NCBI GenBank assembly: GCA_000773965.1
Contig: JRUP01000002.1
Span: forward strand, 286,640-350,639
DNA length: 64,000 nt
Reading direction: 5' to 3'
From: Enterobacter cancerogenus
GTDB lineage: Bacteria > Pseudomonadota > Gammaproteobacteria > Enterobacterales > Enterobacteriaceae
Under the pieces are notes generated by a model that made no database searches, was not told where the DNA came from, and saw only the letters and a list, made by a program, of their open reading frames with translations. This document shows, in pieces, positions 1-64,000 of this stretch. Numbering within the stretch: position 1 is the stretch's first letter; each line of letters begins with the position of its first letter. The position numbers were made by a program, and so were the translations under genes.

Positions 1-1026
1 AATGCTGTTGGTGATAGCCGATTTGTAGATGGCGGTAATCAGTTCCAACGAGCGTTTGCCCTGCTCACCATCAATCAGCGGTGCACGCTGCTGTTCGATC
101 GCCGAGAAGAAGTCATCGACCTGTCCGGCGTGCAGTGTCCATGTGAGCGGTGCCGTGCTGGCATGAAAGCGATCCAGCTCCTGCTCCAGCGCCAGATTGT
201 TCTCTTTTTCCGGGAAGCCGTTCTCCGCCGCCTGCATGGCGACCGCTTTCCACGGCGCAGAGAGGCGCGCTTTTTCTCCCTGCAGCACGATTTTCTGATC
301 TTCACCGTGATGCACAACGGAAGCGGTCAACTGCGCCAGCGTGCCATTGGGGTAGCGGAAAATCGCGGCGCTGAGGTCTTCCACTTCGGCATTGTCATGC
401 GCCACGTTGCCGATCATCGCCACCACTTCACTGGGCGCACCGAGCATCCATTGCATCGCATCGATGTGGTGGACCGCATGGTTGAGCGTGCAGCCACCGC
501 CCTCTTTTTCCCAGGTGCCGCGCCACCACAGGTCGTAGTACGAATGGCCACGCCACCAGAATGAATCGATTTGCGCGTGGCAAATTTTGCCCGCCAGGCC
601 CGAATCCACCGCCGCTTTCAACTGCCAGAACGCGTCGGTGAAGCGGTTCTGCGCCACCACTGACAGAATTTTGCCACTGGCTTTTTGCGCGGCGATCATG
701 GCATCGCACTCCTCCAGCGAGGCCGCCATCGGTTTCTCGCACAGCACATGCTTGCCCGCCTGCAGGGCCGCAATGGTGTTTTCCGCATGCACATAAGGCG
801 GTGTACAGACGTCGACCACGTCGATGTCCGCGCCCTCGGCCAGCATTGCGCGGTGATCCTGGTAAACCCGCACATCGTGCAGGCCGTAGCGCTGCAATTT
901 CTCCCGCGCTTTTTCGGGATACACGTCCGCTACCGCGACAATTCTGCCGCGCTCAGGAAACTGCAGAAACGCCTGGATATGTGAATTGGCAATATTGCCC
1001 ATGCCCACTATCGCAATTTTTAACAT
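1..1026 (-). CDS. Gfo/Idh/MocA family oxidoreductase (3' end outside window)
   Basis: This is a cytoplasmic NAD(P)-dependent sugar or polyol dehydrogenase of the Gfo/Idh/MocA family, which typically oxidises a ring hydroxyl of a sugar, inositol or sugar acid. The first 342 residues are present and read in frame to base 1. A Rossmann fold opens the protein, with GMGNIA at residues 8-13. The family EKP motif lies at residues 97-99. A GGGxxxNHxxxHxxD catalytic stretch lies near residues 176-189. The ATG at 1026 begins directly with the Rossmann strand (MLKIAIVG). A LacI-type regulator is divergent across a 196-bp gap, which suggests local control by a sugar-derived inducer. The substrate cannot be named from sequence. 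Confidence 0.9.
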   Translation of the reverse strand, partial: MLKIAIVGMGNIANSHIQAFLQFPERGRIVAVADVYPEKAREKLQRYGLHDVRVYQDHRAMLAEGADIDVVDVCTPPYVHAENTIAALQAGKHVLCEKPMAASLEECDAMIAAQKASGKILSVVAQNRFTDAFWQLKAAVDSGLAGKICHAQIDSFWWRGHSYYDLWWRGTWEKEGGGCTLNHAVHHIDAMQWMLGAPSEVVAMIGNVAHDNAEVEDLSAAIFRYPNGTLAQLTASVVHHGEDQKIVLQGEKARLSAPWKAVAMQAAENGFPEKENNLALEQELDRFHASTAPLTWTLHAGQVDDFFSAIEQQRAPLIDGEQGKRSLELITAIYKSAITNSI

Positions 1027-1181
1027 CGAGATTCTCCGCCGATAACCGCTGTTGAGGTGTCTGCGAGGAACATAAAAAAGCGCTGCGGGTCGGACAATCT
1101 GTTTTTGTGAGAATGCTCGCAGAGCGATACAGGAGTTTGTGAACCAAATGTAAAACCGTCTTAATATCAGTCCACTGCGTC

Positions 1182-1200
1182 TGCAAAAATTTGCAAAAAT
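1182..1200. promoter_or_regulatory. Direct TGCAAAAAT repeats in the divergent promoter region
   Basis: Two identical 9-mers TGCAAAAAT (1182-1190 and 1192-1200) sit ten bases apart, one helical turn, just upstream of the LacI-type gene and between it and the dehydrogenase. The position suits an operator. LacI-family sites are usually palindromes with a central CG, which this is not, so the assignment is weak. Confidence 0.25.
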
Positions 1201-1222
1201 TGATTGGGATGGGGATCACACT

Positions 1223-2290
1223 ATGGCCGGCAAGCTCAGGATGGACGAAATTTCAGCAATCACCGGCTACTCGGTGAGTACGGTTTCACGCGTGTTGAGC
1301 GGGAAATCCTACACTAGCGAAAAAGCGCGTGAGGCGATTGTCGACTGTGCGCGCAGGCTAGGTGTATTGCAGGAGATGGTGAGTGGTCGCCTGCTGATCA
1401 ATGAGATTGTGGTGTTTGCCCCAGGGCGCACTTTCACGCCGCGTGGCGATCATTTTTACCATGAGGTGACGCGCGGAATCGCCGAGGCCTGCGCATCGCA
1501 TGATGTGCATATCAGCTATTGCCCACTGGAGGAACAGCGCGCCGATGTGAAGCTGTTTCTGGAAAAAGCCGGAGCAAAAAACATCAGCGCCATCATCATT
1601 ATCGGCACCGACGATCAAGCGATCTTCAGTCTGGCGGCGTCACTCGGTAAACCCTGTGTGCTGATCAACTCACGCGATAAAGATATGCGGCTGGATGCGG
1701 TGTCACCCGATCATCGGGCAATTGGCTTTAGCGCCATGCAGCATCTGTTTGAGCAAGGCCATCGCCGGGTATTGACTGTGACCTGTCTGCGGAGGGAAAC
1801 ACTGTTTTTGCGCCTGGAGGGGATCAAAGACGCCTATCGCCATTTTCATATGCCGTTTAATGCCCAGCAGGATTTGATCGTCATCGAAGCCTACTCCTCG
1901 CAGGACACCGAGATCGCACTGAATCACTGGCTGGATACGCACCCACGCGATCAGTGGCCAGATGTGATTCTGCCCGGCGGCAAAGGCATTATCACCGGCG
2001 TGCAGAACGCCCTGCTGTCGCGCGGTTTGCGCATTCCCGAAGATATTTCGCTGATGACCACGGATCTAGCCAGTCGACTGGAGGGATCGCCGGAGATGCC
2101 CATCACCGGCTTCGCGGTGCCGTGCCGTGAACTGGGTTATGAGGCAATCCAGCTGATCCAGAATCGCCTTAATCGTCCGCAGTCGTCGATTTACAATCTG
2201 TTGTTGCAGGGAAAACTGGTGGATCGCGGCACGGTGGCGAATGCCACCCGCCATGCGGCACGAGAAGAGATCCGCAACGCGTTTCCGTGA
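1223..2290 (+). CDS. LacI-family transcriptional regulator
   Basis: This 355-residue DNA-binding regulator has the LacI/GalR plan. The N-terminal helix-turn-helix (MDEISAITGYSVSTVSRVLS, about residues 7-26) is followed by a hinge. A periplasmic-binding-protein-like effector domain with the motif AIIIIGTDD follows from about residue 60. The ATG at 1223 has a G-rich stretch just upstream. It is divergent from the Gfo/Idh/MocA dehydrogenase, the usual layout for a local repressor and its target, so it probably senses a sugar or polyol handled by that locus. The effector is unknown. A strong hairpin terminator follows the gene. Confidence 0.9.
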   Translation: MAGKLRMDEISAITGYSVSTVSRVLSGKSYTSEKAREAIVDCARRLGVLQEMVSGRLLINEIVVFAPGRTFTPRGDHFYHEVTRGIAEACASHDVHISYCPLEEQRADVKLFLEKAGAKNISAIIIIGTDDQAIFSLAASLGKPCVLINSRDKDMRLDAVSPDHRAIGFSAMQHLFEQGHRRVLTVTCLRRETLFLRLEGIKDAYRHFHMPFNAQQDLIVIEAYSSQDTEIALNHWLDTHPRDQWPDVILPGGKGIITGVQNALLSRGLRIPEDISLMTTDLASRLEGSPEMPITGFAVPCRELGYEAIQLIQNRLNRPQSSIYNLLLQGKLVDRGTVANATRHAAREEIRNAFP

Positions 2291-2355
2291 GGGTACCGCG
2301 TCAGCGGCGCGAGGACCGCCGGCCCCTGAGCGGCACCAGATTGCGTTATCACCGG
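2291..2355 (+). repeat. Dispersed GC-rich repeat, copy 1
   Basis: A segment of about 63 bp immediately after the LacI-type gene is roughly 85-90% identical by eye to the reverse complement of 11463-11523. Shared blocks include AGCGGCGCGAGGACCGCC, GCGGCACCAGA (one mismatch) and TGCGTTATCACC. The first 30 bases also match 11868-11897 in direct orientation. It contains no reading frame of its own and behaves as an intergenic repeat family. Confidence 0.75.
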
Positions 2356-2387
2356 TCCGTCAACAGACAGCTTTCAACGCTACAGCA

Positions 2388-2414
2388 GGTGCGCACTCCT
2401 TGCGCACCGTTTTT
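2388..2414 (+). terminator. Rho-independent terminator after the LacI-type gene
   Basis: A perfect 8-bp stem, GGTGCGCA (2388-2395) with TGCGCACC (2401-2408), encloses a 5-base loop and is followed by GTTTTT. It terminates the plus-strand regulator gene just short of the convergent chemoreceptor stop codon. Confidence 0.8.
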
Positions 2415-2415
2415 C

Positions 2416-4311
2416 TTACAACTTAAAGCTCTGCACCACCAGCTCGAGCTGCACGCTCTGCTCTTCCATGGCGCGCGCGGCAGCCGACACCTGCTCGACC
2501 AGCGCGGCATTCTGCTGGGTGCTGCCATCCAGCTGCGTGATTGCCAGATTAACCTGCTCAATGCCCATACTCTGCTCACGACTGGCGGACATGATTTCGC
2601 TCATCAGGGTGGTCACGCTGCTCACGCCCTGCATCAGCTCATCCATGGTTTGACCGGCTTGTTCCACCAGCTGGCTGCCGGTATCGATATTCGCCACTGA
2701 CTCTTCAATCAGCTTCTTGATCTCACGCGCTGAGTTAGCGGAGCGCTGCGCCAGATTTCGCACTTCTGACGCCACCACGGCAAATCCACGCCCCTGCTCA
2801 CCCGCTCGGGCCGCTTCCACCGCCGCGTTAAGTGCGAGGATATTGGTCTGGAAGGCGATGCTGTCAATCACGCTGATGATATCCACCACTTTACGGGATG
2901 AGTGATTAATCGCGCCCATGGTGGTGACCACCTGACGCACCACGTCCGTTCCGCGCGCCGCCACCTGCGAGGCACCGTCCGCCAGCTGATTGGCGTGGGT
3001 AGCATTGTCAGCGTTCTGACGTACCGTGCCAGTCAGCTCTTCCATTGACGCGGCGGTTTCAACAATCGAACTCGCCTGCGATTCAGTACGCGCAGACAGA
3101 TCGGCATTGCCGCTGGCAATTTCACGCGAGGCAGAGGTAATCGCCAGTGCGCTGTCGCCCACCTGACGCATCAGCCCCTGCAGATACTCAATAAACTGGT
3201 TAAAACTTTGCGCCACCGCGTTAAATTCCGGGCTGTTGCTGGCAGGCAGACGCTGAGTTAAATCCGCGCCGCCGGTCGACAGGGCTTCGATATTGCGGTT
3301 CAGCAGGCTAAGACGTTTCATCATGGCGCGCACAAAGCCGAGCAGCACCAGCAGCAGGATCACCGCCAGCGGGATCTGCACCAGGCCCAGGCGAGTCAGC
3401 ATGCTGTGGGTTTGCGCATCCAGCAAACTGGATGGCACATCGCTGGCAAGATACCACGGGCTACCGGCAATCGCCTGCAGGAACAGCGTGTGCTCGCCAT
3501 CTTCGCCTTTAAAGGTGGTTTGCGTAGGCTGATGACCTGCCTTGCTCAGCAAACCTTTCAGCGCACCCGCCATCGGCAGCTGCGTATCCGCGAGATTTTC
3601 CAGCTTCGGTGCACCTTCCAGCAGTGCGGCGTTGCCCACCACTTTGCCATCCGCTTCAACGATCAACACACGACCGTGAATGGCGTCGCCCATCTGTTTC
3701 GCCAGTTGGTTGAAGAAACCGAGCGTTACGTCGATGGTTGATACCCCCCACACCGTGCCATCACGATAAATCGCCATCGCACAGTTGGTACGCGGCTGCG
3801 GGCTGGCCGCATCCTGATAGGCTTTAGCCCAGGCACATTGCCCTTTGGCCGCGGCCATACCGTCTTTGTACCACGGCTGCTCCCAGTATTTGTCCGCTGC
3901 ATCGGAGTTCCAGTAAGTGTTGACCTGTAACTGGTTGCTGGCGTTACGGGCGAAGAACGAACTGTCTTTTTCCTTCGCCGGATCGCGGCGATTAGGCAGC
4001 GGCCAGATACCACCGCCAAACACGTTGCTGTCCTGATACTGGTTCACCAGCGCCGGCAGCAAGTTGTCGATGGCCGCGCTATCCATCACGCCTGCGGCTT
4101 CGGTAATGGCACGTTGCTGCGCCTGCACGCGGTTCATCTGTTCGACAATACGTCCCGCCAGGCCATCCACCTCATAGCGCACTAATCGGCTTTCGTTTTG
4201 ACTCAACTGCGGTGCCACAAACTGATTGATCACCACCACGGTAACCAGCATCAGCACCACGAAAAATGCGACCAACGTCGCGGTAAAACGAGATTGTGTA
4301 GTTTTTAACAT
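2416..4311 (-). CDS. Methyl-accepting chemotaxis protein
   Basis: This 631-residue inner-membrane chemoreceptor couples a periplasmic ligand sensor to CheA/CheW. It has an N-terminal membrane helix (about 10-30), a large periplasmic region of the Cache type (about 35-330), and a second helix (ILLLVLLGF). A HAMP linker and a long cytoplasmic coiled-coil follow. The signalling tip carries the conserved [20 protein letters not shown]. No C-terminal NWETF-type CheR/CheB tether is present; the protein ends SFKL. I start it at 4311 (MLKTTQSR) because AAGGG lies just upstream and the charged-then-hydrophobic N-terminus fits a receptor. A longer frame to 4404 adds an unsupported leader. The ligand is unknown. 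Confidence 0.9.
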
Positions 4312-4486
4312 CAGTGTGCCCTTACCCTGGTTGGCGAGTTGCCTGATCGAGGTTAACGGCGTGTTACAGAGGAACTTGAGGTGAGCAAGATCACAAAAAT
4401 GCAAATAGTTGATTTAGGTGATCATTAGGAGGGTGACTAACGTTGCGCTTACTCATCAGGGTGCGGGCAACCGCCCGCAGAGAGGG

Positions 4487-5596
4487 CTATTGCGGCGGAT
4501 CCACCACTTCCTGACGTGGCCGAAATATATGGTCATTACCTTCTGCCTGCAAACGCTGCAGCAGCTGTTGTCCACCGCGATCGTCGGCCTGAGCAAACTG
4601 ACGTTCCGCTTCGGTGATCGGTGTCGCCCACAGCAGATTCGGTCGATCGCCATCGCGTTTAGGTAAACGAAATTGTGCCGCTTCCGGTGCCAGGCCATTG
4701 GCCAGCAAGAAACTCTCGAAGCCCACTGGCGCCACTTCCGATGCCAGCGTGTGACCTTCGCCAATCCACGTCAGACGCGCCCACGGCAGGTGCGCGAATT
4801 CCGCCAGCGCACTGGCCATCTGCACCGCGTTGGCTTCGGTCATCACTTCACCGTCTACTGCCATCGCCAGCTCAACACGGCGGTACTGCGGAGCCAGCTC
4901 ATCAAACAGATAATCCACCTGCGGCATGGGTCGAATCCCCATACCCAGCGTGAGAAAAACCCACACGCCATTGTGCCAGTGCTGAGAGATGGCCATTGGC
5001 GGCCAGCTCCCTTGATCGATAGCGTAATACTTTACCGACTCACCAAACTGCGCCTGGTAGCACTGCATCAGCTCATGCTGCACGACATCCCACAGATGGC
5101 CGTCATGCCAGTCACGCCAGAAGTGGCGCTGCTGCTCGGCGCGTGCATAGTAATCATTGGTGGAAGCGGATCCGAGCGGTGCGGTCAGGCGATTCTCTTT
5201 GATGCAGCCAGCAGAGAAACTCACCTGCTTATCCTGATACAGACTCCAGCCGGGGATCACCGCCAGCAGTTGGCCGTAATACCACAGGGCTGCACCGTCA
5301 TCACTCGGTTCCCACAAAATCTGTAGACCGGCAGGATCGAGCATCGGTTCGGCTTCTAAGGTGCGGCAATACTCTGCGCTGAGCAAAGGCGCAATGCCCT
5401 GCTCCATCGCTTCACGATCTTCACGCGCCGGTGCAGGCAACAGATTGCGCAGCCAGCAGCCGCGCACCGCATACTGACTGCGAAACAGATCGTTGGGCCA
5501 GATGTAAAAGTAGGCCGTGCGCGCATCCTGTTCGACGATGGCGGTCAGTGTGTTTTGCTGATTTGGCACCTCAGCAATCAGAGGTTGGTGTGTCAT
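4487..5596 (-). CDS. Suppressor of fused (SUFU)-like domain protein
   Basis: This 369-residue cytoplasmic protein has no signal peptide or membrane helix. The C-terminal half resembles bacterial SUFU-domain proteins. It has a run of aromatic and hydrophobic strands, a segment on page-like geometry (GVWVFLTLGMGIRPMP), and the typical closing motif of a Pro-Ile-Thr-Glu-Ala-Glu-Arg helix (PITEAERQFAQ) followed by a Leu-rich tail. I favour the ATG at 5596 (MTHQPLIAEV), which has GAGG upstream, over the longer frame to 5671. In bacteria SUFU domains often serve as immunity or accessory modules, but no toxin gene is visible beside it, so no role is assigned. The family call is from memory of the motif pattern. 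Confidence 0.6.
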   Translation of the reverse strand: MTHQPLIAEVPNQQNTLTAIVEQDARTAYFYIWPNDLFRSQYAVRGCWLRNLLPAPAREDREAMEQGIAPLLSAEYCRTLEAEPMLDPAGLQILWEPSDDGAALWYYGQLLAVIPGWSLYQDKQVSFSAGCIKENRLTAPLGSASTNDYYARAEQQRHFWRDWHDGHLWDVVQHELMQCYQAQFGESVKYYAIDQGSWPPMAISQHWHNGVWVFLTLGMGIRPMPQVDYLFDELAPQYRRVELAMAVDGEVMTEANAVQMASALAEFAHLPWARLTWIGEGHTLASEVAPVGFESFLLANGLAPEAAQFRLPKRDGDRPNLLWATPITEAERQFAQADDRGGQQLLQRLQAEGNDHIFRPRQEVVDPPQ

Positions 5597-5821
5597 AACG
5601 CCTCGACAAAGCCTTGAGGGATCCATTTTCCCTGAGAATAGAGCAGGATCGGCACTCGCACCATGTGACACAAGGGTAAAACTCTCAAAGTGCAGTCAGG
5701 AAGCGTGAGAATGATTGATGAATGCCAGCACAACGCCCTGACAAACTTCAAATTAATTCGCGATTCATTTGCCGCCTCGCATGCTATTGTCTGCACATTC
5801 CTCCTTACGGAGCTGCTCAGC

Positions 5822-6115
5822 ATGGTGCTGCAAAACCTCGATTTGAACCTGCGCGATGTCGTGATTTTCGCGATTTTAGTGTGGCTGTTTCTTCGCTATA
5901 CATGGGTGATGTCAGCGCTCACGCTTATACTCGGTGGTGCGGTGCTATTGGTGTTGTTACCCATCGACATTTACTACAGCTTGCTGCCATTAGCGCTGCT
6001 GGGAGTGGGATTAGGGATGCTGCTTCATCATTATCAGCAGCGCCAGCTCACCCTTAAACGTGAAGCCCGCACACCGCGCACCTACACCAAAAAGCAGGAC
6101 GAGCTGCATTTGTAG
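5822..6115 (+). CDS. Small inner-membrane protein of unknown function
   Basis: This 97-residue protein has about three hydrophobic segments (roughly 13-27, 31-47 and 53-70). A short basic cytoplasmic tail ends KKQDELHL. The ATG at 5822 has GGAG eleven bases upstream and gives a compact membrane protein. An upstream in-frame ATG at 5690 would add a soluble leader without a ribosome site. It is divergent from the SUFU-like gene and convergent with the MpaB-like gene two bases away. I do not recognise the family. Confidence 0.7.
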   Translation: MVLQNLDLNLRDVVIFAILVWLFLRYTWVMSALTLILGGAVLLVLLPIDIYYSLLPLALLGVGLGMLLHHYQQRQLTLKREARTPRTYTKKQDELHL

Positions 6116-6117
6116 CG

Positions 6118-6981
6118 TTAGCGTCCCATGCGTTGCATGGCGCGGGAATAAGCCCCGCGCTGAATCGACCAGCGCAGCAAACCGGCAATCACCGCGATCT
6201 CTTTATCCACGCGCCACTGTGTCAACGGGCTAATCGGCTGCTGAATTTGCTGTTGCGCCCAGTCCGGTAACAACCCCATCCCGGCTTTTAGCATCACCCG
6301 CATCGCCGGTTTCGCCTGCCAGCTTGGGGCCGGTGCATTGATTAATAGCTGCATCACTTCCAGCGTGCGTTCATCGCAAATCAGTTCCGGGCGCATGGCC
6401 TGCAGATAAGCCTCCACCGCCTGCACCGTTTTCGGCACCTTTTCCGCGCCCAGTGCTTCGGCGATGAGCGCCGCTTCATCGTAATAGCGATCCTGCTCGG
6501 CCAGTGAGAGCTGCGGATTTTTATAGCGCAGATGCGCGGCGAGGAAACGGCTGGTTTCGGCGACGTGCACCCAGGTGAGCAGATGCGGATCGCTGGCAGC
6601 ATAAGGTTGCCCGGCATTATCGATACCTGTAACACGCAGATGGATGCGTTTAACGCGTTCAATCAGGATATTGGCGTCTACCGTGTTACCAAAAGTGGTG
6701 ACGGCGATAAACTGGCTGGTGCGCCGCAGACGGCCCAGCATGTCCTGACGGAAATTGGAGTGATCCCACACACCCGCCAGCGCGGCCGGATGCAGCATTT
6801 GCAGCATCAAGGCGCTAATGCCACCACACAACATCGAAGGAAAGTCGCCGTGCACGCGCCAGATCACATGGTCAGGGCCAAACAAACCCGGATCGCCCAG
6901 CGGCTGCGAAATATCGAATTCGTTGAGTGCGAGGCCGTTAAGACGAAAGACTTGCTGCTGGATGCGGTTACGAAGATTCAT
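6118..6981 (-). CDS. Oxygenase MpaB-like family protein (DUF2236)
   Basis: This 287-residue protein resembles the DUF2236/MpaB family, haem-dependent or putative oxygenases related to latex-clearing enzymes. The family hallmarks are the early region VIWRVHGDFPSMLCGG followed by LHPAALAGVWDHS, the TTFG segment, and the central WVHVAETSRFL containing the conserved HxxxT/S-type helix. The ATG at 6981 (MNLRNRIQQQ) is chosen as the most compact start; the ribosome site is weak. An upstream ATG at 7050 would run into the tandem repeat and looks spurious. Substrate and physiological role are unknown. Confidence 0.75.
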   Translation of the reverse strand: MNLRNRIQQQVFRLNGLALNEFDISQPLGDPGLFGPDHVIWRVHGDFPSMLCGGISALMLQMLHPAALAGVWDHSNFRQDMLGRLRRTSQFIAVTTFGNTVDANILIERVKRIHLRVTGIDNAGQPYAASDPHLLTWVHVAETSRFLAAHLRYKNPQLSLAEQDRYYDEAALIAEALGAEKVPKTVQAVEAYLQAMRPELICDERTLEVMQLLINAPAPSWQAKPAMRVMLKAGMGLLPDWAQQQIQQPISPLTQWRVDKEIAVIAGLLRWSIQRGAYSRAMQRMGR

Positions 6982-7028
6982 GGTGTCTGGATGATGAGCT
7001 GATTGACGTAGCAGGCATAAATGCCAAC

Positions 7029-7200
7029 CCTGTAAAAATCTGGCAAGCAAAGCATTGCAGGATCAGCACTCAGGCCAATCCTGAAAACCTGGCAAGCATG
7101 GCGTTGTCAGATCGGTTTTTAGGTCAACCTGACAACACCCCGCCAGCATAGCATTACAGGGACAGCATTCCTGCTGACCCTGTGCCAAATCGCACTAACG
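7029..7200. repeat. Degenerate ~50-bp tandem repeat, three units plus a partial fourth
   Basis: CCTG-headed units begin at 7029, 7080, 7128 and 7179 (periods 51, 48 and 51). Each holds a CTGGCAAGCAwrGC-like core and an A-rich or C-rich stretch. The units are diverged but clearly related. The ends of several units are complementary (for example CCTGAcAAC against GTTtTCAGG), so each can fold into a short hairpin. The array fills the gap between bglX and the MpaB-like gene. Confidence 0.7.
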
Positions 7201-7201
7201 C

Positions 7202-9499
7202 TTACAGATAATCAAACTGCCCGTCTTGCGTGCGTACCGAATCGAGGCCAATCATCACGTTGAATTTGCCCGGCTCGGCGACATGCTGCATTTTCTGGTT
7301 CCAGAATTTCAACGCATCGACGTCAATCTTAAAGCTCACGGTCTGCGACTCGCCCGCTTTCAGCATGATGCGTTTGAAGCCACGCAGCTCCTGCACCGGA
7401 CGGCTGATGCTGGCCACTGGATCGTTGAGATACATCTGCACCACTGTGGCACCATCACGCTTGCCGGTGTTGGTGACGGTGACGCTGGCTTCCACCGCGC
7501 CGGTGCGCGGCATGGTTTTAGCGGACATCTTCACCGGCGAAACGGTGAAAGTGGTGTAGCTCAGACCGTAACCAAACGGATACAGCGGGCCGTTCACCGC
7601 ATCGTAGTAATGCGAGGTGTACTTGTTCGGCTTCGCGAAGTTATACGGACGACCGGTTGGCAAGTGGTTGTAGTAGATCGGCAGCTGGCCTACAGAACGC
7701 GGGAAGGACATCGGCAGTTTGCCCGATGGGTTGTAATCGCCAAACAACACGTCCGCAATCGCATTCCCCCCTTCGGTGCCGCTGAACCAGGTTTCGAGCA
7801 TCGCATCAGCCATATGATCTTCGTTGACGACTGTCAGCGGACGACCGTTCATCAACACAATCACCAGCGGCTTACCGGTCGCTTTCAGCGCCGCCAGCAG
7901 TTTTTGCTGGCTTGGCGGAATCACCAGGTCACTGCGGCTGGAGGCCTCATGCGCCATCCCCTGCGCTTCACCCACAGCGGCGACCACGACATCCGCTTTC
8001 TTCGCCTGGGCAACGGCTTCATCAATCAATTCCTGCGGCGAGCGTTTATCCACGCTAACTGCCTGTTCGTAGAGGTTGAGGAAGTCCTGAATACCTTTGT
8101 TATCAGTGATGTTGGCCCCTTTGGCATACAGCACGGTGCCTTTGCCCGCCATCGCATTGCGTACCCCCTGCAGCAGCGGAATCGACTGTTTCGCCACGCC
8201 CGCGGCTGACCAGCTGCCCATAATATCGCGCTGGCTATCGGCCAATGGCCCCACCAGCGCCACGGTGGCGTCTTTTTTCAGCGGTAAGGTTTCATGCCAG
8301 TTTTTCAGCAGCACGATGCTCTTACGCGCCACGTCACGCGCTTCAGCACGATGCAGACGGCTCTCGGCATTGGTGTCCTGCGGATCGCTGCCTTTCGGCC
8401 CTAAATGGCTGTAGGGATCGTTAAACAAGCCCATATCATATTTGACGTTCAGCACGTGACGCGCGGCATCGTCGATCTCCGCCATGGTAACGGCGCCACT
8501 CTTTACCAGCCCAGGCAAGTATTTGCTGTAGTACTCATCGCTCATACTCATATCGATGCCGGACTTCAGCGCAATACGCACCGCATCCTGCGGATCGCTA
8601 GCCACGCCGTGCTTCAGCAACTCTTTGATCGCGCCATGATCGCTGATGGTAATGCCTTTGAATTTCCACTCACCGCGCAGCAGGTCTTTCAGCAACCAAC
8701 CGTCCGCCGTAGCAGGCGTACCGTTGAGCGAGTTAAGCGCCACCATCACGCCGCCGCTGCCGGCATCCAGCGAGGCTTTGTACGGTGGCAAATAGTCCTG
8801 GAACAGACGCTGTGGGCTCATATCGACGGTGTTGTAATCACGCCCGCCCTCCACTGCGCCATAGGCAGCGAAGTGCTTCACGCTGGTCATGATCGAATAA
8901 CGGTCAGCGGCGCTTTTGCCCTGCATGGATTTCACCATCGCGCTGCCCATTTGCGAGGACAGGAAAGTGTCTTCTCCGAAGCCTTCAGACACGCGTCCCC
9001 AGCGCGGCTCGCGCGTAACATCCACCATCGGCGCCCATGTCATATTGAGACCATCGTCGGCGGCTTCATAAGCGGAGATGCGGCCGACTTCACCGATCGC
9101 ATCCAGATCCCAGCTGGCCGCGAGGCCGAGCGGGATCGGGAAAATAGTACGCTGACCGTGCACCACGTCGTAAGCGAAGAACAATGGAATTTTCAGGCGG
9201 CTGAGTTGCATCACCTGATCCTGCATCGCGCGAATATCCGGACGCGTGACGGTATTGAAGATTGCGCCAACCTGACCGTGCTGGATCATGTCGCGCACCG
9301 CCTCTTTTGGCGTGTCTGGCCCCACGCTGATCAAGCGCATCTGCCCGATTTTTTCATCAAGGGTCATTTTGCCGAGCAGCTGGTTAACAAAGGCGTCACG
9401 CGCCTGTTCCGTCATCGGATGGGGGCCAAACAGGTCATCTGCGAAGGCAGGCTGCATGGCAAGGGAAACAGCGAGGCTAACAGAGCAAATCCATTTCAT
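7202..9499 (-). CDS. bglX: Periplasmic beta-glucosidase BglX (GH3)
   Basis: This 765-residue secreted glycoside hydrolase family 3 enzyme cleaves beta-linked glucosides in the periplasm. The length equals that of E. coli BglX as I recall it. A signal peptide (MKWICSVSLAVSLAMQPAFA) is followed by the TIM-barrel domain. The family nucleophile Asp sits in ISDHGAIKEL, with MSMSDEYYSKYLPG downstream. The alpha/beta sandwich domain contains the catalytic acid/base region, and a C-terminal fibronectin-III-like domain follows. The ATG at 9499 starts the signal peptide directly. The order bglX then dld then pbpG matches E. coli, which supports orthology. Confidence 0.95.
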   Translation of the reverse strand: MKWICSVSLAVSLAMQPAFADDLFGPHPMTEQARDAFVNQLLGKMTLDEKIGQMRLISVGPDTPKEAVRDMIQHGQVGAIFNTVTRPDIRAMQDQVMQLSRLKIPLFFAYDVVHGQRTIFPIPLGLAASWDLDAIGEVGRISAYEAADDGLNMTWAPMVDVTREPRWGRVSEGFGEDTFLSSQMGSAMVKSMQGKSAADRYSIMTSVKHFAAYGAVEGGRDYNTVDMSPQRLFQDYLPPYKASLDAGSGGVMVALNSLNGTPATADGWLLKDLLRGEWKFKGITISDHGAIKELLKHGVASDPQDAVRIALKSGIDMSMSDEYYSKYLPGLVKSGAVTMAEIDDAARHVLNVKYDMGLFNDPYSHLGPKGSDPQDTNAESRLHRAEARDVARKSIVLLKNWHETLPLKKDATVALVGPLADSQRDIMGSWSAAGVAKQSIPLLQGVRNAMAGKGTVLYAKGANITDNKGIQDFLNLYEQAVSVDKRSPQELIDEAVAQAKKADVVVAAVGEAQGMAHEASSRSDLVIPPSQQKLLAALKATGKPLVIVLMNGRPLTVVNEDHMADAMLETWFSGTEGGNAIADVLFGDYNPSGKLPMSFPRSVGQLPIYYNHLPTGRPYNFAKPNKYTSHYYDAVNGPLYPFGYGLSYTTFTVSPVKMSAKTMPRTGAVEASVTVTNTGKRDGATVVQMYLNDPVASISRPVQELRGFKRIMLKAGESQTVSFKIDVDALKFWNQKMQHVAEPGKFNVMIGLDSVRTQDGQFDYL

Positions 9500-9654
9500 C
9501 AGGTCGGGTTCTCTTAAGTGACTGCGCAATATCGAAATAACCGGGGCAGTGTGCCATAAGTTCAGGATAGCAGGTAGCCACCGATGTCACACCGCGACCA
9601 TGCCGTTGACGCGTGCTAAAGTAGATGCGCAACGTTAACGACAAGGACAGGTTC

Positions 9655-11364
9655 ATGAATAACAACACCTCATACCCTACACTGCTGGCTGAACTGCGCC
9701 GCCTCGTCGGCCCTTCACACCTGTTAACTGAGGCGGAACAAACCGCACGCTATCGTAAGGGTTTCCGCTCCGGTGAAGGCGATGCGCTAGCGGTGGTGTT
9801 CCCCGGCTCCTTGCTGGAATTGTGGCGGATATTGCAGGCGCTGGTGCAGGCCGATGCGGTGATTCTGATGCAGGCCGCCAACACCGGCCTGACCGAAGGC
9901 TCCACGCCTAACGGCAATGATTACGATCGCCCGGTGGTGATCATCAGCACCTTGCGCCTCGATAAATTGCAGCTGATCGAGGGCGGCAATCAGATTCTGG
10001 CCTTCCCTGGCAGCACCCTTTATCAGCTGGAAAAAGCCCTTAAGCCGCTGGGACGTGAACCACACTCGGTGATCGGTTCCTCATGCATCGGTGCATCGGT
10101 GATGGGCGGGATTTGTAATAACTCGGGTGGTTCGCTGATCAAGCGCGGCCCGGCCTACAGCGAAATGGCGCTTTATGCGCAGATTGATGCCGACGGCAAA
10201 CTGAAGCTGGTCAATCATCTCGGCATGGATCTCGGCCACTCGCCGGAAGAGATGCTCGGTCGACTGGATGACGATCGCTGGCAGCAGAGCGATGTGCGCT
10301 GGGATGAACGTCATGCTTCAGATCATGAATATGCAGAACGCGTGCGCGATATCCATGCGGATACACCCGCTCGCTTCAACGCCGATGAGCGCCGCCTGTT
10401 CGAGGCTTCGGGTTGCGCGGGCAAACTGGCGGTATTCGCCGTGCGTCTTGATACCTTCCCCAGCGAACCGAAGCAGCAGGTGTTTTATATTGGCACTAAC
10501 GATCCTGTGGTATTGGGCGATCTGCGCCGCCATATTCTGGCCGAGTTTAAAAACTTACCGGTAGCGGGCGAATACATGCACCGCGACATTTTCGATATCG
10601 CCGAAGTGTACGGCAAAGACACTTTTGTGATGATCGACAAGCTCGGCACCGACAAAATGCCGCTGTTCTTCACGCTGAAAGGTCGGGTGGATGCCTGGCT
10701 GGGTAAGCTGAGTTTTGTGAAACCGCACTTCACCGATCGCGTATTGCAACGCATCAGCGGTTGGTTACCTGCGCATCTGCCGAAACGCATGAAGCAGTAT
10801 CGCGATAAGTTTGAGCATCACCTGATGCTGAAAATGTCCGGTGAAGGCGTAGCGGAAGCGCAGGAGTATTTGCACGAATACTTCCGCGAAGGCGGTGGCG
10901 AGTTCTTTGCCTGTGACGGCAAGGAAGGCGCACATGCTTTCCTGCATCGCTTCGCCGCTGCCGGTGCCGCGGTGCGCTACCACGCGGTGCATGCGGATGA
11001 AGTGGAAGATATTCTGGCGCTGGATATCGCGCTGCGCCGTAACGATCAGGATTGGTTTGAGCGCTTACCCGCCGAGTTCGACAACGATCTGAGCCATCGC
11101 CTTTATTACGGCCACTTCTTCTGTCATGTCTTCCACCAGGATTACATCGTGAAGAAAGGCGTGGATGCGCATGCGTTGAAGGAGAAGATGCTGGCGATCC
11201 TCAGCGAACGCGGTGCCGAGTATCCGGCTGAGCATAACGTCGGGCATCTGTATCAGGCAAAACCGCAGTTGCAGGCGTTTTATCGTCAGCTGGATCCGAC
11301 CAATACCTTTAATCCGGGGATCGGTAAAACCAGCAAACAGAAAGGTTGGGCGGTTAAGGCTTGA
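9655..11364 (+). CDS. dld: Quinone-dependent D-lactate dehydrogenase
   Basis: This is a peripheral-membrane flavoprotein of 569 residues that oxidises D-lactate to pyruvate and feeds electrons to quinone. The N-terminal FAD-binding domain carries the phosphate-binding segment MQAANTGLTEGSTPNG and the SSCIGASVMGGICNNSGG loop. The C-terminal membrane-binding cap ends with FNPGIGKTSK. Length and gene neighbours match E. coli dld. The ATG at 9655 follows AAGGACAGG; an in-frame start at 9625 lacks a ribosome site. It is divergent from bglX. The repeat-dense segment downstream would form its 3' untranslated region if transcription continues. Confidence 0.95.
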   Translation: MNNNTSYPTLLAELRRLVGPSHLLTEAEQTARYRKGFRSGEGDALAVVFPGSLLELWRILQALVQADAVILMQAANTGLTEGSTPNGNDYDRPVVIISTLRLDKLQLIEGGNQILAFPGSTLYQLEKALKPLGREPHSVIGSSCIGASVMGGICNNSGGSLIKRGPAYSEMALYAQIDADGKLKLVNHLGMDLGHSPEEMLGRLDDDRWQQSDVRWDERHASDHEYAERVRDIHADTPARFNADERRLFEASGCAGKLAVFAVRLDTFPSEPKQQVFYIGTNDPVVLGDLRRHILAEFKNLPVAGEYMHRDIFDIAEVYGKDTFVMIDKLGTDKMPLFFTLKGRVDAWLGKLSFVKPHFTDRVLQRISGWLPAHLPKRMKQYRDKFEHHLMLKMSGEGVAEAQEYLHEYFREGGGEFFACDGKEGAHAFLHRFAAAGAAVRYHAVHADEVEDILALDIALRRNDQDWFERLPAEFDNDLSHRLYYGHFFCHVFHQDYIVKKGVDAHALKEKMLAILSERGAEYPAEHNVGHLYQAKPQLQAFYRQLDPTNTFNPGIGKTSKQKGWAVKA

Positions 11365-11415
11365 AAGTACATATGGACGTCCTGAGAGCTGTAATACCTG
11401 TCAGGTAATCGTCAA

Positions 11416-11523
11416 GTGATAACGCACGCTGGTGTCGTTCATGGGTTGGCTGTCCTCGCGCCGGGTGATAACGCAGTCTGGTGCCGTACAGGGGCTGGCG
11501 GTCCTCGCGCCGCTACGCGGTCC
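11416..11523. repeat. Tandem pair of the dispersed GC-rich repeat
   Basis: Two related 49-bp units follow each other. Both start GTGATAACGCA and end TCCTCGCGCCG (11416-11464 and 11465-11513). The second, with a short extension to 11523, is the inverted counterpart of the copy at 2291-2355. No gene is visible in the 576 bp between dld and the MscS-type gene. Confidence 0.75.
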
Positions 11524-11669
11524 CTTCACTTCATTCGTCTGCCTCACGGAACGGCGGGGGATGGCACTTCCTGTGCCGCCCCGCCTTACGCCCGCGTCCT
11601 TCGGGCTATCCTGGCAGACTCATTGCGTTCAGCGCTGCGGATTGCCAGCCCCTGTACGGCACCAGCCTG
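11474..11669. repeat. Long inverted repeat with 26-bp arms
   Basis: The arms 11474-11499 and 11644-11669 are complementary at 25 of 26 positions, with a perfect 22-base core (11478-11499 with 11644-11665). They enclose about 144 bp. Pairing continues imperfectly inward (TCC-GC-GC-ACGC on both sides). As RNA this would fold into one large stem holding the inner hairpins described separately. Confidence 0.8.
11537..11619. other. Three-way-junction-like fold inside the inverted repeat
   Basis: GTCTGCC (11537-11543) pairs with GGCAGAC (11613-11619). Inside lie two hairpins. The first pairs GGCGGGG (11553-11559) with CCCCGCC (11579-11585), topped by GGCAC/GTGCC (11563-11567 with 11573-11577). The second pairs GCCCG (11590-11594) with CGGGC (11602-11606). 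This looks like structured RNA or a cruciform rather than coding sequence. It is not a tRNA: no T-arm or CCA is present. Confidence 0.5.
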
Positions 11670-11759
11670 CTCTTAAGCTTCAGTGCGTGCTGTTAAAAAG
11701 GGCACAATTGTTGAGGCCAGAGCACCTCTGCTGATGCAAGGGGCAATCCGCAGCGCTGA
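11629..11759. repeat. Perfect 18-bp inverted repeat overlapping the larger one
   Basis: TCAGCGCTGCGGATTGCC (11629-11646) and its exact reverse complement at 11742-11759 form a stem with a 95-base interior. The left arm abuts and slightly overlaps the right arm of the 26-bp inverted repeat, so the two foldings compete in part. Confidence 0.75.
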
Positions 11760-11919
11760 GGCTTTTACGATGGGCCAGGAGCCAGGCGCAGGGATGCGAC
11801 TGGCAGTTCGGGTTGGCCTGGATGGCCTTACCCGAACGGTCCGTAGGCACGGCGTGGAAGCCGAAGGCACCGCGTCAGCGGCGCGAGGACGGCCCGGCAG
11901 CAGCAGAGGTGCTCGGGCC
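11715..11919. repeat. 19-bp inverted repeat plus a further repeat copy
   Basis: Bases 11715-11733 and 11901-11919 are complementary at 18 of 19 positions (core GAGCACCTCTGCTG). Between them lie a short inverted pair, GTTCGGGT (11806-11813) with ACCCGAAC (11830-11837), and at 11868-11897 another partial copy of the dispersed repeat in the orientation of 2291-2355. The stretch continues without a gene to the MscS-type stop at 11941. Confidence 0.7.
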
Positions 11920-11940
11920 CGCACTCAGCCACCGTTGTGA

Positions 11941-14385
11941 TTATGGCAGTTGCTCGCCCTCTTCCTGCGTGGCCGCTGGCACGGCTCGACGTTCAATGAT
12001 CATCGTCTGCGGTGTGGACAGCACAATGCCCTCTTTGCGCAGGCGCGTCAGAATATCGAACAGCAGGTCACTCTTAGCGCTGGAGATCTGACGCTGGCCC
12101 GCCACGTTGCCGGTGACGCTCAACACGATGCCCGCAGAGGTCAAATCCTTGAATGAGACGGATGGCTCAGGCGTGTCCAGAATGCGCTCGTTCTCCTGGT
12201 AAACCTCCAGCAGAATCTCACGCACGCGCACCGGATCAATATCCAGCGGGAAGGTCAACATAATGGTCACAACACCCTGTGCATTGCCCATGGTGGCGTT
12301 ACGCACGTTCTGTGAGATGAACTGTGAGTTCGGCACAATCACCGTGGATTTATCACTCAGCTGAATCTCGGTGGCGCGCACATTGATACGGCGAATATCC
12401 CCTTCAATGCCGCTGATACTCACCAGATCGCCCACTTTTACCGGGCGCTCGGTTAACAGAATCAAACCGGAGATAAAGTTCTTCACGATCTCCTGTAAGC
12501 CGAAACCGATACCGACCGACAAGGCACTGACGATCCACGCCAGTTTGTTCCACTGCAGGCCCATAATCGACAGCGTCAGCAGAATGATCAGCACATAGCC
12601 GATATTGCTGAACAGCGTCACCAGCGACACACGCATGCCCACGTCCATGGTGGTTTTTGGCAGGAAATCTTTATCCAGCCAGCGACGCACCGAACGCAGC
12701 ACGTAGATGCCCACCACCAGACACAGAATGGCATTCACCATATGCGCCGGCACGATGTTCAACGACTCCAGCCCTTTGCCGCCCCAGAACTCAATCACTT
12801 TCTGAATCAGCTCGATCGGCGTTGAAGAGGCGAAGGTGCCGTTTAGCAGCGCCAGCACCACAATACCGATCAGTGCGGTTTTACCAACTGCGCCCAGCAG
12901 CGTAGCCGCCTGCTGCAGATGGCGTTCATCAATGTTTAACGAGGTCTGCAGACGTTTGCCGGTGGCGTTGTTAGTAGAAAACAGGCTTTCACAGCCGTCA
13001 TTGATCAAATGGCTGAGGAAGTAGAACGAGCCAAACAGAATGCCGCACCAAATCACCTCATAACCGAGGAAGCGGGCCAGCGTGACATAACCGATGATCA
13101 ACGAAATCAGAATCGCCAGCGCGGTCAGGGTCAACGCCAGCTGAACCAGCCCAACGATCGTGGGACGCGCTTCCGGTGGATTCCCCTCTTGCGCCAGGCG
13201 ACGGCGCACGCGGTTGGTACGCATGCTAATCGCCAGGCCAGTGGTACCGATCAGCAGCGCCGTCAGGCCGTTGGCGAAGATGGTGGTGTTCAGGCTGGTG
13301 CCGACGCTGTAGTTAAAGGACTCTGCGGTCTGGAAAATAAACACCAGAGCAGCGGTAATCGGCGGGAACGGCTTCAGCGCCTGCGCGACTTCATTGGAGA
13401 TGCTTGGCAATCGCCAGCTCGGACGGCGCGTCGACAGGAAAGCTCGGCCCAAGCCGGCAATCAAACCGCAATAGACGCTGAGTTGTACCAAACGCTCAAC
13501 AAAATCCTGCACGTCAGTCGAGACTTCATCACGGCGGGTAAACGCCAGCGCGATAAAGTTAAAGGTCAGCACCACCGCGGCCAAGGTGGTCAGCGCAATC
13601 GCTGCCGCCAGGAAACTACGGCGCAAACGCCCTTCCGGCATTTTGTGGATGCTCACCCAGGCGAGAAACTCTTCGCTGTAACGACGCCCCAGCGTCATCA
13701 CCAGCATGGCCGCAATCAACCAGCCGATAGTGCCAAAGCGCCAACCAGGCTCCCAGGAGAGTGCAGCGGTGTCCTGCAATTCAGCGATAAAATCGCTGAT
13801 TTTCTCGCCATCTAAATCCTGACGGCTGACCATGGGCGCCCAAAAGCGCGGCCCCAGGATGCTACCGGAGTTCAGCGCCAGCTGGCTCTTCAACTGGTCA
13901 CGGCGCAGGTTGACGATCTGGGAGGAAAGCACCAGCGCGCCATTTTTAATGCCATCGGCCTGCTTGATTTGATCGTCCAGTTTACTTTTCTGGCTCTCCA
14001 GCGAGGCGCGTTTGCGCGTCACTTCCGGCGTTTCTTTCACGCCACTGTCCGGTTTCGGTGCCGGCCCCAGCACCGCTAGCTGCGCATCCAGTTGCTGACG
14101 CTGCGGGATCAGCGCCTGGCCTAAAGTTTCTGCGTTACCGGATAGCTCCAGCGCCATCTCATTGAGCTGGTTGAGCTGGCTCTCATTGGTATCGCCTGAC
14201 ACCTGGCCTTTAATCTTGTCGAGGATTTTCTGCATTTTCGGCAGCTCAACCGCAGGATTGACCTTTGGTGCGGCGTCCTCTTGCTGAGCCGCGGCGGCAG
14301 TGTTGTCATCCGCGTAGCTCAGTGCCGGGCTTAACAGCACCAGCAGCAGTATAAATGGGGTAAATAGCGAACGAAGCTTGTACAT
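11941..14385 (-). CDS. MscS-type mechanosensitive channel with N-terminal DUF3772-like domain
   Basis: This 814-residue inner-membrane protein opens an ion or solute pore when the membrane is stretched, protecting against osmotic downshock. A signal peptide (MYKLRSLFTPFILLLVLLSP) leads to a periplasmic coiled-coil region of about 170 residues resembling DUF3772. About ten to eleven membrane helices follow. The C-terminal MscS core has the pore-helix region ALSVGIGFGLQEIVKNFISG and the beta domain (RPVKVGDLVSISGIEGDI). It is shorter than the large paralogues MscK and MscM (about 1100 residues). The ATG at 14385 begins the signal peptide; the longer frame to 14496 does not. It sits between dld and pbpG, which are adjacent in E. 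coli. Confidence 0.85.
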   Translation of the reverse strand: MYKLRSLFTPFILLLVLLSPALSYADDNTAAAAQQEDAAPKVNPAVELPKMQKILDKIKGQVSGDTNESQLNQLNEMALELSGNAETLGQALIPQRQQLDAQLAVLGPAPKPDSGVKETPEVTRKRASLESQKSKLDDQIKQADGIKNGALVLSSQIVNLRRDQLKSQLALNSGSILGPRFWAPMVSRQDLDGEKISDFIAELQDTAALSWEPGWRFGTIGWLIAAMLVMTLGRRYSEEFLAWVSIHKMPEGRLRRSFLAAAIALTTLAAVVLTFNFIALAFTRRDEVSTDVQDFVERLVQLSVYCGLIAGLGRAFLSTRRPSWRLPSISNEVAQALKPFPPITAALVFIFQTAESFNYSVGTSLNTTIFANGLTALLIGTTGLAISMRTNRVRRRLAQEGNPPEARPTIVGLVQLALTLTALAILISLIIGYVTLARFLGYEVIWCGILFGSFYFLSHLINDGCESLFSTNNATGKRLQTSLNIDERHLQQAATLLGAVGKTALIGIVVLALLNGTFASSTPIELIQKVIEFWGGKGLESLNIVPAHMVNAILCLVVGIYVLRSVRRWLDKDFLPKTTMDVGMRVSLVTLFSNIGYVLIILLTLSIMGLQWNKLAWIVSALSVGIGFGLQEIVKNFISGLILLTERPVKVGDLVSISGIEGDIRRINVRATEIQLSDKSTVIVPNSQFISQNVRNATMGNAQGVVTIMLTFPLDIDPVRVREILLEVYQENERILDTPEPSVSFKDLTSAGIVLSVTGNVAGQRQISSAKSDLLFDILTRLRKEGIVLSTPQTMIIERRAVPAATQEEGEQLP

Positions 14386-14560
14386 ATGAGTGAGATTCCA
14401 GCGCAATGACAGCCGATAAATGCCAGTTAACTTTAGATGGCGGCCAGTGTAGAGCGTAGCCGAAGCGGAAACTATAGGAATGAAGCGCGAAAACATTGGT
14501 GCTGACGATTAGGGATTTTTTTGGTCATTCGGGAGTACTTATCCCGCCAATCGGAAGCAC

Positions 14561-14592
14561 TCACAGACGCACAATCCATTGTGCATCTGTGA
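14561..14592 (-). terminator. Strong hairpin after pbpG
   Basis: TCACAGACGCACAA (14561-14574) and TTGTGCATCTGTGA (14579-14592) pair at 13 of 14 positions around a 4-base loop, just past the pbpG stop. There is no U-tract on the pbpG side. It may stabilise the 3' end or serve as a weak terminator. Confidence 0.5.
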
Positions 14593-14611
14593 AGGGAAAC
14601 AGACGTCGTGA

Positions 14612-15541
14612 TTACTCGTTGCTGGCCGTTTGCGACGATTTCTGCTTCTTGTAGGCCAGCGCCGCTGCCGGAACCGGCGCCGCTTTGCCGGTTTCCAGCC
14701 AGTCGCGCAGACGGTTGGCATCGGCAAAGTGGGTGTACTTGCCAAACGCATCCAGCACCACCAGCGCCACCGGACGGTTATTGATCACCGTGCGCATCAC
14801 CAGGCAGTGGCCGGCCTCATCGGTATAACCGGTTTTAGTCAATGCGATACGCCAGTCGTTTTTGTACACCAGGTGATTGGTATTACGGAACGGCAGCGCA
14901 TAGTTCGGATGCTTAAACACCGCCGTATCTTCTTTGGTGGTGCTCAGTTCACCAATCAACGGATATTGACGCGTGGCTTTTGCCAGCTTGATCAAGTCTT
15001 CCGCATTGGAGACGTTGTGAATCGACAAACCTGTCGGTTCAACATAGTGGGTATGCGTCATGCCCAGCGCACGCGCTTTGGCATTCATCGCGCGGATAAA
15101 GGCGTCATAGCCACCTGGATAGTGATGCGCCAGGCTGGCGGCAGCACGGTTTTCCGATGACATCAGCGCCAGCAGCAGCATATTGCGGCGGCTGATTTCA
15201 CTGTTCAATTTGACGCGCGAGAACACACCGCGCATCTCTGGCGTGTGGCTGATATCCACCGACAGCATCTCGTCCATCGGCAGTTTCGCATCCAGCACCA
15301 CCATTGCAGTCATCAGCTTGGTGAGTGACGCGATAGGCCGCACACGATCCGGATGGCTGGAGAACAGCACTTTATTGGTTTCAAGATCGACAATCATGGC
15401 ACTGCCGGAGGCGATTTGCGGTTGGGCAATCGGCGCCAGATTAGACAGCGCAGCAGGCGCGGCCAGTGCCGGAGTGACAGCTGCCGGTGCGGCGACAAAT
15501 AGCGCCAGCGACAGCAAGGAAATACGCATTTTTACAGACAT
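14612..15541 (-). CDS. pbpG: D-alanyl-D-alanine endopeptidase PBP7
   Basis: This periplasmic penicillin-binding protein of 309 residues cuts D-Ala-mDAP cross-links in peptidoglycan. A signal peptide ends near ALAAPAAL. All three serine-transpeptidase motifs are present: SLTK (SxxK), SSEN (SxN) and KTG in [13 protein letters not shown]. The C-terminus ([14 protein letters not shown]) closely resembles E. coli PbpG as I recall it. The start at 15541 ([10 protein letters not shown]) is chosen by comparison with the E. coli N-terminus; MRIS at 15529 is the alternative, and neither has a clear ribosome site. It lies upstream of yohC as in E. coli. Confidence 0.93.
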
Positions 15542-15683
15542 CGTGTCAAAAAAATCCGGTAAGGAGTTTTGCGCCGTGTTTAAGACACAGGCCGCGCGCA
15601 TCAAACCAGACGGGATGCGGGCTGGCAGCAGCATAATACGCGCTTATCTGCGAAATTTCTTAGGTAGATTGTTTCTGAGCGTT

Positions 15684-15713
15684 AAAAAAACGGGAGACCT
15701 AATGGCCTCCCGT
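15684..15713 (-). terminator. Terminator after yohC
   Basis: Read on the minus strand, AACGGGAG and CTCCCGTT form a stem around a roughly 10-base loop, followed by a run of seven T. It ends the yohC transcript before pbpG, so the two genes are likely separate units. Confidence 0.9.
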
Positions 15714-15731
15714 TCACGGTATCATTGCAGG

Positions 15732-16319
15732 TTAGAACAATCGTGGTCCGTAACCCCACAACACCACGGTCAGTGCCAGCAGCACTTCAAACACCAGCAC
15801 ACCAATCGCCAGTGTCGATCCTGAGAAGCGCATGCTCTCTTCACGATCAATATTGAGGAACACTGGAATGCCGACGTAAAGCAGATAACCGGTATAGAGT
15901 AACGCCACTGCGCCGACCAACACGCACAGCCACACCAGCGGATAAAGTGCCACCAGCCCACTAATAAATAACGGGGTAGCGACATAGCCAGCAAACACGG
16001 TACAGCGCTGAATGCTGGGACGCTGCGGATAATCGCGCGCCATCCAATGAATGACGCGGCCCATCACCGCCACGCCGCCTAAGATAATCAGATAGAAAAG
16101 AATGCCGAGGCCGATGCCGGTCAGCAGGTTGAGTTGCACGAACTGCCCTTCGCCCAGATTCCAGCCCAGTTGTGTGGTACCGATAAAGGCACAGATCACC
16201 GGGATCGCTGCCATCATCAAAACATGGTGGGTGTAGTGGTGCGAAACGCTCTCGTTTTCTTGCTTGATATCGCGCATTTCCTGGTTAGGATGCGCCAGAA
16301 GACCCCAGACATGATTCAT
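15732..16319 (-). CDS. yohC: YIP1-family inner-membrane protein YohC
   Basis: This 195-residue polytopic membrane protein is nearly collinear with E. coli YohC (MNHVWGLLAHPNQEM at the start, VVLWGYGPRLF at the end). It shows five hydrophobic segments, including AAIPVICAFIGTTQ, the conserved YPQRPS loop, and ALYPLVWLCVLVGAVALLYT. The ATG at 16319 has an AGGAGTGATTTT ribosome region upstream. The YIP1 family is implicated in membrane trafficking in eukaryotes; the bacterial role is undefined. It lies between pbpG and yohD as in E. coli. Confidence 0.93.
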   Translation of the reverse strand: MNHVWGLLAHPNQEMRDIKQENESVSHHYTHHVLMMAAIPVICAFIGTTQLGWNLGEGQFVQLNLLTGIGLGILFYLIILGGVAVMGRVIHWMARDYPQRPSIQRCTVFAGYVATPLFISGLVALYPLVWLCVLVGAVALLYTGYLLYVGIPVFLNIDREESMRFSGSTLAIGVLVFEVLLALTVVLWGYGPRLF

Positions 16320-16487
16320 AAAATCACTCCTCTGATGCGACGGGCTGCCACTTCAGCGATCAGGCTGTCTCACTCAGGCAGCTTCCCTTCAAGTATAATC
16401 GGCGCGGCTGTTTTTGCGGACAGCGGCACAAAAAAAGCCGCTGGCGTATAAACTGTTACCTGAATCACTCGCGACAGGGAGGAAAAT

Positions 16488-17063
16488 TTGCATCTCGATA
16501 TCAATGGATTAATTACGCAGTACGGCTATCTGGCGTTGCTGATTGGCTGTATCGCGGAAGGGGAAACTTTTACCCTGCTGGGCGGCGTGGCGGCGCATGA
16601 AGGCCTGCTGCACTTCACCGGCGTGGTGCTGGCCGCGATGGTGGGAGGAATTATCGGCGATCAGCTGCTGTTCTGGCTGGGCCGTCGCTACGGTACGCGC
16701 ATTCTGCGCCGTTTCCGTAAACATGAAGATACCATTCGTAAAGCCAATCGCCTGATTCAGAAGCGCCCGAGTCTGTTTGTGATTGGCGTGCGCTTTATGT
16801 ACGGCTTCCGCATTATTGGCCCGATCATCATCGGTACCAGCCGGTTAAAACCGCTGCGCTTCTTTGTGCTCAACGTGATAGGCGCCGCGCTCTGGTCGCT
16901 GATCTTTGTCACCCTGGGTTACTTCGCCGGGGAGATCATTACTCCGTGGCTGCATAAACTCGACCAGCATCTTAAACATTTGCTGTGGCTGGTGGCGGCG
17001 ATTGTGTTCGGCATCGCGCTGCGTTACGTGATTCGCCGCTGGAACCGCCGCCGGGCGGATTAG
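16488..17063 (+). CDS. yohD: DedA-family membrane protein YohD
   Basis: This DedA/VTT-domain inner-membrane protein has 191 residues. The family is linked to flipping of undecaprenyl phosphate and phospholipids and to envelope homeostasis. Motifs include the early EGETFTLLGG, the GD in GGIIGDQLLFWLGRRYG, and the RF..G.R segment GVRFMYGFRIIGPIIIG. I start it at a TTG (16488), with a strong GGGAGGAAAA immediately upstream and an N-terminus matching the E. coli protein; no nearby ATG fits. It overlaps the convergent yohF stop by four bases. Confidence 0.92.
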   Translation: MHLDINGLITQYGYLALLIGCIAEGETFTLLGGVAAHEGLLHFTGVVLAAMVGGIIGDQLLFWLGRRYGTRILRRFRKHEDTIRKANRLIQKRPSLFVIGVRFMYGFRIIGPIIIGTSRLKPLRFFVLNVIGAALWSLIFVTLGYFAGEIITPWLHKLDQHLKHLLWLVAAIVFGIALRYVIRRWNRRRAD

Positions 17064-17839
17064 TGGTGATAACCTTTAAACTGCGGGTTGGCCAACATAA
17101 AGCCACCGTCAACAATAAACGATTGTCCGGTGGTATAGGTCGCCCATTCCGAACACAACCACGCGACTAAACTTGCCACTTCACGCGTATCGCCGGGCCG
17201 TCCAATCGGAATTTCCGGCATACGTGTGCTGCGCGCCTGATCGTCAGTCAGATGGTTCATCGCAGTGGCAATCGCGCCCGGTGCAACCGCATTCACCAGA
17301 ATGTGATGGGGCAACAAACTCAACGCCATCGATTTGGTCAGACCGCCGAGCGCATGTTTCGCCGCGGTGTAAGCGGTGGCATCCGGCAATGGAGTGTGTT
17401 CATGCACTGAAGTGATGTTAATGATGCGCCCGCCATCGCCCTGATCGACCATATGGCGGGCGGCGATCTGTCCGCAGATAAATGAACCATCCACATCGAC
17501 GCTGAACGTTTTCCGCCAATCTTCAAAGGTGACGTCGAGAAAATCGGCTTTCATCATCACGCCCGCATTGTTGACCAATACGTCAATGCGACCCAGTGAA
17601 TTGATGAGCTGCGCCAGTTGCTTGCCCCCTTCTTGCGGATCGGAGAGATCCAGCTGTCGCACCTGTGCGGTTTGCCCTTTACTTTCGACCAGTCGCGCTG
17701 TTTCCTGCGCCCCCGCTTCATCTGAGCGCCAGGTGATCCCTAACGTGTAGCCCGCTTCAGCCAGCATGACGGCACAGCTGCGGCCAATGCCGGAATCGGA
17801 TGCGGTAACCACGGCCACTTTCTGTTTGCCCAGTGCCAT
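17060..17839 (-). CDS. yohF: Short-chain dehydrogenase/reductase YohF
   Basis: This is an NAD(P)H-dependent classical SDR oxidoreductase of 259 residues. The Rossmann nucleotide-binding loop is TASDSGIGRS, a variant of TGxxxGIG. NNAG lies near residue 91. The catalytic triad is Ser in ITSVHE with YTAAK. The C-terminal IVDGGFML is typical. The ATG at 17839 follows AGGAGA with good spacing; an upstream frame to 17869 is not needed. The position after yohD matches E. coli. The substrate is not known; E. coli YohF is described as an acetoin-type reductase candidate. Confidence 0.88.
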   Translation of the reverse strand: MALGKQKVAVVTASDSGIGRSCAVMLAEAGYTLGITWRSDEAGAQETARLVESKGQTAQVRQLDLSDPQEGGKQLAQLINSLGRIDVLVNNAGVMMKADFLDVTFEDWRKTFSVDVDGSFICGQIAARHMVDQGDGGRIINITSVHEHTPLPDATAYTAAKHALGGLTKSMALSLLPHHILVNAVAPGAIATAMNHLTDDQARSTRMPEIPIGRPGDTREVASLVAWLCSEWATYTTGQSFIVDGGFMLANPQFKGYHH

Positions 17840-17957
17840 AACATTCTCCTGCGTGATGGGTGTCCTCACAGTATAGAAGTTATCGATCTGTGCCTCGGGT
17901 CAGCCGAAAAAACCCTTTCGTCTATAGTTAACAATCAGATGCAGTCAAGGAGGCAGG

Positions 17958-19772
17958 ATGAGCAAAATTAAACGCAGAATTGATGATCACGGCGTGATTG
18001 GGGATTTACGGACCTGTGCATTGATCGCCAATGAGGGCACCATCGATTATCTCTGCTGGCCGGATCTGGATAGCCCGTCCGTGTTTGCTGCGTTGCTGGA
18101 TGGCGATGATGCCGGTCTGTTCTCACTGGCACCCGACTGGAAAAATGCGCGCCAGCAGCAGCTCTATCTGCCGGACACCAATATTTTACAGACGCGCTGG
18201 TTGGGCGATGCGGGCGTGGCGGAGATCACCGATTACATGCCGATCTGTGACCAGCCCAATAAAGTGCCGCGACTGGTACGTCGGGTCAAAATGGTGCGCG
18301 GCTCGGCCACCTTCAATTTGCTGTGCGCCCCGCGCCATGATTATGCCCGTGCTGAAACCCATACCGAACTGCGCCCCGGTGGCGTGGCCTTTCTTGCCGA
18401 AGGCCAGCCCGCGTTACGGCTGAGTGCTACGGTGGTGATGACCCGTGAAAACCACAGTGCAGTTGCCGAATTTACCCTCAAAGCCGGGGAATCTGCTGAG
18501 TTTGTATTTGGCAGCGATGACGATCCCTTCGTGGCGGAGATTGCCACTGAACAGTGCTTCAGCGACACACTGGCCTACTGGCGGCGCTGGAGCAGCCACA
18601 GCACGTATCGCGGACGCTGGCAGGAGATGGTGACGCGATCCGCACTGGCACTCAAACTACTTACCTCGAAACAGCACGGTTCGATTGCGGCTGCAGCGAC
18701 CTTTGGTTTGCCGGAAGAGTTAGGCGGCGAGCGCAACTGGGATTATCGCGCCTCGTGGATCCGCGATGCCTCCTTCAGCATGTATGCGCTGATGCGGCTG
18801 GGTTATGTGGAAGAAGCGCGAGACTTCACCCACTGGGTGGGGCGTTGCGTCGAGCACAGCCATGACGACACGCCACACCTGCAGGTGATGTATCGCCTGG
18901 ACAGCGGCACCGAACTGCATGAAACCGAGTTGCTCAATCTTTCCGGCTATGCCAACTCGCGCCCGGTGCGCATCGGCAATGATGCGTGGCGGCAGACCCA
19001 GTTGGATATTTACGGCGAACTGATGGATGCCATTTACCTTGCCAATAAATACGGTGAAGCCATTTCACAGCGTGGCTGGCGGCATGTGTCCGACATGATT
19101 GATTATGTCTGCGGCAACTGGAACCAGCCCGATGCCGGTATCTGGGAGATGCGCGGCGAGCCGGAGCACTTTCTGCATTCGCGCCTGATGTGCTGGGTGG
19201 CGTTGGATCGCGCCCTGCGTCTCGGTCTGAAGCGTTCGTTGCCAATGCCGTATGAGCGCTGGGATCGTGTGCGCAGTGAAATTCGCGACGACATCTGGCA
19301 AAACTTCTGGAACCCGGAACTGGGCCATTTCACTGCCACACGCGGCGGCAAGTTCCTGGACGCATCCATGCTGTTGATGCCGCTGGTACGCTTTGTCAGC
19401 TCCACCGATCCTGACTGGATCGCCACCCTTGACGCGATTAAAACCCACCTGGTGAGCGATGGTTTAGTGCGCCGCTATAACATTAGCGAAACGCCTGCCG
19501 ATGCCTTAACCGGGGGTGAAGGTTCCTTTGCCGCCTGTTCCTTCTGGTATGTGGAGTGTCTGGCGCGGGCCGGGCGCGTGCATGAGGCGCATTTTGAGTT
19601 TGAAAAGCTGCTGAGCTATGCCAATCCCCTGGGATTGTACGCCGAGGAATTTACTACGCATGGCGAAGCGCTGGGGAATATGCCGCAGGCGCTGTCGCAT
19701 CTGGCGTTAATCAGTGCCGCATTTTTCCTCAATCGTAAATTGAGTAATGAAGTGACGCTGTGGCAGCCTTAA
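17958..19772 (+). CDS. Glycoside hydrolase family 15 protein (glucoamylase/trehalase-like)
   Basis: This 604-residue cytoplasmic enzyme hydrolyses terminal alpha-glucosidic bonds, probably in trehalose or malto-oligosaccharide derivatives. An N-terminal beta-sandwich domain (about 1-250) precedes the (alpha/alpha)6 barrel. Barrel hallmarks are GGERNWDYRASWIRDASF, the probable catalytic acid Glu in DAGIWEMRG (E about 397), and the second Glu pair in GLYAEEF (about 563-564). There is no signal peptide. The ATG at 17958 has AAGGAGGCAGG upstream. It lies alone between yohF and ldtB, without trehalose genes beside it, so the true substrate is open. Confidence 0.88.
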   Translation: MSKIKRRIDDHGVIGDLRTCALIANEGTIDYLCWPDLDSPSVFAALLDGDDAGLFSLAPDWKNARQQQLYLPDTNILQTRWLGDAGVAEITDYMPICDQPNKVPRLVRRVKMVRGSATFNLLCAPRHDYARAETHTELRPGGVAFLAEGQPALRLSATVVMTRENHSAVAEFTLKAGESAEFVFGSDDDPFVAEIATEQCFSDTLAYWRRWSSHSTYRGRWQEMVTRSALALKLLTSKQHGSIAAAATFGLPEELGGERNWDYRASWIRDASFSMYALMRLGYVEEARDFTHWVGRCVEHSHDDTPHLQVMYRLDSGTELHETELLNLSGYANSRPVRIGNDAWRQTQLDIYGELMDAIYLANKYGEAISQRGWRHVSDMIDYVCGNWNQPDAGIWEMRGEPEHFLHSRLMCWVALDRALRLGLKRSLPMPYERWDRVRSEIRDDIWQNFWNPELGHFTATRGGKFLDASMLLMPLVRFVSSTDPDWIATLDAIKTHLVSDGLVRRYNISETPADALTGGEGSFAACSFWYVECLARAGRVHEAHFEFEKLLSYANPLGLYAEEFTTHGEALGNMPQALSHLALISAAFFLNRKLSNEVTLWQP

Positions 19773-19970
19773 GAAAATTCACATTTTGGGCGGTACGGCA
19801 ACGAGATGGGTCGGGAAATGCCCACTAATTAAGTAAAGTATCATCAGCCATTGAAAATCCTGATTCCCATCACTGCGCCTATGCACATATAATGCGCACC
19901 GGGTCATTGAGACCAAGATGGATTCGACACACTGACAAGCCTGAAACACGGCTATAACGACTTGAAAAAC

Positions 19971-21053
19971 ATGAAAAAGAGCATTCGCGCGTTCGCTTCA
20001 CTTGCTTTAGTACTGGCGGCGTTCAGCCAGTCGGCATTCGCAGTAGTGTATCCGCTGCCAGCGGCTAACAGCCGTTTGATCGGCGAAAACCTTGAAATCA
20101 CCGTGCCTGATGACAGCCGACTTCCGCTGGAAGCCTTCGCTGCTCAGTACCAGATGGGCCTCAGCAACATGCTGGAAGCCAATCCGGGCGTTGATGTTTA
20201 TCTGCCAAAAGCGGGCACCAAAATGGTGATCCCTCAGCAGTTGATCCTGCCTGACGCCCCGCGTGAAGGCATCGTGATCAACAGCGCGGAAATGCGTCTT
20301 TACTATTATCCGAAAGGCACCAAGACCGTGGTTGTGCTGCCAATCGGTATCGGCGAACTGGGCAAAGACACGCCAGTGAACTGGACCACGACGGTTCAGC
20401 GTAAAAAAGCCGGTCCAACCTGGACGCCGACCAAAGCGATGCACGCAGAATACGCATCACGTGGCGAAAGCATTCCAGCGGTATTCCCGGCAGGTCCGGA
20501 TAACCCGATGGGCCTGTATGCGCTGTATATCGGCCGCCTGTACGCGGTTCACGGTACTAACGCCAACTTCGGTATCGGCTTACGCGTGAGCCACGGCTGT
20601 GTGCGTCTGCGTGCTGACGACATCAAATGGCTGTTCGACAACGTGCCGGTTGGTACTCGCGTACAGTTTATCGATCAGCCGGTGAAAGCCACCGTTGAGC
20701 CAGACGGTTCTCGCTATGTAGAAGTGCACAACCCACTTTCTACTACCGAAGAGCAGTTCAACTCACGTGAAGTGGTGCCGATTACGCTGACCGCTGCTGT
20801 GACCAAAGTGATTGCCGATGGCAGCACCAACCAGGATGCAGTCAACAACGCTATCCAGGCACGTAACGGTATGCCGACTAAAATTAACGGTCCGCAGGGT
20901 GAAGTGATGCCTGCTCCGGTGCCGGTTCAGGAATCTTCTGACGCCACGCCAAAAGAAGAGCCGATGACCCCGCAGGGCGCCAGCGCCGTTGCACCGCAGA
21001 GTGATGTGGCTCCGGCTGCTCAGCCTGCACCTGCGACCGGCAACAGCCTGTAA
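19971..21053 (+). CDS. ldtB: L,D-transpeptidase LdtB (YbiS)
   Basis: This periplasmic L,D-transpeptidase has 360 residues and attaches Braun lipoprotein to peptidoglycan or makes 3-3 cross-links. It has a signal peptide ending near SAFA, a LysM-like segment ([17 protein letters not shown]), and a YkuD domain. The YkuD motif is [20 protein letters not shown], with catalytic Cys about residue 210. The core is closest to E. coli YbiS among the ErfK/YbiS/YcfS/YnhG group ([27 protein letters not shown]). A Pro/Ala-rich tail of roughly 45 residues after the usual end is unusual. The start is the ATG at 19971; a TTG at 19962 is possible. A TATAAT at 19888-19893 may be its -10 element. Confidence 0.9.
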
Positions 21054-21079
21054 TCGCTGACTCGCCATACAGTAAAAAG

Positions 21080-21104
21080 CCAGCCCATTGCGGCTGGTTT
21101 TTTT
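21080..21104 (+). terminator. Terminator after ldtB
   Basis: CCAGCC (21080-21085) and GGCTGG (21092-21097) form a stem with a 6-base loop followed by seven T. Confidence 0.9.
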
Positions 21105-21223
21105 ATGGGCACAAAAACGTATTACCCGAATCGACTGACAACAAGATTGTGACTTATGTGGTCGGTCTGATCTGTTACCTGTGTGCCCGGTAGTCCCTTG
21201 ATGCGCGCCTGGATGCCTGGGCA

Positions 21224-22249
21224 TCATTCCCGCCGCCGTCTCAGCGCCAGCCAGCCCGCCACCAGGGTAAACACCAGCACCACAATCACCAACAGTAAGA
21301 AACCATGCGGATTATTTGCCAGCGGAATCCCGCCCACGTTCATACCGAAAAAGCCGGCAATGATGTTAATCGGCAGCGCCAGCACGGTGATCACCGTCAG
21401 TAAAAACAGCGTGCGGTTACTCTGCTCCATCAAACTCGCGGCAATCTCTTCCTGCAACAAGCGAATGCGTTCCATCAGTCCCGCCAGGTCATTCAATGCC
21501 ACGCTGAACTCTTCCGTAAAGATGCGCAATTCACTGAGCGGTTCGCGCTTAAGCCACTTTGGTGGCCGATTTAACAAACGAAATAGCGCGGCGGGTTCCG
21601 GTGCCAGCAAACGCTGCACACGCAGTAGCATACGGCGCAAATGGCCCAACTCACTGCGGTTGGTTTTAATCGCTGCACTGAGCAAACGCTCTTCAATGGC
21701 ATCCACCGCCTGACTGGAGCGACGCACCACTTGCTCCAATTGCGCTTCCTGCTCACCCAGCAACCACAACAGCATCGCATCCGGCTCGGCGAACGGGAGA
21801 CGATCAATTTGCTGATGCATGCGTTCAATCATTCCCACCGGGCGGTAACGCGCGGTGACAATGGTGTGCGCACAGCACCAAATCCACAACGTCGCGTTCT
21901 GTGTGCTGCGCTCTTCTTTGCTGAACGTCACATCATTGAGCACCGCCAGCAGCGCATCGTTTTGATGGGCCAAACGTGTGCGCGGTGAAGCAGAATGGAT
22001 CTCATCGAAAAAATCATCGTCTACACTAAAGTGGTCCTGAACCCAGCGCTCGGCACGGGCATGATTCAGGTTGATGTGTAGCCAAAGAAAATAGGATTCC
22101 GGCAAATTTTGCTGCGCGAGCTGCGAAGCTTCACGCGCGTTGAGCCGCTGTGGCGGTGCTTCCGGCGTGAACAGATACCCATGGATGAGTCCGGCCACTT
22201 CATTATTGAAGTCCGGCAATGAGGCAAGCGGCAAGACAGGCTGGAGCAT
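21224..22249 (-). CDS. CorA-family divalent cation transporter (ZntB-like)
   Basis: This 341-residue protein is of the CorA/ZntB type. A long soluble, coiled-coil-rich domain is followed by two C-terminal membrane helices, with the signature GMN in AGFFGMNVGGIPLANN between them. Such pentameric channels carry Mg2+, Co2+, Ni2+ or Zn2+. Similarity to E. coli ZntB seems moderate, so I give no symbol. The ATG at 22249 gives a natural start, although no clear ribosome site precedes it. It is divergent from the phosphate transporter across 165 bp that hold possible PhoB sites. Confidence 0.82.
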   Translation of the reverse strand: MLQPVLPLASLPDFNNEVAGLIHGYLFTPEAPPQRLNAREASQLAQQNLPESYFLWLHINLNHARAERWVQDHFSVDDDFFDEIHSASPRTRLAHQNDALLAVLNDVTFSKEERSTQNATLWIWCCAHTIVTARYRPVGMIERMHQQIDRLPFAEPDAMLLWLLGEQEAQLEQVVRRSSQAVDAIEERLLSAAIKTNRSELGHLRRMLLRVQRLLAPEPAALFRLLNRPPKWLKREPLSELRIFTEEFSVALNDLAGLMERIRLLQEEIAASLMEQSNRTLFLLTVITVLALPINIIAGFFGMNVGGIPLANNPHGFLLLVIVVLVFTLVAGWLALRRRRE

Positions 22250-22299
22250 GGCAGCGTGAGGATCCCGAAGCGGTCAGATCCACAGACTGCGACAGCCGT

Positions 22300-22356
22300 G
22301 TTACAGCAAGATGACAGAGCGTGATCGCGATCATCATTCTGTCATACAAACCACGT
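22300..22356. promoter_or_regulatory. Candidate PhoB (PHO) boxes
   Basis: On the minus strand, 22317 to 22300 read CTGTCATCTTGCTGTAAC, close to the PHO-box pattern of two CTGTCAT-like half-sites 11 bases apart (7/7 and 5/7). On the plus strand, CTGTCATACAA begins at 22339 with a poor second half. They lie between the CorA-like gene and the phosphate transporter and could serve either direction. Confidence 0.35.
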
Positions 22357-22414
22357 ATCACACTGCGGGTAACGGATGCCAATCGAGCATCGTCAATCCA
22401 CACCGGGGTGTGTT

Positions 22415-24031
22415 ATGGCTGAAAACAGTTTACCTGCATCTACATCAACATCATCGTCCCAAAACGGACGCCCGAATCTTAACCAGGGCAACGGAAAAAT
22501 CTCACGCATCATCTTCCTGATCCTGCTGTGCGGCGGCCTGCTGTTCACCGCCATCAACCTGTTTAATGACGTGGAGGAGACCGGCGCGCCTGTCACCAGC
22601 TATACGCCGTTCCTGCTGCTGGGCGTGGCTTTAGTGATTGCGCTCGGCTTTGAGTTTGTTAACGGCTTCCACGATACCGCCAATGCTGTCGCCACCGTGA
22701 TTTATACCCATTCGCTGTCTCCGGGTGTGGCCGTGGTGTGGTCTGGCTTCTGCAACTTCCTCGGCGTGTTGCTCTCAAGCGGCGTGGTGGCGTTTGGCAT
22801 TATCTCGCTGCTGCCGGTGGAGCTGATTCTGCAGGCAGGCAGCGGCAACGGCTTCGCCATGGTGTATGCGCTGCTGTTCTCGGCCATCATCTGGAACCTC
22901 GGCACCTGGTATTTCGGCCTGCCAGCCTCCTCTTCGCATACGCTGATCGGTTCGATCATCGGCGTGGGCGTGGCGAATGCGCTGCTGCACGGTCGTAGTG
23001 GTACCAGCGGTGTGGATTGGGATCAGGCGATCAAAGTGGGTTACGCCCTGCTGCTGTCGCCGATTGTCGGCTTTATCTGTGCGGCGCTCCTGCTGCTGGC
23101 GATGAAGGCCTTTATCCGCAACCGCCAGCTGTATGAAGCACCAAAGGGCAATCAGCCTCCACCGGCATGGATTCGCGGCCTGCTGATCCTGACCTGTACC
23201 GGTGTCTCATTTGCCCACGGTTCAAACGACGGTCAGAAGGGCATGGGCCTCATCATGCTGATTCTGGTCGGCACCATGCCGATTGCCTACGCCCTGAACC
23301 GTTCGCTGCCGCCGGATCAAATCCCGCGCGTGGCCGCGTTAACTCAGGTCACTGAACAGCAACTGCTAACGCTGCAACCGGCACCGGCTGCAATGCCCGC
23401 ACCGCGTGAAGTACTGACCGAGTTTGTGCGCACCAGCCAGAACCGCCCTCAGGTACTCCCTGCCCTTGGCATGATGCTGGGCGATATCGGCGACCAGATC
23501 CGTCGTTATGGTGCGGTGGAGAATATCCCGGCGCAGGCGGTGACCAACACCCGTAACGATATGTATCTTGCCTCCGAAACCATCAAACATCTGCAATCGG
23601 CCAAAGTCGCGCTGCCGGAAGAGATTGCCAGTAATCTCACTGCGGTGAAGAAGGAGCTGGATGCCGCCACGCGCTTTATCCCGATGTGGGTGAAAGTGGT
23701 GGTCGCAATTGCCCTTGGCCTCGGCACCATGGTGGGCTGGCGTCGCATTGTGGTCACCGTCGGTGAGCGTATCGGTAAAACTCATCTGACCTACGCACAG
23801 GGTGCCAGTGCGGAGCTGGTGGCGATGGCGACCATCGGCGCAGCGGATGTCTTCGGCTTGCCGGTCTCCACTACCCACGTGCTGTCATCAGGCGTAGCCG
23901 GTTCGATGGCCGCCAACAAATCTGGTCTGCAGCTCTCAACGATTCGTAACCTCGCGCTGGCGTGGGTACTGACGCTGCCGGTCTCGGTCTTACTTTCAGG
24001 GCTGCTTTACGCTCTGTTTATTCATCTGTAA
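22415..24031 (+). CDS. Inorganic phosphate transporter (PiT family)
   Basis: This inner-membrane low-affinity phosphate (metal-phosphate) symporter has 538 residues. The duplicated PiT signature is seen as NGFHDTANAVATVIYTHSLS near the N-terminus and DVFGLPVSTTHVLSSG near the C-terminus, with SSSHTLIGSIIGVG and SFAHGSNDGQKGMG between. A soluble insertion (about 315-430) separates the two halves. I choose the ATG at 22415 (MAENSLPAS); an upstream ATG at 22376 lacks support. The ppk2 gene follows after 12 bp, which strongly suggests one transcript coupling phosphate import to polyphosphate turnover. Confidence 0.9.
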   Translation: MAENSLPASTSTSSSQNGRPNLNQGNGKISRIIFLILLCGGLLFTAINLFNDVEETGAPVTSYTPFLLLGVALVIALGFEFVNGFHDTANAVATVIYTHSLSPGVAVVWSGFCNFLGVLLSSGVVAFGIISLLPVELILQAGSGNGFAMVYALLFSAIIWNLGTWYFGLPASSSHTLIGSIIGVGVANALLHGRSGTSGVDWDQAIKVGYALLLSPIVGFICAALLLLAMKAFIRNRQLYEAPKGNQPPPAWIRGLLILTCTGVSFAHGSNDGQKGMGLIMLILVGTMPIAYALNRSLPPDQIPRVAALTQVTEQQLLTLQPAPAAMPAPREVLTEFVRTSQNRPQVLPALGMMLGDIGDQIRRYGAVENIPAQAVTNTRNDMYLASETIKHLQSAKVALPEEIASNLTAVKKELDAATRFIPMWVKVVVAIALGLGTMVGWRRIVVTVGERIGKTHLTYAQGASAELVAMATIGAADVFGLPVSTTHVLSSGVAGSMAANKSGLQLSTIRNLALAWVLTLPVSVLLSGLLYALFIHL

Positions 24032-24043
24032 CGGGGAAAAGTC

Positions 24044-24964
24044 ATGGCGACACACGACAATAGCTTCCACAGCGAGACCTTTAATGCGCGTCTGCTGCAG
24101 GAGTTTTACGACAGCTACGACGAAGAGCTGGAAATGGAGCTGGACGATCTGCGCTTCAATGATAATGGTGAGCCACAGCAGGAAGGCGATAAGGCCTTTC
24201 GCCGCCGCTACTTCCGTGAGCTGCTGCATCTGCAGGGCGAGCTGGTGAAGTTGCAGGATTGGGTGATGCGTACCGGACATCGCGTGGTGATTTTGTTTGA
24301 AGGCCGTGATGCCGCCGGGAAAGGCGGGGTGATCAAACGTATCACCCAGCGTTTAAACCCGCGCACCTGTCGCGTCGCCGCTCTGCCCGCACCGAACGAT
24401 CGTGAGAAAACACAGTGGTATTTCCAGCGCTACATTGCTCACTTGCCTGCAGCCGGTGAAATGGTGTTGTTTGACCGCAGCTGGTACAACCGCGCAGGCG
24501 TTGAGCGCGTGATGGGCTTCTGTAACGAAGCCGAAGTGGAAGAGTTTTACCGCAGCGTGCCGGAATTCGAAAAAATGCTGACCCGCAGCGGCATTCAGAT
24601 CATCAAATACTGGTTCTCGATTACCGATGAAGAGCAGGAGCTGCGCTTCCTGAGCCGCATCCACGATCCGCTGAAACAGTGGAAATTGAGCCCGATGGAT
24701 CTCGAAAGTCGTCGCCGCTGGGAGGATTACACCGAAGCGAAAGAAGAGATGCTGGAGCGCACCCATATTCCTGAAGCGCCATGGTGGGTGGTACAAGGTG
24801 TGGATAAGAAGCGTGCGCGTCTGAACTGCATCAGCCATCTGCTGCAACAGGTGCCCTACGAAGAGAGCGAGAGCAAAACCATTATGCTACCGACGCGCGA
24901 ACGTCATGAAGATTATCGCCGCGCGCCAGTTCCTGAAAACATGGTGGTGCCAGAGAAGTATTAA
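24044..24964 (+). CDS. ppk2: Polyphosphate kinase 2
   Basis: PPK2-family cytoplasmic enzyme of 306 residues that transfers phosphate between polyphosphate and nucleoside diphosphates, generally favouring NTP synthesis. The Walker A-like loop is EGRDAAGKGG (about 86-95). The Walker B/lid region is LFDRSWYNRAGVERVMG. The closing WWVVQGVDKKRARLN is typical of class I single-domain PPK2. The ATG at 24044 follows GGGGAAAAG. It is the second gene of a unit with the PiT transporter. It overlaps the convergent MFS gene stop by four bases. Confidence 0.93.
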   Translation: MATHDNSFHSETFNARLLQEFYDSYDEELEMELDDLRFNDNGEPQQEGDKAFRRRYFRELLHLQGELVKLQDWVMRTGHRVVILFEGRDAAGKGGVIKRITQRLNPRTCRVAALPAPNDREKTQWYFQRYIAHLPAAGEMVLFDRSWYNRAGVERVMGFCNEAEVEEFYRSVPEFEKMLTRSGIQIIKYWFSITDEEQELRFLSRIHDPLKQWKLSPMDLESRRRWEDYTEAKEEMLERTHIPEAPWWVVQGVDKKRARLNCISHLLQQVPYEESESKTIMLPTRERHEDYRRAPVPENMVVPEKY

Positions 24965-26166
24965 TTAACAGTTTGCACGGCTGCCTGGCGGCCGTGCTGC
25001 TGTTGCAGACGCAATGTAATGGCAAATGCGCCCAGCACCATCAGGGCCGCCGCCAGATACACTGACTGCATCCCCCAATGACCAATTAGCAACCCCGCCA
25101 CCGGACCCGTCAATCCCAGCCCTAAATCGAGAAACGCCGAATACGTCCCCAACGCCGATCCCTGATCCTGTTGCTGCACACGTTTTACCGCTTCCACACC
25201 CAGCGCCGGGAACACCAGCGAGAAACCACCGCCGGTCAGGAACGCGCCGATATCCACCAGCCAGCTGCTGTCGGCCTGCCAGATTAACAGCAGACCAGCA
25301 CACTCCAGCACAAACGACACCAGCGACACTTTCAAGCCGCCGAAACGGGTGATGTAGCGGCCACCGGCGAGACGCACCAGCACAAAGCCCAGGCTGAACA
25401 AAGTCAGGGCAAAGGCGGCGCCGCTCCAGTCGCGGCTGGCAAAATAGAGTGTGATAAACGTCGAGATGACGCCAAAGCCGATGGTGCCGAAGCCCAGTGC
25501 CAGCCCGAACAGCCAGACGCGGCTGACCACGCGATGAAAAGGAATACGTGCGCCAGCGGTGACACTGACCGCCGCTTTACGGCTCGCCATGCAGAAACCG
25601 ATCACGCCCATCAACGCCACAAGCCCGGCAAAGCCGCTGATGCCGAACATTTGATTGAGCAGCACCCCGAGCGGTGCGCCTATCGCCATCGCAAAGTAGG
25701 TGGCAACGCCATTCCAGGAGATCACACGCGCCGTCTGCAGCGGTCCGACAAGGTTCATTCCCCACAGGGTCGAACCCGTGCTGCTAAAGCTTTCTCCCAC
25801 GCCCAAAAACAGCCTACCCAGCGCTAAAAGCGCCAGACTCAGCATGGGTGTTGCGGTAAACAACGCGGCGAGAAGAGAGAGCACGCCGCTCATGCCGCAG
25901 CACACCAATCCCATCATCACCACGCGTTTCGGGCCATAGCGATCGGCCAGGCGGCCCGAATGCGGACGACTGAGCAGCGTGGCGAAGTACTGCAGGCTGA
26001 TGATCAGCCCGGCGATGAACGAGCTGAAACCCAGCTGGTTATGCACAAATCCCGGCAGCACCGCGAGCGGCAGCCCTACTGAGAGATAGCAGAAGAAGGT
26101 GAAGACAATAACGGAAATGATGCGTTTATTTAACTGAGCATGACTCAGTACAGCGGCGTCAGACAT
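24961..26166 (-). CDS. Major facilitator superfamily transporter, YhhS-like
   Basis: This twelve-helix MFS permease has about 401 residues. Sequence blocks resemble E. coli YhhS, including VGLPLAVLPGFVH, ISLQYFATLLSRPHSGRLAD, ARVISWNGVATYFAMAIGAP and GGGFSLVFPALGVEAVK. The GRLADRYGPKR segment is the conserved MFS loop between helices 2 and 3. The start is uncertain: ATG at 26166 (MSDAAVLS) or 26178 (MPSLMSD), neither with a good ribosome site. YhhS-type proteins are putative drug or arabinose exporters; the substrate here is unknown. Confidence 0.85.
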   Translation of the reverse strand: MSDAAVLSHAQLNKRIISVIVFTFFCYLSVGLPLAVLPGFVHNQLGFSSFIAGLIISLQYFATLLSRPHSGRLADRYGPKRVVMMGLVCCGMSGVLSLLAALFTATPMLSLALLALGRLFLGVGESFSSTGSTLWGMNLVGPLQTARVISWNGVATYFAMAIGAPLGVLLNQMFGISGFAGLVALMGVIGFCMASRKAAVSVTAGARIPFHRVVSRVWLFGLALGFGTIGFGVISTFITLYFASRDWSGAAFALTLFSLGFVLVRLAGGRYITRFGGLKVSLVSFVLECAGLLLIWQADSSWLVDIGAFLTGGGFSLVFPALGVEAVKRVQQQDQGSALGTYSAFLDLGLGLTGPVAGLLIGHWGMQSVYLAAALMVLGAFAITLRLQQQHGRQAAVQTVN

Positions 26167-26658
26167 AAGTGATGGCATTACAAATGAATGTGAAACGCTA
26201 CTATAGCGCAATTAGCGTTGAGCTTGAACCTGACTTTACCTGGAACTGTGTCATGGCTTAATTCTGTATATTTCTATTATCGCTTTTATTGAAATATCGT
26301 CTCGGTAATTTCACTTTCCATTAATAATCAAACTTAATTCAATTTCATTTACGCATTGTTCTGACAAATCTGAAAAAATACAATAATCGGAAAACGATTA
26401 ACCAAAAACATTCCATTAAAATAGCAGCAAAACCAACTGTTAATCCTTTCAGGTCGAATGAGTGCAGAGAGACGCGCGCGCAATCATTCACATTAAGACA
26501 TAGATCCCGCCCCTGATTGCCTTTAGGTTACAGATTATTCAATCAAACTTTGATCGTTACTTTCGGTGCGTAATCACATGATGGCGTGGAACCCGCGCAC
26601 CCTATTAAACCCATCTCTAAACTCTGTTCATTCTGTTCCCTACCGACCAGGAGAGATT
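26167..26658. other. AT-rich intergenic region with no visible gene
   Basis: This is 492 bp between the divergent MFS and glycosyltransferase genes. Base composition is clearly more AT-rich than its surroundings, especially 26260-26450. No conserved reading frame, tRNA or mobile-element end was recognised. It probably holds the promoter of the glycosyltransferase. Confidence 0.6.
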
Positions 26659-27837
26659 ATGAAGATAATCACCAGTGGAAGCGGATATCCTGAAAAAAGA
26701 AATATCATCACCAACCCACAAAATAAATATATTGATTGTCGCAAAAAGAATATCTACTTCTATTTAAATGCCGTCAGAGCAAGAATCTTACATAAAAATA
26801 AACAATTTATTTTTCTCCCGCTCCCCGGCTTGCTGCCACATGATGCGGATGTCATTCACCTCTTCAACGAAGTGGCCGACACCAAAAGGAACTGGATCGC
26901 CACTTTTGAGACCGAAATCCCGCGCGTACTGCCGGTGCCTGGAGTGGCGAAGTTCGACAACCCTCAACTGAAGTCGCAACTGCAATTAATCGCCAGAACG
27001 GAATGCCTAACGTTGATTGCCATCTCGCAATCGACGCTTAACATCCAGTTGAAGCTGCTCGACGCCTTTCCCGCGATCAAAGCCGCCGTCAGACACAAGC
27101 TCCACGTCCTGCATCCGCCGCAGCCGCTGCTGTGCATAAAGCCGCGCCTGATCTCGCCGGGAGAAATTCGTTTCATCTTCATCGGCAGCGAGTTCTACCG
27201 CAAAGGCGGTGCGGAAGTGGTGCTGGCCATCTCGCAATTAACCGAAGAGGATGTGTTCACTCGCGGCCAGATTCAGGTGACGCTAATCGGTGATATCACG
27301 CAGCGGCATAATATCGCCCACCGGCAATTTCAGGATGATGAAGCATTCTATTCGCGCATTGAGCACCTCATCAAAATCTCGCCGCACATTCAGCATTTCA
27401 CCACCCTGCCCAACAATCAGGTGCTGACCTTGCTGCAGCATTCGCACGTGGGATTGCTGCCCAGCTGGCAGGATACTTACGGCTTCTCGGTGCTGGAGAT
27501 GCAAGCCAGTGGCTGTCCGGTGATCACCACCAACATTCGCGCCTTGCCGGAGATCAATCCACCCGGTACAGGGTGGCTGATTCAGCAGCCGGTCAATGAC
27601 GAATATGAGTTAGTGGTGGATTCGCAGGAGAGCAAACTGCAGATACGCCGACAAATTGTGCAACAGCTTAAGGCGCATATCATTGATATTTTGCGTAATC
27701 CGGGCGTGATCACGCAATACTCTGCGCAATCACTGAAGCGAATTGCTGAGCAGCACGATCCGGGAAAATTCAGCGAGCAACTTGCCCACTTCTATTCAGC
27801 CAGCAAGCAGATGCACTACACAACGGCGTTTAAATGA
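26659..27837 (+). CDS. Glycosyltransferase family 4 protein
   Basis: This 392-residue GT-B-fold glycosyltransferase transfers a sugar from an activated donor to a glycan, lipid or small acceptor. The C-terminal donor-binding domain starts with IRFIFIGSEFYRKGG. It carries the family motif DTYGFSVLEMQASGCPVITT, which includes the conserved Glu. The ATG at 26659 has a strong CCAGGAGAG upstream; a GTG-initiated extension to 26566 is not needed. It stands alone: no polysaccharide cluster surrounds it. The upstream region and the first 150 bp are AT-rich relative to neighbours, which hints at acquisition by transfer. The acceptor is unknown. Confidence 0.8.
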   Translation: MKIITSGSGYPEKRNIITNPQNKYIDCRKKNIYFYLNAVRARILHKNKQFIFLPLPGLLPHDADVIHLFNEVADTKRNWIATFETEIPRVLPVPGVAKFDNPQLKSQLQLIARTECLTLIAISQSTLNIQLKLLDAFPAIKAAVRHKLHVLHPPQPLLCIKPRLISPGEIRFIFIGSEFYRKGGAEVVLAISQLTEEDVFTRGQIQVTLIGDITQRHNIAHRQFQDDEAFYSRIEHLIKISPHIQHFTTLPNNQVLTLLQHSHVGLLPSWQDTYGFSVLEMQASGCPVITTNIRALPEINPPGTGWLIQQPVNDEYELVVDSQESKLQIRRQIVQQLKAHIIDILRNPGVITQYSAQSLKRIAEQHDPGKFSEQLAHFYSASKQMHYTTAFK

Positions 27838-27844
27838 GGAAGGG

Positions 27845-28801
27845 TTAAACCGGTGCGGTTAACTGAAGGGCGTGGCGTTCAATTGCCGTGGCAATCTCAG
27901 CAGATACGCGCAGAGTGCGGATCTCACTGAACAGCCCATCGGCTTCGTTATAGGCTTTACGCAGATAACCGAGCCACTGTTTGATGCGGGCGACGTGATA
28001 CATGCCGGTATCGCCCTGCTTCTCTAACTGCGTGTATTTGAGCAGCAGTTCGACCACTTGCGGCCACGGCATCGGTGCTTCGTTGTATTTCACCACACGG
28101 CCGAGGTTCGGGATGTTGAGCGCACCGCGCCCCAGCATCACCGCATCGCAACCGGTGATGCGCAGACAGTCTTGCGCATCCTGCCAGCTCCAGATCTCAC
28201 CGTTGGCGATCACCGGAATCGATAGACGCTGGCGAATTTCACCAATCGCCTGCCAGTTGATGCTCTCAGCGCGGTAGCCATCTTCTTTGGTGCGGCCGTG
28301 CACCACCAGTTCGCTGGCCCCGGCCTGCTGCACCGCGTCGGCAATTTCAAAGCGGCGCTCTCCCGAATCCCATCCCAGACGCACTTTCACCGTGACGGGA
28401 AGGTGATCGGGCACGGCTTCGCGCATCGCTTTCGCGCCGCGATAAATCAGCTCAGGATCCTTGAGTAAGGTGGCGCCGCCGCCGCTGCCGTTCACCAGTT
28501 TTGATGGACAGCCGCAGTTGAGATCGACGCCCCAGGAACCGAGTTCTACTGCACGCGCGGCGTTTTCTGCCAGCCACTCAGGATATTGCCCGAGTAGCTG
28601 CATCCGCACGCGCGTACCGGAAGCCGTTCGGCTACTGTTGTGCAGCTCGGGACACAAACGGTAGAAGGATTTTACTGGCAGCAGCTGATCGACCACGCGT
28701 AAAAACTCAGTAACGCACAGATCATAATCATTTACCCCGGAGAGCAATTCGCGTACCAGCGAATCCAACACGCCCTCCATCGGCGCCAGTAATACCCTCA
28801 T
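27845..28801 (-). CDS. dusC: tRNA-dihydrouridine(16) synthase DusC
   Basis: This FMN-dependent enzyme has 318 residues and reduces uridine in the tRNA D-loop, at position 16 for the DusC subfamily. Motifs are LAPMEGVLD at the N-terminus, [15 protein letters not shown] with the catalytic Cys, [27 protein letters not shown], and the FMN-phosphate segment IANGEIWSW. The start at 28801 matches the family start ([10 protein letters not shown]). The open frame continues upstream for 82 codons, but only as an out-of-frame reading of the GC-rich rhlE 3' end. The gap to rhlE is four bases, so the two genes are co-transcribed. Confidence 0.93.
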
Positions 28802-28805
28802 CGCG

Positions 28806-30212
28806 TTAGATGTTCCCGCTCTTTTTCGCTGCCGGACGACGACGACCGCTGTTGGCGGCTGGCGCGTTTTGAGCGGCACTGCTGCCCTGACGACGAGCAG
28901 GACGCGCTTCGCCCTGTGGACGTGCGCCATTGCCACCCTGTGGACGCTGACCGTTGCCGCTGTGCGGACGAGAGACGTTACCGCCCTGCCCACGCCCCTG
29001 GCCACCCTGACCACGGCCCTGGCCGCGACCCTGCTGCTGGCGACCATTCTGGATCGGTTCCGCTTTGATGCTAGGATCTACTTCGAAACCTTCCAGCTCA
29101 ATGCGCGGAATTTCACGCTTCAGCAAACGCTCAATATCACGCAGCAGTTTGTGTTCATCGACACACACCAGTGACAGCGCGGCGCCGGTTGCCGCAGCAC
29201 GGCCGGTACGACCAATACGGTGCACATAATCTTCCGCCACGTTTGGCAGCTCGTAGTTCACCACGTGTGGTAATTCTTCGATATCCAGACCACGCGCGGC
29301 GATATCCGTTGCCACCAGCACACGAATGCCACCGGATTTGAAGTCAGCTAATGCACGGGTACGCGCGCCCTGGCTTTTGTTACCGTGGATCGCCGCTGCG
29401 GTGATGCCATCTTTGTTCAGCTGTTCAGCCAGATGGTTGGCGCCGTGTTTAGTACGGGTGAACACCAGCACTTGCTGCCAATTATCGCGACCAATCATCA
29501 GCGACAGCAGTTCCCGCTTACGCTTCTTATCAACGAAGTGTACCTGCTGTGAAACTTGCTCAGAGGCGGTGTTACGACGCGCCACTTCAACCTGCTCTGG
29601 GTTGGTGAGCAGTTTTTCCGCCAGGGTTTTGATCTCATCAGAGAAGGTGGCAGAGAACAGCAGGTTCTGACGTTTTGCCGGCAGACGCGCCAGTACACGG
29701 CGGATGTCGTGGATGAAGCCCATATCGAGCATGCGATCCGCTTCATCCAGTACCAGAATTTCAACCTGTGACAGATCAACCGCATTTTGATGCGCCAGAT
29801 CCAGCAGACGGCCTGGCGTCGCTACCAGCACATCCACGCCACCGCGCAGTTTCATCATCTGCGGGTTGATGCTCACGCCACCGAAGACCACCAGTGAGCG
29901 GATATTAAGATACTGACTGTATTCACGAACGTTCTCGCCCACCTGCGCCGCCAGTTCACGGGTTGGGGTGAGGATGAGTGCACGCACCGGACGGCGACCA
30001 CGCGCCGTGCTCGGATTGGCAGAAAGACGCTGCAACAGTGGCAGCGTGAAACCGGCGGTTTTACCGGTACCGGTTTGGGCGCTCGCCAGCAGGTCACGGC
30101 CCGCCAGCACCACGGGAATGGCCTGACGCTGAATCGGCGTTGGTTCCTGGTAGCCTTGTTCCGCTACCGCACGCAAAATATCGGCACTTAAGCCGAGAGA
30201 GTCAAATGACAT
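28806..30212 (-). CDS. rhlE: ATP-dependent RNA helicase RhlE
   Basis: This DEAD-box RNA helicase of 468 residues is involved in ribosome assembly and RNA turnover. The helicase motifs run in order: Q motif ([10 protein letters not shown]), Walker [25 protein letters not shown] (DEAD), [15 protein letters not shown] and HRIGRTGRA. The tail from about residue 390 is basic and low-complexity. It is built of GQGR/GQGG and RPQG/RPHSGN-type repeats, the kind of unstructured tail that binds RNA. The ATG at 30212 starts MSFDSLGLS as in E. coli. dusC follows at once. Confidence 0.95.
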
Positions 30213-30464
30213 GCAGGTGTATTACTCCGAACCGCCCTGTTCGCCGTCAGCGATGTAGTTTTCAGGGGGTATATGACGCAAGCCTGGTGGGCTCACGTGT
30301 GAAAAGGGCACAAACTACCATGCGTAAGGGCGGGAGTTTAGCAGGTTTCCGCTGCCACCGCGACTGACAATAGTCACGGCGCTGTAACATGATGTTGGTA
30401 GTCTTCCCGTCGTGGCACGAGTCGCGCCGTTGCTCTCTGCGCCCGTTATTGCGCTGCGCATAAC

Positions 30465-30491
30465 AAAAAAGGAGCCGCATGCGGCTCCTTT
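30465..30491 (-). terminator. Terminator after ybhQ
   Basis: On the minus strand, AAAGGAGCCGC pairs with GCGGCTCCTTT, followed by TTT. The palindrome also has an A-run on the far side and may work in both directions. Confidence 0.9.
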
Positions 30492-30513
30492 CGGTTCGCA
30501 ACTGAGCTTTCGC

Positions 30514-30906
30514 TTAGCTGCGCTTTTTCTCCACGCGATGCGCGGGTTCTTTCGCCAGCAAGGATACCAGCGCCGGACCCACCAACATCACCACGCCCAG
30601 GCAACCGATCAACAGGTTGTTGTGGATGAATCGGGAGATCAGGAACAGCGTCAGCATCGCTGCGCCGAAGTAGTACGTTGTTGTGACTTCTTCCAGCGCG
30701 TCACCCATGCGACGCAAACGGGCACTACGCTGCAGAGCCAGCATGGCGATAAACACCACTGCATAAGCTGCTACCAGGGTACTGCTCACTTCAACCAGCG
30801 CCTTGTGTTTCCAGCCCCAAACCAGCGCGGCGATCACCAGCAGGTGCATCGCAATATGCAAACAGGTTTGACCGGTAACGATCTGAACACGATTAGACCA
30901 TTTCAT
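30514..30906 (-). CDS. ybhQ: Inner-membrane protein YbhQ
   Basis: This 130-residue membrane protein resembles E. coli YbhQ in the N-terminus (MKWSNRVQIVTGQTCLHI), the central ALEEVTTTYYFGAAMLTLF and the end (GPALVSLLAKEP). It has about four hydrophobic segments. The ATG at 30906 follows CCAGGAGAAG. It is divergent from ybhP as in E. coli. No function is established. Confidence 0.92.
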   Translation of the reverse strand: MKWSNRVQIVTGQTCLHIAMHLLVIAALVWGWKHKALVEVSSTLVAAYAVVFIAMLALQRSARLRRMGDALEEVTTTYYFGAAMLTLFLISRFIHNNLLIGCLGVVMLVGPALVSLLAKEPAHRVEKKRS

Positions 30907-31082
30907 TCTCTTCTCCTGGCAGACCCAACAGGTCGCCCAAGTGTATCTGGCTGCGGCCAGACGGATTTCCTCAATGTAAAGCAAATTTCGGATAACGCCC
31001 TAATTTTCTGCGCCCTTCACCATCCATTTGTGACAAAGACTACACTTTGTGCTGTTGATGATGAAAAGGAGCGCGTCGAAGT

Positions 31083-31844
31083 ATGCCACAAAACACGCAA
31101 GGATTTTCATTTAAAGTCCTGACGATCAATACCCACAAGGGGTTCACCAGCTTTAACCGTCGCTTTATCCTGCCGGAATTGCGTGACGCAGTCCGCGCCA
31201 CCTCGGCGGATATTGTCTTCCTGCAAGAAGTGATGGGCACCCACGCTATCCATTCACTGCACATTGAGAACTGGCCGGAAAACTCTCATTACGAGTATCT
31301 GGCCGATACCATGTGGCATGATTTTGCCTATGGCCGTAACGCAGTTTATCCCGAGGGACATCACGGGAACGCGATATTGTCACGTTTCCCCATTATTGAA
31401 TATGAAAATCTCGATATTTCTGTGGCGGGAAGTGAAAAGCGCGGCATGTTGCACTGCCAGATTCGCCTGCCGGGTCGTCCCGATCCGCTGCATGTCATCT
31501 GTGTGCATTTAGGGCTTAAAGCGCAGCATCGCCAGGCGCAGATGAAGATGATGAGCGATCGCATCAATACCCTGCCGCACGATGCGCCGCTGGTGGTGGC
31601 CGGAGATTTCAACGACTGGCAAGTGCACGCCAATCGCTTCCTGAAGCGCAGCGCGGGATTGCAGGAAGTATTTAGCATGAAAAACGGCCGCCCGGCACGT
31701 ACCTTCCCGGCACGTTTTCCGCTACTGCGACTCGATCGTATTTATATCCGCAACGCCACCGTGAGCCAGCCCTGGGCGCTGCCGGTCAAACCCTGGTCAC
31801 ACCTTTCCGATCACGCTCCCCTGGCCGTGGAGATTTTCCTATGA
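31083..31844 (+). CDS. ybhP: Endonuclease/exonuclease/phosphatase family protein YbhP
   Basis: This cytoplasmic EEP-fold protein has 253 residues, like E. coli YbhP. The metal-binding and catalytic motifs are visible: TINTHKG, VFLQEV with Glu, [17 protein letters not shown] and [10 protein letters not shown] with the Asp-His pair. EEP enzymes hydrolyse phosphodiesters in DNA, RNA or lipids. Its overlap with clsB (ATGA at 31841-31844) suggests a phospholipid-related role. It is the first gene of ybhP-clsB-ybhN. Confidence 0.92.
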
Positions 31845-33085
31845 ATTTCAGCTGGCGTGAGGGCAACCAGTTGCGGTTGCTGGAGAACGGCGAGCAGTTC
31901 TTCCCCTGCGTTTCAGCAGCGATTCAGCGTGCCGAGCGTTCGTTGCTGCTGGAGACGTTTATTCTGTTTGAAGACGACGTCGGCAACGCGCTGCATAGCG
32001 ATCTGCTGGCGGCGGCGCAGCGTGGCGTGAAAGTCGAAGTGATGGTGGATGGCTACGGTTCACACGATCTCTCCAACGCCTTTGTGAACACGCTGACCGA
32101 AGCCGGCGTCCGTTTTCTCTATTACGATCCGCGTCCGCTGGTGCTGGGCATGCGCACCAACGTGTTCCGTCGCCTGCATCGTAAAATCGTGGTGGTGGAT
32201 GATGCCCTCGCCTTTGTGGGCGGCATCAACTTCTCTGCAGAGCACAATACCGATTACGGCCCGGAGGCGAAGCAGGATTATGCAGTCGAGGTGACGGGAC
32301 CGGTGGTGCTGGATATTGCCCGCTATGTACAGCAGGCCATCGGCAGCAAGCAGACTACACGGCGCTGGTGGGGAGGACGTTCACAGCGGCTGGCGGTTAA
32401 TGCGATGCCCGGCGAGGCGCAGGTGCTGTTTGTTTATCGCGATAATGACGACCATCGCGACGACATTGAGCAGCACTATCTCGATATGCTGCGCAAGGCC
32501 AAACAGGACGTCATCATCGCTAATGCCTATTTCTTCCCTGGCTATCGCCTGTTACGTGAAATGCGCAGTGCCGCACAGCGTGGCGTGCGTGTACGGCTGA
32601 TCGTGCAGGGTGAACCGGATATGCCGATTGTTAAAGTGGGCGCCGAGATGCTCTATAACTATCTGGTGGATGCCGGGGTTGAGATCTATGAATATTGCCG
32701 CCGCCCGTTGCACGGCAAGATTGCGGTGCAGGATCAGCACTGGGCCACGGTAGGCTCCAGCAATCTCGACCCACTGAGTTTATCGCTCAATCTGGAAGCC
32801 AATCTCATCGTGCACGATCGCACTTTCAATCAGACGCTGCGTGACAATCTGGAAACCCTGCTTCAGCACGATTGTGTGCGCGTGCAGGATGACAAACTGC
32901 CGCCGCGCACCTGGTGGCATCTCACTAAAAGCGTGATTGTGTTCCATTTCCTGCGTCACTTCCCGGCTATTGCCGGTTGGTTGCCCGCGCACACGCCGCT
33001 GCTGGCGCAGGTTGATCCCCCCGTGCAACCGGAAATGGAAACCCAGGATCGGGTCGAAACCGGCAACGAAGGAGCGAAACCCTGA
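31841..33085 (+). CDS. clsB: Cardiolipin synthase B
   Basis: This membrane-associated phospholipase-D-superfamily enzyme has 414 residues and makes cardiolipin from phosphatidylglycerol. Two HKD motifs are present: [16 protein letters not shown] (about 109-124) and [20 protein letters not shown] (about 291-310). There are no N-terminal membrane helices, which distinguishes ClsB from ClsA. It starts inside the ybhP stop, and its own stop shares one base with the ybhN start, so translation is probably coupled. Confidence 0.95.
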
Positions 33086-34059
33086 TGAGCAAAAAACATT
33101 CGCGCTGGCAGTGGGCCAAGAAAATCCTCACCTGGCTGTTCTTTATTGCGGTGATCGTACTGCTGGTGATCTACGCGCGCAAAGTGAACTGGCAGGACGT
33201 GTATCAGGTGATCGTCGGCTACAACCGCTATGTGGTGCTGGGCGCAGCGGCGCTGGTGGTGGTCAGCTATCTCACCTATGGCGTGTATGACTTAATCGGT
33301 CGCGCCTACTGTGGACACAAGCTGGCGAAGCGTCAGGTGATGCTGGTGTCGTTTATCTGCTACGCCTTTAACCTGACGCTCAGCACCTGGGTCGGCGGCG
33401 TGGCGATGCGTTATCGCCTCTATTCCCGCCTCGGCCTGCCCGGTGGCACCATTACGCGCATTTTTTCCATGAGCATCGCCACCAACTGGCTCGGTTATCT
33501 CCTGCTGGCGGGCGTGGTGTTTGTCGCCGGCATGGTGCCGATTCCGCCGCGTTGGTTTATCGGCGAAAACACCCTGCGCATTATTGGTGCCGTGCTGTTA
33601 GTGCTGGTGGCGATTTATTTGTGGGCCTGTGCCTTTGCGAAAAAACGTCGCTGGACGATAAAGGGGCAACATCTACAGCTGCCCTCGCTGCGCATGGCGC
33701 TGATTCAGTTTGCCGTCTCCAGCGCCAACTGGCTGGTGATGGGCACCATTATCTGGCTGCTGCTGGCGCGTCAGGTGGATTATCCGCAAGTACTGGGGGT
33801 GTTACTGATCAGCAGTATTGCTGGGGTGATCATTCATATTCCGGCGGGCATCGGGGTGCTGGAAGCGGTATTTCTGGCGCTGCTGGCTGGCGAGCATGTT
33901 TCGCACGGCACCATCATTGCCGCGCTGCTGGCCTATCGCGTGCTCTACTTTATTTTGCCGCTGCTGCTGGCGCTGGTGTTGTATCTGATGCTGGAGAGTC
34001 GCGCAAAACATCTGCGGCAGAAGAATGAACAGAAGATGGCCAAATCGGACGCGGGATAA
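33085..34059 (+). CDS. ybhN: YbhN family membrane protein (UPF0104)
   Basis: This 324-residue polytopic inner-membrane protein of the UPF0104/lysylphosphatidylglycerol-synthetase-flippase-like group has about eight helices. Conserved segments include NLTLSTWVGGVAMRYRLYSRLGL, HIPAGIGVLEAVFL and the LAYRVLYFILPLLLAL end. The ATG at 33085 uses the last base of the clsB TGA. The place after clsB suggests a role in lipid movement, which is inference. Confidence 0.92.
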   Translation: MSKKHSRWQWAKKILTWLFFIAVIVLLVIYARKVNWQDVYQVIVGYNRYVVLGAAALVVVSYLTYGVYDLIGRAYCGHKLAKRQVMLVSFICYAFNLTLSTWVGGVAMRYRLYSRLGLPGGTITRIFSMSIATNWLGYLLLAGVVFVAGMVPIPPRWFIGENTLRIIGAVLLVLVAIYLWACAFAKKRRWTIKGQHLQLPSLRMALIQFAVSSANWLVMGTIIWLLLARQVDYPQVLGVLLISSIAGVIIHIPAGIGVLEAVFLALLAGEHVSHGTIIAALLAYRVLYFILPLLLALVLYLMLESRAKHLRQKNEQKMAKSDAG

Positions 34060-34080
34060 CCGGGGAGAAATCACTCACGC

Positions 34081-34208
34081 GCGGTGGGCGCCATCAATGG
34101 CGCACCCGACAAAATTCTGTGCAGATTGAAAGGATCTACGTTGATGCGCGTGAACCAAAATCCCTGCGCCCCCTACAGGCATCCTGTTCGGATGTTGTAG
34201 GGGGCGCA
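34081..34208. repeat. Two palindromic hairpins between ybhN and ybhL
   Basis: The first pairs GCGCCAT (34088-34094) with ATGGCGC (34097-34103). The second has perfect 12-bp arms, TGCGCCCCCTAC (34165-34176) and GTAGGGGGCGCA (34197-34208), with further inner pairing CATCC/GGATG. They lie between convergent genes and have no U-tract. Confidence 0.8.
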
Positions 34209-34238
34209 CTGATACCAGCCAGAAGCGGTGCTGCAGAG

Positions 34239-34946
34239 TTAACGACGGTTGCCGAAAATACGCAGCAGCATCAGGAACAGGTTGATGAAGTCGAGATACA
34301 GCGTCAATGCACCCATGATTGAGTAGCGACGCAGATTCTCTTTGTCATTAACGTTGATGGTTTCGCCAATCGATTTCAGTTTCTGGGTGTCATAAGCGGT
34401 CAGACCGACAAACACCACCACACCGATATAGGTGATCGCCCACATCAGCGCCGGGCTTTTCAGCCAGAAGTTCACCAGTGACGCCAGTACGATACCAATC
34501 AATGCCATAAACAGCAGGCTACCAAAGCGGCTGAGGTCGCGCTTGGTGGTGTAACCGTAGAAGCTCATGGCACCGAACATCCCCGCCGTCACGAAGAAGG
34601 TGCTGGCGATAGATGAATAGGTGTAGACGAGGAAAATACTTGCCAGCGTCAGGCCCGTTAGCGCTGAATAGAGCATAAACAGCCCGGTGGCTAAGGTACT
34701 GCTCAGACGATGCACCATGCCCGACAGCACAAAGACTACCGCCAGCTGCACAATGATCAGCCCGAAGAAGGTGATGCGATTTGCAAACACCAGCTCCATC
34801 ACCGCCGGCGTGCGCGCCGCAAACCAGGAGACAAACGCAGTCAGCAGCAAGCCGCAGGTCATCCAGCCATAGACCTGCGCCATATATGTCTGCAGCCCGG
34901 TTGACGCCTGCTGCACGATTGAATCATTACGTGGATATCGGTCCAT
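34239..34946 (-). CDS. ybhL: Bax inhibitor-1 family protein YbhL
   Basis: This seven-helix inner-membrane protein of the BI-1/TMBIM family has 235 residues. Homologues form pH-sensitive Ca2+ leaks. The family motif VFVGLTAYDTQKLK precedes the last helix, with the conserved acidic residue in the LYLDFINLF segment. The ATG at 34946 (MDRYPRNDS) has an AAAGAGGTGCATC ribosome region. The position between ybhN and the moa operon is as in E. coli. Confidence 0.93.
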   Translation of the reverse strand: MDRYPRNDSIVQQASTGLQTYMAQVYGWMTCGLLLTAFVSWFAARTPAVMELVFANRITFFGLIIVQLAVVFVLSGMVHRLSSTLATGLFMLYSALTGLTLASIFLVYTYSSIASTFFVTAGMFGAMSFYGYTTKRDLSRFGSLLFMALIGIVLASLVNFWLKSPALMWAITYIGVVVFVGLTAYDTQKLKSIGETINVNDKENLRRYSIMGALTLYLDFINLFLMLLRIFGNRR

Positions 34947-35003
34947 GATGCACCTCTTTAAGTTAGACAAACGCTCTAAGTGTGGAGTCTACACCGCATT
35001 GCG

Positions 35004-36098
35004 TCAACGACGCGTCAAGCACTGCTGATATCGGCCATTTACGCGCTGGGCAAACCAGGCGGTGGTCAGATTGCGGGTGATTTTCGGGCTCTCCAGTTTA
35101 ATGCCCGGCAGCATCTCGCGCGGCAGGCGTTTACCGGCCATTTTATCAGCCAGAATAAACGTCTGCTTCCAGAGCGTGCTGCTGCTGAAGCTTTCCGTAT
35201 CACCCTTCTCCAGATCGCGACGGATTTCCCGATTGCTCATATCCAGCTGCTTGCTCAACGTGCGCACCGCTAATTCGGTAGAACCCGCTTGCTCGCTGCC
35301 GTACATAATCAGATCGCCGTCCAGCGCCAGTTTGATGCCGCTGGCACGCGCTACGGCTGCCTGGAAAGCGGCGTTACGGCTGGCGTACCAACCGGCATTG
35401 AAATCGGCAAAACGGTACAGCATCTGACTGTAATCCGCCGGATAGCCGAGCAGATGCAGCGTACCGAAATAGATGCCGCCACGACGCGTGAAGACTTCAC
35501 GGCGAATCGAGCCATCAATTGAATACGGATAACCTTTGGCATGCGCTTCGGCGAATTCGATACTGACCTGCATCGGGCCGCCGGTGTGAATCGGATTGAG
35601 ATTGCCAAACAACTTCTGCCCCATCGGCACCATATCGATGAAATCATCGAAAATTGCGCTCAACTCTTTCTCACTGCGCACTTTATCGAGGCGCGCGGCG
35701 TAGCTTTCGCCGGTAGGAGATTTAATCAGTAAGGCGGTGCGCACCAGGAACGCCGGAACGTGCACTTTGGCAGCACGGCGATCAATTTCGCCCCAGGCGA
35801 TTTTAGGCAGACCCGGCACCGGTGCATCGGCATTGAAATTCGATTCCTGATCGGCCACCGCGATCACTGCACAGACGTTACTGGCGCTGGGATCGATCTG
35901 CTGGACGCGAAACGCGGTGTAGATGTCGTCTGCCCAGGCGCTTTTTTGGCTGACATCGCTCGGCAGTAACTTTTGAATCTGGGATTTAACGTCGGCGGGT
36001 TGCCGCGCAGGGGCCTGCGGTTCTTTTTTGGTACTACATCCGGCCAGTACCAGCGCGGTGAGCAGCGCCGCGCCTTTGAGCATTTTAGTGGTATTCAT
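35004..36098 (-). CDS. DUF1615-type lipoprotein
   Basis: This 364-residue predicted outer-membrane or periplasmic lipoprotein has a signal peptide ending in the lipobox LVLAGC (acylated Cys about residue 21). The body resembles DUF1615 proteins, with ESNFNADAPVPGLPKIAWGEI, a Glu-containing segment like lytic-transglycosylase folds, and NPIHTGGPMQVSIEFAE. A murein-related activity is possible but unproven. The ATG at 36098 follows AGGGAACA. It is inserted between ybhL and moaE. Confidence 0.8.
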   Translation of the reverse strand: MNTTKMLKGAALLTALVLAGCSTKKEPQAPARQPADVKSQIQKLLPSDVSQKSAWADDIYTAFRVQQIDPSASNVCAVIAVADQESNFNADAPVPGLPKIAWGEIDRRAAKVHVPAFLVRTALLIKSPTGESYAARLDKVRSEKELSAIFDDFIDMVPMGQKLFGNLNPIHTGGPMQVSIEFAEAHAKGYPYSIDGSIRREVFTRRGGIYFGTLHLLGYPADYSQMLYRFADFNAGWYASRNAAFQAAVARASGIKLALDGDLIMYGSEQAGSTELAVRTLSKQLDMSNREIRRDLEKGDTESFSSSTLWKQTFILADKMAGKRLPREMLPGIKLESPKITRNLTTAWFAQRVNGRYQQCLTRR

Positions 36099-36180
36099 CT
36101 TGTTCCCTGACAGGCCAGCAAAACCCGTACCTTAACGTTTTCAACTCGCTACGGCTATCAGAGCAGGTCGGTTTTACGCG

Positions 36181-36639
36181 CTACTTCCAGCGTTCTGCAG
36201 CGTGATGGTCGCTGTCGCGCGCATCGACCCAACGATCGCCCTGTTCGGTGGCTTCGCGCTTCCAGAACGGTGCGCGGGTTTTCAGGTAATCCATGATGAA
36301 CTCGGTAGCAGCAAATGCGCTACTGCGATGGGCGCTGCTGACGCCCACAAACACAATTTCATCACCAGGGAACAGTTCGCCCACGCGATGGATCACCGTC
36401 ACCTGCTGCAACGCCCAGCGCTGACGCGCCTCTTCGACTATTTCCGCCAGCGCTTTTTCCGTCATACCCGGATAGTGTTCCAGGGTTAAAGCGGCCACGC
36501 TGTCACCCAGATTGTGATTGCGCACTTTGCCAGTGAAGGTGACCACCGCACCATCACTGTCATGCGCCGCAAGTTGACGATACTCTTCACCGACATCAAA
36601 AGGTGCAACGCCGACGCGAATGCGTGTGCTCATGCTCAT
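36181..36639 (-). CDS. moaE: Molybdopterin synthase catalytic subunit MoaE
   Basis: This 152-residue large subunit of molybdopterin synthase inserts sulfur from MoaD into cyclic pyranopterin monophosphate. Conserved stretches are VTFTGKVRNHNLGDSV, LEHYPGMTEKAL, VIHRVGEL and the active-site Lys segment FWKREATEQGDRWVDARDSD. It starts at 36639 within an ATGA overlap with the moaD stop; a second Met two codons later is an alternative. It is the last gene of moaABCDE. Confidence 0.96.
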   Translation of the reverse strand: MSMSTRIRVGVAPFDVGEEYRQLAAHDSDGAVVTFTGKVRNHNLGDSVAALTLEHYPGMTEKALAEIVEEARQRWALQQVTVIHRVGELFPGDEIVFVGVSSAHRSSAFAATEFIMDYLKTRAPFWKREATEQGDRWVDARDSDHHAAERWK

Positions 36640-36881
36640 CCTCCGGTGACCGGCGGGAAGAACGCCACTTCATCACCAGCCCGCAGCGGATGGCTCATCG
36701 GCACCAGCGTCTGATTGACCGCTGCCAGCAATTTGCCGGATTCGAGCGCCAGCGCCCAGCGATCGCTCTTGCCCGCTAGCGCCGCCCGCAGCGTGGCAAC
36801 ATCCTGATACTCCGGTGCCACCTCCAGCGTGCTGGTGCCGGTCAATTCACGCACCTGGGCAAAAAACAGCACCTTAATCAT
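36636..36881 (-). CDS. moaD: Molybdopterin synthase sulfur carrier MoaD
   Basis: This is an 81-residue ubiquitin-fold protein ending in the Gly-Gly (PPVTGG) that becomes the thiocarboxylate sulfur donor for MoaE. The ATG at 36881 ([13 protein letters not shown]) lies inside the moaC 3' end (overlap 8 bp). The longer open frame to 36950 is only moaC read out of frame. Confidence 0.96.
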
Positions 36882-37359
36882 GTGGCACCGCCTGGAAGTC
36901 GCCGGATTTACCGCCGCTCTTGGTGAGCAGACGCAACTGATCGATGACAATGTCTTTCTGTACCGCTTTGCACATGTCGTAAATGGTCAACGCGGCCACC
37001 GATGCGGCGGTCAGCGCTTCCATTTCCACGCCGGTTTTTCCGGTCAGACGGCAACGAGAAGTGACGCGCACGCGGTTGTGCTCAGGCTCGGCCACCAGCG
37101 TCACTTCCACCTTGCTCAACATCAGCGGATGGCACAGCGGGATCAACTCCCAGGTGCGTTTCGCGGCCTGAATGCCGGCAATGCGCGCCGTGGCGAACAC
37201 GTCGCCTTTATGATGGCTGCCGTCGATGATCATCTGCAGCGTTTCCGCGCTCATCAGCACCAGCGCTTCGGCCTGGGCTTCACGCACTGTTTCGTTTTTA
37301 CCGGAGACATCCACCATGTGGGCTTCACCAGCGGCATTGATATGAGTTAATGATGACAT
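36874..37359 (-). CDS. moaC: Cyclic pyranopterin monophosphate synthase MoaC
   Basis: This 161-residue enzyme turns 3',8-cyclo-7,8-dihydro-GTP into cPMP, the second step of molybdenum-cofactor synthesis. Motifs are [52 protein letters not shown] and [10 protein letters not shown]. It starts two bases after the moaB stop. Confidence 0.97.
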
Positions 37360-37361
37360 GC

Positions 37362-37877
37362 TTACAACTTCTTCAAATGAGAGACAAAATTACAAGGGCG
37401 CGTGCGTGCATCCAGCTGTTCTTCAATGATGCGTTCCCAGCCACTGCGGCAGGCATTGGTCGATCCCGGCACGGCAAAAATCAGCGTCTGATTCGCCAGC
37501 CCGGCCACCGCGCGTGATTGCAGCGTGGAACTGCCAATCTCTTCGTATGAGATCATCCGGAACAGTTCGCCAAAGCCGTCAATTTCACGGTCGAACAACG
37601 GCAGCAGCGCTTCCGGCGTACTGTTTTTGCTATTAAATCCGGTGCCGCCATTGACGATCACCACCTGCACATCATCACTGGCAATCCAGCGCGACACGGT
37701 GGCGCGAATGCGGTAACGGTTATCAGGCACAATCGCGCGATCCACCACCTGGTGCCCGGCTTCTGTCAGTGCCTCACGCAAGTAGTCGCCCGAGCTATCA
37801 TTGCTGGCATCACGGCTGTCCGAGACGGTCATCACCGCCACATTCAAGGCGACAAACTCGCCGGTAGGTTTACCCAT
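37362..37877 (-). CDS. moaB: Molybdenum cofactor biosynthesis protein MoaB
   Basis: This 171-residue MoaB/MogA-fold protein belongs to the family whose members adenylylate molybdopterin; the E. coli role is uncertain. Conserved elements are [34 protein letters not shown] and the closing [11 protein letters not shown]. The ATG at 37877 follows CAGGAG. The open frame upstream to 38108 is out-of-frame moaA. Confidence 0.95.
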
Positions 37878-37894
37878 GGCTGTAACTCCTGTGT

Positions 37895-38881
37895 TTAGCC
37901 GCCAATGAAAGAGAGGTTTTGTGTCATGCCGGTGTTGCCCTGATGCAGGAAATGCGTCTGCTTTTTCTGCCCGAGACTGTGGGCGATGCGGGCCTGTAGC
38001 TCGCCCTGCTGATCGTCGGATGCCAGTAAATCGCGCAGCGAGACGCCGCCGTCGCCGAACAGGCACAGATGAAGATTGCCCATGGCTGACACGCGCAGAC
38101 GGTTGCAACTGGCGCAGAAATCTTTTTCGTAAGGCATGATCAAACCGACTTCGCCCTGATAGTCAGGATGGCGGAACACCTGCGCCGGACCGTCACTGCG
38201 ACCGCGCGACTGGCGTTGCCAACCCTGCATGATCAGTTGATCGCGAATCACCTCACCCGAGATGTGATGACGACGGAACAGATCACCGCCCTCGCCGGTT
38301 TCCATCAGTTCGATAAAGCGCAGCTGAATTGGACGGATGCGGATCCAGTCGAGGAAGGTCGCCAGGCTGTGGCTGTTGAGATCGCGCATCAGCACGCTGT
38401 TGACTTTGACCTTCTCGAACCCGGCGTCAAACGCGGCATCAATTCCGGCCATCACTTCCGCGAATTTGTCCTGGCCGGTGATGGCGTGAAACTGGCGCGC
38501 ATCCAGGCTATCGACACTAACGTTAATGTGGGTGAGCCCGGCATCACGCCACGCGCGCACATCTCGCGCCATTCGGTAGCCGTTGGTGGTCATGGCGATC
38601 TGGCGAATGGCGGCGTTTTCACGCACTGCTGCGATGATATCGGTGAAGTCGCGGCGCATAGAGGGTTCGCCGCCGGTGAGACGCACTTTTTCCGTGCCCG
38701 CGGCCGCAAAGGCACGCGTCACGCGTCGAATCTCGTCCAGCGAGAGGAAACTTTTGTTGTGATTACCGTTCGGTTTATAGCCATCGGGTAAACAGTAGGT
38801 ACAACGGAAGTTACACACATCCGTGACCGACAGGCGCAGATAGTAGAAGCTGCGCGCATAGGCATCTGTAAATTGTGGCAC
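37895..38881 (-). CDS. moaA: GTP 3',8-cyclase MoaA
   Basis: This radical-SAM enzyme of 328 residues converts GTP to cyclo-dihydro-GTP, the first step of molybdenum-cofactor synthesis. The N-terminal cluster motif is CNFRCTYC, followed by the GGE motif in [13 protein letters not shown]. The C-terminal cluster residues lie in CASCNRLR and a later Cys. The conserved Gly-Gly C-terminus is present. I start at a GTG (38881; [18 protein letters not shown]) by alignment with the E. coli N-terminus; GGAAAGG precedes it. The apparent frame to 39052 is riboswitch leader. It is the first gene of moaABCDE. Confidence 0.95.
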
Positions 38882-38884
38882 CTG

Positions 38885-38996
38885 AACACCTTTCCAAATA
38901 CGGGAGATGCAGTCATTTCTTTCTGCACCCTGGCAGCGATGCTGCGGCCAGGCATCCATATCGTTATGACTTAGGCATGCAAGGCTTGGGAGTCTG
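38885..38996 (-). ncRNA. Molybdenum cofactor (Moco) riboswitch
   Basis: The leader before moaA closely matches the Moco RNA motif as I recall it from E. coli. It contains GACTCCCAAGCC at the 5' side, GGATGCCTGGCCGCAGC pairing with GCTGCCAGGGTGCAG, GAAAGAAATGACTGC, and CTCCCGTATTTGGAAAGGTG running into the ribosome site. The pairing CTGGC.GCAGC / GCTGCCAG is exact. Such leaders shut down translation of moa when cofactor is plentiful. Confidence 0.9.
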
Positions 38997-39066
38997 TTGT
39001 CATTATGGACAACACGGTTAATTCGAATGGTAGCGCGATTTCTCCCTCGCATCCATCAGTGAATTT

Positions 39067-39090
39067 CGCTATATATATTGATACATAACG
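39067..39090. promoter_or_regulatory. ModE-binding site before moaA
   Basis: CGCTATAT-N8-ACATAACG forms an imperfect palindrome (6 of 8 positions) of the same length and layout as the site before modA. It lies about 70 bp upstream of the riboswitch. In E. coli ModE with molybdate activates the moa promoter. Confidence 0.65.
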
Positions 39091-39198
39091 TTTTTTCACC
39101 GCATTTTCGCCGCAGGATACGGTAAAATGCGCGGCAGATATTGATACACATCACTTCAACTGCACGACAACCTGCAGTTGTCCGTTAAAAGGAACAGC

Positions 39199-40098
39199 AT
39201 GAATCGTACCCTGGCAGATTTGGATCGCGTGGTAGCACTGGGCGGCGGGCACGGCCTGGGTCGTGTGATGTCGGCGCTGGCACCGCTGGGCTCACGCCTG
39301 ACCGGCATCGTGACCACCACCGATAACGGCGGATCCACCGGACGCATTCGTCGTTCGGAAGGCGGTATTGCCTGGGGAGATATGCGTAATTGCCTGAACC
39401 AGTTGATCATGGAACCGAGCGTAGCCTCGGCAATGTTTGAATACCGTTTTGCCGGTAACGGCGAACTGGCCGGTCACAACCTCGGTAATCTGATGCTCAA
39501 AGCGCTCGATCACCTTAGCGTGCGGCCGCTGGAAGCCATCAACATCATTCGCAATCTGCTCAAAGTCGATGCCTTCTTGATTCCGATGTCGGAGCAACCG
39601 GTAGACCTGGTGGCGCAGGATTGCGAAGGCAATATGGTGTATGGCGAAACGGCAATTGATGAAATGAAGCTACCGCCGCAAGAGTTGATGCTGCATCCCA
39701 ATGTCACTCCCACTAAAGAAGCACTGGATGCGATTGCGGAAGCGGATTTGATCCTGATTGGCCCAGGCAGTTTTTACACCAGCCTGATGCCAATTCTGCT
39801 GATGGAGGAGATGGCACGCGCGCTGCGCCGTACGCCCGCCACCATGGTGTTTATTGGCAATCTTGGACGTGAGTTAAGCCCGGCCGCCAGCCTGACGGTG
39901 GCGGATAAACTGGCGATGATGGAAAAAGCCATCGGCAGGCGAGTGATTGATGCCGTGGTGGTCAGCCCGTCAGCGGACGTCAGCGGTGTGGAAGATCGCC
40001 TGATTGTACGCGAACCGCTGGAGGCCGCCGATATTAAGTATCGTCACGACCGCCAGCTGCTACGTATTGCGCTAGAACACGCGATTCAGGCGGTTTAA
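39199..40098 (+). CDS. ybhK: YvcK/YbhK family protein (gluconeogenesis factor family)
   Basis: This 299-residue Rossmann-type protein is related to 2-phospho-L-lactate transferase CofD and Bacillus YvcK, which links carbon metabolism with cell-wall synthesis. Motifs are [13 protein letters not shown] at the N-terminus, [36 protein letters not shown] and [15 protein letters not shown] choose the ATG at 39199, preceded by AAAGGAACAG; the in-frame start at 39178 lacks support. It lies between moaA and uvrB as in E. coli. Confidence 0.93.
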
Positions 40099-40105
40099 CC
40101 TCGCG

Positions 40106-40160
40106 CAGGCAGTGCGCATAAATACGCACCCTACGAGGGCGAATGTTAAGTAGGGTCGCA
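40106..40160. repeat. Palindromic intergenic repeat after ybhK
   Basis: GTGCGCAT-AA-ATACGCAC (40112-40129, one G-T pair) is followed by CCTAC (40130-40134) complementary to GTAGG (40150-40154). The GCGCA/CCTAC elements resemble the hairpins at 34165-34208 and 43998-44031. Confidence 0.6.
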
Positions 40161-40170
40161 ATTCAGGCAC

Positions 40171-40220
40171 GACCTGGCACATAGGTAACAGATCAGACCG
40201 GGCACATAGTTAACACGTAA
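40171..40220. repeat. Two 25-bp direct repeats, possible insertion-element end
   Basis: GACCTGGCACATAGGTAACA at 40171 and GACCGGGCACATAGTTAACA at 40196 are two successive, related units (period 25). Tandem GGCACATAGNTAACA units look like the terminal repeats of a transposable element, but no transposase remains. Confidence 0.45.
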
Positions 40221-40258
40221 GTGCTCAGTCGATCCGAATGATACGTCTTTCTGCACCG

Positions 40259-42280
<2,022 letters not shown>

Positions 42281-42323
42281 GGTTTTGCGGTTCCTGCAGA
42301 AGATGTCAGCGAGCAGGCTGATA

Positions 42324-42352
42324 ATTCTACTCTGCTATGACGAATTTGCCAG
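42324..42352 (-). promoter_or_regulatory. uvrB promoter
   Basis: On the minus strand, CTGGCA (42352-42347), a 17-base spacer and TAGAAT (42329-42324) form a reasonable sigma-70 promoter 44 bp upstream of the uvrB ATG. It resembles the E. coli uvrB promoter in layout. Confidence 0.65.
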
Positions 42353-42361
42353 AAAAAAATA

Positions 42362-42377
42362 CTGGATATATTTACAG
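42362..42377. promoter_or_regulatory. LexA (SOS) box of uvrB
   Basis: CTGGATATATTTACAG matches the LexA consensus CTG-TATATATATA-CAG at 14 of 16 positions, including both triplets. It sits 10 bp upstream of the -35 element, consistent with SOS induction of uvrB. Confidence 0.8.
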
Positions 42378-42669
42378 ATATCTTGCACGATAACGGGGAA
42401 AGCACCTGTCTCGCTTCAGTGCAATTTAAGCGGCAAAAGACAAAAGCTTGTTGCGCAAGGTTATCCCCAGAGCCGTGACGCTTTTAACATTTGTCAAGAG
42501 AGCGTCATTAAATTGCAGTCCGATGACAAGGCAGAAAAATCTCAGGCTTGCTTTTAATTAACCTGTTGATTTTATTGGTAATGGTTCTAAAGTCCAGTTT
42601 CGCAGCATAATGTATGCAGGCCGCGTATTTCCTCGCTTCCACGCGGTTTTCAGTCGCTAATGCACAAGG

Positions 42670-42727
42670 TTATCCACAGGAATAGTGGATAACTGAATCC
42701 AGCCCCGAGCCCATCAGCTGTGTATAA
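42670..42727. promoter_or_regulatory. DnaA-box cluster
   Basis: TTATCCACA (42670-42678, plus) is a perfect DnaA box. TTATCCACT (42692-42684, minus) differs by one base, and TTATACACA (42727-42719, minus) fits the TTATNCACA consensus. The first two form an inverted pair GTTATCCAC-N7-GTGGATAAC. An additional TTATCCCCA lies at 42461-42469. Confidence 0.65.
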
Positions 42728-43188
42728 TTTTCCCCGCTCTTATCCTGGCGTGCGAAATATTTTTTTTTCGTTTTTTTTTCCACCTGCCTTAAACCGCTTT
42801 AACTATCCTTTTGGCAAGTCAAGCACCATTGTTCTCGTAAAAACCGTGCCTTAAGACCACTTATTTCTTCAGTGATTGCCTTATCAGTGAACAGATGCAC
42901 CAGAAACGTTAAGCATTCAGCACCGTCAAAGTGCAGTCAGGTTATTACTCAGTGGGATTATTAAGTATTTCTCACCTTTTAAGCCCGCTTTCGCTGGATT
43001 CTGACTCAGAATATCCCGTTCCATAAACCTGGCCTGGGAATTGCAACAGATTAACCATGGAGTGACGAGTCCATACGGCTTGCCTTGCAGGCCATCAACA
43101 GCAGTGTCCACCTTAATCGTGCACGACTGTATGCCAGACGACACAGAGCGGGAGCATTCAGGCAAATAATCTGGAAGGAGTATGTCAG

Positions 43189-43905
43189 ATGCTGAGTTTA
43201 CGTTCGGTGAATCAGTTTTACGGTCACAACCATATCCTATGGGATGTGGATCTCGATCTGCCGCCCGGCACCTGTACGGGTGTGCTGGGCAGTCCTGGCA
43301 TGGGCAAAACCACGCTGGTGAACTGCATTATGGGTCGCTTGCCCATTAACAGTGGCTCAATGATCTGGCAGGAAGATGGCTCGCCACCCGAGAATTTGTT
43401 GCTGCAGCCCGCCGAACAGCGTGCGCGCATGGGAATTGGCTATGTGCCGCAAGGTCGCCATATCTTTTCGCAGATGAGCGTGGAAGATAATTTAATGATC
43501 GCGCTGATGGCCGCTCAGGACGATCGCAGCCGTGCCATTCCTGAAATGGTGTTTGACCTGTTCCCGGCACTCTATTCCTTGCGTCATCAGCGCAGTGGCG
43601 AATTGCCGATGGATCAACAGCAGCAGCTGGCACTGGCGCGAGCATTGGTGCTGCAACCTAAACTGCTGATTCTGGACGAGCCGACCGAAGGAATGTCGCC
43701 GTGGCTGGAAGAGGAGATGGGCAACCTGATCCGCCGTCTTAATCGCGATTACGGCCTGACCATTTTACTGCTGGAGCAGCATGTCTCCTTCATCCGCCGC
43801 GTGGCAGACTATTTCCTGCTGCTTCACCGTGGTCGCAATGTGGCGCAGGGTAAAGTCGCTTTGCTGGATGATGTGACGGTGAATAAGTGGCTGACAGCAA
43901 CATGA
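43189..43905 (+). CDS. Orphan ABC transporter ATPase (UrtE/LivF-like)
   Basis: This 238-residue ABC ATPase resembles UrtE/LivF subunits of urea and branched-chain amino-acid importers (GIGYVPQGRHIFSQMSVEDNL, LLILDEPTEGMSP). Walker A (GSPGMGKTT), the Q-loop and Walker B are intact. The signature LSGGQ is replaced by LPMDQ (RSGELPMDQQQQLALARAL), which would weaken the normal ATP sandwich. No permease, binding protein or second ATPase lies nearby. The ATG at 43189 follows AAGGAG with 8-base spacing. It separates bioD from uvrB, which are neighbours in E. coli. The function is unknown. Confidence 0.85.
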   Translation: MLSLRSVNQFYGHNHILWDVDLDLPPGTCTGVLGSPGMGKTTLVNCIMGRLPINSGSMIWQEDGSPPENLLLQPAEQRARMGIGYVPQGRHIFSQMSVEDNLMIALMAAQDDRSRAIPEMVFDLFPALYSLRHQRSGELPMDQQQQLALARALVLQPKLLILDEPTEGMSPWLEEEMGNLIRRLNRDYGLTILLLEQHVSFIRRVADYFLLLHRGRNVAQGKVALLDDVTVNKWLTAT

Positions 43906-43997
43906 TGATGTGGTCGCCATCGATAAACTGCAGCCAAAATGTTGCATCACATTCTGACATTGAAGGTGCTGGTTTATGGCGGCCCTACGGACGAAAT

Positions 43998-44088
43998 GAT
44001 GTCAGGTGCGCACTGTTGCGTACCTGACATCGAATCGCCATCCATCACGATCCTACGGGCGGTATGAAATAGAGTGCGCATGAATGCG
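43998..44088. repeat. Inverted repeats between the ABC ATPase gene and bioD
   Basis: GATGTCAGGTGCGCA (43998-44012) pairs with TGCGTACCTGACATC (44017-44031) at 14 of 15 positions around a 4-base loop. A second, weaker palindrome TGCGCAT-GA-ATGCGCA follows near 44073-44088. They separate two convergent genes and have no U-tract. Confidence 0.75.
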
Positions 44089-44102
44089 CATCTGAAACAG
44101 GC

Positions 44103-44777
44103 TCATGACTGCGGCAACGTTAAATACTGACCGCACTCGGCCTGTTGTGCTTCGCTGTCCAGATAGGGAATTTCACCGAGGAACGGTGCATCAATACGTT
44201 GACGCAGCGTGGCCATGTACTCGACATGTCGTTTACCTGGCGGCTGAATATCATTGGCAATCCAACCGGCTAACCGCAACCCTCGCGCCTTCACCGCTTC
44301 CGCTGTCAGCATCGCGTGGTTAATACAACCTAGCTTCACCCCCACCACCAGAATCACCGGCAGTTGTTCCGCTTCGACCCAGTCAGCATAGGTCTGCGTC
44401 TCGGATAATGGCGTAAACCAGCCGCCCGCACCTTCAACCAATACCCATTCGGCCTGCTGCTCCAGCGCGCGCAATCCGGCTGACAGCGCAGAAAACGCAA
44501 TCGGCCTGCCCTCTTCCGCGCTGACAATATGCGGTGACGTCGGCTCGACAAATGCCAGTGGATTCACCTGCTCATAGCTGAGCGCCAGGCTGCTGTAGCG
44601 CTGCAACGCCAGTGCATCACTGTTGCGCACGCCCTCTGGGGTGATCTCACAGCCCGATGCCACCGGCTTGTAACCTGCGGTGCGTAAACCCGCCGCGCTT
44701 GCCGCCTGCAACAGTGCGCCACTGGCGACCGTTTTGCCCACTTCGGTATCCGTTCCGGTAATAAACCAGCGTGTCAT
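44103..44777 (-). CDS. bioD: ATP-dependent dethiobiotin synthetase BioD
   Basis: This 224-residue enzyme closes the ureido ring of dethiobiotin from DAPA, CO2 and ATP. The P-loop is GTDTEVGKTVAS, and the conserved EGAGGWFTPLS segment follows Walker B. The start overlaps the bioC stop (ATGA at 44777-44774). It is the last gene of bioBFCD. Confidence 0.96.
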   Translation of the reverse strand: MTRWFITGTDTEVGKTVASGALLQAASAAGLRTAGYKPVASGCEITPEGVRNSDALALQRYSSLALSYEQVNPLAFVEPTSPHIVSAEEGRPIAFSALSAGLRALEQQAEWVLVEGAGGWFTPLSETQTYADWVEAEQLPVILVVGVKLGCINHAMLTAEAVKARGLRLAGWIANDIQPPGKRHVEYMATLRQRIDAPFLGEIPYLDSEAQQAECGQYLTLPQS

Positions 44778-45529
44778 TTGCTCAAAACTCCGTACATCAA
44801 GTGATAACTAAGACGATAACCCTGCGTATCCTGCGGCCAGTGCTGCTCCAGTTGCGTGAGCTGCGAGCGTGTGAGCGGCTGTGCGCCACGGCCGTCGTGC
44901 AGATGCGTAGCACCAATGCCTTTCAAGGAACGCATGGCACTCAGCGCGCTGGGGAAATGCAACGTGATAGTCTGCGGCTGGCACTGCGCCGGTAAGCCTG
45001 TGAGAGCGGCAGAGAACTGCGCTGCGCTGAGAAAACGATTGGCGTGCTGACGGCCATCTAACCGAGCCCAGGCTTCATGCACTTCATGCAGGGAGCCATC
45101 GAGCAAGGTTGAGAACAGCACGCTGCCACCCGGCCGTGTGACGCGCAAGAACTGCTGCAGCGCCAGATGCAGATCGCTGCTCCACTGCACCGCCAGATTG
45201 CTCCATACACCATCAACGCACGCATCCGGCAGCGGCAGGTTATCGATATCGCCTTGCAGATAGTGCTGCGCCGAGCGCTGCTCACGCGCGGCGTCCAGCA
45301 TCGCGCTGGAGAGATCCAGCGCCGTCAGTTCGCGCCCACGATCGCGCCAGTAGCGGCTGTACCAACCGGTGCCACAGCCCGCATCCAGCAGATGCGGCCC
45401 GAACCCCGCGGGTGCCAGCGCCAGTAGCGCATCGCCACTTTGTCGTTGCAGCTCGGCATGCTGCTCATAATGCTGTGCGGCACGGCCAAACGCTTTGGCG
45501 ACCGCCTGCTTGTTAACCTGCAGCGTCAT
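44774..45529 (-). CDS. bioC: Malonyl-ACP O-methyltransferase BioC
   Basis: This SAM-dependent methyltransferase of 251 residues methylates malonyl-ACP to disguise it for pimeloyl synthesis by the fatty-acid machinery. Motif I is [15 protein letters not shown], followed by ALDLSSAML and the post-motif LAVQWSSDL. The ATG at 45529 ([18 protein letters not shown]) lies 17 bp inside bioF. Confidence 0.95.
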
Positions 45530-46664
45530 ACAGCGCCTCCAGCAGACGATCAATATCGTCGTTGTGATGGGCAGCAGTGAGCGTAATGCGCAGCCGCGCC
45601 GTGCCCGGCGGCACCGTCGGAGGACGAATGGCGCTAACCCAGCATCCCGCTTGTGCCAGTCGTTGTGACAACGCCAGCGCCGCGCTGTTTTCCCCGACGA
45701 TCAACGGCTGAATAGCACTGGCTGATGGCATCAGTTGCCAGGGCAAATCAGCAGCACCCGACCGGAATCGCGCAATATGACTATTCAGCCGCTCACGCAG
45801 TTCATCGCCCTGCTGAATTTGCTGCAATGCCGCCAGCAGCGCACAACACTGTGCCGGTGGCATCGCGGTGGAGTAGATCAGATGGCGTGAAAACTGCTCG
45901 ACGTAATCCGCCGTGGCATCGTCACACAACAGCGCTGCACCGCTGACGCCAAAGCCCTTGCCAAAAGTGACAATCAGCAATTCCGGCTTCACGCCCTGTT
46001 GCCAGCAACTGCCGCGCCCCTGCTCACCGTGCACGCCAATACCGTGCGCATCATCCACCAGCAGCCAGCCGTTGGCGCGGCGCGTCTCTTCCGCGAGGGC
46101 GGCGAGCGGTGCGCTGTCACCATCCATACTGAACACGCCTTCGGTTACCACCAGCGTACCGCCTTCCGACGGGCTAGCCAGCAGTTTTGCCAGGCTCTCC
46201 GGTTGGTTGTGCGCAAAGCGGCGTAATGTGGCGGGACAGTGGCTGGCCGCATCCAGTAATGAAGCATGCGCCAGCTTATCGGCAAGGATGCGATCCTGCT
46301 TTTCCGCCAGCAGGTGGATCACCGCCTGATTGGCGGCAAAGCCAGAGATAAACAGCAGTGCGCGTTTATAGCCCAGCCAGTCAGCCAGCTGCTCTTCTAA
46401 CTGTGCATGATAGCGGCTATAGCCCGTCACATGACCCGATGCGCCCGCCCCCGCACCCGCCTCTGCCGCGCCCTGTTGCCAGGCCGCAATCACCGCTGGA
46501 TGCTGGCTCAACCCGAGATAATCATTGCTGGAGAAGTGCCGGTATGAACGCCCCTCCAGCGTTATCTCGCGCACGCTGTTGTGTTCAACCCGGCGTCGCA
46601 GACGCCAGCCATCGGCATCACGTCGCGCCGCCAGCGCCTGTTCGATGCGAGATGACCAGCCCAT
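45513..46664 (-). CDS. bioF: 8-amino-7-oxononanoate synthase BioF
   Basis: This PLP-dependent alpha-oxoamine synthase has 383 residues and condenses pimeloyl-ACP with alanine. The PLP Lys lies in [28 protein letters not shown] contains the cofactor-binding Asp and His. I start at the ATG at 46664, which shares its A with the bioB TGA; an in-frame GTG one codon earlier is possible. Confidence 0.96.
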
Positions 46665-47695
46665 CACACCGCCGCGTTGTAGAACTGCTCGGTATCAGCG
46701 TGCACCAGCTGCTCACTGAGCTGATACTGCTGTTCGTTATCACCGGCGGTAGTGGCGGTATGCTCTGGATTCAGTCCCAGCTTGCGGAACAGAATCAGAT
46801 CTTTGTCCTCTTCCGGGTTTGGCGTGGTCAGCAGCTTGCAGCCGTAGAAAATCGAGTTAGCACCGGCCATAAAGCACATCGCCTGGGTTTGTTCGCTCAT
46901 CTGCTCACGACCCGCGGACAGGCGGACGTGCGACGATGGCATCATGATGCGCGCCACAGCGATAGTACGGATAAAGTCGAACGGCTCAACGTCATCGTTA
47001 TCGGCCAGTGGCGTGCCTTTGACTTTCACCAGCATGTTGATCGGCACGCTCTCGGGCGGAGTCGGCAGATTGGCCAGCTGCACCAGCAAGCCAGCGCGGT
47101 CTTTCACGGTTTCACCCAAACCAACGATGCCGCCAGAGCAGACTTTGATGCCTGCGCCGCGCACTTTATCCAGCGTATCCAGGCGTTCCTGATAGCTGCG
47201 GGTGGTGATGATGCTGCCGTAGAATTCCGGCGAGGTATCGAGGTTGTGGTTGTAGAAATCCAGCCCGGCGCTGGCCAAACGCTCCGCCTGGGTGTTATCC
47301 AGCGTGCCCAGCGTCATGCAGGTTTCCATGCCCATGGCTTTAACGCCCTGCACCATTTGCTCCAGATACGGCATGTCGCGTTCGTGCGGGTTTTTCCACG
47401 CGGCGCCCATGCAGAAGCGGCTCGATCCTGCCGCTTTGGCTTTACGCGCCGATTCCAGCACGGCTTCCACTTCCATCAGGCGCTCGGATTCTAACCCGGT
47501 CTTATAACGCGCACTCTGCGGACAATACTTACAGTCTTCCGGGCAGGCACCGGTTTTAATCGACAGCAGCGTACTGACCTGCACCTGGCGCGGGTCAAAA
47601 TGTTGACGGTGAACTTGCTGCGCTTCGAACATCAGCTCAAGGAAAGGTTTATCGAACAGAGCCTGGGCTTGTGTCAGTGTCCAGCGGTTTGCCAT
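46664..47695 (-). CDS. bioB: Biotin synthase BioB
   Basis: This radical-SAM sulfur-insertion enzyme of 343 residues makes biotin from dethiobiotin. The cluster motif is [11 protein letters not shown] (CxxxCxxC). Later [16 protein letters not shown] and SAGREQM are typical. A GGAG site precedes the ATG at 47695. It is the first gene of bioBFCD and is divergent from bioA across a shared BirA operator. Confidence 0.97.
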
Positions 47696-47744
47696 TACTT
47701 ACTCCAAAAAAAGGGGTTCATCCCGACGATTAACGTGGTTATAC

Positions 47745-47777
47745 TTGTAAACTAAATCTTTTCAAAATGGTTTACAA
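47745..47777. promoter_or_regulatory. BirA operator between bioB and bioA
   Basis: TTGTAAAC (47745-47752) and GTTTACAA (47770-47777) are perfect inverted half-sites. They lie 17 bases apart (inner gap) in the configuration of the E. coli bio operator. Biotinyl-AMP-bound BirA would repress both directions. The bioA ATG lies only five bases beyond the right half-site. Confidence 0.95.
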
Positions 47778-47782
47778 GATCG

Positions 47783-49075
47783 ATGTTCACCCAAGACGAC
47801 CTCAACTTTGACCGCCAGCATATCTGGCATCCTTACACGTCAATGCGCGATCCCCTGCCCTGTTATCCGGTGGTGGCAGCGCACGGTTGCCAGCTCCAGC
47901 TGGCCGATGGACGCGAACTGGTCGACGGAATGTCGTCGTGGTGGGCAGCGATTCATGGCTATAACCATCCTCGTCTCAACAAGGCGCTGACGCAGCAAAT
48001 GGCGCAGATGTCACACGTGATGTTTGGTGGCATTACCCATCCGGCAGCCGTTGAACTGAGCCGCCAGCTTGTTGCCATGACACCGGAAGCGCTGGAGTGC
48101 GTGTTCCTTGCCGATTCGGGGTCGATTGCCGTCGAAGTGTCGATGAAAATGGCGTTGCAGTACTGGCTGGGGCGCGGTGAAACGCGACAAAAATTCCTGA
48201 CGTTAAAACGTGGCTATCACGGCGATACTTTTGCCGCCATGTCGGTGTGCGATCCGGAAAATTCGATGCACAGTCTGTGGCGCGGCTATCTGCCCGAGCA
48301 TCTGTTTGCCGCTGCGCCGCAGTGCGGTTTTGATGACGAGTGGAACGATGCGGACTTCGCCGATTTCGCCCGGTTAGCCGAGACGCACCATCGCGACATT
48401 GCCGCGGTGATCCTTGAACCGATTGTGCAAGGCGCAGGCGGCATGCGCTTCTATCATCCACGCTATTTACAACAGGTGCGCGAGTTGTGCGATCGCTACG
48501 GCATCCTGCTGATCGCCGATGAGATCGCCACCGGCTTTGGGCGCAGCGGCAAGCTGTTTGCCTGCGAGCACGCCGGGATTACGCCAGATATTCTCTGCCT
48601 CGGTAAAGCGCTGACCGGCGGAACCATGACGCTCTCCGCCACGCTGACCACGCGCGAAGTGGCCGACACCATTAGCCGCAGTGCGGCAGGCTGCTTTATG
48701 CATGGCCCGACCTTTATGGGCAATCCGCTAGCCTGTGCGGTGGCGGCAGAGAGCCTGACGATGATCAACGAGGGGCACTGGCCCGCGCAGGTGGCAGCCA
48801 TTGAACAGCAACTGCGTCGTGAGTTGCTGCCGTTGCGTGAACATCATGCGGTGGCCGATGCGCGTGTGCTGGGCGCGATTGGTGTGATTGAAACGCGTTC
48901 ACCGGTCAATATGGCGGCGCTGCAGCAATTCTTTGTCGAGCGTGGCGTATGGATTAGGCCGTTCGGCAAGCTGATCTATCTGATGCCACCTTATCTGATT
49001 TCTGCCGCAGAGTTGGCGCAGTTAACCCAGGCGGTGCGCGCGGCATTGGACGTTGAGGCACATTTCCTGGCCTAA
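47783..49075 (+). CDS. bioA: Adenosylmethionine-8-amino-7-oxononanoate aminotransferase BioA
   Basis: This class III PLP aminotransferase of 430 residues makes DAPA, with SAM as amino donor. Motifs are DGMSSWWAAIHGYNHP, LIADEIATGFGRSGKLFACEH, and the PLP Lys in LCLGKALTGGTMTLSATL. The N-terminus (MFTQDDLNFDRQHIWHPYTSM) fits E. coli BioA, which supports the ATG at 47783 even though no ribosome site fits between it and the operator; I recall a similarly tight arrangement in E. coli. Confidence 0.96.
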   Translation: MFTQDDLNFDRQHIWHPYTSMRDPLPCYPVVAAHGCQLQLADGRELVDGMSSWWAAIHGYNHPRLNKALTQQMAQMSHVMFGGITHPAAVELSRQLVAMTPEALECVFLADSGSIAVEVSMKMALQYWLGRGETRQKFLTLKRGYHGDTFAAMSVCDPENSMHSLWRGYLPEHLFAAAPQCGFDDEWNDADFADFARLAETHHRDIAAVILEPIVQGAGGMRFYHPRYLQQVRELCDRYGILLIADEIATGFGRSGKLFACEHAGITPDILCLGKALTGGTMTLSATLTTREVADTISRSAAGCFMHGPTFMGNPLACAVAAESLTMINEGHWPAQVAAIEQQLRRELLPLREHHAVADARVLGAIGVIETRSPVNMAALQQFFVERGVWIRPFGKLIYLMPPYLISAAELAQLTQAVRAALDVEAHFLA

Positions 49076-49145
49076 GCGAACTGGAAGTGGCGCGCGTTTT
49101 CCACCATGATGGAGAGCACACTGCACAACGGAAAAAGGAGAAGTC

Positions 49146-49622
49146 ATGCGCGTAGTTAGCCAGGATTTTAAAGACGGCGATAAAATGCCCGAACGTCACG
49201 TTTTCAATGGGATGGGACGTCAGGGTGACAATCTGTCTCCCCATCTGGCGTGGGATGAAGTGCCTGCTGGGACAAAGAGCTTTGTCGTGACCTGTTTCGA
49301 TCCAGATGCACCCACCGGTTCTGGCTGGTGGCACTGGGTCGTGGCAAATATTCCGGCTGACGTCACCGAGTTGCCGCAAGGTTCCGGTTCAGGCGTGGTC
49401 GAACTGCCTCAAGGTGCAATTCAAACACGTACCGATTTCGGTCAAACCGGTTACGGTGGCGCAGCACCACCACAGGGTGATCCGCATCGCTATATCTTTA
49501 CTGTGCACGCGATGGACACCGATAAGATTGATGTCGACGCAGGCGCGAGCGGCGCCATGGTCGGCTTTAATGTGCACTTCCATGCACTGGCAAGCGCGTC
49601 GATCACAGTTCTGTATTCTTAA
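49146..49622 (+). CDS. ybhB: YbhB/YbcL family Raf kinase inhibitor-like protein
   Basis: This 158-residue PEBP-fold cytoplasmic protein has the conserved FDPDAPTGSGWWHWVV ligand-pocket segment, the GYGGAAPPQGDPHRY motif and a VHAMD strand. The family binds phosphorylated small ligands; the physiological role in bacteria is unclear. AAAAGGAGAAGTC precedes the ATG at 49146. It lies between bioA and pgl as in E. coli. Confidence 0.94.
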   Translation: MRVVSQDFKDGDKMPERHVFNGMGRQGDNLSPHLAWDEVPAGTKSFVVTCFDPDAPTGSGWWHWVVANIPADVTELPQGSGSGVVELPQGAIQTRTDFGQTGYGGAAPPQGDPHRYIFTVHAMDTDKIDVDAGASGAMVGFNVHFHALASASITVLYS

Positions 49623-49628
49623 AATGAG

Positions 49629-49650
49629 AACGGCGCCGAATGGCGCCGTT
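49629..49650. terminator. Bidirectional terminator between ybhB and pgl
   Basis: AACGGCGCC (49629-49637) pairs with GGCGCCGTT (49642-49650) around a 4-base loop, followed by TTA on the plus strand. It lies between convergent genes. Confidence 0.8.
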
Positions 49651-49656
49651 TTATCA

Positions 49657-50652
49657 TCAATCCAGGGTGTGAATCACCACCCACATCGGGCCTTGTCCCA
49701 CCGCGTAACGCGCCAGCGGTTGCAACAGACCACGATCGGCAATCTTGTAGACTTCGATATGGTGCGACTTCTGTCCTGCCGCCACCAGATACTGACCGCT
49801 GTTGTCGATATTAAAGCCGCGCGGCTGGGTTTCGGTTGGCTGATAACCTTCAATCGCCAGCACTGAACCATCTTCGCTGATGCTGAATGCGGTAATGGTG
49901 CTGCTGGTGCGGTCACAGGCGTAGAGGAAACGGCCGTCTGGCGTGATATGGATATCTGCCGCCCAGCGCGTGTCGCTGAAATCTTTTGGCATCATATCCA
50001 GACTCTGCACACGCTCAACCTGACCATGCACGTTGCTCAATGCCCACACATCCACGGTGCTGTCGAGTTCATTGACCACATAGCCATAATCGCCATTCGG
50101 ATGGAAAGCCATATGACGCGGGCCTGCACCTTCAACCGTGGTGACCTGCGACTGCTCGCGCGGTGCCAGAGTGCCATCGGCGTTAAGCTGGAACAGGCAG
50201 ATACGATCCTGCTTCAGTGCTGGCACAAACAGCGTTTGGTTGCTGAGATCGATATTGGCTGAATGGCAGCCATCCATGCCGCCAATCACCTGGCTTGGGG
50301 CTTGCGGCAAACCATCGCTGTCGATCGGGCTGATGCTAACGCATGCATCATTGTAAGAACCGCAGAACAGGAATTTACCCTGGCGATCGGTCGAAATGTG
50401 CGTTGGGCTGCCCGGCAGTGGCGCTTCACCCGCCAGACTCAGGGAACCATCGGCCGCAATGCGGTACGCTAACACGCGAAAATTCGGACGAACGCCGACA
50501 TAGAGGAAATCTTTCTTCGGGCTCACCACCATAGGCTGCACCTGGCCGGCCACATCCGTGACCTGCAATAACGTCAGTGCGCCATCTTCCTGCAACTGCC
50601 ATGCGTGAATCTGCTGGCTCTCTGGACTGGCGGTATACACGACTTGTTTCAT
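49657..50652 (-). CDS. pgl: 6-phosphogluconolactonase Pgl (YbhE type)
   Basis: This seven-bladed beta-propeller enzyme of 331 residues hydrolyses 6-phosphogluconolactone in the pentose phosphate pathway. Repeated blades end in motifs such as [28 protein letters not shown] and [29 protein letters not shown] is typical of the YbhE type. The ATG at 50652 follows AAGGAAAA; an upstream frame to 50724 is unsupported. It is divergent from ybhA. Confidence 0.95.
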
Positions 50653-50801
50653 GCGTTTTTCCTTATTCGCTGCCTGATGAAAGGGATAACTGTAGCGCGT
50701 TTCATTTTGCCGCGCTGGATTCATTTGTGCCCTGTTTTTTGTCTCAGGGCCGCTGCCGGGTGTAGACTCAATGCTTTGCTAACTCCCGGACGGAAAGTGT
50801 A

Positions 50802-51620
50802 ATGAGCTACCGCGTAATCGCCCTTGACCTCGACGGCACCCTGCTGACCCCTACTAAAACCATTTTGCCTGAATCGATCGAAGCTTTAGCCCGCGCACAA
50901 CAGGCGGGGGTCAAAGTGCTGATTGTGACCGGTCGCCACCACTGCGCCATTCATCCTTTTTATCAGGCGCTGCAGTTGGATACACCCGCAATCTGCTGTA
51001 ACGGCACCTACTTGTACGATTATCAGGCGAAAAAGGTATTGGCTTCCGATCCGCTGGAAAAAAGCCAGGCGAGCCGCGTGATTGAGATGCTCGATCAGGA
51101 GAACATTCACGGCCTGCTGTATGTCGATGATGCCATGCTGTATCAGGAGCCGACAGGCCATGTGACCCGCACCCTGAACTGGGCACAATCCCTGCCGGAA
51201 GCGCAGCGTCCTCTGTTCCTGCAGGTGACAAGCCTGGCGCAGGCCGCGCTGGAAGCGCAATCCATCTGGAAGTTCGCCCTTTCCCATCCTGATACCCGTG
51301 CATTACAGCAGTTTGCTGAGCGCACTGAAGCGGAACTCGGTTTGGCGTGTGAATGGTCGTGGCACGATCAGGTGGATATTGCTCAGGCAGGCAACAGCAA
51401 AGGCAAGCGTCTGGCGCAATGGGTAGAAAGTCAGGGCTTGAGCATGCAGGACGTGCTGGCGTTCGGTGACAACTACAATGACCTGAGCATGCTGGAACAG
51501 GTGGGCTTAGGTGTGGCGATGGGCAATGCTGATGACGCGATCAAAGCGCGCAGCAAAAAGGTGATTGGCACCAATCTGGAGCCAGGTATTGCCGAAGTGA
51601 TTTATCAGGAAGTCCTGTAA
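50802..51620 (+). CDS. ybhA: Pyridoxal phosphatase YbhA (HAD family)
   Basis: This Cof-type HAD hydrolase of 272 residues is an ortholog of E. coli YbhA, which dephosphorylates pyridoxal phosphate and other sugar phosphates. The motifs are IALDLDGTLLTPT (nucleophile Asp), VTGRHH, Lys in NSKGKRL, and GDNYNDLSML. The ATG at 50802 follows CGGAAAGTGTA. It is divergent from pgl and convergent with modC. Confidence 0.92.
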   Translation: MSYRVIALDLDGTLLTPTKTILPESIEALARAQQAGVKVLIVTGRHHCAIHPFYQALQLDTPAICCNGTYLYDYQAKKVLASDPLEKSQASRVIEMLDQENIHGLLYVDDAMLYQEPTGHVTRTLNWAQSLPEAQRPLFLQVTSLAQAALEAQSIWKFALSHPDTRALQQFAERTEAELGLACEWSWHDQVDIAQAGNSKGKRLAQWVESQGLSMQDVLAFGDNYNDLSMLEQVGLGVAMGNADDAIKARSKKVIGTNLEPGIAEVIYQEVL

Positions 51621-51629
51621 GCACAGGAT

Positions 51630-51692
51630 GTTCGCGGTGCGCATCACGGCGCACCTTGCGAATGCTTAAGGTGCGGCCGCTGCTGCACCTCA
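51630..51692. repeat. Two short hairpins after ybhA
   Basis: GGTGCGC (51636-51642) pairs with GCGCACC (51649-51655), and AGGTGC (51669-51674) pairs with GCACCT (51685-51690). The region resembles other GTGCGCA-bearing intergenic repeats in this window. The rest of the gap to modC shows nothing further. Confidence 0.55.
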
Positions 51693-51775
51693 TCGTTAAT
51701 AATGAGGGTCACACCGGGCAGCGTTCATCCGGACATCGCACACATTTTGTCTTATCGCCCTTGATGACCCTAAGG

Positions 51776-52834
51776 TCAAGCCGTGATCGCCACGCTCTTA
51801 ATTTGCGCATACAGCCATTGATCGGGCCGGATCCCCAGCTCATCTCGCGCCCAGGGGGAAATTCGCGCCCACAGTTCGCTAATGCCAATGCGCAACTTCA
51901 CTTCCACCTGATCGTCAATCTCCAATAACTCGACCACCTGAGCCGGCAGGATATTGCGCACCGAGGTGTTTTGCGGCGGCTGCAAGGCCAGCGACACATC
52001 ACCGGACGCGATACGAATGCGCAGTGCGGTTTTCAGCGGCTGGTTGACGCGGCTTACCCAGATATGTTGATCGCCCAATGACAGTGCCGTCATCGGATAA
52101 TCGGGATGCTGCTCCAGAACCTGCACTCTGAGCACGCTACTGCGATCGGCAATCGGCAGCCACGGACGCATGGCCGCACTGCTCCATACCTTCTCCAGCG
52201 AACCAAAGGCTTTCACTTTGCCGCTGTCGAGCACCAGCACGTTGTCCGCCAGTTGCAGAATTTCATCCAGGCTGTGCGAGACATAAAGAATCGGAATATC
52301 GACCTGTTTCGCCAGCTTTTGCAGATACGGCATCAGTTCGCGTTTGCGTGGCAGATCCAGTGACGCCAGCGGCTCATCCATCAATAAGATGTCGGGCGCG
52401 GTAAGCAGTGCACGGCCAATCGCCACGCGCTGTTTCTCGCCGCCTGACAACGAGGCCGGAAATCGGCTCAGCAGCGGCTCAAGGCCCAGTAATGCCACCA
52501 GCGCGTTAAACTGCGGCTTCATCGCCGCAGCCATCCCGTATTGCAAATTGCCACGCACCCGATAGTGCGGGAACAGCCGTGCGTCCTGGAACACATAGCC
52601 AACGCGGCGTTTTTCCGGCGGCAGATTGACCTGCGTCGCCGAATCAAACAGTAGACGATCGTTGAGCTGAATCTGGCCGCTTTGCGGCTGTGTCAAACCG
52701 CCAATCGCGTTGATCAGCGACGTTTTGCCCGCACCGGATACACCGAAGATCGCCGTAATGCCGCTGCCGGGGATCTGCACGTTGACGTCCAGTTGGTGAT
52801 CGCCCAGCAGCTGGGAAATATTGAGATTAAGCAT
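51776..52834 (-). CDS. modC: Molybdate ABC transporter ATPase ModC
   Basis: This cytoplasmic ATPase of 352 residues powers molybdate import. The ABC domain has Walker [10 protein letters not shown], signature [16 protein letters not shown] and Walker [15 protein letters not shown]-terminal MOP/TOBE domain (about 290-352) binds molybdate and can inhibit transport. The start at 52834 shares one base with the modB stop. A longer frame to 52924 is out-of-frame modB. Confidence 0.96.
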
Positions 52835-53526
52835 CAGGCTGCCCCCAACCGCTTGCGGCCCCAGCGTGCCAGCAACTCGGAAGCCACTAGCGATAACAGC
52901 GCCAGCGCAATCGCCACCACACACAAGCGGGCGGCGGTGCCTTCTGCACCGGGGGTTTCAATCAGGGTAAACATCGCCGAAGGAATGGTGCGCGTTTCGC
53001 CGGGAATATTGGAAACGAAGGTGATGGTGGCGCCAAATTCACCCAGTGAGCGGGCGAAGGCCAAAACGGTACCGACAATGATGCCGGGCAGCGTCAACGG
53101 CAGCGTGATAGTAAAGAACACCCGCCAGCGACCGGCACCCAGCGTGCGTGCTGCCTGTTCCAGTTTGGTATCCACCGCTTCCAGCGCCAGACGAATCGCC
53201 CGCACCATCAAAGGAAACGCCATCACTGCTGAAGCCAACACCGCGCCCTGCCAGCTAAAGGCCAGGGTGAAACCGAACCAGTCGTAAAGCCACTCGCCGA
53301 TAAATCCGCGTCGGCCCAATGCAATCAGCAACAGATAACCCACCACCACGGGCGGTAAGACCAGCGGTAAATGGATCACGCTATCGAGCAGGGTTTTGCC
53401 TGGAAACCGGCAACGCGCCAGAATCCAGGCCATCATGATGCCAAACGGCAAGCTAAACAGCACCGCTACGCTGGAGACTTTTAAGCTGAGAAAAACGGCC
53501 TGCCATTCGGGATCACTGAGTATCAT
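52834..53526 (-). CDS. modB: Molybdate ABC transporter permease ModB
   Basis: This inner-membrane permease of 230 residues has five to six helices and the EAA-type cytoplasmic loop [20 protein letters not shown] that contacts ModC. The ATG at 53526 overlaps the modA stop (ATGA), so translation is probably coupled. Confidence 0.96.
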
Positions 53527-54296
53527 TTCTTCGGCGCAAATCCATACTGTTTAAACACAGCAGCGGCGTCCGGCCCCTGCAAATATTTGTAGAAGGCTTC
53601 AACCGTTGCGTTCTGATGATCTTTTACCACCGCCATCGGATATTCCACTGGCTTGTGGCTATCGTCCGGGAAGCGTCCTACCACCTGCACTTTGTCACTG
53701 GCAACCGCATCAGAACCGTACACGATGCCATACGGTGATTCATTGCGTTCAACCAGCGCCAATGCGGCACGGACGTTGTTAGCCGGTGCAAGCTGCGGCG
53801 ACACCGTATCCCACGCGCCCAGCTTTTGCAGGGCTTCTTTGGCATAAATCCCTGCCGGGACATGATCCGGATCGCCCACCGCCAGACGCTCGCCTTTCAG
53901 CAAACTTTTCCAGTCAGTTTTTGCATTGATAGTCACCGCTTTTGCGCTGTCGCTTTTCGGTGCCACCAACACTAAATCATTGCCCAGCAAGGTGTAGCGG
54001 GTGTTCTCCACCACACTCTTTTTATCCACTGCGTAGTCCATCCACTGCTGGTCAGCAGAGATAAACAGATCGGCCGGTGCCCCCTGTTCGATCTGGCGCG
54101 CCAGCGTCGAGGATGAGGCGAAGGACGATACCACTTCAACGCCGATTTTTTTCTGATATTGCGTGGCAATATCCTGCATCGCATTGGTTAAAGATGCCGC
54201 AGCAAACACGGTGATCTTCTCTGCCGCCACAGCGTGACCGGCCATAGAAACAGTCAGTACGGTAACAGCAGCCCAGCGGTAATTGATTTTCAGCAT
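53523..54296 (-). CDS. modA: Molybdate-binding periplasmic protein ModA
   Basis: This 257-residue periplasmic binding protein has a signal peptide ending at GHAVAAEK. Molybdate-contact segments are FAAASLTNAM, FASSSTLARQIEQGAPAD and GDPDHVPAGIYAKEAL. An AAGGAGTAAAAA site precedes the ATG at 54296. It is the first gene of modABC, with a ModE site about 20 bp upstream. Confidence 0.96.
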   Translation of the reverse strand: MLKINYRWAAVTVLTVSMAGHAVAAEKITVFAAASLTNAMQDIATQYQKKIGVEVVSSFASSSTLARQIEQGAPADLFISADQQWMDYAVDKKSVVENTRYTLLGNDLVLVAPKSDSAKAVTINAKTDWKSLLKGERLAVGDPDHVPAGIYAKEALQKLGAWDTVSPQLAPANNVRAALALVERNESPYGIVYGSDAVASDKVQVVGRFPDDSHKPVEYPMAVVKDHQNATVEAFYKYLQGPDAAAVFKQYGFAPKK

Positions 54297-54312
54297 TTTT
54301 TACTCCTTGTTA

Positions 54313-54336
54313 CGTTATATATTCGATAATACAACG
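54313..54336. promoter_or_regulatory. ModE operator before modA
   Basis: CGTTATAT (54313-54320) and ATACAACG (54329-54336) form an inverted repeat (7 of 8) with an 8-base spacer, matching the E. coli ModE-site pattern CGTTATAT-N-ATATAACG. ModE-molybdate bound here would repress modABC. Confidence 0.8.
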
Positions 54337-54391
54337 TGGGAACAAATGCTGTCATGAACTTAATATCGGCAGAATTGAGGGGAAGTTAAAG

Positions 54392-54415
54392 AAAAAACGC
54401 CCGCTGAATGCGGGC
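54392..54415 (-). terminator. Terminator after acrZ
   Basis: On the minus strand, CGCCCGC and GCGGGCG pair around ATTCA, followed by six T. Confidence 0.9.
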
Positions 54416-54425
54416 GCTTATAAAA

Positions 54426-54584
54426 TCAGTGTTGCGAGCTGTTGGCAGGACGATCGTCGCGGCGGCCAAATTTGGAGATGACGTTGAACACTTCACCCAG
54501 GCCGTAAATCAGACCGAGCATAATGGCCATCACAATTGGCACCATGATGACAGCCACAGCCAGGCTTTTAAGCAGTTCCAGCAT
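54426..54584 (-). CDS. acrZ: AcrAB-TolC efflux-associated small protein AcrZ
   Basis: This 52-residue single-helix inner-membrane protein binds AcrB and tunes the substrate range of the AcrAB-TolC pump. It starts [20 protein letters not shown], nearly the E. coli AcrZ sequence, and continues [21 protein letters not shown]. The Ser/Asn/Gln-rich tail (NSSQH) is slightly longer than in E. coli. A GAGG site precedes the ATG at 54584. It lies between modA and modE, its E. coli position. Confidence 0.95.
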
Positions 54585-54701
54585 GGAAACCTCACGCAGA
54601 AAATAAAAAAGTGATTGTAACGGTTAGGGAAAAAAACGCACTGCCCTTTTCGTGCTTTTACTTTTGGCCTTACACTTGTCGTACTCACTTAAGGAGCTGA
54701 C

Positions 54702-55484
54702 ATGCAGGCAGAACTTTCTCTTCACATTCGTCTTCAGCAGAAGCTGTTTGCCGACCCTCGCCGCATCGAACTGCTGAAACGCGTGCAGGAAACCGGCTCC
54801 ATCAGTCAGGGCGCTAAATTGGCTGGCATCAGCTACAAAAGTGCCTGGGACGCCATCAACGATATGAACCAAATGGCTGATCAAACCTTAGTCGACCGCG
54901 CCACCGGAGGCAAAGGCGGCGGAGGTGCGCAGCTGACACGCTATGGCGAGCGTCTGATTCAGCTGTTTCACCTGATGGAGCAGATCCAGCAGAAAGCTTT
55001 TGATGCGCTGCAAAACGACAGCCTGCCGCTCGACAGTTTACTGGCGGCGATTGCGCGCTTCTCCCTGCAAACCAGTGCGCGCAATCAGCTATTTGGCACG
55101 GTGATGGCGCGCGATCACCATCAGGTGCAGCAGCACATTGAGGTTCAGCTGGCCGACGGCGTCACGCGTTTGCAGGTGGCAATCACCGAACGCAGTGCCG
55201 AACGTCTGCAGCTCGACAGTGGCAAAGAAGTGCTAGTGCTGATCAAAGCACCGTGGATTCAGGTGAGCCGGGATGCGGTAAACAGCGATAATCAATTGCA
55301 GGTAACGATCAGCGCCATCGAGCCGGGTGAACAGGTGAGCGAAGTATTGATGACATTGCCGAGTGGTGAAACCCTGTGTGCAACGGTGAACAACGGGCAG
55401 GTGCAACAGCAGAATCTGCAGCCTGGCAGCAGCGTAACCGCCAGTTTTAATGCGGAACACGCCATCATCGCCACACTGCTCTGA
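54702..55484 (+). CDS. modE: Molybdate-responsive regulator ModE
   Basis: This molybdate-sensing transcription factor has 260 residues. The N-terminal winged helix-turn-helix contains SISQGAKLAGISYKSAWDAI. The paired C-terminal MOP domains (about 125-260) bind molybdate (NQLFGTVMARDHHQVQQHIE, VLVLIKAPWIQVS). It represses modABC and activates moa in E. coli, and matching sites lie before both operons here. AAGGAG precedes the ATG. modF follows after 76 bp. Confidence 0.96.
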   Translation: MQAELSLHIRLQQKLFADPRRIELLKRVQETGSISQGAKLAGISYKSAWDAINDMNQMADQTLVDRATGGKGGGGAQLTRYGERLIQLFHLMEQIQQKAFDALQNDSLPLDSLLAAIARFSLQTSARNQLFGTVMARDHHQVQQHIEVQLADGVTRLQVAITERSAERLQLDSGKEVLVLIKAPWIQVSRDAVNSDNQLQVTISAIEPGEQVSEVLMTLPSGETLCATVNNGQVQQQNLQPGSSVTASFNAEHAIIATLL

Positions 55485-55560
55485 AAACCAGGCCATGATT
55501 TGACATCGTCTGCGTCGCTCGCTACAACTGAGTAACACGATGCATAAAACGGAATGAATC

Positions 55561-57033
55561 ATGGCTTCATTGCAAATTTCGCAAGGCATATTTCACCTTA
55601 GCGACACCCGAGCACTGTCCCTCAACGATCTGACTCTCAAAAGCGGCGAAAGCTGGGCCTTTGTCGGCGCCAACGGCAGCGGTAAATCCTCCCTGGCGCG
55701 CGCACTTTCTGGTGAACTCTTGCCGGGTAAAGGCGCGGTTACCCAGGACTTTCAGCGTCGCACGCGCCTCTCGCTGGAGCAGCTGCAAAAGCTGGTGGCG
55801 CAGGAGTGGGAACGCAATAACACCGATCTGTTGAGTGAAGGCGAAGACGATACCGGTCGCACTGCCGCACAGATCATTCAGGATGAAGTGAAGGATGAGT
55901 CGCGCTGCCAGGCGCTGGCCCAGCAGTTTGGTATCACTTATCTGCTCGATCGCCGCTTCAAATACCTCTCCACCGGCGAGACGCGCAAAACGCTGTTGTG
56001 CCAGGCGCTGATGGCGCAGCCGGATTTGTTGATTCTTGATGAGCCTTTCGATGGACTTGATGTGGCCTCACGTGCCAGCCTGGCAGAGACGCTGAGCGAT
56101 CTGCATCAGCAGGGCTTCAGCGTGGTGCTGGTGCTCAACCGCTTTGACGATATTCCTGACTTTGTGCAACAGGTCGGTGTGCTGGCCGAGTGCACCCTGA
56201 CCCACGTCGGTGAACGTCAGGCGATTCTGGCGGAAGCGCTGGTGGCGCAGCTGGCACACAGCGAAAAGCTTGACGGCATGGCTTTACCAGAAGCGGATGC
56301 GCCGGATCAGTTGCCGCAGTTGGCAGAAGACGCGCCACGCGTGATTCTGCGCAATGGCGTGGTGTCGTATAACGATAAAGCGGTGATCGATGGGCTGAGC
56401 TGGCAGGTGAATCCCGGCGAGCACTGGCAAATTGTGGGGCCCAACGGCGCGGGTAAATCCACCCTGTTAAGCCTGGTGACTGGCGATCATCCGCAAGGCT
56501 ACAGCAACGATTTAACTCTGTTTGGTATTCGTCGCGGCAGCGGTGAAACCATTTGGGACATCAAACAGCACATTGGTTACGTCAGCAGCAGTTTGCATCT
56601 CGATTATCGTGTCAGCTGCAACGTGCGCACCGTGGTGCTGTCGGGCTTTTTCGATTCGATCGGCTTGTATCAACCGGCGTCCGACCGTCAGAAAGCGCTG
56701 GCGCGCCAGTGGCTAGCCTTATTGGGTATGGACAATCATCTGGCCGATGCGCCGTTCCACGGTTTGTCCTGGGGCCAGCAGCGCCTGGTGCTGATTGCGC
56801 GTGCGCTGGTCAAACACCCTACCTTGTTGATTCTGGATGAGCCGCTGCAGGGATTGGATCCGATTAACCGCCAGCTGGTGCGCCGCTTTGTTGATGTGCT
56901 GATTGGTGAAGGACGAACGCAGTTACTGTTTGTCTCACACCATGCCGAAGATGCGCCGCAGTGTATTACTCATCGCCTGAGCTTTGTGAAGCAGGATGAA
57001 GGGTACGGATTCCAGCAGGATGATTTGCGCTAA
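55561..57033 (+). CDS. modF: ABC ATPase ModF
   Basis: This 490-residue protein has two fused ABC ATPase domains. Walker A loops are GANGSGKSS (about 39-47) and GPNGAGKST (about 294-302); Walker B segments are LLILDEPFDGLD and LLILDEPLQGLD. The family lies next to modE in enterics and is tied to molybdenum handling, but its partner is unknown. The ATG at 55561 has a GGAATGAATC context. It forms a unit with modE. Confidence 0.94.
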   Translation: MASLQISQGIFHLSDTRALSLNDLTLKSGESWAFVGANGSGKSSLARALSGELLPGKGAVTQDFQRRTRLSLEQLQKLVAQEWERNNTDLLSEGEDDTGRTAAQIIQDEVKDESRCQALAQQFGITYLLDRRFKYLSTGETRKTLLCQALMAQPDLLILDEPFDGLDVASRASLAETLSDLHQQGFSVVLVLNRFDDIPDFVQQVGVLAECTLTHVGERQAILAEALVAQLAHSEKLDGMALPEADAPDQLPQLAEDAPRVILRNGVVSYNDKAVIDGLSWQVNPGEHWQIVGPNGAGKSTLLSLVTGDHPQGYSNDLTLFGIRRGSGETIWDIKQHIGYVSSSLHLDYRVSCNVRTVVLSGFFDSIGLYQPASDRQKALARQWLALLGMDNHLADAPFHGLSWGQQRLVLIARALVKHPTLLILDEPLQGLDPINRQLVRRFVDVLIGEGRTQLLFVSHHAEDAPQCITHRLSFVKQDEGYGFQQDDLR

Positions 57034-57052
57034 CCTCGTTGTCATCCACACC

Positions 57053-57071
57053 GCCCCTGCATCGTAGGGGC
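57053..57071. repeat. Hairpin after modF
   Basis: GCCCCT (57053-57058) and AGGGGC (57066-57071) pair around a 7-base loop containing CATCGT, followed by an AT-rich stretch (ATATTTATG). It may be a terminator remnant. Confidence 0.5.
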
Positions 57072-57153
57072 ATATTTATGCTTCAATCCGGTCGCCAGCT
57101 AAACCCTTTTACATTGTCGTGTGTGCATTGGTATGCACCTCATTGAATAGCTG

Positions 57154-57247
57154 ATGTAACCGCTACCATTTACTCGCCTGGTATTTCAGCAAACGCGCGC
57201 TATAACCCCACAAAATGAGAATCGTCACCTTGTGTAAACGATACCAT
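57154..57247. promoter_or_regulatory. Paired GalR/GalS operators upstream of galT
   Basis: ATGTAACCGCTACCAT (57154-57169) differs by one base from the reverse complement of the E. coli internal gal operator. GTGTAAACGATACCAT (57232-57247) differs by two from the E. coli external operator. Their centres are 78 bp apart, closer than the roughly 114 bp in E. coli. The pair would allow looping repression of galTKM. Apart from these sites and the hairpin, the 304-bp gap holds nothing I recognise. Confidence 0.75.
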
Positions 57248-57337
57248 TTATCCAGACTGGATCACGCTTTGGGGCTGGCCTTTGTGCTACCTTGATCGCA
57301 GTGATTTTGATCCGTTTGCCGTTTACCAGGACTCGTT

Positions 57338-58381
57338 ATGGAAAAATTTAATCCGGTTGATCATCCGCATCGCCGTTATAACCCATTGATCGATCAGTGG
57401 GTGTTGGTCTCACCGCATCGTGCCAAGCGTCCGTGGCAGGGTGCACAGGAAACGCCTGCGCTGGAACAACTGCCTGCGCACGATCCTGATTGCTTCCTGT
57501 GTGCCGGCAACACCCGCATCACCGGGGATAAAAACCCTGATTATAAAACCACCTATGTCTTCACCAACGACTTTGCCGCGCTGATGACTGACACGCCCGA
57601 TGCGCCGCAAAGCGACGACATGCTGATGCGCTGTGAGAGCGCGCGCGGCACCAGCCGGGTGATCTGTTTCTCACCTGACCACAGTAAAACGCTGCCGGAA
57701 CTGCCGCTCAGTGGACTGGAAGATATCGTGCGCACCTGGCAGGAGCAGACCGCCGATCTGGGTCAGCACTATCCATGGGTGCAGGTGTTTGAGAACAAAG
57801 GCGCGGCGATGGGTTGCTCAAATCCCCATCCGCACGGCCAGATCTGGGCTAACAGTTTTCTGCCAAATGAAGCGCAAAAAGAAGATGATAATCAGCGCCG
57901 CTACTTTGACGAAAAAGGTTCGCCGATGCTGGTGGATTACGTCGCGCGCGAGCTGAAAGATGGCAGCCGCACAGTAGTGGAAACCGAACACTGGCTGGCC
58001 GTGGTACCCTGGTGGGCGGCGTGGCCGTTTGAAACCCTGCTGCTGCCGAAAGCCCATATCAAACGCATTACCGATCTGACCGCAGCTCAGCGCAGCGATC
58101 TGGCGCTGGCGCTCAAGCAGCTCACCAGCCGCTACGACAACCTTTTCCAGTGCTCCTTCCCCTACTCAATGGGCTGGCATGGCGCGCCCTTTAACGGCGA
58201 AGCCAACGATCACTGGCAGCTGCATGCCCACTTCTATCCACCGCTGCTGCGTTCAGCCACGGTGCGCAAATTTATGGTTGGCTATGAAATGCTGGCCGAA
58301 ACCCAACGTGATTTAACGGCGGAACAGGCAGCAGAACGTCTGCGTTCTGTCAGCGATATCCATTTCCGCGAGGCGCAATAA
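57338..58381 (+). CDS. galT: Galactose-1-phosphate uridylyltransferase GalT
   Basis: This Leloir-pathway enzyme of 347 residues swaps UMP between UDP-glucose and galactose-1-phosphate. The active-site HPH lies in NPHPHGQIW, and Cys residues of the metal site lie in CFLCAGN. The late WHGAPF and [10 protein letters not shown] segments are conserved. GTTTACCAGGACTCGTT precedes the ATG. The galK ATG follows the stop with no gap. Confidence 0.96.
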
Positions 58382-59530
58382 ATGTCATTAAAGTCCACTA
58401 CTCAACAGGTTTTCGCTGACACCTTTGGCTATCAACCGACGCACAGCATTCAGGCACCGGGCCGCGTGAATCTGATTGGTGAGCACACCGATTACAACGA
58501 CGGCTTCGTGCTGCCATGCGCCATTGATTACCAGACGGTGATTGCCTGCGCCAAACGTGACGATCGTCAGGTGCGTGTGGTCGCTGTTGATTATGACAAT
58601 CAGCAGGACAGCTTCTCACTGGATGCGCCGATTGAAGCGTTAAAAGAGCCGATGTGGGCCAACTACGTACGCGGCGTGGTGAAACACCTGCAGCAGCGTG
58701 ATGCGAGTTTCGGCGGCGCGGATCTGGTGATCAGCGGCAACGTGCCACAGGGGGCGGGCCTGAGTTCATCGGCGTCACTGGAAGTGGCGGTCGGCACCGT
58801 GTTCCAGCAGCTCTATCAGCTGAAGCTGGACGGCGCTGCGATTGCGGTTAACGGTCAGGAAGCGGAAAACCAGTTCGTCGGCTGCAACTGCGGCATTATG
58901 GACCAGCTGATTTCTGCGCTGGGTCAGCCCGATCACGCCATGCTGCTGGACTGCCGCACACTCGGCACACGCGCCGTCTCGATGCCGGAAGATGTCGCGG
59001 TGGTGATCATCAACTCCAACTTCCGCCGCAGCCTGGTGGGCAGCGAGTACAACACCCGCCGTGAGCAGTGCGAAACCGGTGCACGCTTCTTCAACAAACC
59101 GGCGCTGCGCGATGTCACGCTGGAAGAGTTTGAGGCATCGGAATCGCAACTGGATGCGCTGGTGGCAAAACGTGTACGCCATGTCATTACCGAAAATGCC
59201 CGTACACTGGAAGCCGCCGATGCGCTGAGCAGTGGCGATTTGAAACGCATGGGTGAACTGATGGCCGAATCCCACGCCTCAATGCGTGATGATTTTGAAA
59301 TCACCGTGCCGCCTATCGACCAACTGGTTGAGATCGTTAAGGCAGAACTCGGTCCGCGTGGCGGCGTGCGTATGACTGGCGGCGGCTTCGGTGGCTGTAT
59401 TGTGGCGTTGATGCCAACCGATTTGGTGGATCAGGTGAAAGCCGCGGTTGCCGAAAAATACGAAGCGCAGACCGGCATCAAAGAAACCTTCTACGTGTGC
59501 AAAGCGTCAGCAGGAGCAGGCCAATGGTAA
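58382..59530 (+). CDS. galK: Galactokinase GalK
   Basis: This GHMP-family kinase of 382 residues phosphorylates galactose at C1. Motifs are [19 protein letters not shown], the ATP loop [15 protein letters not shown], the catalytic Asp in CGIMDQLIS, and GGGFGGC near the C-terminus. It abuts galT and overlaps galM by seven bases. Confidence 0.97.
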
Positions 59531-60558
59531 GCGACGTCAACTCTCATGCACCAGACGGGCAACCGTGGCGCATTACTGTGCTGCGCAATCGCAACGGCAT
59601 GGTCGTGACTTTTATGGACTGGGGCGCGACCTGGCTCTCCGCGCGCGTGCCGATGCAGGATGGCAGCGTGCGTGAAGCGCTGCTCGGCTGCGCCACGCCA
59701 TCGGACTATCTGCATCAGGATGCTTATCTCGGTGCCACGGTTGGCCGTTACGCTAACCGCATTGCATCGGCTGAGCTTAAGCCGCTGAAGCTACTGCTGG
59801 CAGCCAATCAGGGCGCACATCAGCTGCACGGCGGCCCGGAAGGCTTTGATAAGCGCCGCTGGCAGATCGTTAGTCAGAGCGAAACCGAAGTGCACTATCG
59901 TATCGATTCACCGGATGGCGATCAGGGTTTCCCCGGCAACCTGATTGCCGATGTGATTTACCATCTCGACGATGATAACTGCCTGTCGATCGCCTATGAC
60001 GCGCAGACCGACAAGCCCTGCCCGGTGAACCTCACCAACCATGCTTACTTCAATCTTGACGCGCATCATGGCGATGCACGCCAGCATCGCTTACAACTGC
60101 ACGCGGATCGTTACTTACCGGTCGATAGCGAAGGCATCCCTAACGCGCCACTGAAAGCCGTGGCCGGCACCAGCTTCGATTTCAATCAACCGAAGTGTGT
60201 GATGGATGACTTCCTCGCCGATGACGATCAAAAAGCGGTGAAAGGCTATGATCACGCGTTTCTGCTCAGCGCCGCTGGCGACAGCACTCAGCCCGCCGCC
60301 GAACTGTGGTCGGCCGATGGCAAGCTGGCGCTGACCGTGTTTACCGCCGCACCGGCGCTGCAGTTCTACTCCGGCAACTATCTGGATGGAACACGCGCCC
60401 GTGAACAGGGCAGCTATACTGCTTTCCAGGGCATCGCGTTGGAGAGTGAATTTTTACCGGATTCGCCCAACCATACCGAGTGGCCGCAGCCTGATTGCTG
60501 GCTGCAACCCGGCGATCGCTGGCAGTCTGTGACGCGTTATCGCTTCACACCGCAGTAA
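59524..60558 (+). CDS. galM: Aldose 1-epimerase GalM
   Basis: This mutarotase of 344 residues interconverts alpha- and beta-galactose. The active-site His lies in [17 protein letters not shown] and in LTNHAYFNL, and the catalytic Glu lies in [12 protein letters not shown]. The ATG at 59524 is inside the galK 3' end, with AGGAGCAGG upstream; an in-frame start at 59497 lies deeper in galK and is not needed. It is the last gene of galTKM. Confidence 0.95.
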
Positions 60559-60710
60559 GCCAGCGGATGAAAAACGCGCACTGCGTTAGCGACAGGCTTA
60601 CGCCGTGCGTTGTTTTCCGCTATGGTATGGCGCTATCAGTGTGCCGCTTTTCAGGTGGCCGCAGCCGGTTTCTATAATCATCGAAACATCAAGCATTAAG
60701 GAGTTAAGCT

Positions 60711-61463
60711 ATGGCCGTAACTAAGCTGGTTCTGGTGCGACACGGCGAAAGCCAGTGGAACCAGGAAAACCGCTTCACCGGATGGTATGACGTGGATCTG
60801 TCAGACAAAGGTCGCACCGAAGCCAAAGCAGCCGGTCAGCTGCTGAAGAAAGAAGGTTTCGTGTTTGATTTCGCCTATACCTCCGTGCTGAAACGTGCCA
60901 TCCACACCCTGTGGAACGTGCTGGATGAGCTGGATCAGGCGTGGCTGCCGGTTGAGAAAACCTGGCGTCTGAACGAGCGTCACTACGGTGCGCTGCAGGG
61001 TCTGGATAAAGCTGAAACCGCCGCCAAATACGGCGACGATCAGGTAAAACAGTGGCGTCGTGGCTTTGCCATCACTCCACCAGAACTGGATCGTGCGGAT
61101 GAGCGTTTCCCGGGCCACGACCCACGTTACGCATCACTGACCGACGCACAGCTGCCAACCACCGAGAGCCTGGCACTGACCATCGAACGTGTTATTCCTT
61201 ACTGGAATGAAAGCATTCTGCCGCGCATCAAAAGCGGTGAGAAAGTGATCATTGCAGCACACGGTAACTCACTGCGTGCGTTGGTAAAATACCTCGATAA
61301 CCTGAGCGAAGATGAAATCCTCGAACTGAACATCCCAACTGGCGTGCCGTTGGTGTATGAGTTCGATGAGAACTTCAAACCGCTGAAGCGTTACTACCTG
61401 GGTGATGCCGACGAGATTGCCGCGAAAGCTGCAGCCGTGGCTAACCAGGGTAAAGCCAAGTAA
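60711..61463 (+). CDS. gpmA: 2,3-bisphosphoglycerate-dependent phosphoglycerate mutase GpmA
   Basis: This glycolytic enzyme of 250 residues interconverts 3- and 2-phosphoglycerate through a phosphohistidine. The catalytic His lies in [10 protein letters not shown]. The second His ([10 protein letters not shown]) and [11 protein letters not shown] complete the site. AAGGAG precedes the ATG, and a TATAAT at 60673-60678 may be its -10 element. Confidence 0.97.
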
Positions 61464-61481
61464 TTCCCGGCTTAAAAACAA

Positions 61482-61507
61482 AAAGGCCAGACGCGAGTCT
61501 GGCCTTT
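61482..61507. terminator. Bidirectional terminator between gpmA and aroG
   Basis: AAAGGCCAGAC pairs with GTCTGGCCTTT around a GCGA tetraloop, with A-rich and T-rich flanks serving both directions. Confidence 0.95.
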
Positions 61508-61526
61508 TTTATTACGCGTTAAGCGA

Positions 61527-62579
61527 TTAGCCGCGGCGTTGTTTGATCGCCTGCGCCAGTTGACGTAAGGCTTTCTCGGTGTCTTCCCAGCCGATGCAGG
61601 CATCGGTGACGCTCTGGCCGTAAACCAACTCTTTACCGCTGTCGAGGCTCTGATTCCCTTCCACCAGATGGCTCTCGATCATCACGCCAGTAATCGCCTG
61701 CTCACCGCCCGCGATCTGCTGCGCCACATCATCAGCGACCACCATCTGACGCTGGAACTGCTTGCTGCTGTTGGCATGGCTAAAGTCGATCATCACCTGC
61801 GGACGCAAGCCCGCTTTCTCCAGACCGGTTTTCACCGCTGCCACGTGTTCTGCGCTGTAGTTCGGCTCTTTGCCGCCGCGCAGAATGATATGGCAATCTT
61901 CGTTACCGCTGGTTTCGACAATCGCCGAATGACCGAATTTGGTGACGGAGAGGAAGCAATGCGGCGCGCTGGCGGCACCAATCGCGTCGATAGCCACTTT
62001 GATGGTGCCATCGGTGCCGTTTTTGAAGCCGACCGGGCAAGATAAACCGGAAGAGAGTTCACGATGCACCTGGGATTCGGTGGTACGCGCACCAATCGCG
62101 CCCCAGCTCATCAAATCCGCCATGTACTGCGGGGTGATCATATCCAGGAATTCACCTGCCGCTGGCAGACCGATGTCGTTGATGTCCACCAGCAGCTTAC
62201 GCGCCAGACGCAGGCCATCGTTGATCTGGAAGCTACCATCCATAAACGGATCGTTGATCAGCCCTTTCCAGCCCACTGTGGTACGCGGTTTTTCGAAATA
62301 AACACGCATGACCACTTCCAGCTCGCCTTTCAGCTCGTCACGCAGCGTCAGCAGACGGCTCGCGTACTCTTTAGCGGCTTCGGTATCATGGATTGAGCAA
62401 GGACCGATCACCACCAGCAGACGATCGTCCTGACCGTGCAGAATGCGGTGAATCGCCTGACGTGCCTGAGCAACGGTTTCAGCGGCTTTATCGGTAGCGG
62501 GGAATTTTTCGAGCAAAGCAACAGGCGGTAATAATTCTTTGATTTCTCTGATGCGTAAATCGTCGTTCTGATAATCCAT
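61527..62579 (-). CDS. aroG: DAHP synthase, phenylalanine-sensitive type (AroG)
   Basis: This enzyme of 350 residues joins phosphoenolpyruvate and erythrose-4-phosphate, the first step of the shikimate pathway. Motifs are VIGPCSIHD (metal Cys), RVYFEKPRTTVGWKGLINDP, IGARTTESQ, GFKNGTDG and DFSHANSSK. Length and neighbour (gpmA) match E. coli AroG. The start is the ATG at 62579 (MDYQNDDL); an upstream ATG at 62591 is possible. I could not find a convincing TyrR box. Confidence 0.95.
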   Translation of the reverse strand: MDYQNDDLRIREIKELLPPVALLEKFPATDKAAETVAQARQAIHRILHGQDDRLLVVIGPCSIHDTEAAKEYASRLLTLRDELKGELEVVMRVYFEKPRTTVGWKGLINDPFMDGSFQINDGLRLARKLLVDINDIGLPAAGEFLDMITPQYMADLMSWGAIGARTTESQVHRELSSGLSCPVGFKNGTDGTIKVAIDAIGAASAPHCFLSVTKFGHSAIVETSGNEDCHIILRGGKEPNYSAEHVAAVKTGLEKAGLRPQVMIDFSHANSSKQFQRQMVVADDVAQQIAGGEQAITGVMIESHLVEGNQSLDSGKELVYGQSVTDACIGWEDTEKALRQLAQAIKQRRG

Positions 62580-62872
62580 ACATAATTCCATTCAAATTTC
62601 TGGCCCCGCGTTCGCCGGGCGCAACCCGTTAAATGTATCCCTTCAGGCTGCGGGTGTAAATTCCACGCTCACGTAAATGCTTTTGTGAAATTTGCATTTA
62701 TCCGTTCATGAACTAAGCTTTTAAACGTAAGCACTGAGGAATGAGGTTCTTGCGATATTTAATTTTTAAGCGAAGCGTTAACGATGGAATTATATTCCGT
62801 CACGGTACGTTATTTTCGTCACTCAGCACCAGTGGTGTTTGACGGCAACTCTCCATCGATTAAAGGAGCATA

Positions 62873-63232
62873 ATGATGAATAAGCTTGCACTAATCTTTC
62901 TGACGACAGCGATGACCTTGAGCAGCGGTGTAGCCATGGCCGCAGATAATAACAACGGCGATGCCAATGCTGCTGCTGATGCGGGTGCGGCTGCGGGTGG
63001 CGCAAAACAGAACCTGCCACCGAATAATGTTGATAACAGCAAAATCAACAACGGCAGCATGAATACCAACAGCGCTGCGACATCTGGTACCAGTTCAGGC
63101 AATATGACGGCTGAACAGATTCACAAAAATACCATGTGTAAAGACGGTAAATGTCCGGATATGAATAAAAAGGTTGATACCAAAAAAGGTGGCGGCCATG
63201 TGAAACACAAAACGGACGGCACGACCCAATAA
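62873..63232 (+). CDS. ybgS: YbgS-like periplasmic protein
   Basis: This 119-residue exported protein has a signal peptide ending AMAADN. The body is hydrophilic and low-complexity, rich in Asn, Gly, Ala and Lys. The conserved core HKNTMCKDGKCPDMNKKV holds the only two Cys, and the C-terminus TDGTTQ equals that of E. coli YbgS. AAAGGAG precedes two adjacent ATGs (62873, 62876), and either may start translation. Function is unknown; the low-complexity body suggests an acid- or stress-related envelope protein. It follows aroG as in E. coli. Confidence 0.9.
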   Translation: MMNKLALIFLTTAMTLSSGVAMAADNNNGDANAAADAGAAAGGAKQNLPPNNVDNSKINNGSMNTNSAATSGTSSGNMTAEQIHKNTMCKDGKCPDMNKKVDTKKGGGHVKHKTDGTTQ

Positions 63233-63335
63233 CGGGTTATCCGATCACATAAAGGGAGAGCGCTGGCTCTCCCTTTGTATTTCCGCTGGTGCTTTTCCGC
63301 TATGCTGAAGCCATGAAATTCAGAGGAACTGTTTC

Positions 63336-63920
63336 ATGGCTTCACTGCTGCTTATTGATGATCATCCGTTAGTTGAAGTCGCGCTTGAAGCGGCCTGTGT
63401 TCACTCCCCTATCCCGGTAAAACTGCACGCCGCCGCGACTGAAGCTGAAGCGCGCCAGCTTTTACAGCAGCATCAATTTGATCTCATCGTGCTCGATATT
63501 GGCTTGCCGGACAGTGATGGCCTCGAATTATTGCGCCGTCTGCGCGCCCGCGATCCAAATTGCCCGGTGTTGATCTATTCTGCGCAGCAGAGTCGCCACA
63601 CTTTGCTGAGTGCCGTGTCGCTCGGTGCGGCGGGCTATGTGGTAAAGAGCCAGAGCATGGCGCAATTGCTGAGTGCGATTCTGGCGGTGCTTGGCGGTCA
63701 GCAAGCGTTTCCACCGCTGCCCGAGCGTATCGAACTGCCGCTCACCGATAAAGAACAGCAAATCGTCGCGCTACTGGTGCGCGGGCTGTCTAATTTGCAG
63801 ATTGGCGAGCAGCTACATATCAGCAATAAAACCGTCAGCACCCACAAGAAAAACATTCTGGAGAAAACCGGCGTGCAGTCGGTGGTTGAGCTGGCCGAAC
63901 TGTGGAAAGCCCAACAGTGA
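63336..63920 (+). CDS. NarL/FixJ-type response regulator
   Basis: This 194-residue two-component response regulator has a receiver domain with acidic pair DDH (residues 8-10), the phospho-acceptor Asp about 54 in LIVLDIGLPDSDG, and Lys in AAGYVVKSQS. A LuxR-type helix-turn-helix follows (RGLSNLQIGEQLHISNKTVS, about 150-170). It overlaps the next gene by GTGA, so the partner sensor is probably co-translated. The target genes are unknown. Confidence 0.9.
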   Translation: MASLLLIDDHPLVEVALEAACVHSPIPVKLHAAATEAEARQLLQQHQFDLIVLDIGLPDSDGLELLRRLRARDPNCPVLIYSAQQSRHTLLSAVSLGAAGYVVKSQSMAQLLSAILAVLGGQQAFPPLPERIELPLTDKEQQIVALLVRGLSNLQIGEQLHISNKTVSTHKKNILEKTGVQSVVELAELWKAQQ

Positions 63921-64000
63921 AAGTCATCTTGTGGCTGTGTCTGCTGTTGATCAGCTTAACGGCTCGCGCCGACTTACAGCCCGCCAGTAGCGTCATGCTC
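63917..64000 (+). CDS. Start of a probable sensor histidine kinase (3' end outside window)
   Basis: Only the first 28 codons are visible. A GTG start overlapping the response-regulator stop leads into a signal-peptide-like sequence (VKVILWLCLLLISLTARA) and then DLQPASS. An exported N-terminus directly after a NarL-type regulator suggests a sensor kinase with a periplasmic domain. Kinase motifs are outside the window, so this is inference. Confidence 0.55.
   Translation, partial: MKVILWLCLLLISLTARADLQPASSVML

Follow-up and report, generated by a model that had tools for sequence, protein, structure and literature searches.

A decayed IS4-type Pantoea MITE carrying paired structured RNA modules in the gap between dld and an MscS-type channel gene

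RNAs of the CsrB/CsrC/RsmX/Y/Z type sequester the regulator CsrA and contain several GGA motifs, some of them in hairpin loops. The accessible text of a paper that names such RNAs proposes that the TwoAYGGAY family binds CsrA, its loops matching the CsrA site (PMC4333381). In its 2010 discovery paper, TwoAYGGAY had been presented, in the portion available, as a probable RNA for which neither cis-regulation nor a riboswitch function was considered likely (PMC2864571). An origin by terminator read-through is described, in the accessible part of the source, for RrA, RrB, and RrF of the Escherichia coli rRNA operons, which have GGA motifs and of which RrB binds CsrA in vitro (PMC8144298). On the side of mobile elements, a described case is the miniature inverted-repeat transposable element (MITE) BrickBuilt of Porphyromonas gingivalis, for which the available text reports predicted long stem-loops and tandem repeats, with predicted rho-independent terminators and/or polyadenylation sites flanking 10 of 19 cases (PMC4596501).

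The locus that we compare with these systems lies in a 64,000-nucleotide stretch of DNA (here, the window; contig JRUP01000002.1), in the gap between dld (D-lactate dehydrogenase; positions 9625 to 11364, + strand) and an MscS-type channel gene (11941 to 14496, − strand), two open reading frames (ORFs) that we name as in the initial annotation and that converge, each reading toward the gap. That annotation had drawn attention to three interlocking inverted repeats in the gap, and these repeats are genuine. The 26-bp repeat (11474 to 11499, complementary to 11644 to 11669) has one mismatch, and a repeat search extends it to 32 nt at 91%; the 18-bp repeat (11629 to 11646 and 11742 to 11759) is a perfect complement; and the 19-bp repeat (11715 to 11733 and 11901 to 11919), in which we found one mismatch, is extendable to 23 nt at 91% by the same kind of search. 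The first two share positions 11644 to 11646, as had been stated, and the unusual density of repeats also held up: the window contains just four exact inverted repeats with arms of 14 bp or longer (loop up to 400), and all four fall within this patch. The repeat search further recovered an inverted repeat at 11497 to 11514 and 11877 to 11894 and a direct repeat with a 49-bp spacing (11416 to 11463 and 11465 to 11512; 85%). Chance as the origin of the repeats is ruled out: of 1,000 dinucleotide shuffles of 11366 to 11945, a single one gave an arm of at least 14 bp and none (0/1,000) gave an arm of at least 15 bp.

Comparison with close relatives delimits a decayed inserted element at 11390 to 11926, a stretch that is missing from the orthologous gap; the empty sites (e.g., in genomes G056 and G021) align to 11389 and again from 11927. 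The element is absent in 20/20 relatives, namely, those in which both flanking genes match close together, and their gap measures 35 to 131 bp. As all 20 carry both genes side by side in this manner, the proposed tie between the repeats and an inserted channel gene found no support. In the closest relatives, the gap holds a single terminator-like hairpin, ATGGGCGGCCCGAGAGCCGCCCAT or nearly so. The window has this hairpin in an interrupted form, with its left half (11373 to 11391, + strand) ending at 11391, the element starting at 11392, and a remnant of the right half, recognized by comparison with the relatives and adjoining the end of the channel gene (11927 to 11940, + strand), resuming near 11927. 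The left end of the element is kept, its terminal inverted repeat TAATACCTGTCAGGTAAT (11392 to 11409, + strand) differing at three positions from the family sequence TAATGCYNGTCAGTTAAG; on the right, both the terminal repeat and the segment preceding it are missing, and, with this end deleted, a target duplication is not recognizable in this copy. These observations show that an IS4-type element inserted between dld and the channel gene, within the terminator-like hairpin present there, and that its right end was subsequently lost. With the two flanking genes set aside, no ORF over the insertion exceeds 100 amino acids, and the small indels between copies of the modules described below speak against coding by these ORFs. 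Elsewhere in the window, a short relic of the same family, corresponding to the end of one module (L, see below), occupies 2287 to 2372, again between convergent gene ends, those of two ORFs, one for a LacI-type regulator and one resembling a chemotaxis receptor (the gene types and the right edge of the relic were judged by eye).

The copies in related genomes span TAATGCYNGTCAGTTAAG to its reverse complement, and the terminal inverted repeats of the complete ones are 18 bp long and match those of IS4-group insertion sequences. Both terminal repeats were present in 50 of the 80 loci examined (49 distinct copies), 18 of the 80 having been chosen beforehand for already visible paired ends. These two-ended copies measure 343 to 823 bp, with 39 of the 50 between 519 and 618 bp. 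A target duplication of 10 to 14 bp flanks 32 of the 49 distinct copies, against 7 of 2,352 mismatched-flank controls, and none is recognizable in the other 17. When the targets were rejoined, assuming 12 bp for the 17 copies without a duplication, the mean best stem was 7.1 bp versus 3.8 bp in a control consisting of a single-base shuffle; a stem of at least 6 bp was obtained for 30/49 targets and none of 6 bp for 19/49, and 29/49 have, within 30 bases, a stretch of five A to the left or one of five T to the right. As a yardstick, E. coli IS4, in which the 18-mer of the family recurs, has the ends TAATGCCGATCAGTTAAG and TAATGCCAGTCAGTTAAG (right) and a 12-bp duplication. One of the genomes (G044) contains eight copies of a 1,421-bp IS4-group element with a 459-codon frame and the very ends of the family, and its targets, judged by eye, are hairpins. 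The IS4-group ends and the target duplications, often in terminator-like hairpins, thus identify the element as an IS4-type MITE: it shares its ends with an autonomous element, makes duplications of IS4 size, stays below 1 kb, has no transposase gene, and occurs in many copies. The PF13006 transposase was found in 2 of the 16 genomes searched, in one of them as a broken frame only, and was absent from the other 14, the copy-rich G057 and G042 included; the copies in those 14 genomes are therefore without a visible helper.

The inverted repeats of the patch belong to an element that is dispersed in Pantoea. A search with the patch uncovered a family, with 54 matching pieces in the window's own genome, and matches extend to 44/60 genomes of the genus (E ≤ 0.001, with 10 candidates scored per genome; some of the matches are weak). 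All matching plasmid records (46/46) are from Pantoea, as are all 45/45 stretches recovered in a scan of named genomes for intact left ends, which are distributed over P. agglomerans, "P. formicae," P. latae, P. rwandensis, P. conspicua, P. rodasii, and "P. gossypiicola," with several intact left ends each in P. agglomerans HJS002 and NBRC 102470. This distribution suggests that the window, too, is Pantoea DNA. The patch had no match in 20,395 E. coli records (E, 1e-5) or in 50,697 phage records (E, 1e-5), and the latter result led us to rule out a phage origin. Copies share a mean identity of 92 to 96% within each of four genomes and of 80% between genomes, values that look as they would after separate recent bursts. 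In the window's own genome the copies are decayed, with both ends present in 0 of the 12 examined.

The payload of the element consists of two modules of ~210 nt that point apart, L on the − strand and R on the + strand. They are diverged inverted paralogues, identical in 110 of 158 columns, and the 26-bp and 19-bp repeats turn out to be parts of their respective closing stems, which differ in sequence and each of which pairs. Module L extends over 11468 to 11674 (−), with a core model match at 11502 to 11641 (−) and a GGA in the loops of both of its hairpins (HP1, 11597 to 11599; HP2, 11569 to 11571); the arms of its closing stem (P1), 11473 to 11504 and 11639 to 11670, pair with each other, and an extra tandem copy of its left edge, at the 49-bp spacing of the direct repeat, precedes it at 11416 to 11463 (+). 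Module R extends over 11710 to 11925 (+), with a core model match at 11747 to 11889 (+), loop GGAs at 11792 to 11794 (HP1) and 11820 to 11822 (HP2), and a closing stem (P1) formed by 11715 to 11737 and 11897 to 11919. The two segments of the 18-bp repeat lie near the 5′ ends of L (11629 to 11646) and R (11742 to 11759) and are complementary because the modules are inverted paralogues.

In an Rfam scan, the window copy matched TwoAYGGAY (RF01731) in the R half only, over a two-hairpin core at 11776 to 11844 (+), with 40.1 bits and hence below the gathering score of 43. Among 14 other copies of the element scanned, six matched above gathering and eight had no above-threshold match; in two of the copies, both halves exceeded it (L188, 47.7 and 44 bits; L191, 48.2 and 43.6 bits). 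Matches of the window copy to microRNA families were dismissed as lying far under threshold. The window contains other RNAs as well, a molybdenum cofactor riboswitch at 38870 to 39004 (−; 87.8 bits) and a Peptidase-S11 RNA at 15551 to 15640 (−; 57.1 bits), the latter at the start of an ORF that by eye is PBP7-like.

We aligned 26 of 75 R modules and 30 of 86 L modules, picked to spread across genomes, and in both sets the modules are predicted to fold as long rods with two hairpins. Pairs in which both sides change number 27 of 64 in R and 31 of 61 in L, and the paired positions are filled by pairing bases in 96.0 and 95.9% of the cells, respectively. The covariation is 0.262 in R and 0.284 in L, compared with 0.101 and 0.118 after shuffling and 0.026 to 0.055 for slid structures; since the tested structures were predicted from the same alignments, they are favored over the slid versions, though insufficiently for gaps of such size. 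None of the five structure measures was reached by any shuffle (0/500). Pairing that is not conserved had been named in the initial annotation as an observation that would speak against a structured RNA; what we find among the copies is conserved pairing with compensatory changes. Further, GGA occupies 104 of 112 hairpin loops of 4 to 10 nt (26/26, 24/26, 28/30, and 26/30 sequences, loop by loop), while it occurs in about 10% of all 6-nt windows. The modules thereby display what defines TwoAYGGAY, namely, two hairpins, conserved GGA loops, and covarying stems. The covariation and the Rfam match made us abandon our first reading, a plain palindromic MITE.

Both modules of the window copy are still predicted to fold. 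For a full read-through RNA, pairing between L and R is predicted (−299.3 kcal/mol; z, −8.8), while R and L folded separately give predicted z values of −6.4 and −9.5; alternative folds are thus possible, with L-R pairing on the whole + strand opposed to each half folding alone. Of the three alternatives raised in the initial annotation, two hold together: a structured RNA, by the pairing conserved among copies, and a degenerate nonautonomous element, by its ends and target duplications, its copies elsewhere, and the empty sites. The identity of the patch as a decayed IS4-type Pantoea MITE is nearly certain, and so is the structure of the RNA that it carries.

The divergent arrangement of the modules recurs. 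For finding modules, a combined L+R model (R1; 28 pairs kept) was used, which served this purpose only and not as evidence of structure. In the window's own genome, the core model recovered 28 modules that make up ten opposite-strand pairs and eight singles, and 10/10 pairs are divergent, the − module lying to the left of the + module in each (one pair involves a weak, overlapping match). Of 45 loci searched with the core model, 36 had a match and 13 had matches on both strands, and in 13/13 of the latter the nearest pair is divergent; one locus (L217) has three copies on the same strand. RF01731 itself was detected (E ≤ 0.001) in 50/60 genomes of the genus (up to 37 matches; 44 genomes above the gathering score), in 30/198 genomes of the family (16 above), and in 24/369 genomes of the class, often in several copies (16 above). 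Divergent module pairs recur in other Gammaproteobacteria, and, among the matches listed, modules of three genomes of one family (G524, G413, and G618) and of one genome of another (G496) lie within longer palindromes with ends like GTTTCGCACGCC, which in the first family measure ~580 to 660 bp. The RNA module thus probably predates the IS4-type vehicle. Among the pairs that lack IS4 ends in the window's own group, some are common to more than one species.

Some individual loci are worth recording. One in another genus of the family (L216; G145:C1:1430500-1434500) has three tandem divergent pairs of the TwoAYGGAY type, ~550 bp apart, and in other families of the class, loci L289 to L307, among the matches listed, are TwoAYGGAY palindromic repeats, several with ends like GTTTCGCACGCC / GGCGTGCGAAAC. 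In five copies without IS4 ends (L191, L193, L196, L198, and L200), the module edges are bordered by minisatellites, e.g., CCCTTAG and CAGTTAAG repeats; in L191 and L198, the L edge itself is also repeated in tandem (~34 bp) at the border.

We favor, with moderate confidence, the reading that this Pantoea MITE with TwoAYGGAY modules is transcribed by read-through and acts as a set of CsrA decoys or CsrA-responsive 3′ ends; a role as a mobile decoy for CsrA, transcribed by read-through, is plausible, and CsrA binding, expression, and an effect on the cell are what we infer. Copies would jump by means of an IS4-group transposase acting in trans and would be transcribed by read-through from neighboring genes, given that they frequently land in terminators and have no recognizable promoter. 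As the modules point outward, a transcript entering from either side would hold one sense module, whose GGA hairpins would bind CsrA. In a simple scan of an intact copy and the window, neither a sigma-70-like promoter nor a terminator-like site was found, and the lack of such a promoter, together with insertion at gene ends, makes read-through the likeliest putative source of the RNA. The modules have GGA motifs in hairpin loops, as expected of CsrA-binding small RNAs. CsrA is encoded in 36/36 tested genomes with matches; it is common in these bacteria, so that its co-occurrence says little. In a full-length transcript, the predicted pairing of L with R could hinder the modules.

The same structured, strand-specific modules may serve something other than CsrA, as stabilizers of transcript ends, as insulators of host genes against the insertion, or as sites of another RNA-binding protein, which we consider possible but on balance unlikely. 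Structure and strand are supported under this alternative too, and the binding of CsrA itself is predicted; insertion at gene ends, as in the window copy and in the annotated plasmid copies, 5/5 of which lie downstream of at least one gene (two of them being one locus in two strains), would equally suit a function in transcript ends or insulation. However, GGA in nearly all of the hairpin loops is a signature of the CsrA type, and the two-hairpin arrangement fits a dimeric protein, as far as the accessible text of PMC4333381 describes it.

Less probable still, and in our judgment improbable, is a purely selfish palindromic MITE without an RNA function, in which the fold would be a feature of the DNA (a cruciform or an aid to transposase access) or a by-product of inverted duplication. 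The anatomy of a MITE, the palindromic layout, and the likeness of copies within species (92 to 96% in four genomes, versus 80% between), as after separate bursts, all agree with such an element. Palindromy, however, does not predict covarying internal folds in each half, and a bias to one strand also speaks against this reading. In G-U-blind structures, cells with G-U exceed those with A-C on the assigned strand by 14:3 in R and 20:9 in L (13:3 and 14:7 when counted by pairs), an excess that favors RNA over a DNA hairpin, though the counts are modest and not independent. With G-U allowed, an excess of G-U over A-C is also present in the antisense folds of A1 and A2 (138:12 and 127:25), and the strand test rests solely on the structures predicted without it. 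This alternative is further opposed by the occurrence of modules lacking IS4 ends, among the matches listed, at other loci and in other genera and by the conservation of the modules themselves. At two vertically kept loci, these are 0.93 to 0.98 identical, versus 0.73 to 0.86 for the spacer and left flank, though the right flanks (0.89 and 0.91) differ less, and at a third such locus the contrast of module and flank is smaller and absent in one comparison. The remaining alternative, in which common GC-rich repeats overlap by chance or as a mosaic and form no unit of their own, has next to no probability and is superfluous. The patch is GC-rich and has a tandem duplication at its left edge, but full-length copies refute this alternative, and the defined ends, duplications, and empty sites and the lack of a 15-bp arm in the shuffles speak against it.

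Taken singly, MITEs, IS4 ends, and TwoAYGGAY are already known; among the open-license papers listed, we found no report in which TwoAYGGAY or RNAs that bind CsrA are carried by a MITE or repeat and none of paired TwoAYGGAY repeats. We tentatively put forward a wider proposal, for which the odds are somewhat against us, that TwoAYGGAY, instead of being an RNA gene that stands alone, is half of a widespread, dispersed, and divergently paired class of RNAs in Gammaproteobacteria and that in Pantoea an IS4-type MITE spreads it as orientation-independent CsrA decoys by way of terminators and read-through. If this is true, an orphan family described in 2010 without a function would gain a genomic habitat and a testable job, a transposable element would be able to carry and multiply structured RNAs with hairpins of the CsrA type, and the copy number of a mobile element could shift a global regulator. 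The paired modules would also offer a reason for the hairpins on both strands of such repeats. With many copies per genome and wide differences in copy number between species, the idea is directly testable.

Among the described systems, BrickBuilt likewise combines the anatomy of a MITE with tandem repeats and predicted long stem-loops, but it has other ends, and its authors, in the accessible text, report no Rfam structure match (PMC4596501). With IS4 and the IS4 group, the Pantoea MITE shares terminal repeats of the form TAATGCC..GTCAGTTAAG, the size of the target duplication (12 bp in the E. coli copy and 10 to 14 bp in the MITE), and, in the case of the IS4-group element of G044, hairpin targets as judged by eye; it differs in having no transposase gene, with the match confined to the ends and without clear internal similarity, and the E. 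coli IS4 copy examined is not located in a hairpin. The RrA, RrB, and RrF RNAs have the read-through origin that is proposed here and GGA motifs, but they are located in rRNA operons, and in the available text neither mobility nor divergent pairing is described for them (PMC8144298). The modules resemble RNAs of the CsrB/CsrC/RsmX/Y/Z type in having several GGA motifs, some in hairpin loops, and differ from them in being mobile and present in many copies, in that a promoter was not found in our scan, and in that their link to CsrA is predicted. With TwoAYGGAY, the modules share the two-hairpin core, the GGA loops, and the conserved CAGGA before and CGGUCCGU after; here, however, that core belongs to a module of ~210 nt with a long closing stem, and the modules come in divergent pairs, of which a mobile element carries many dispersed copies.
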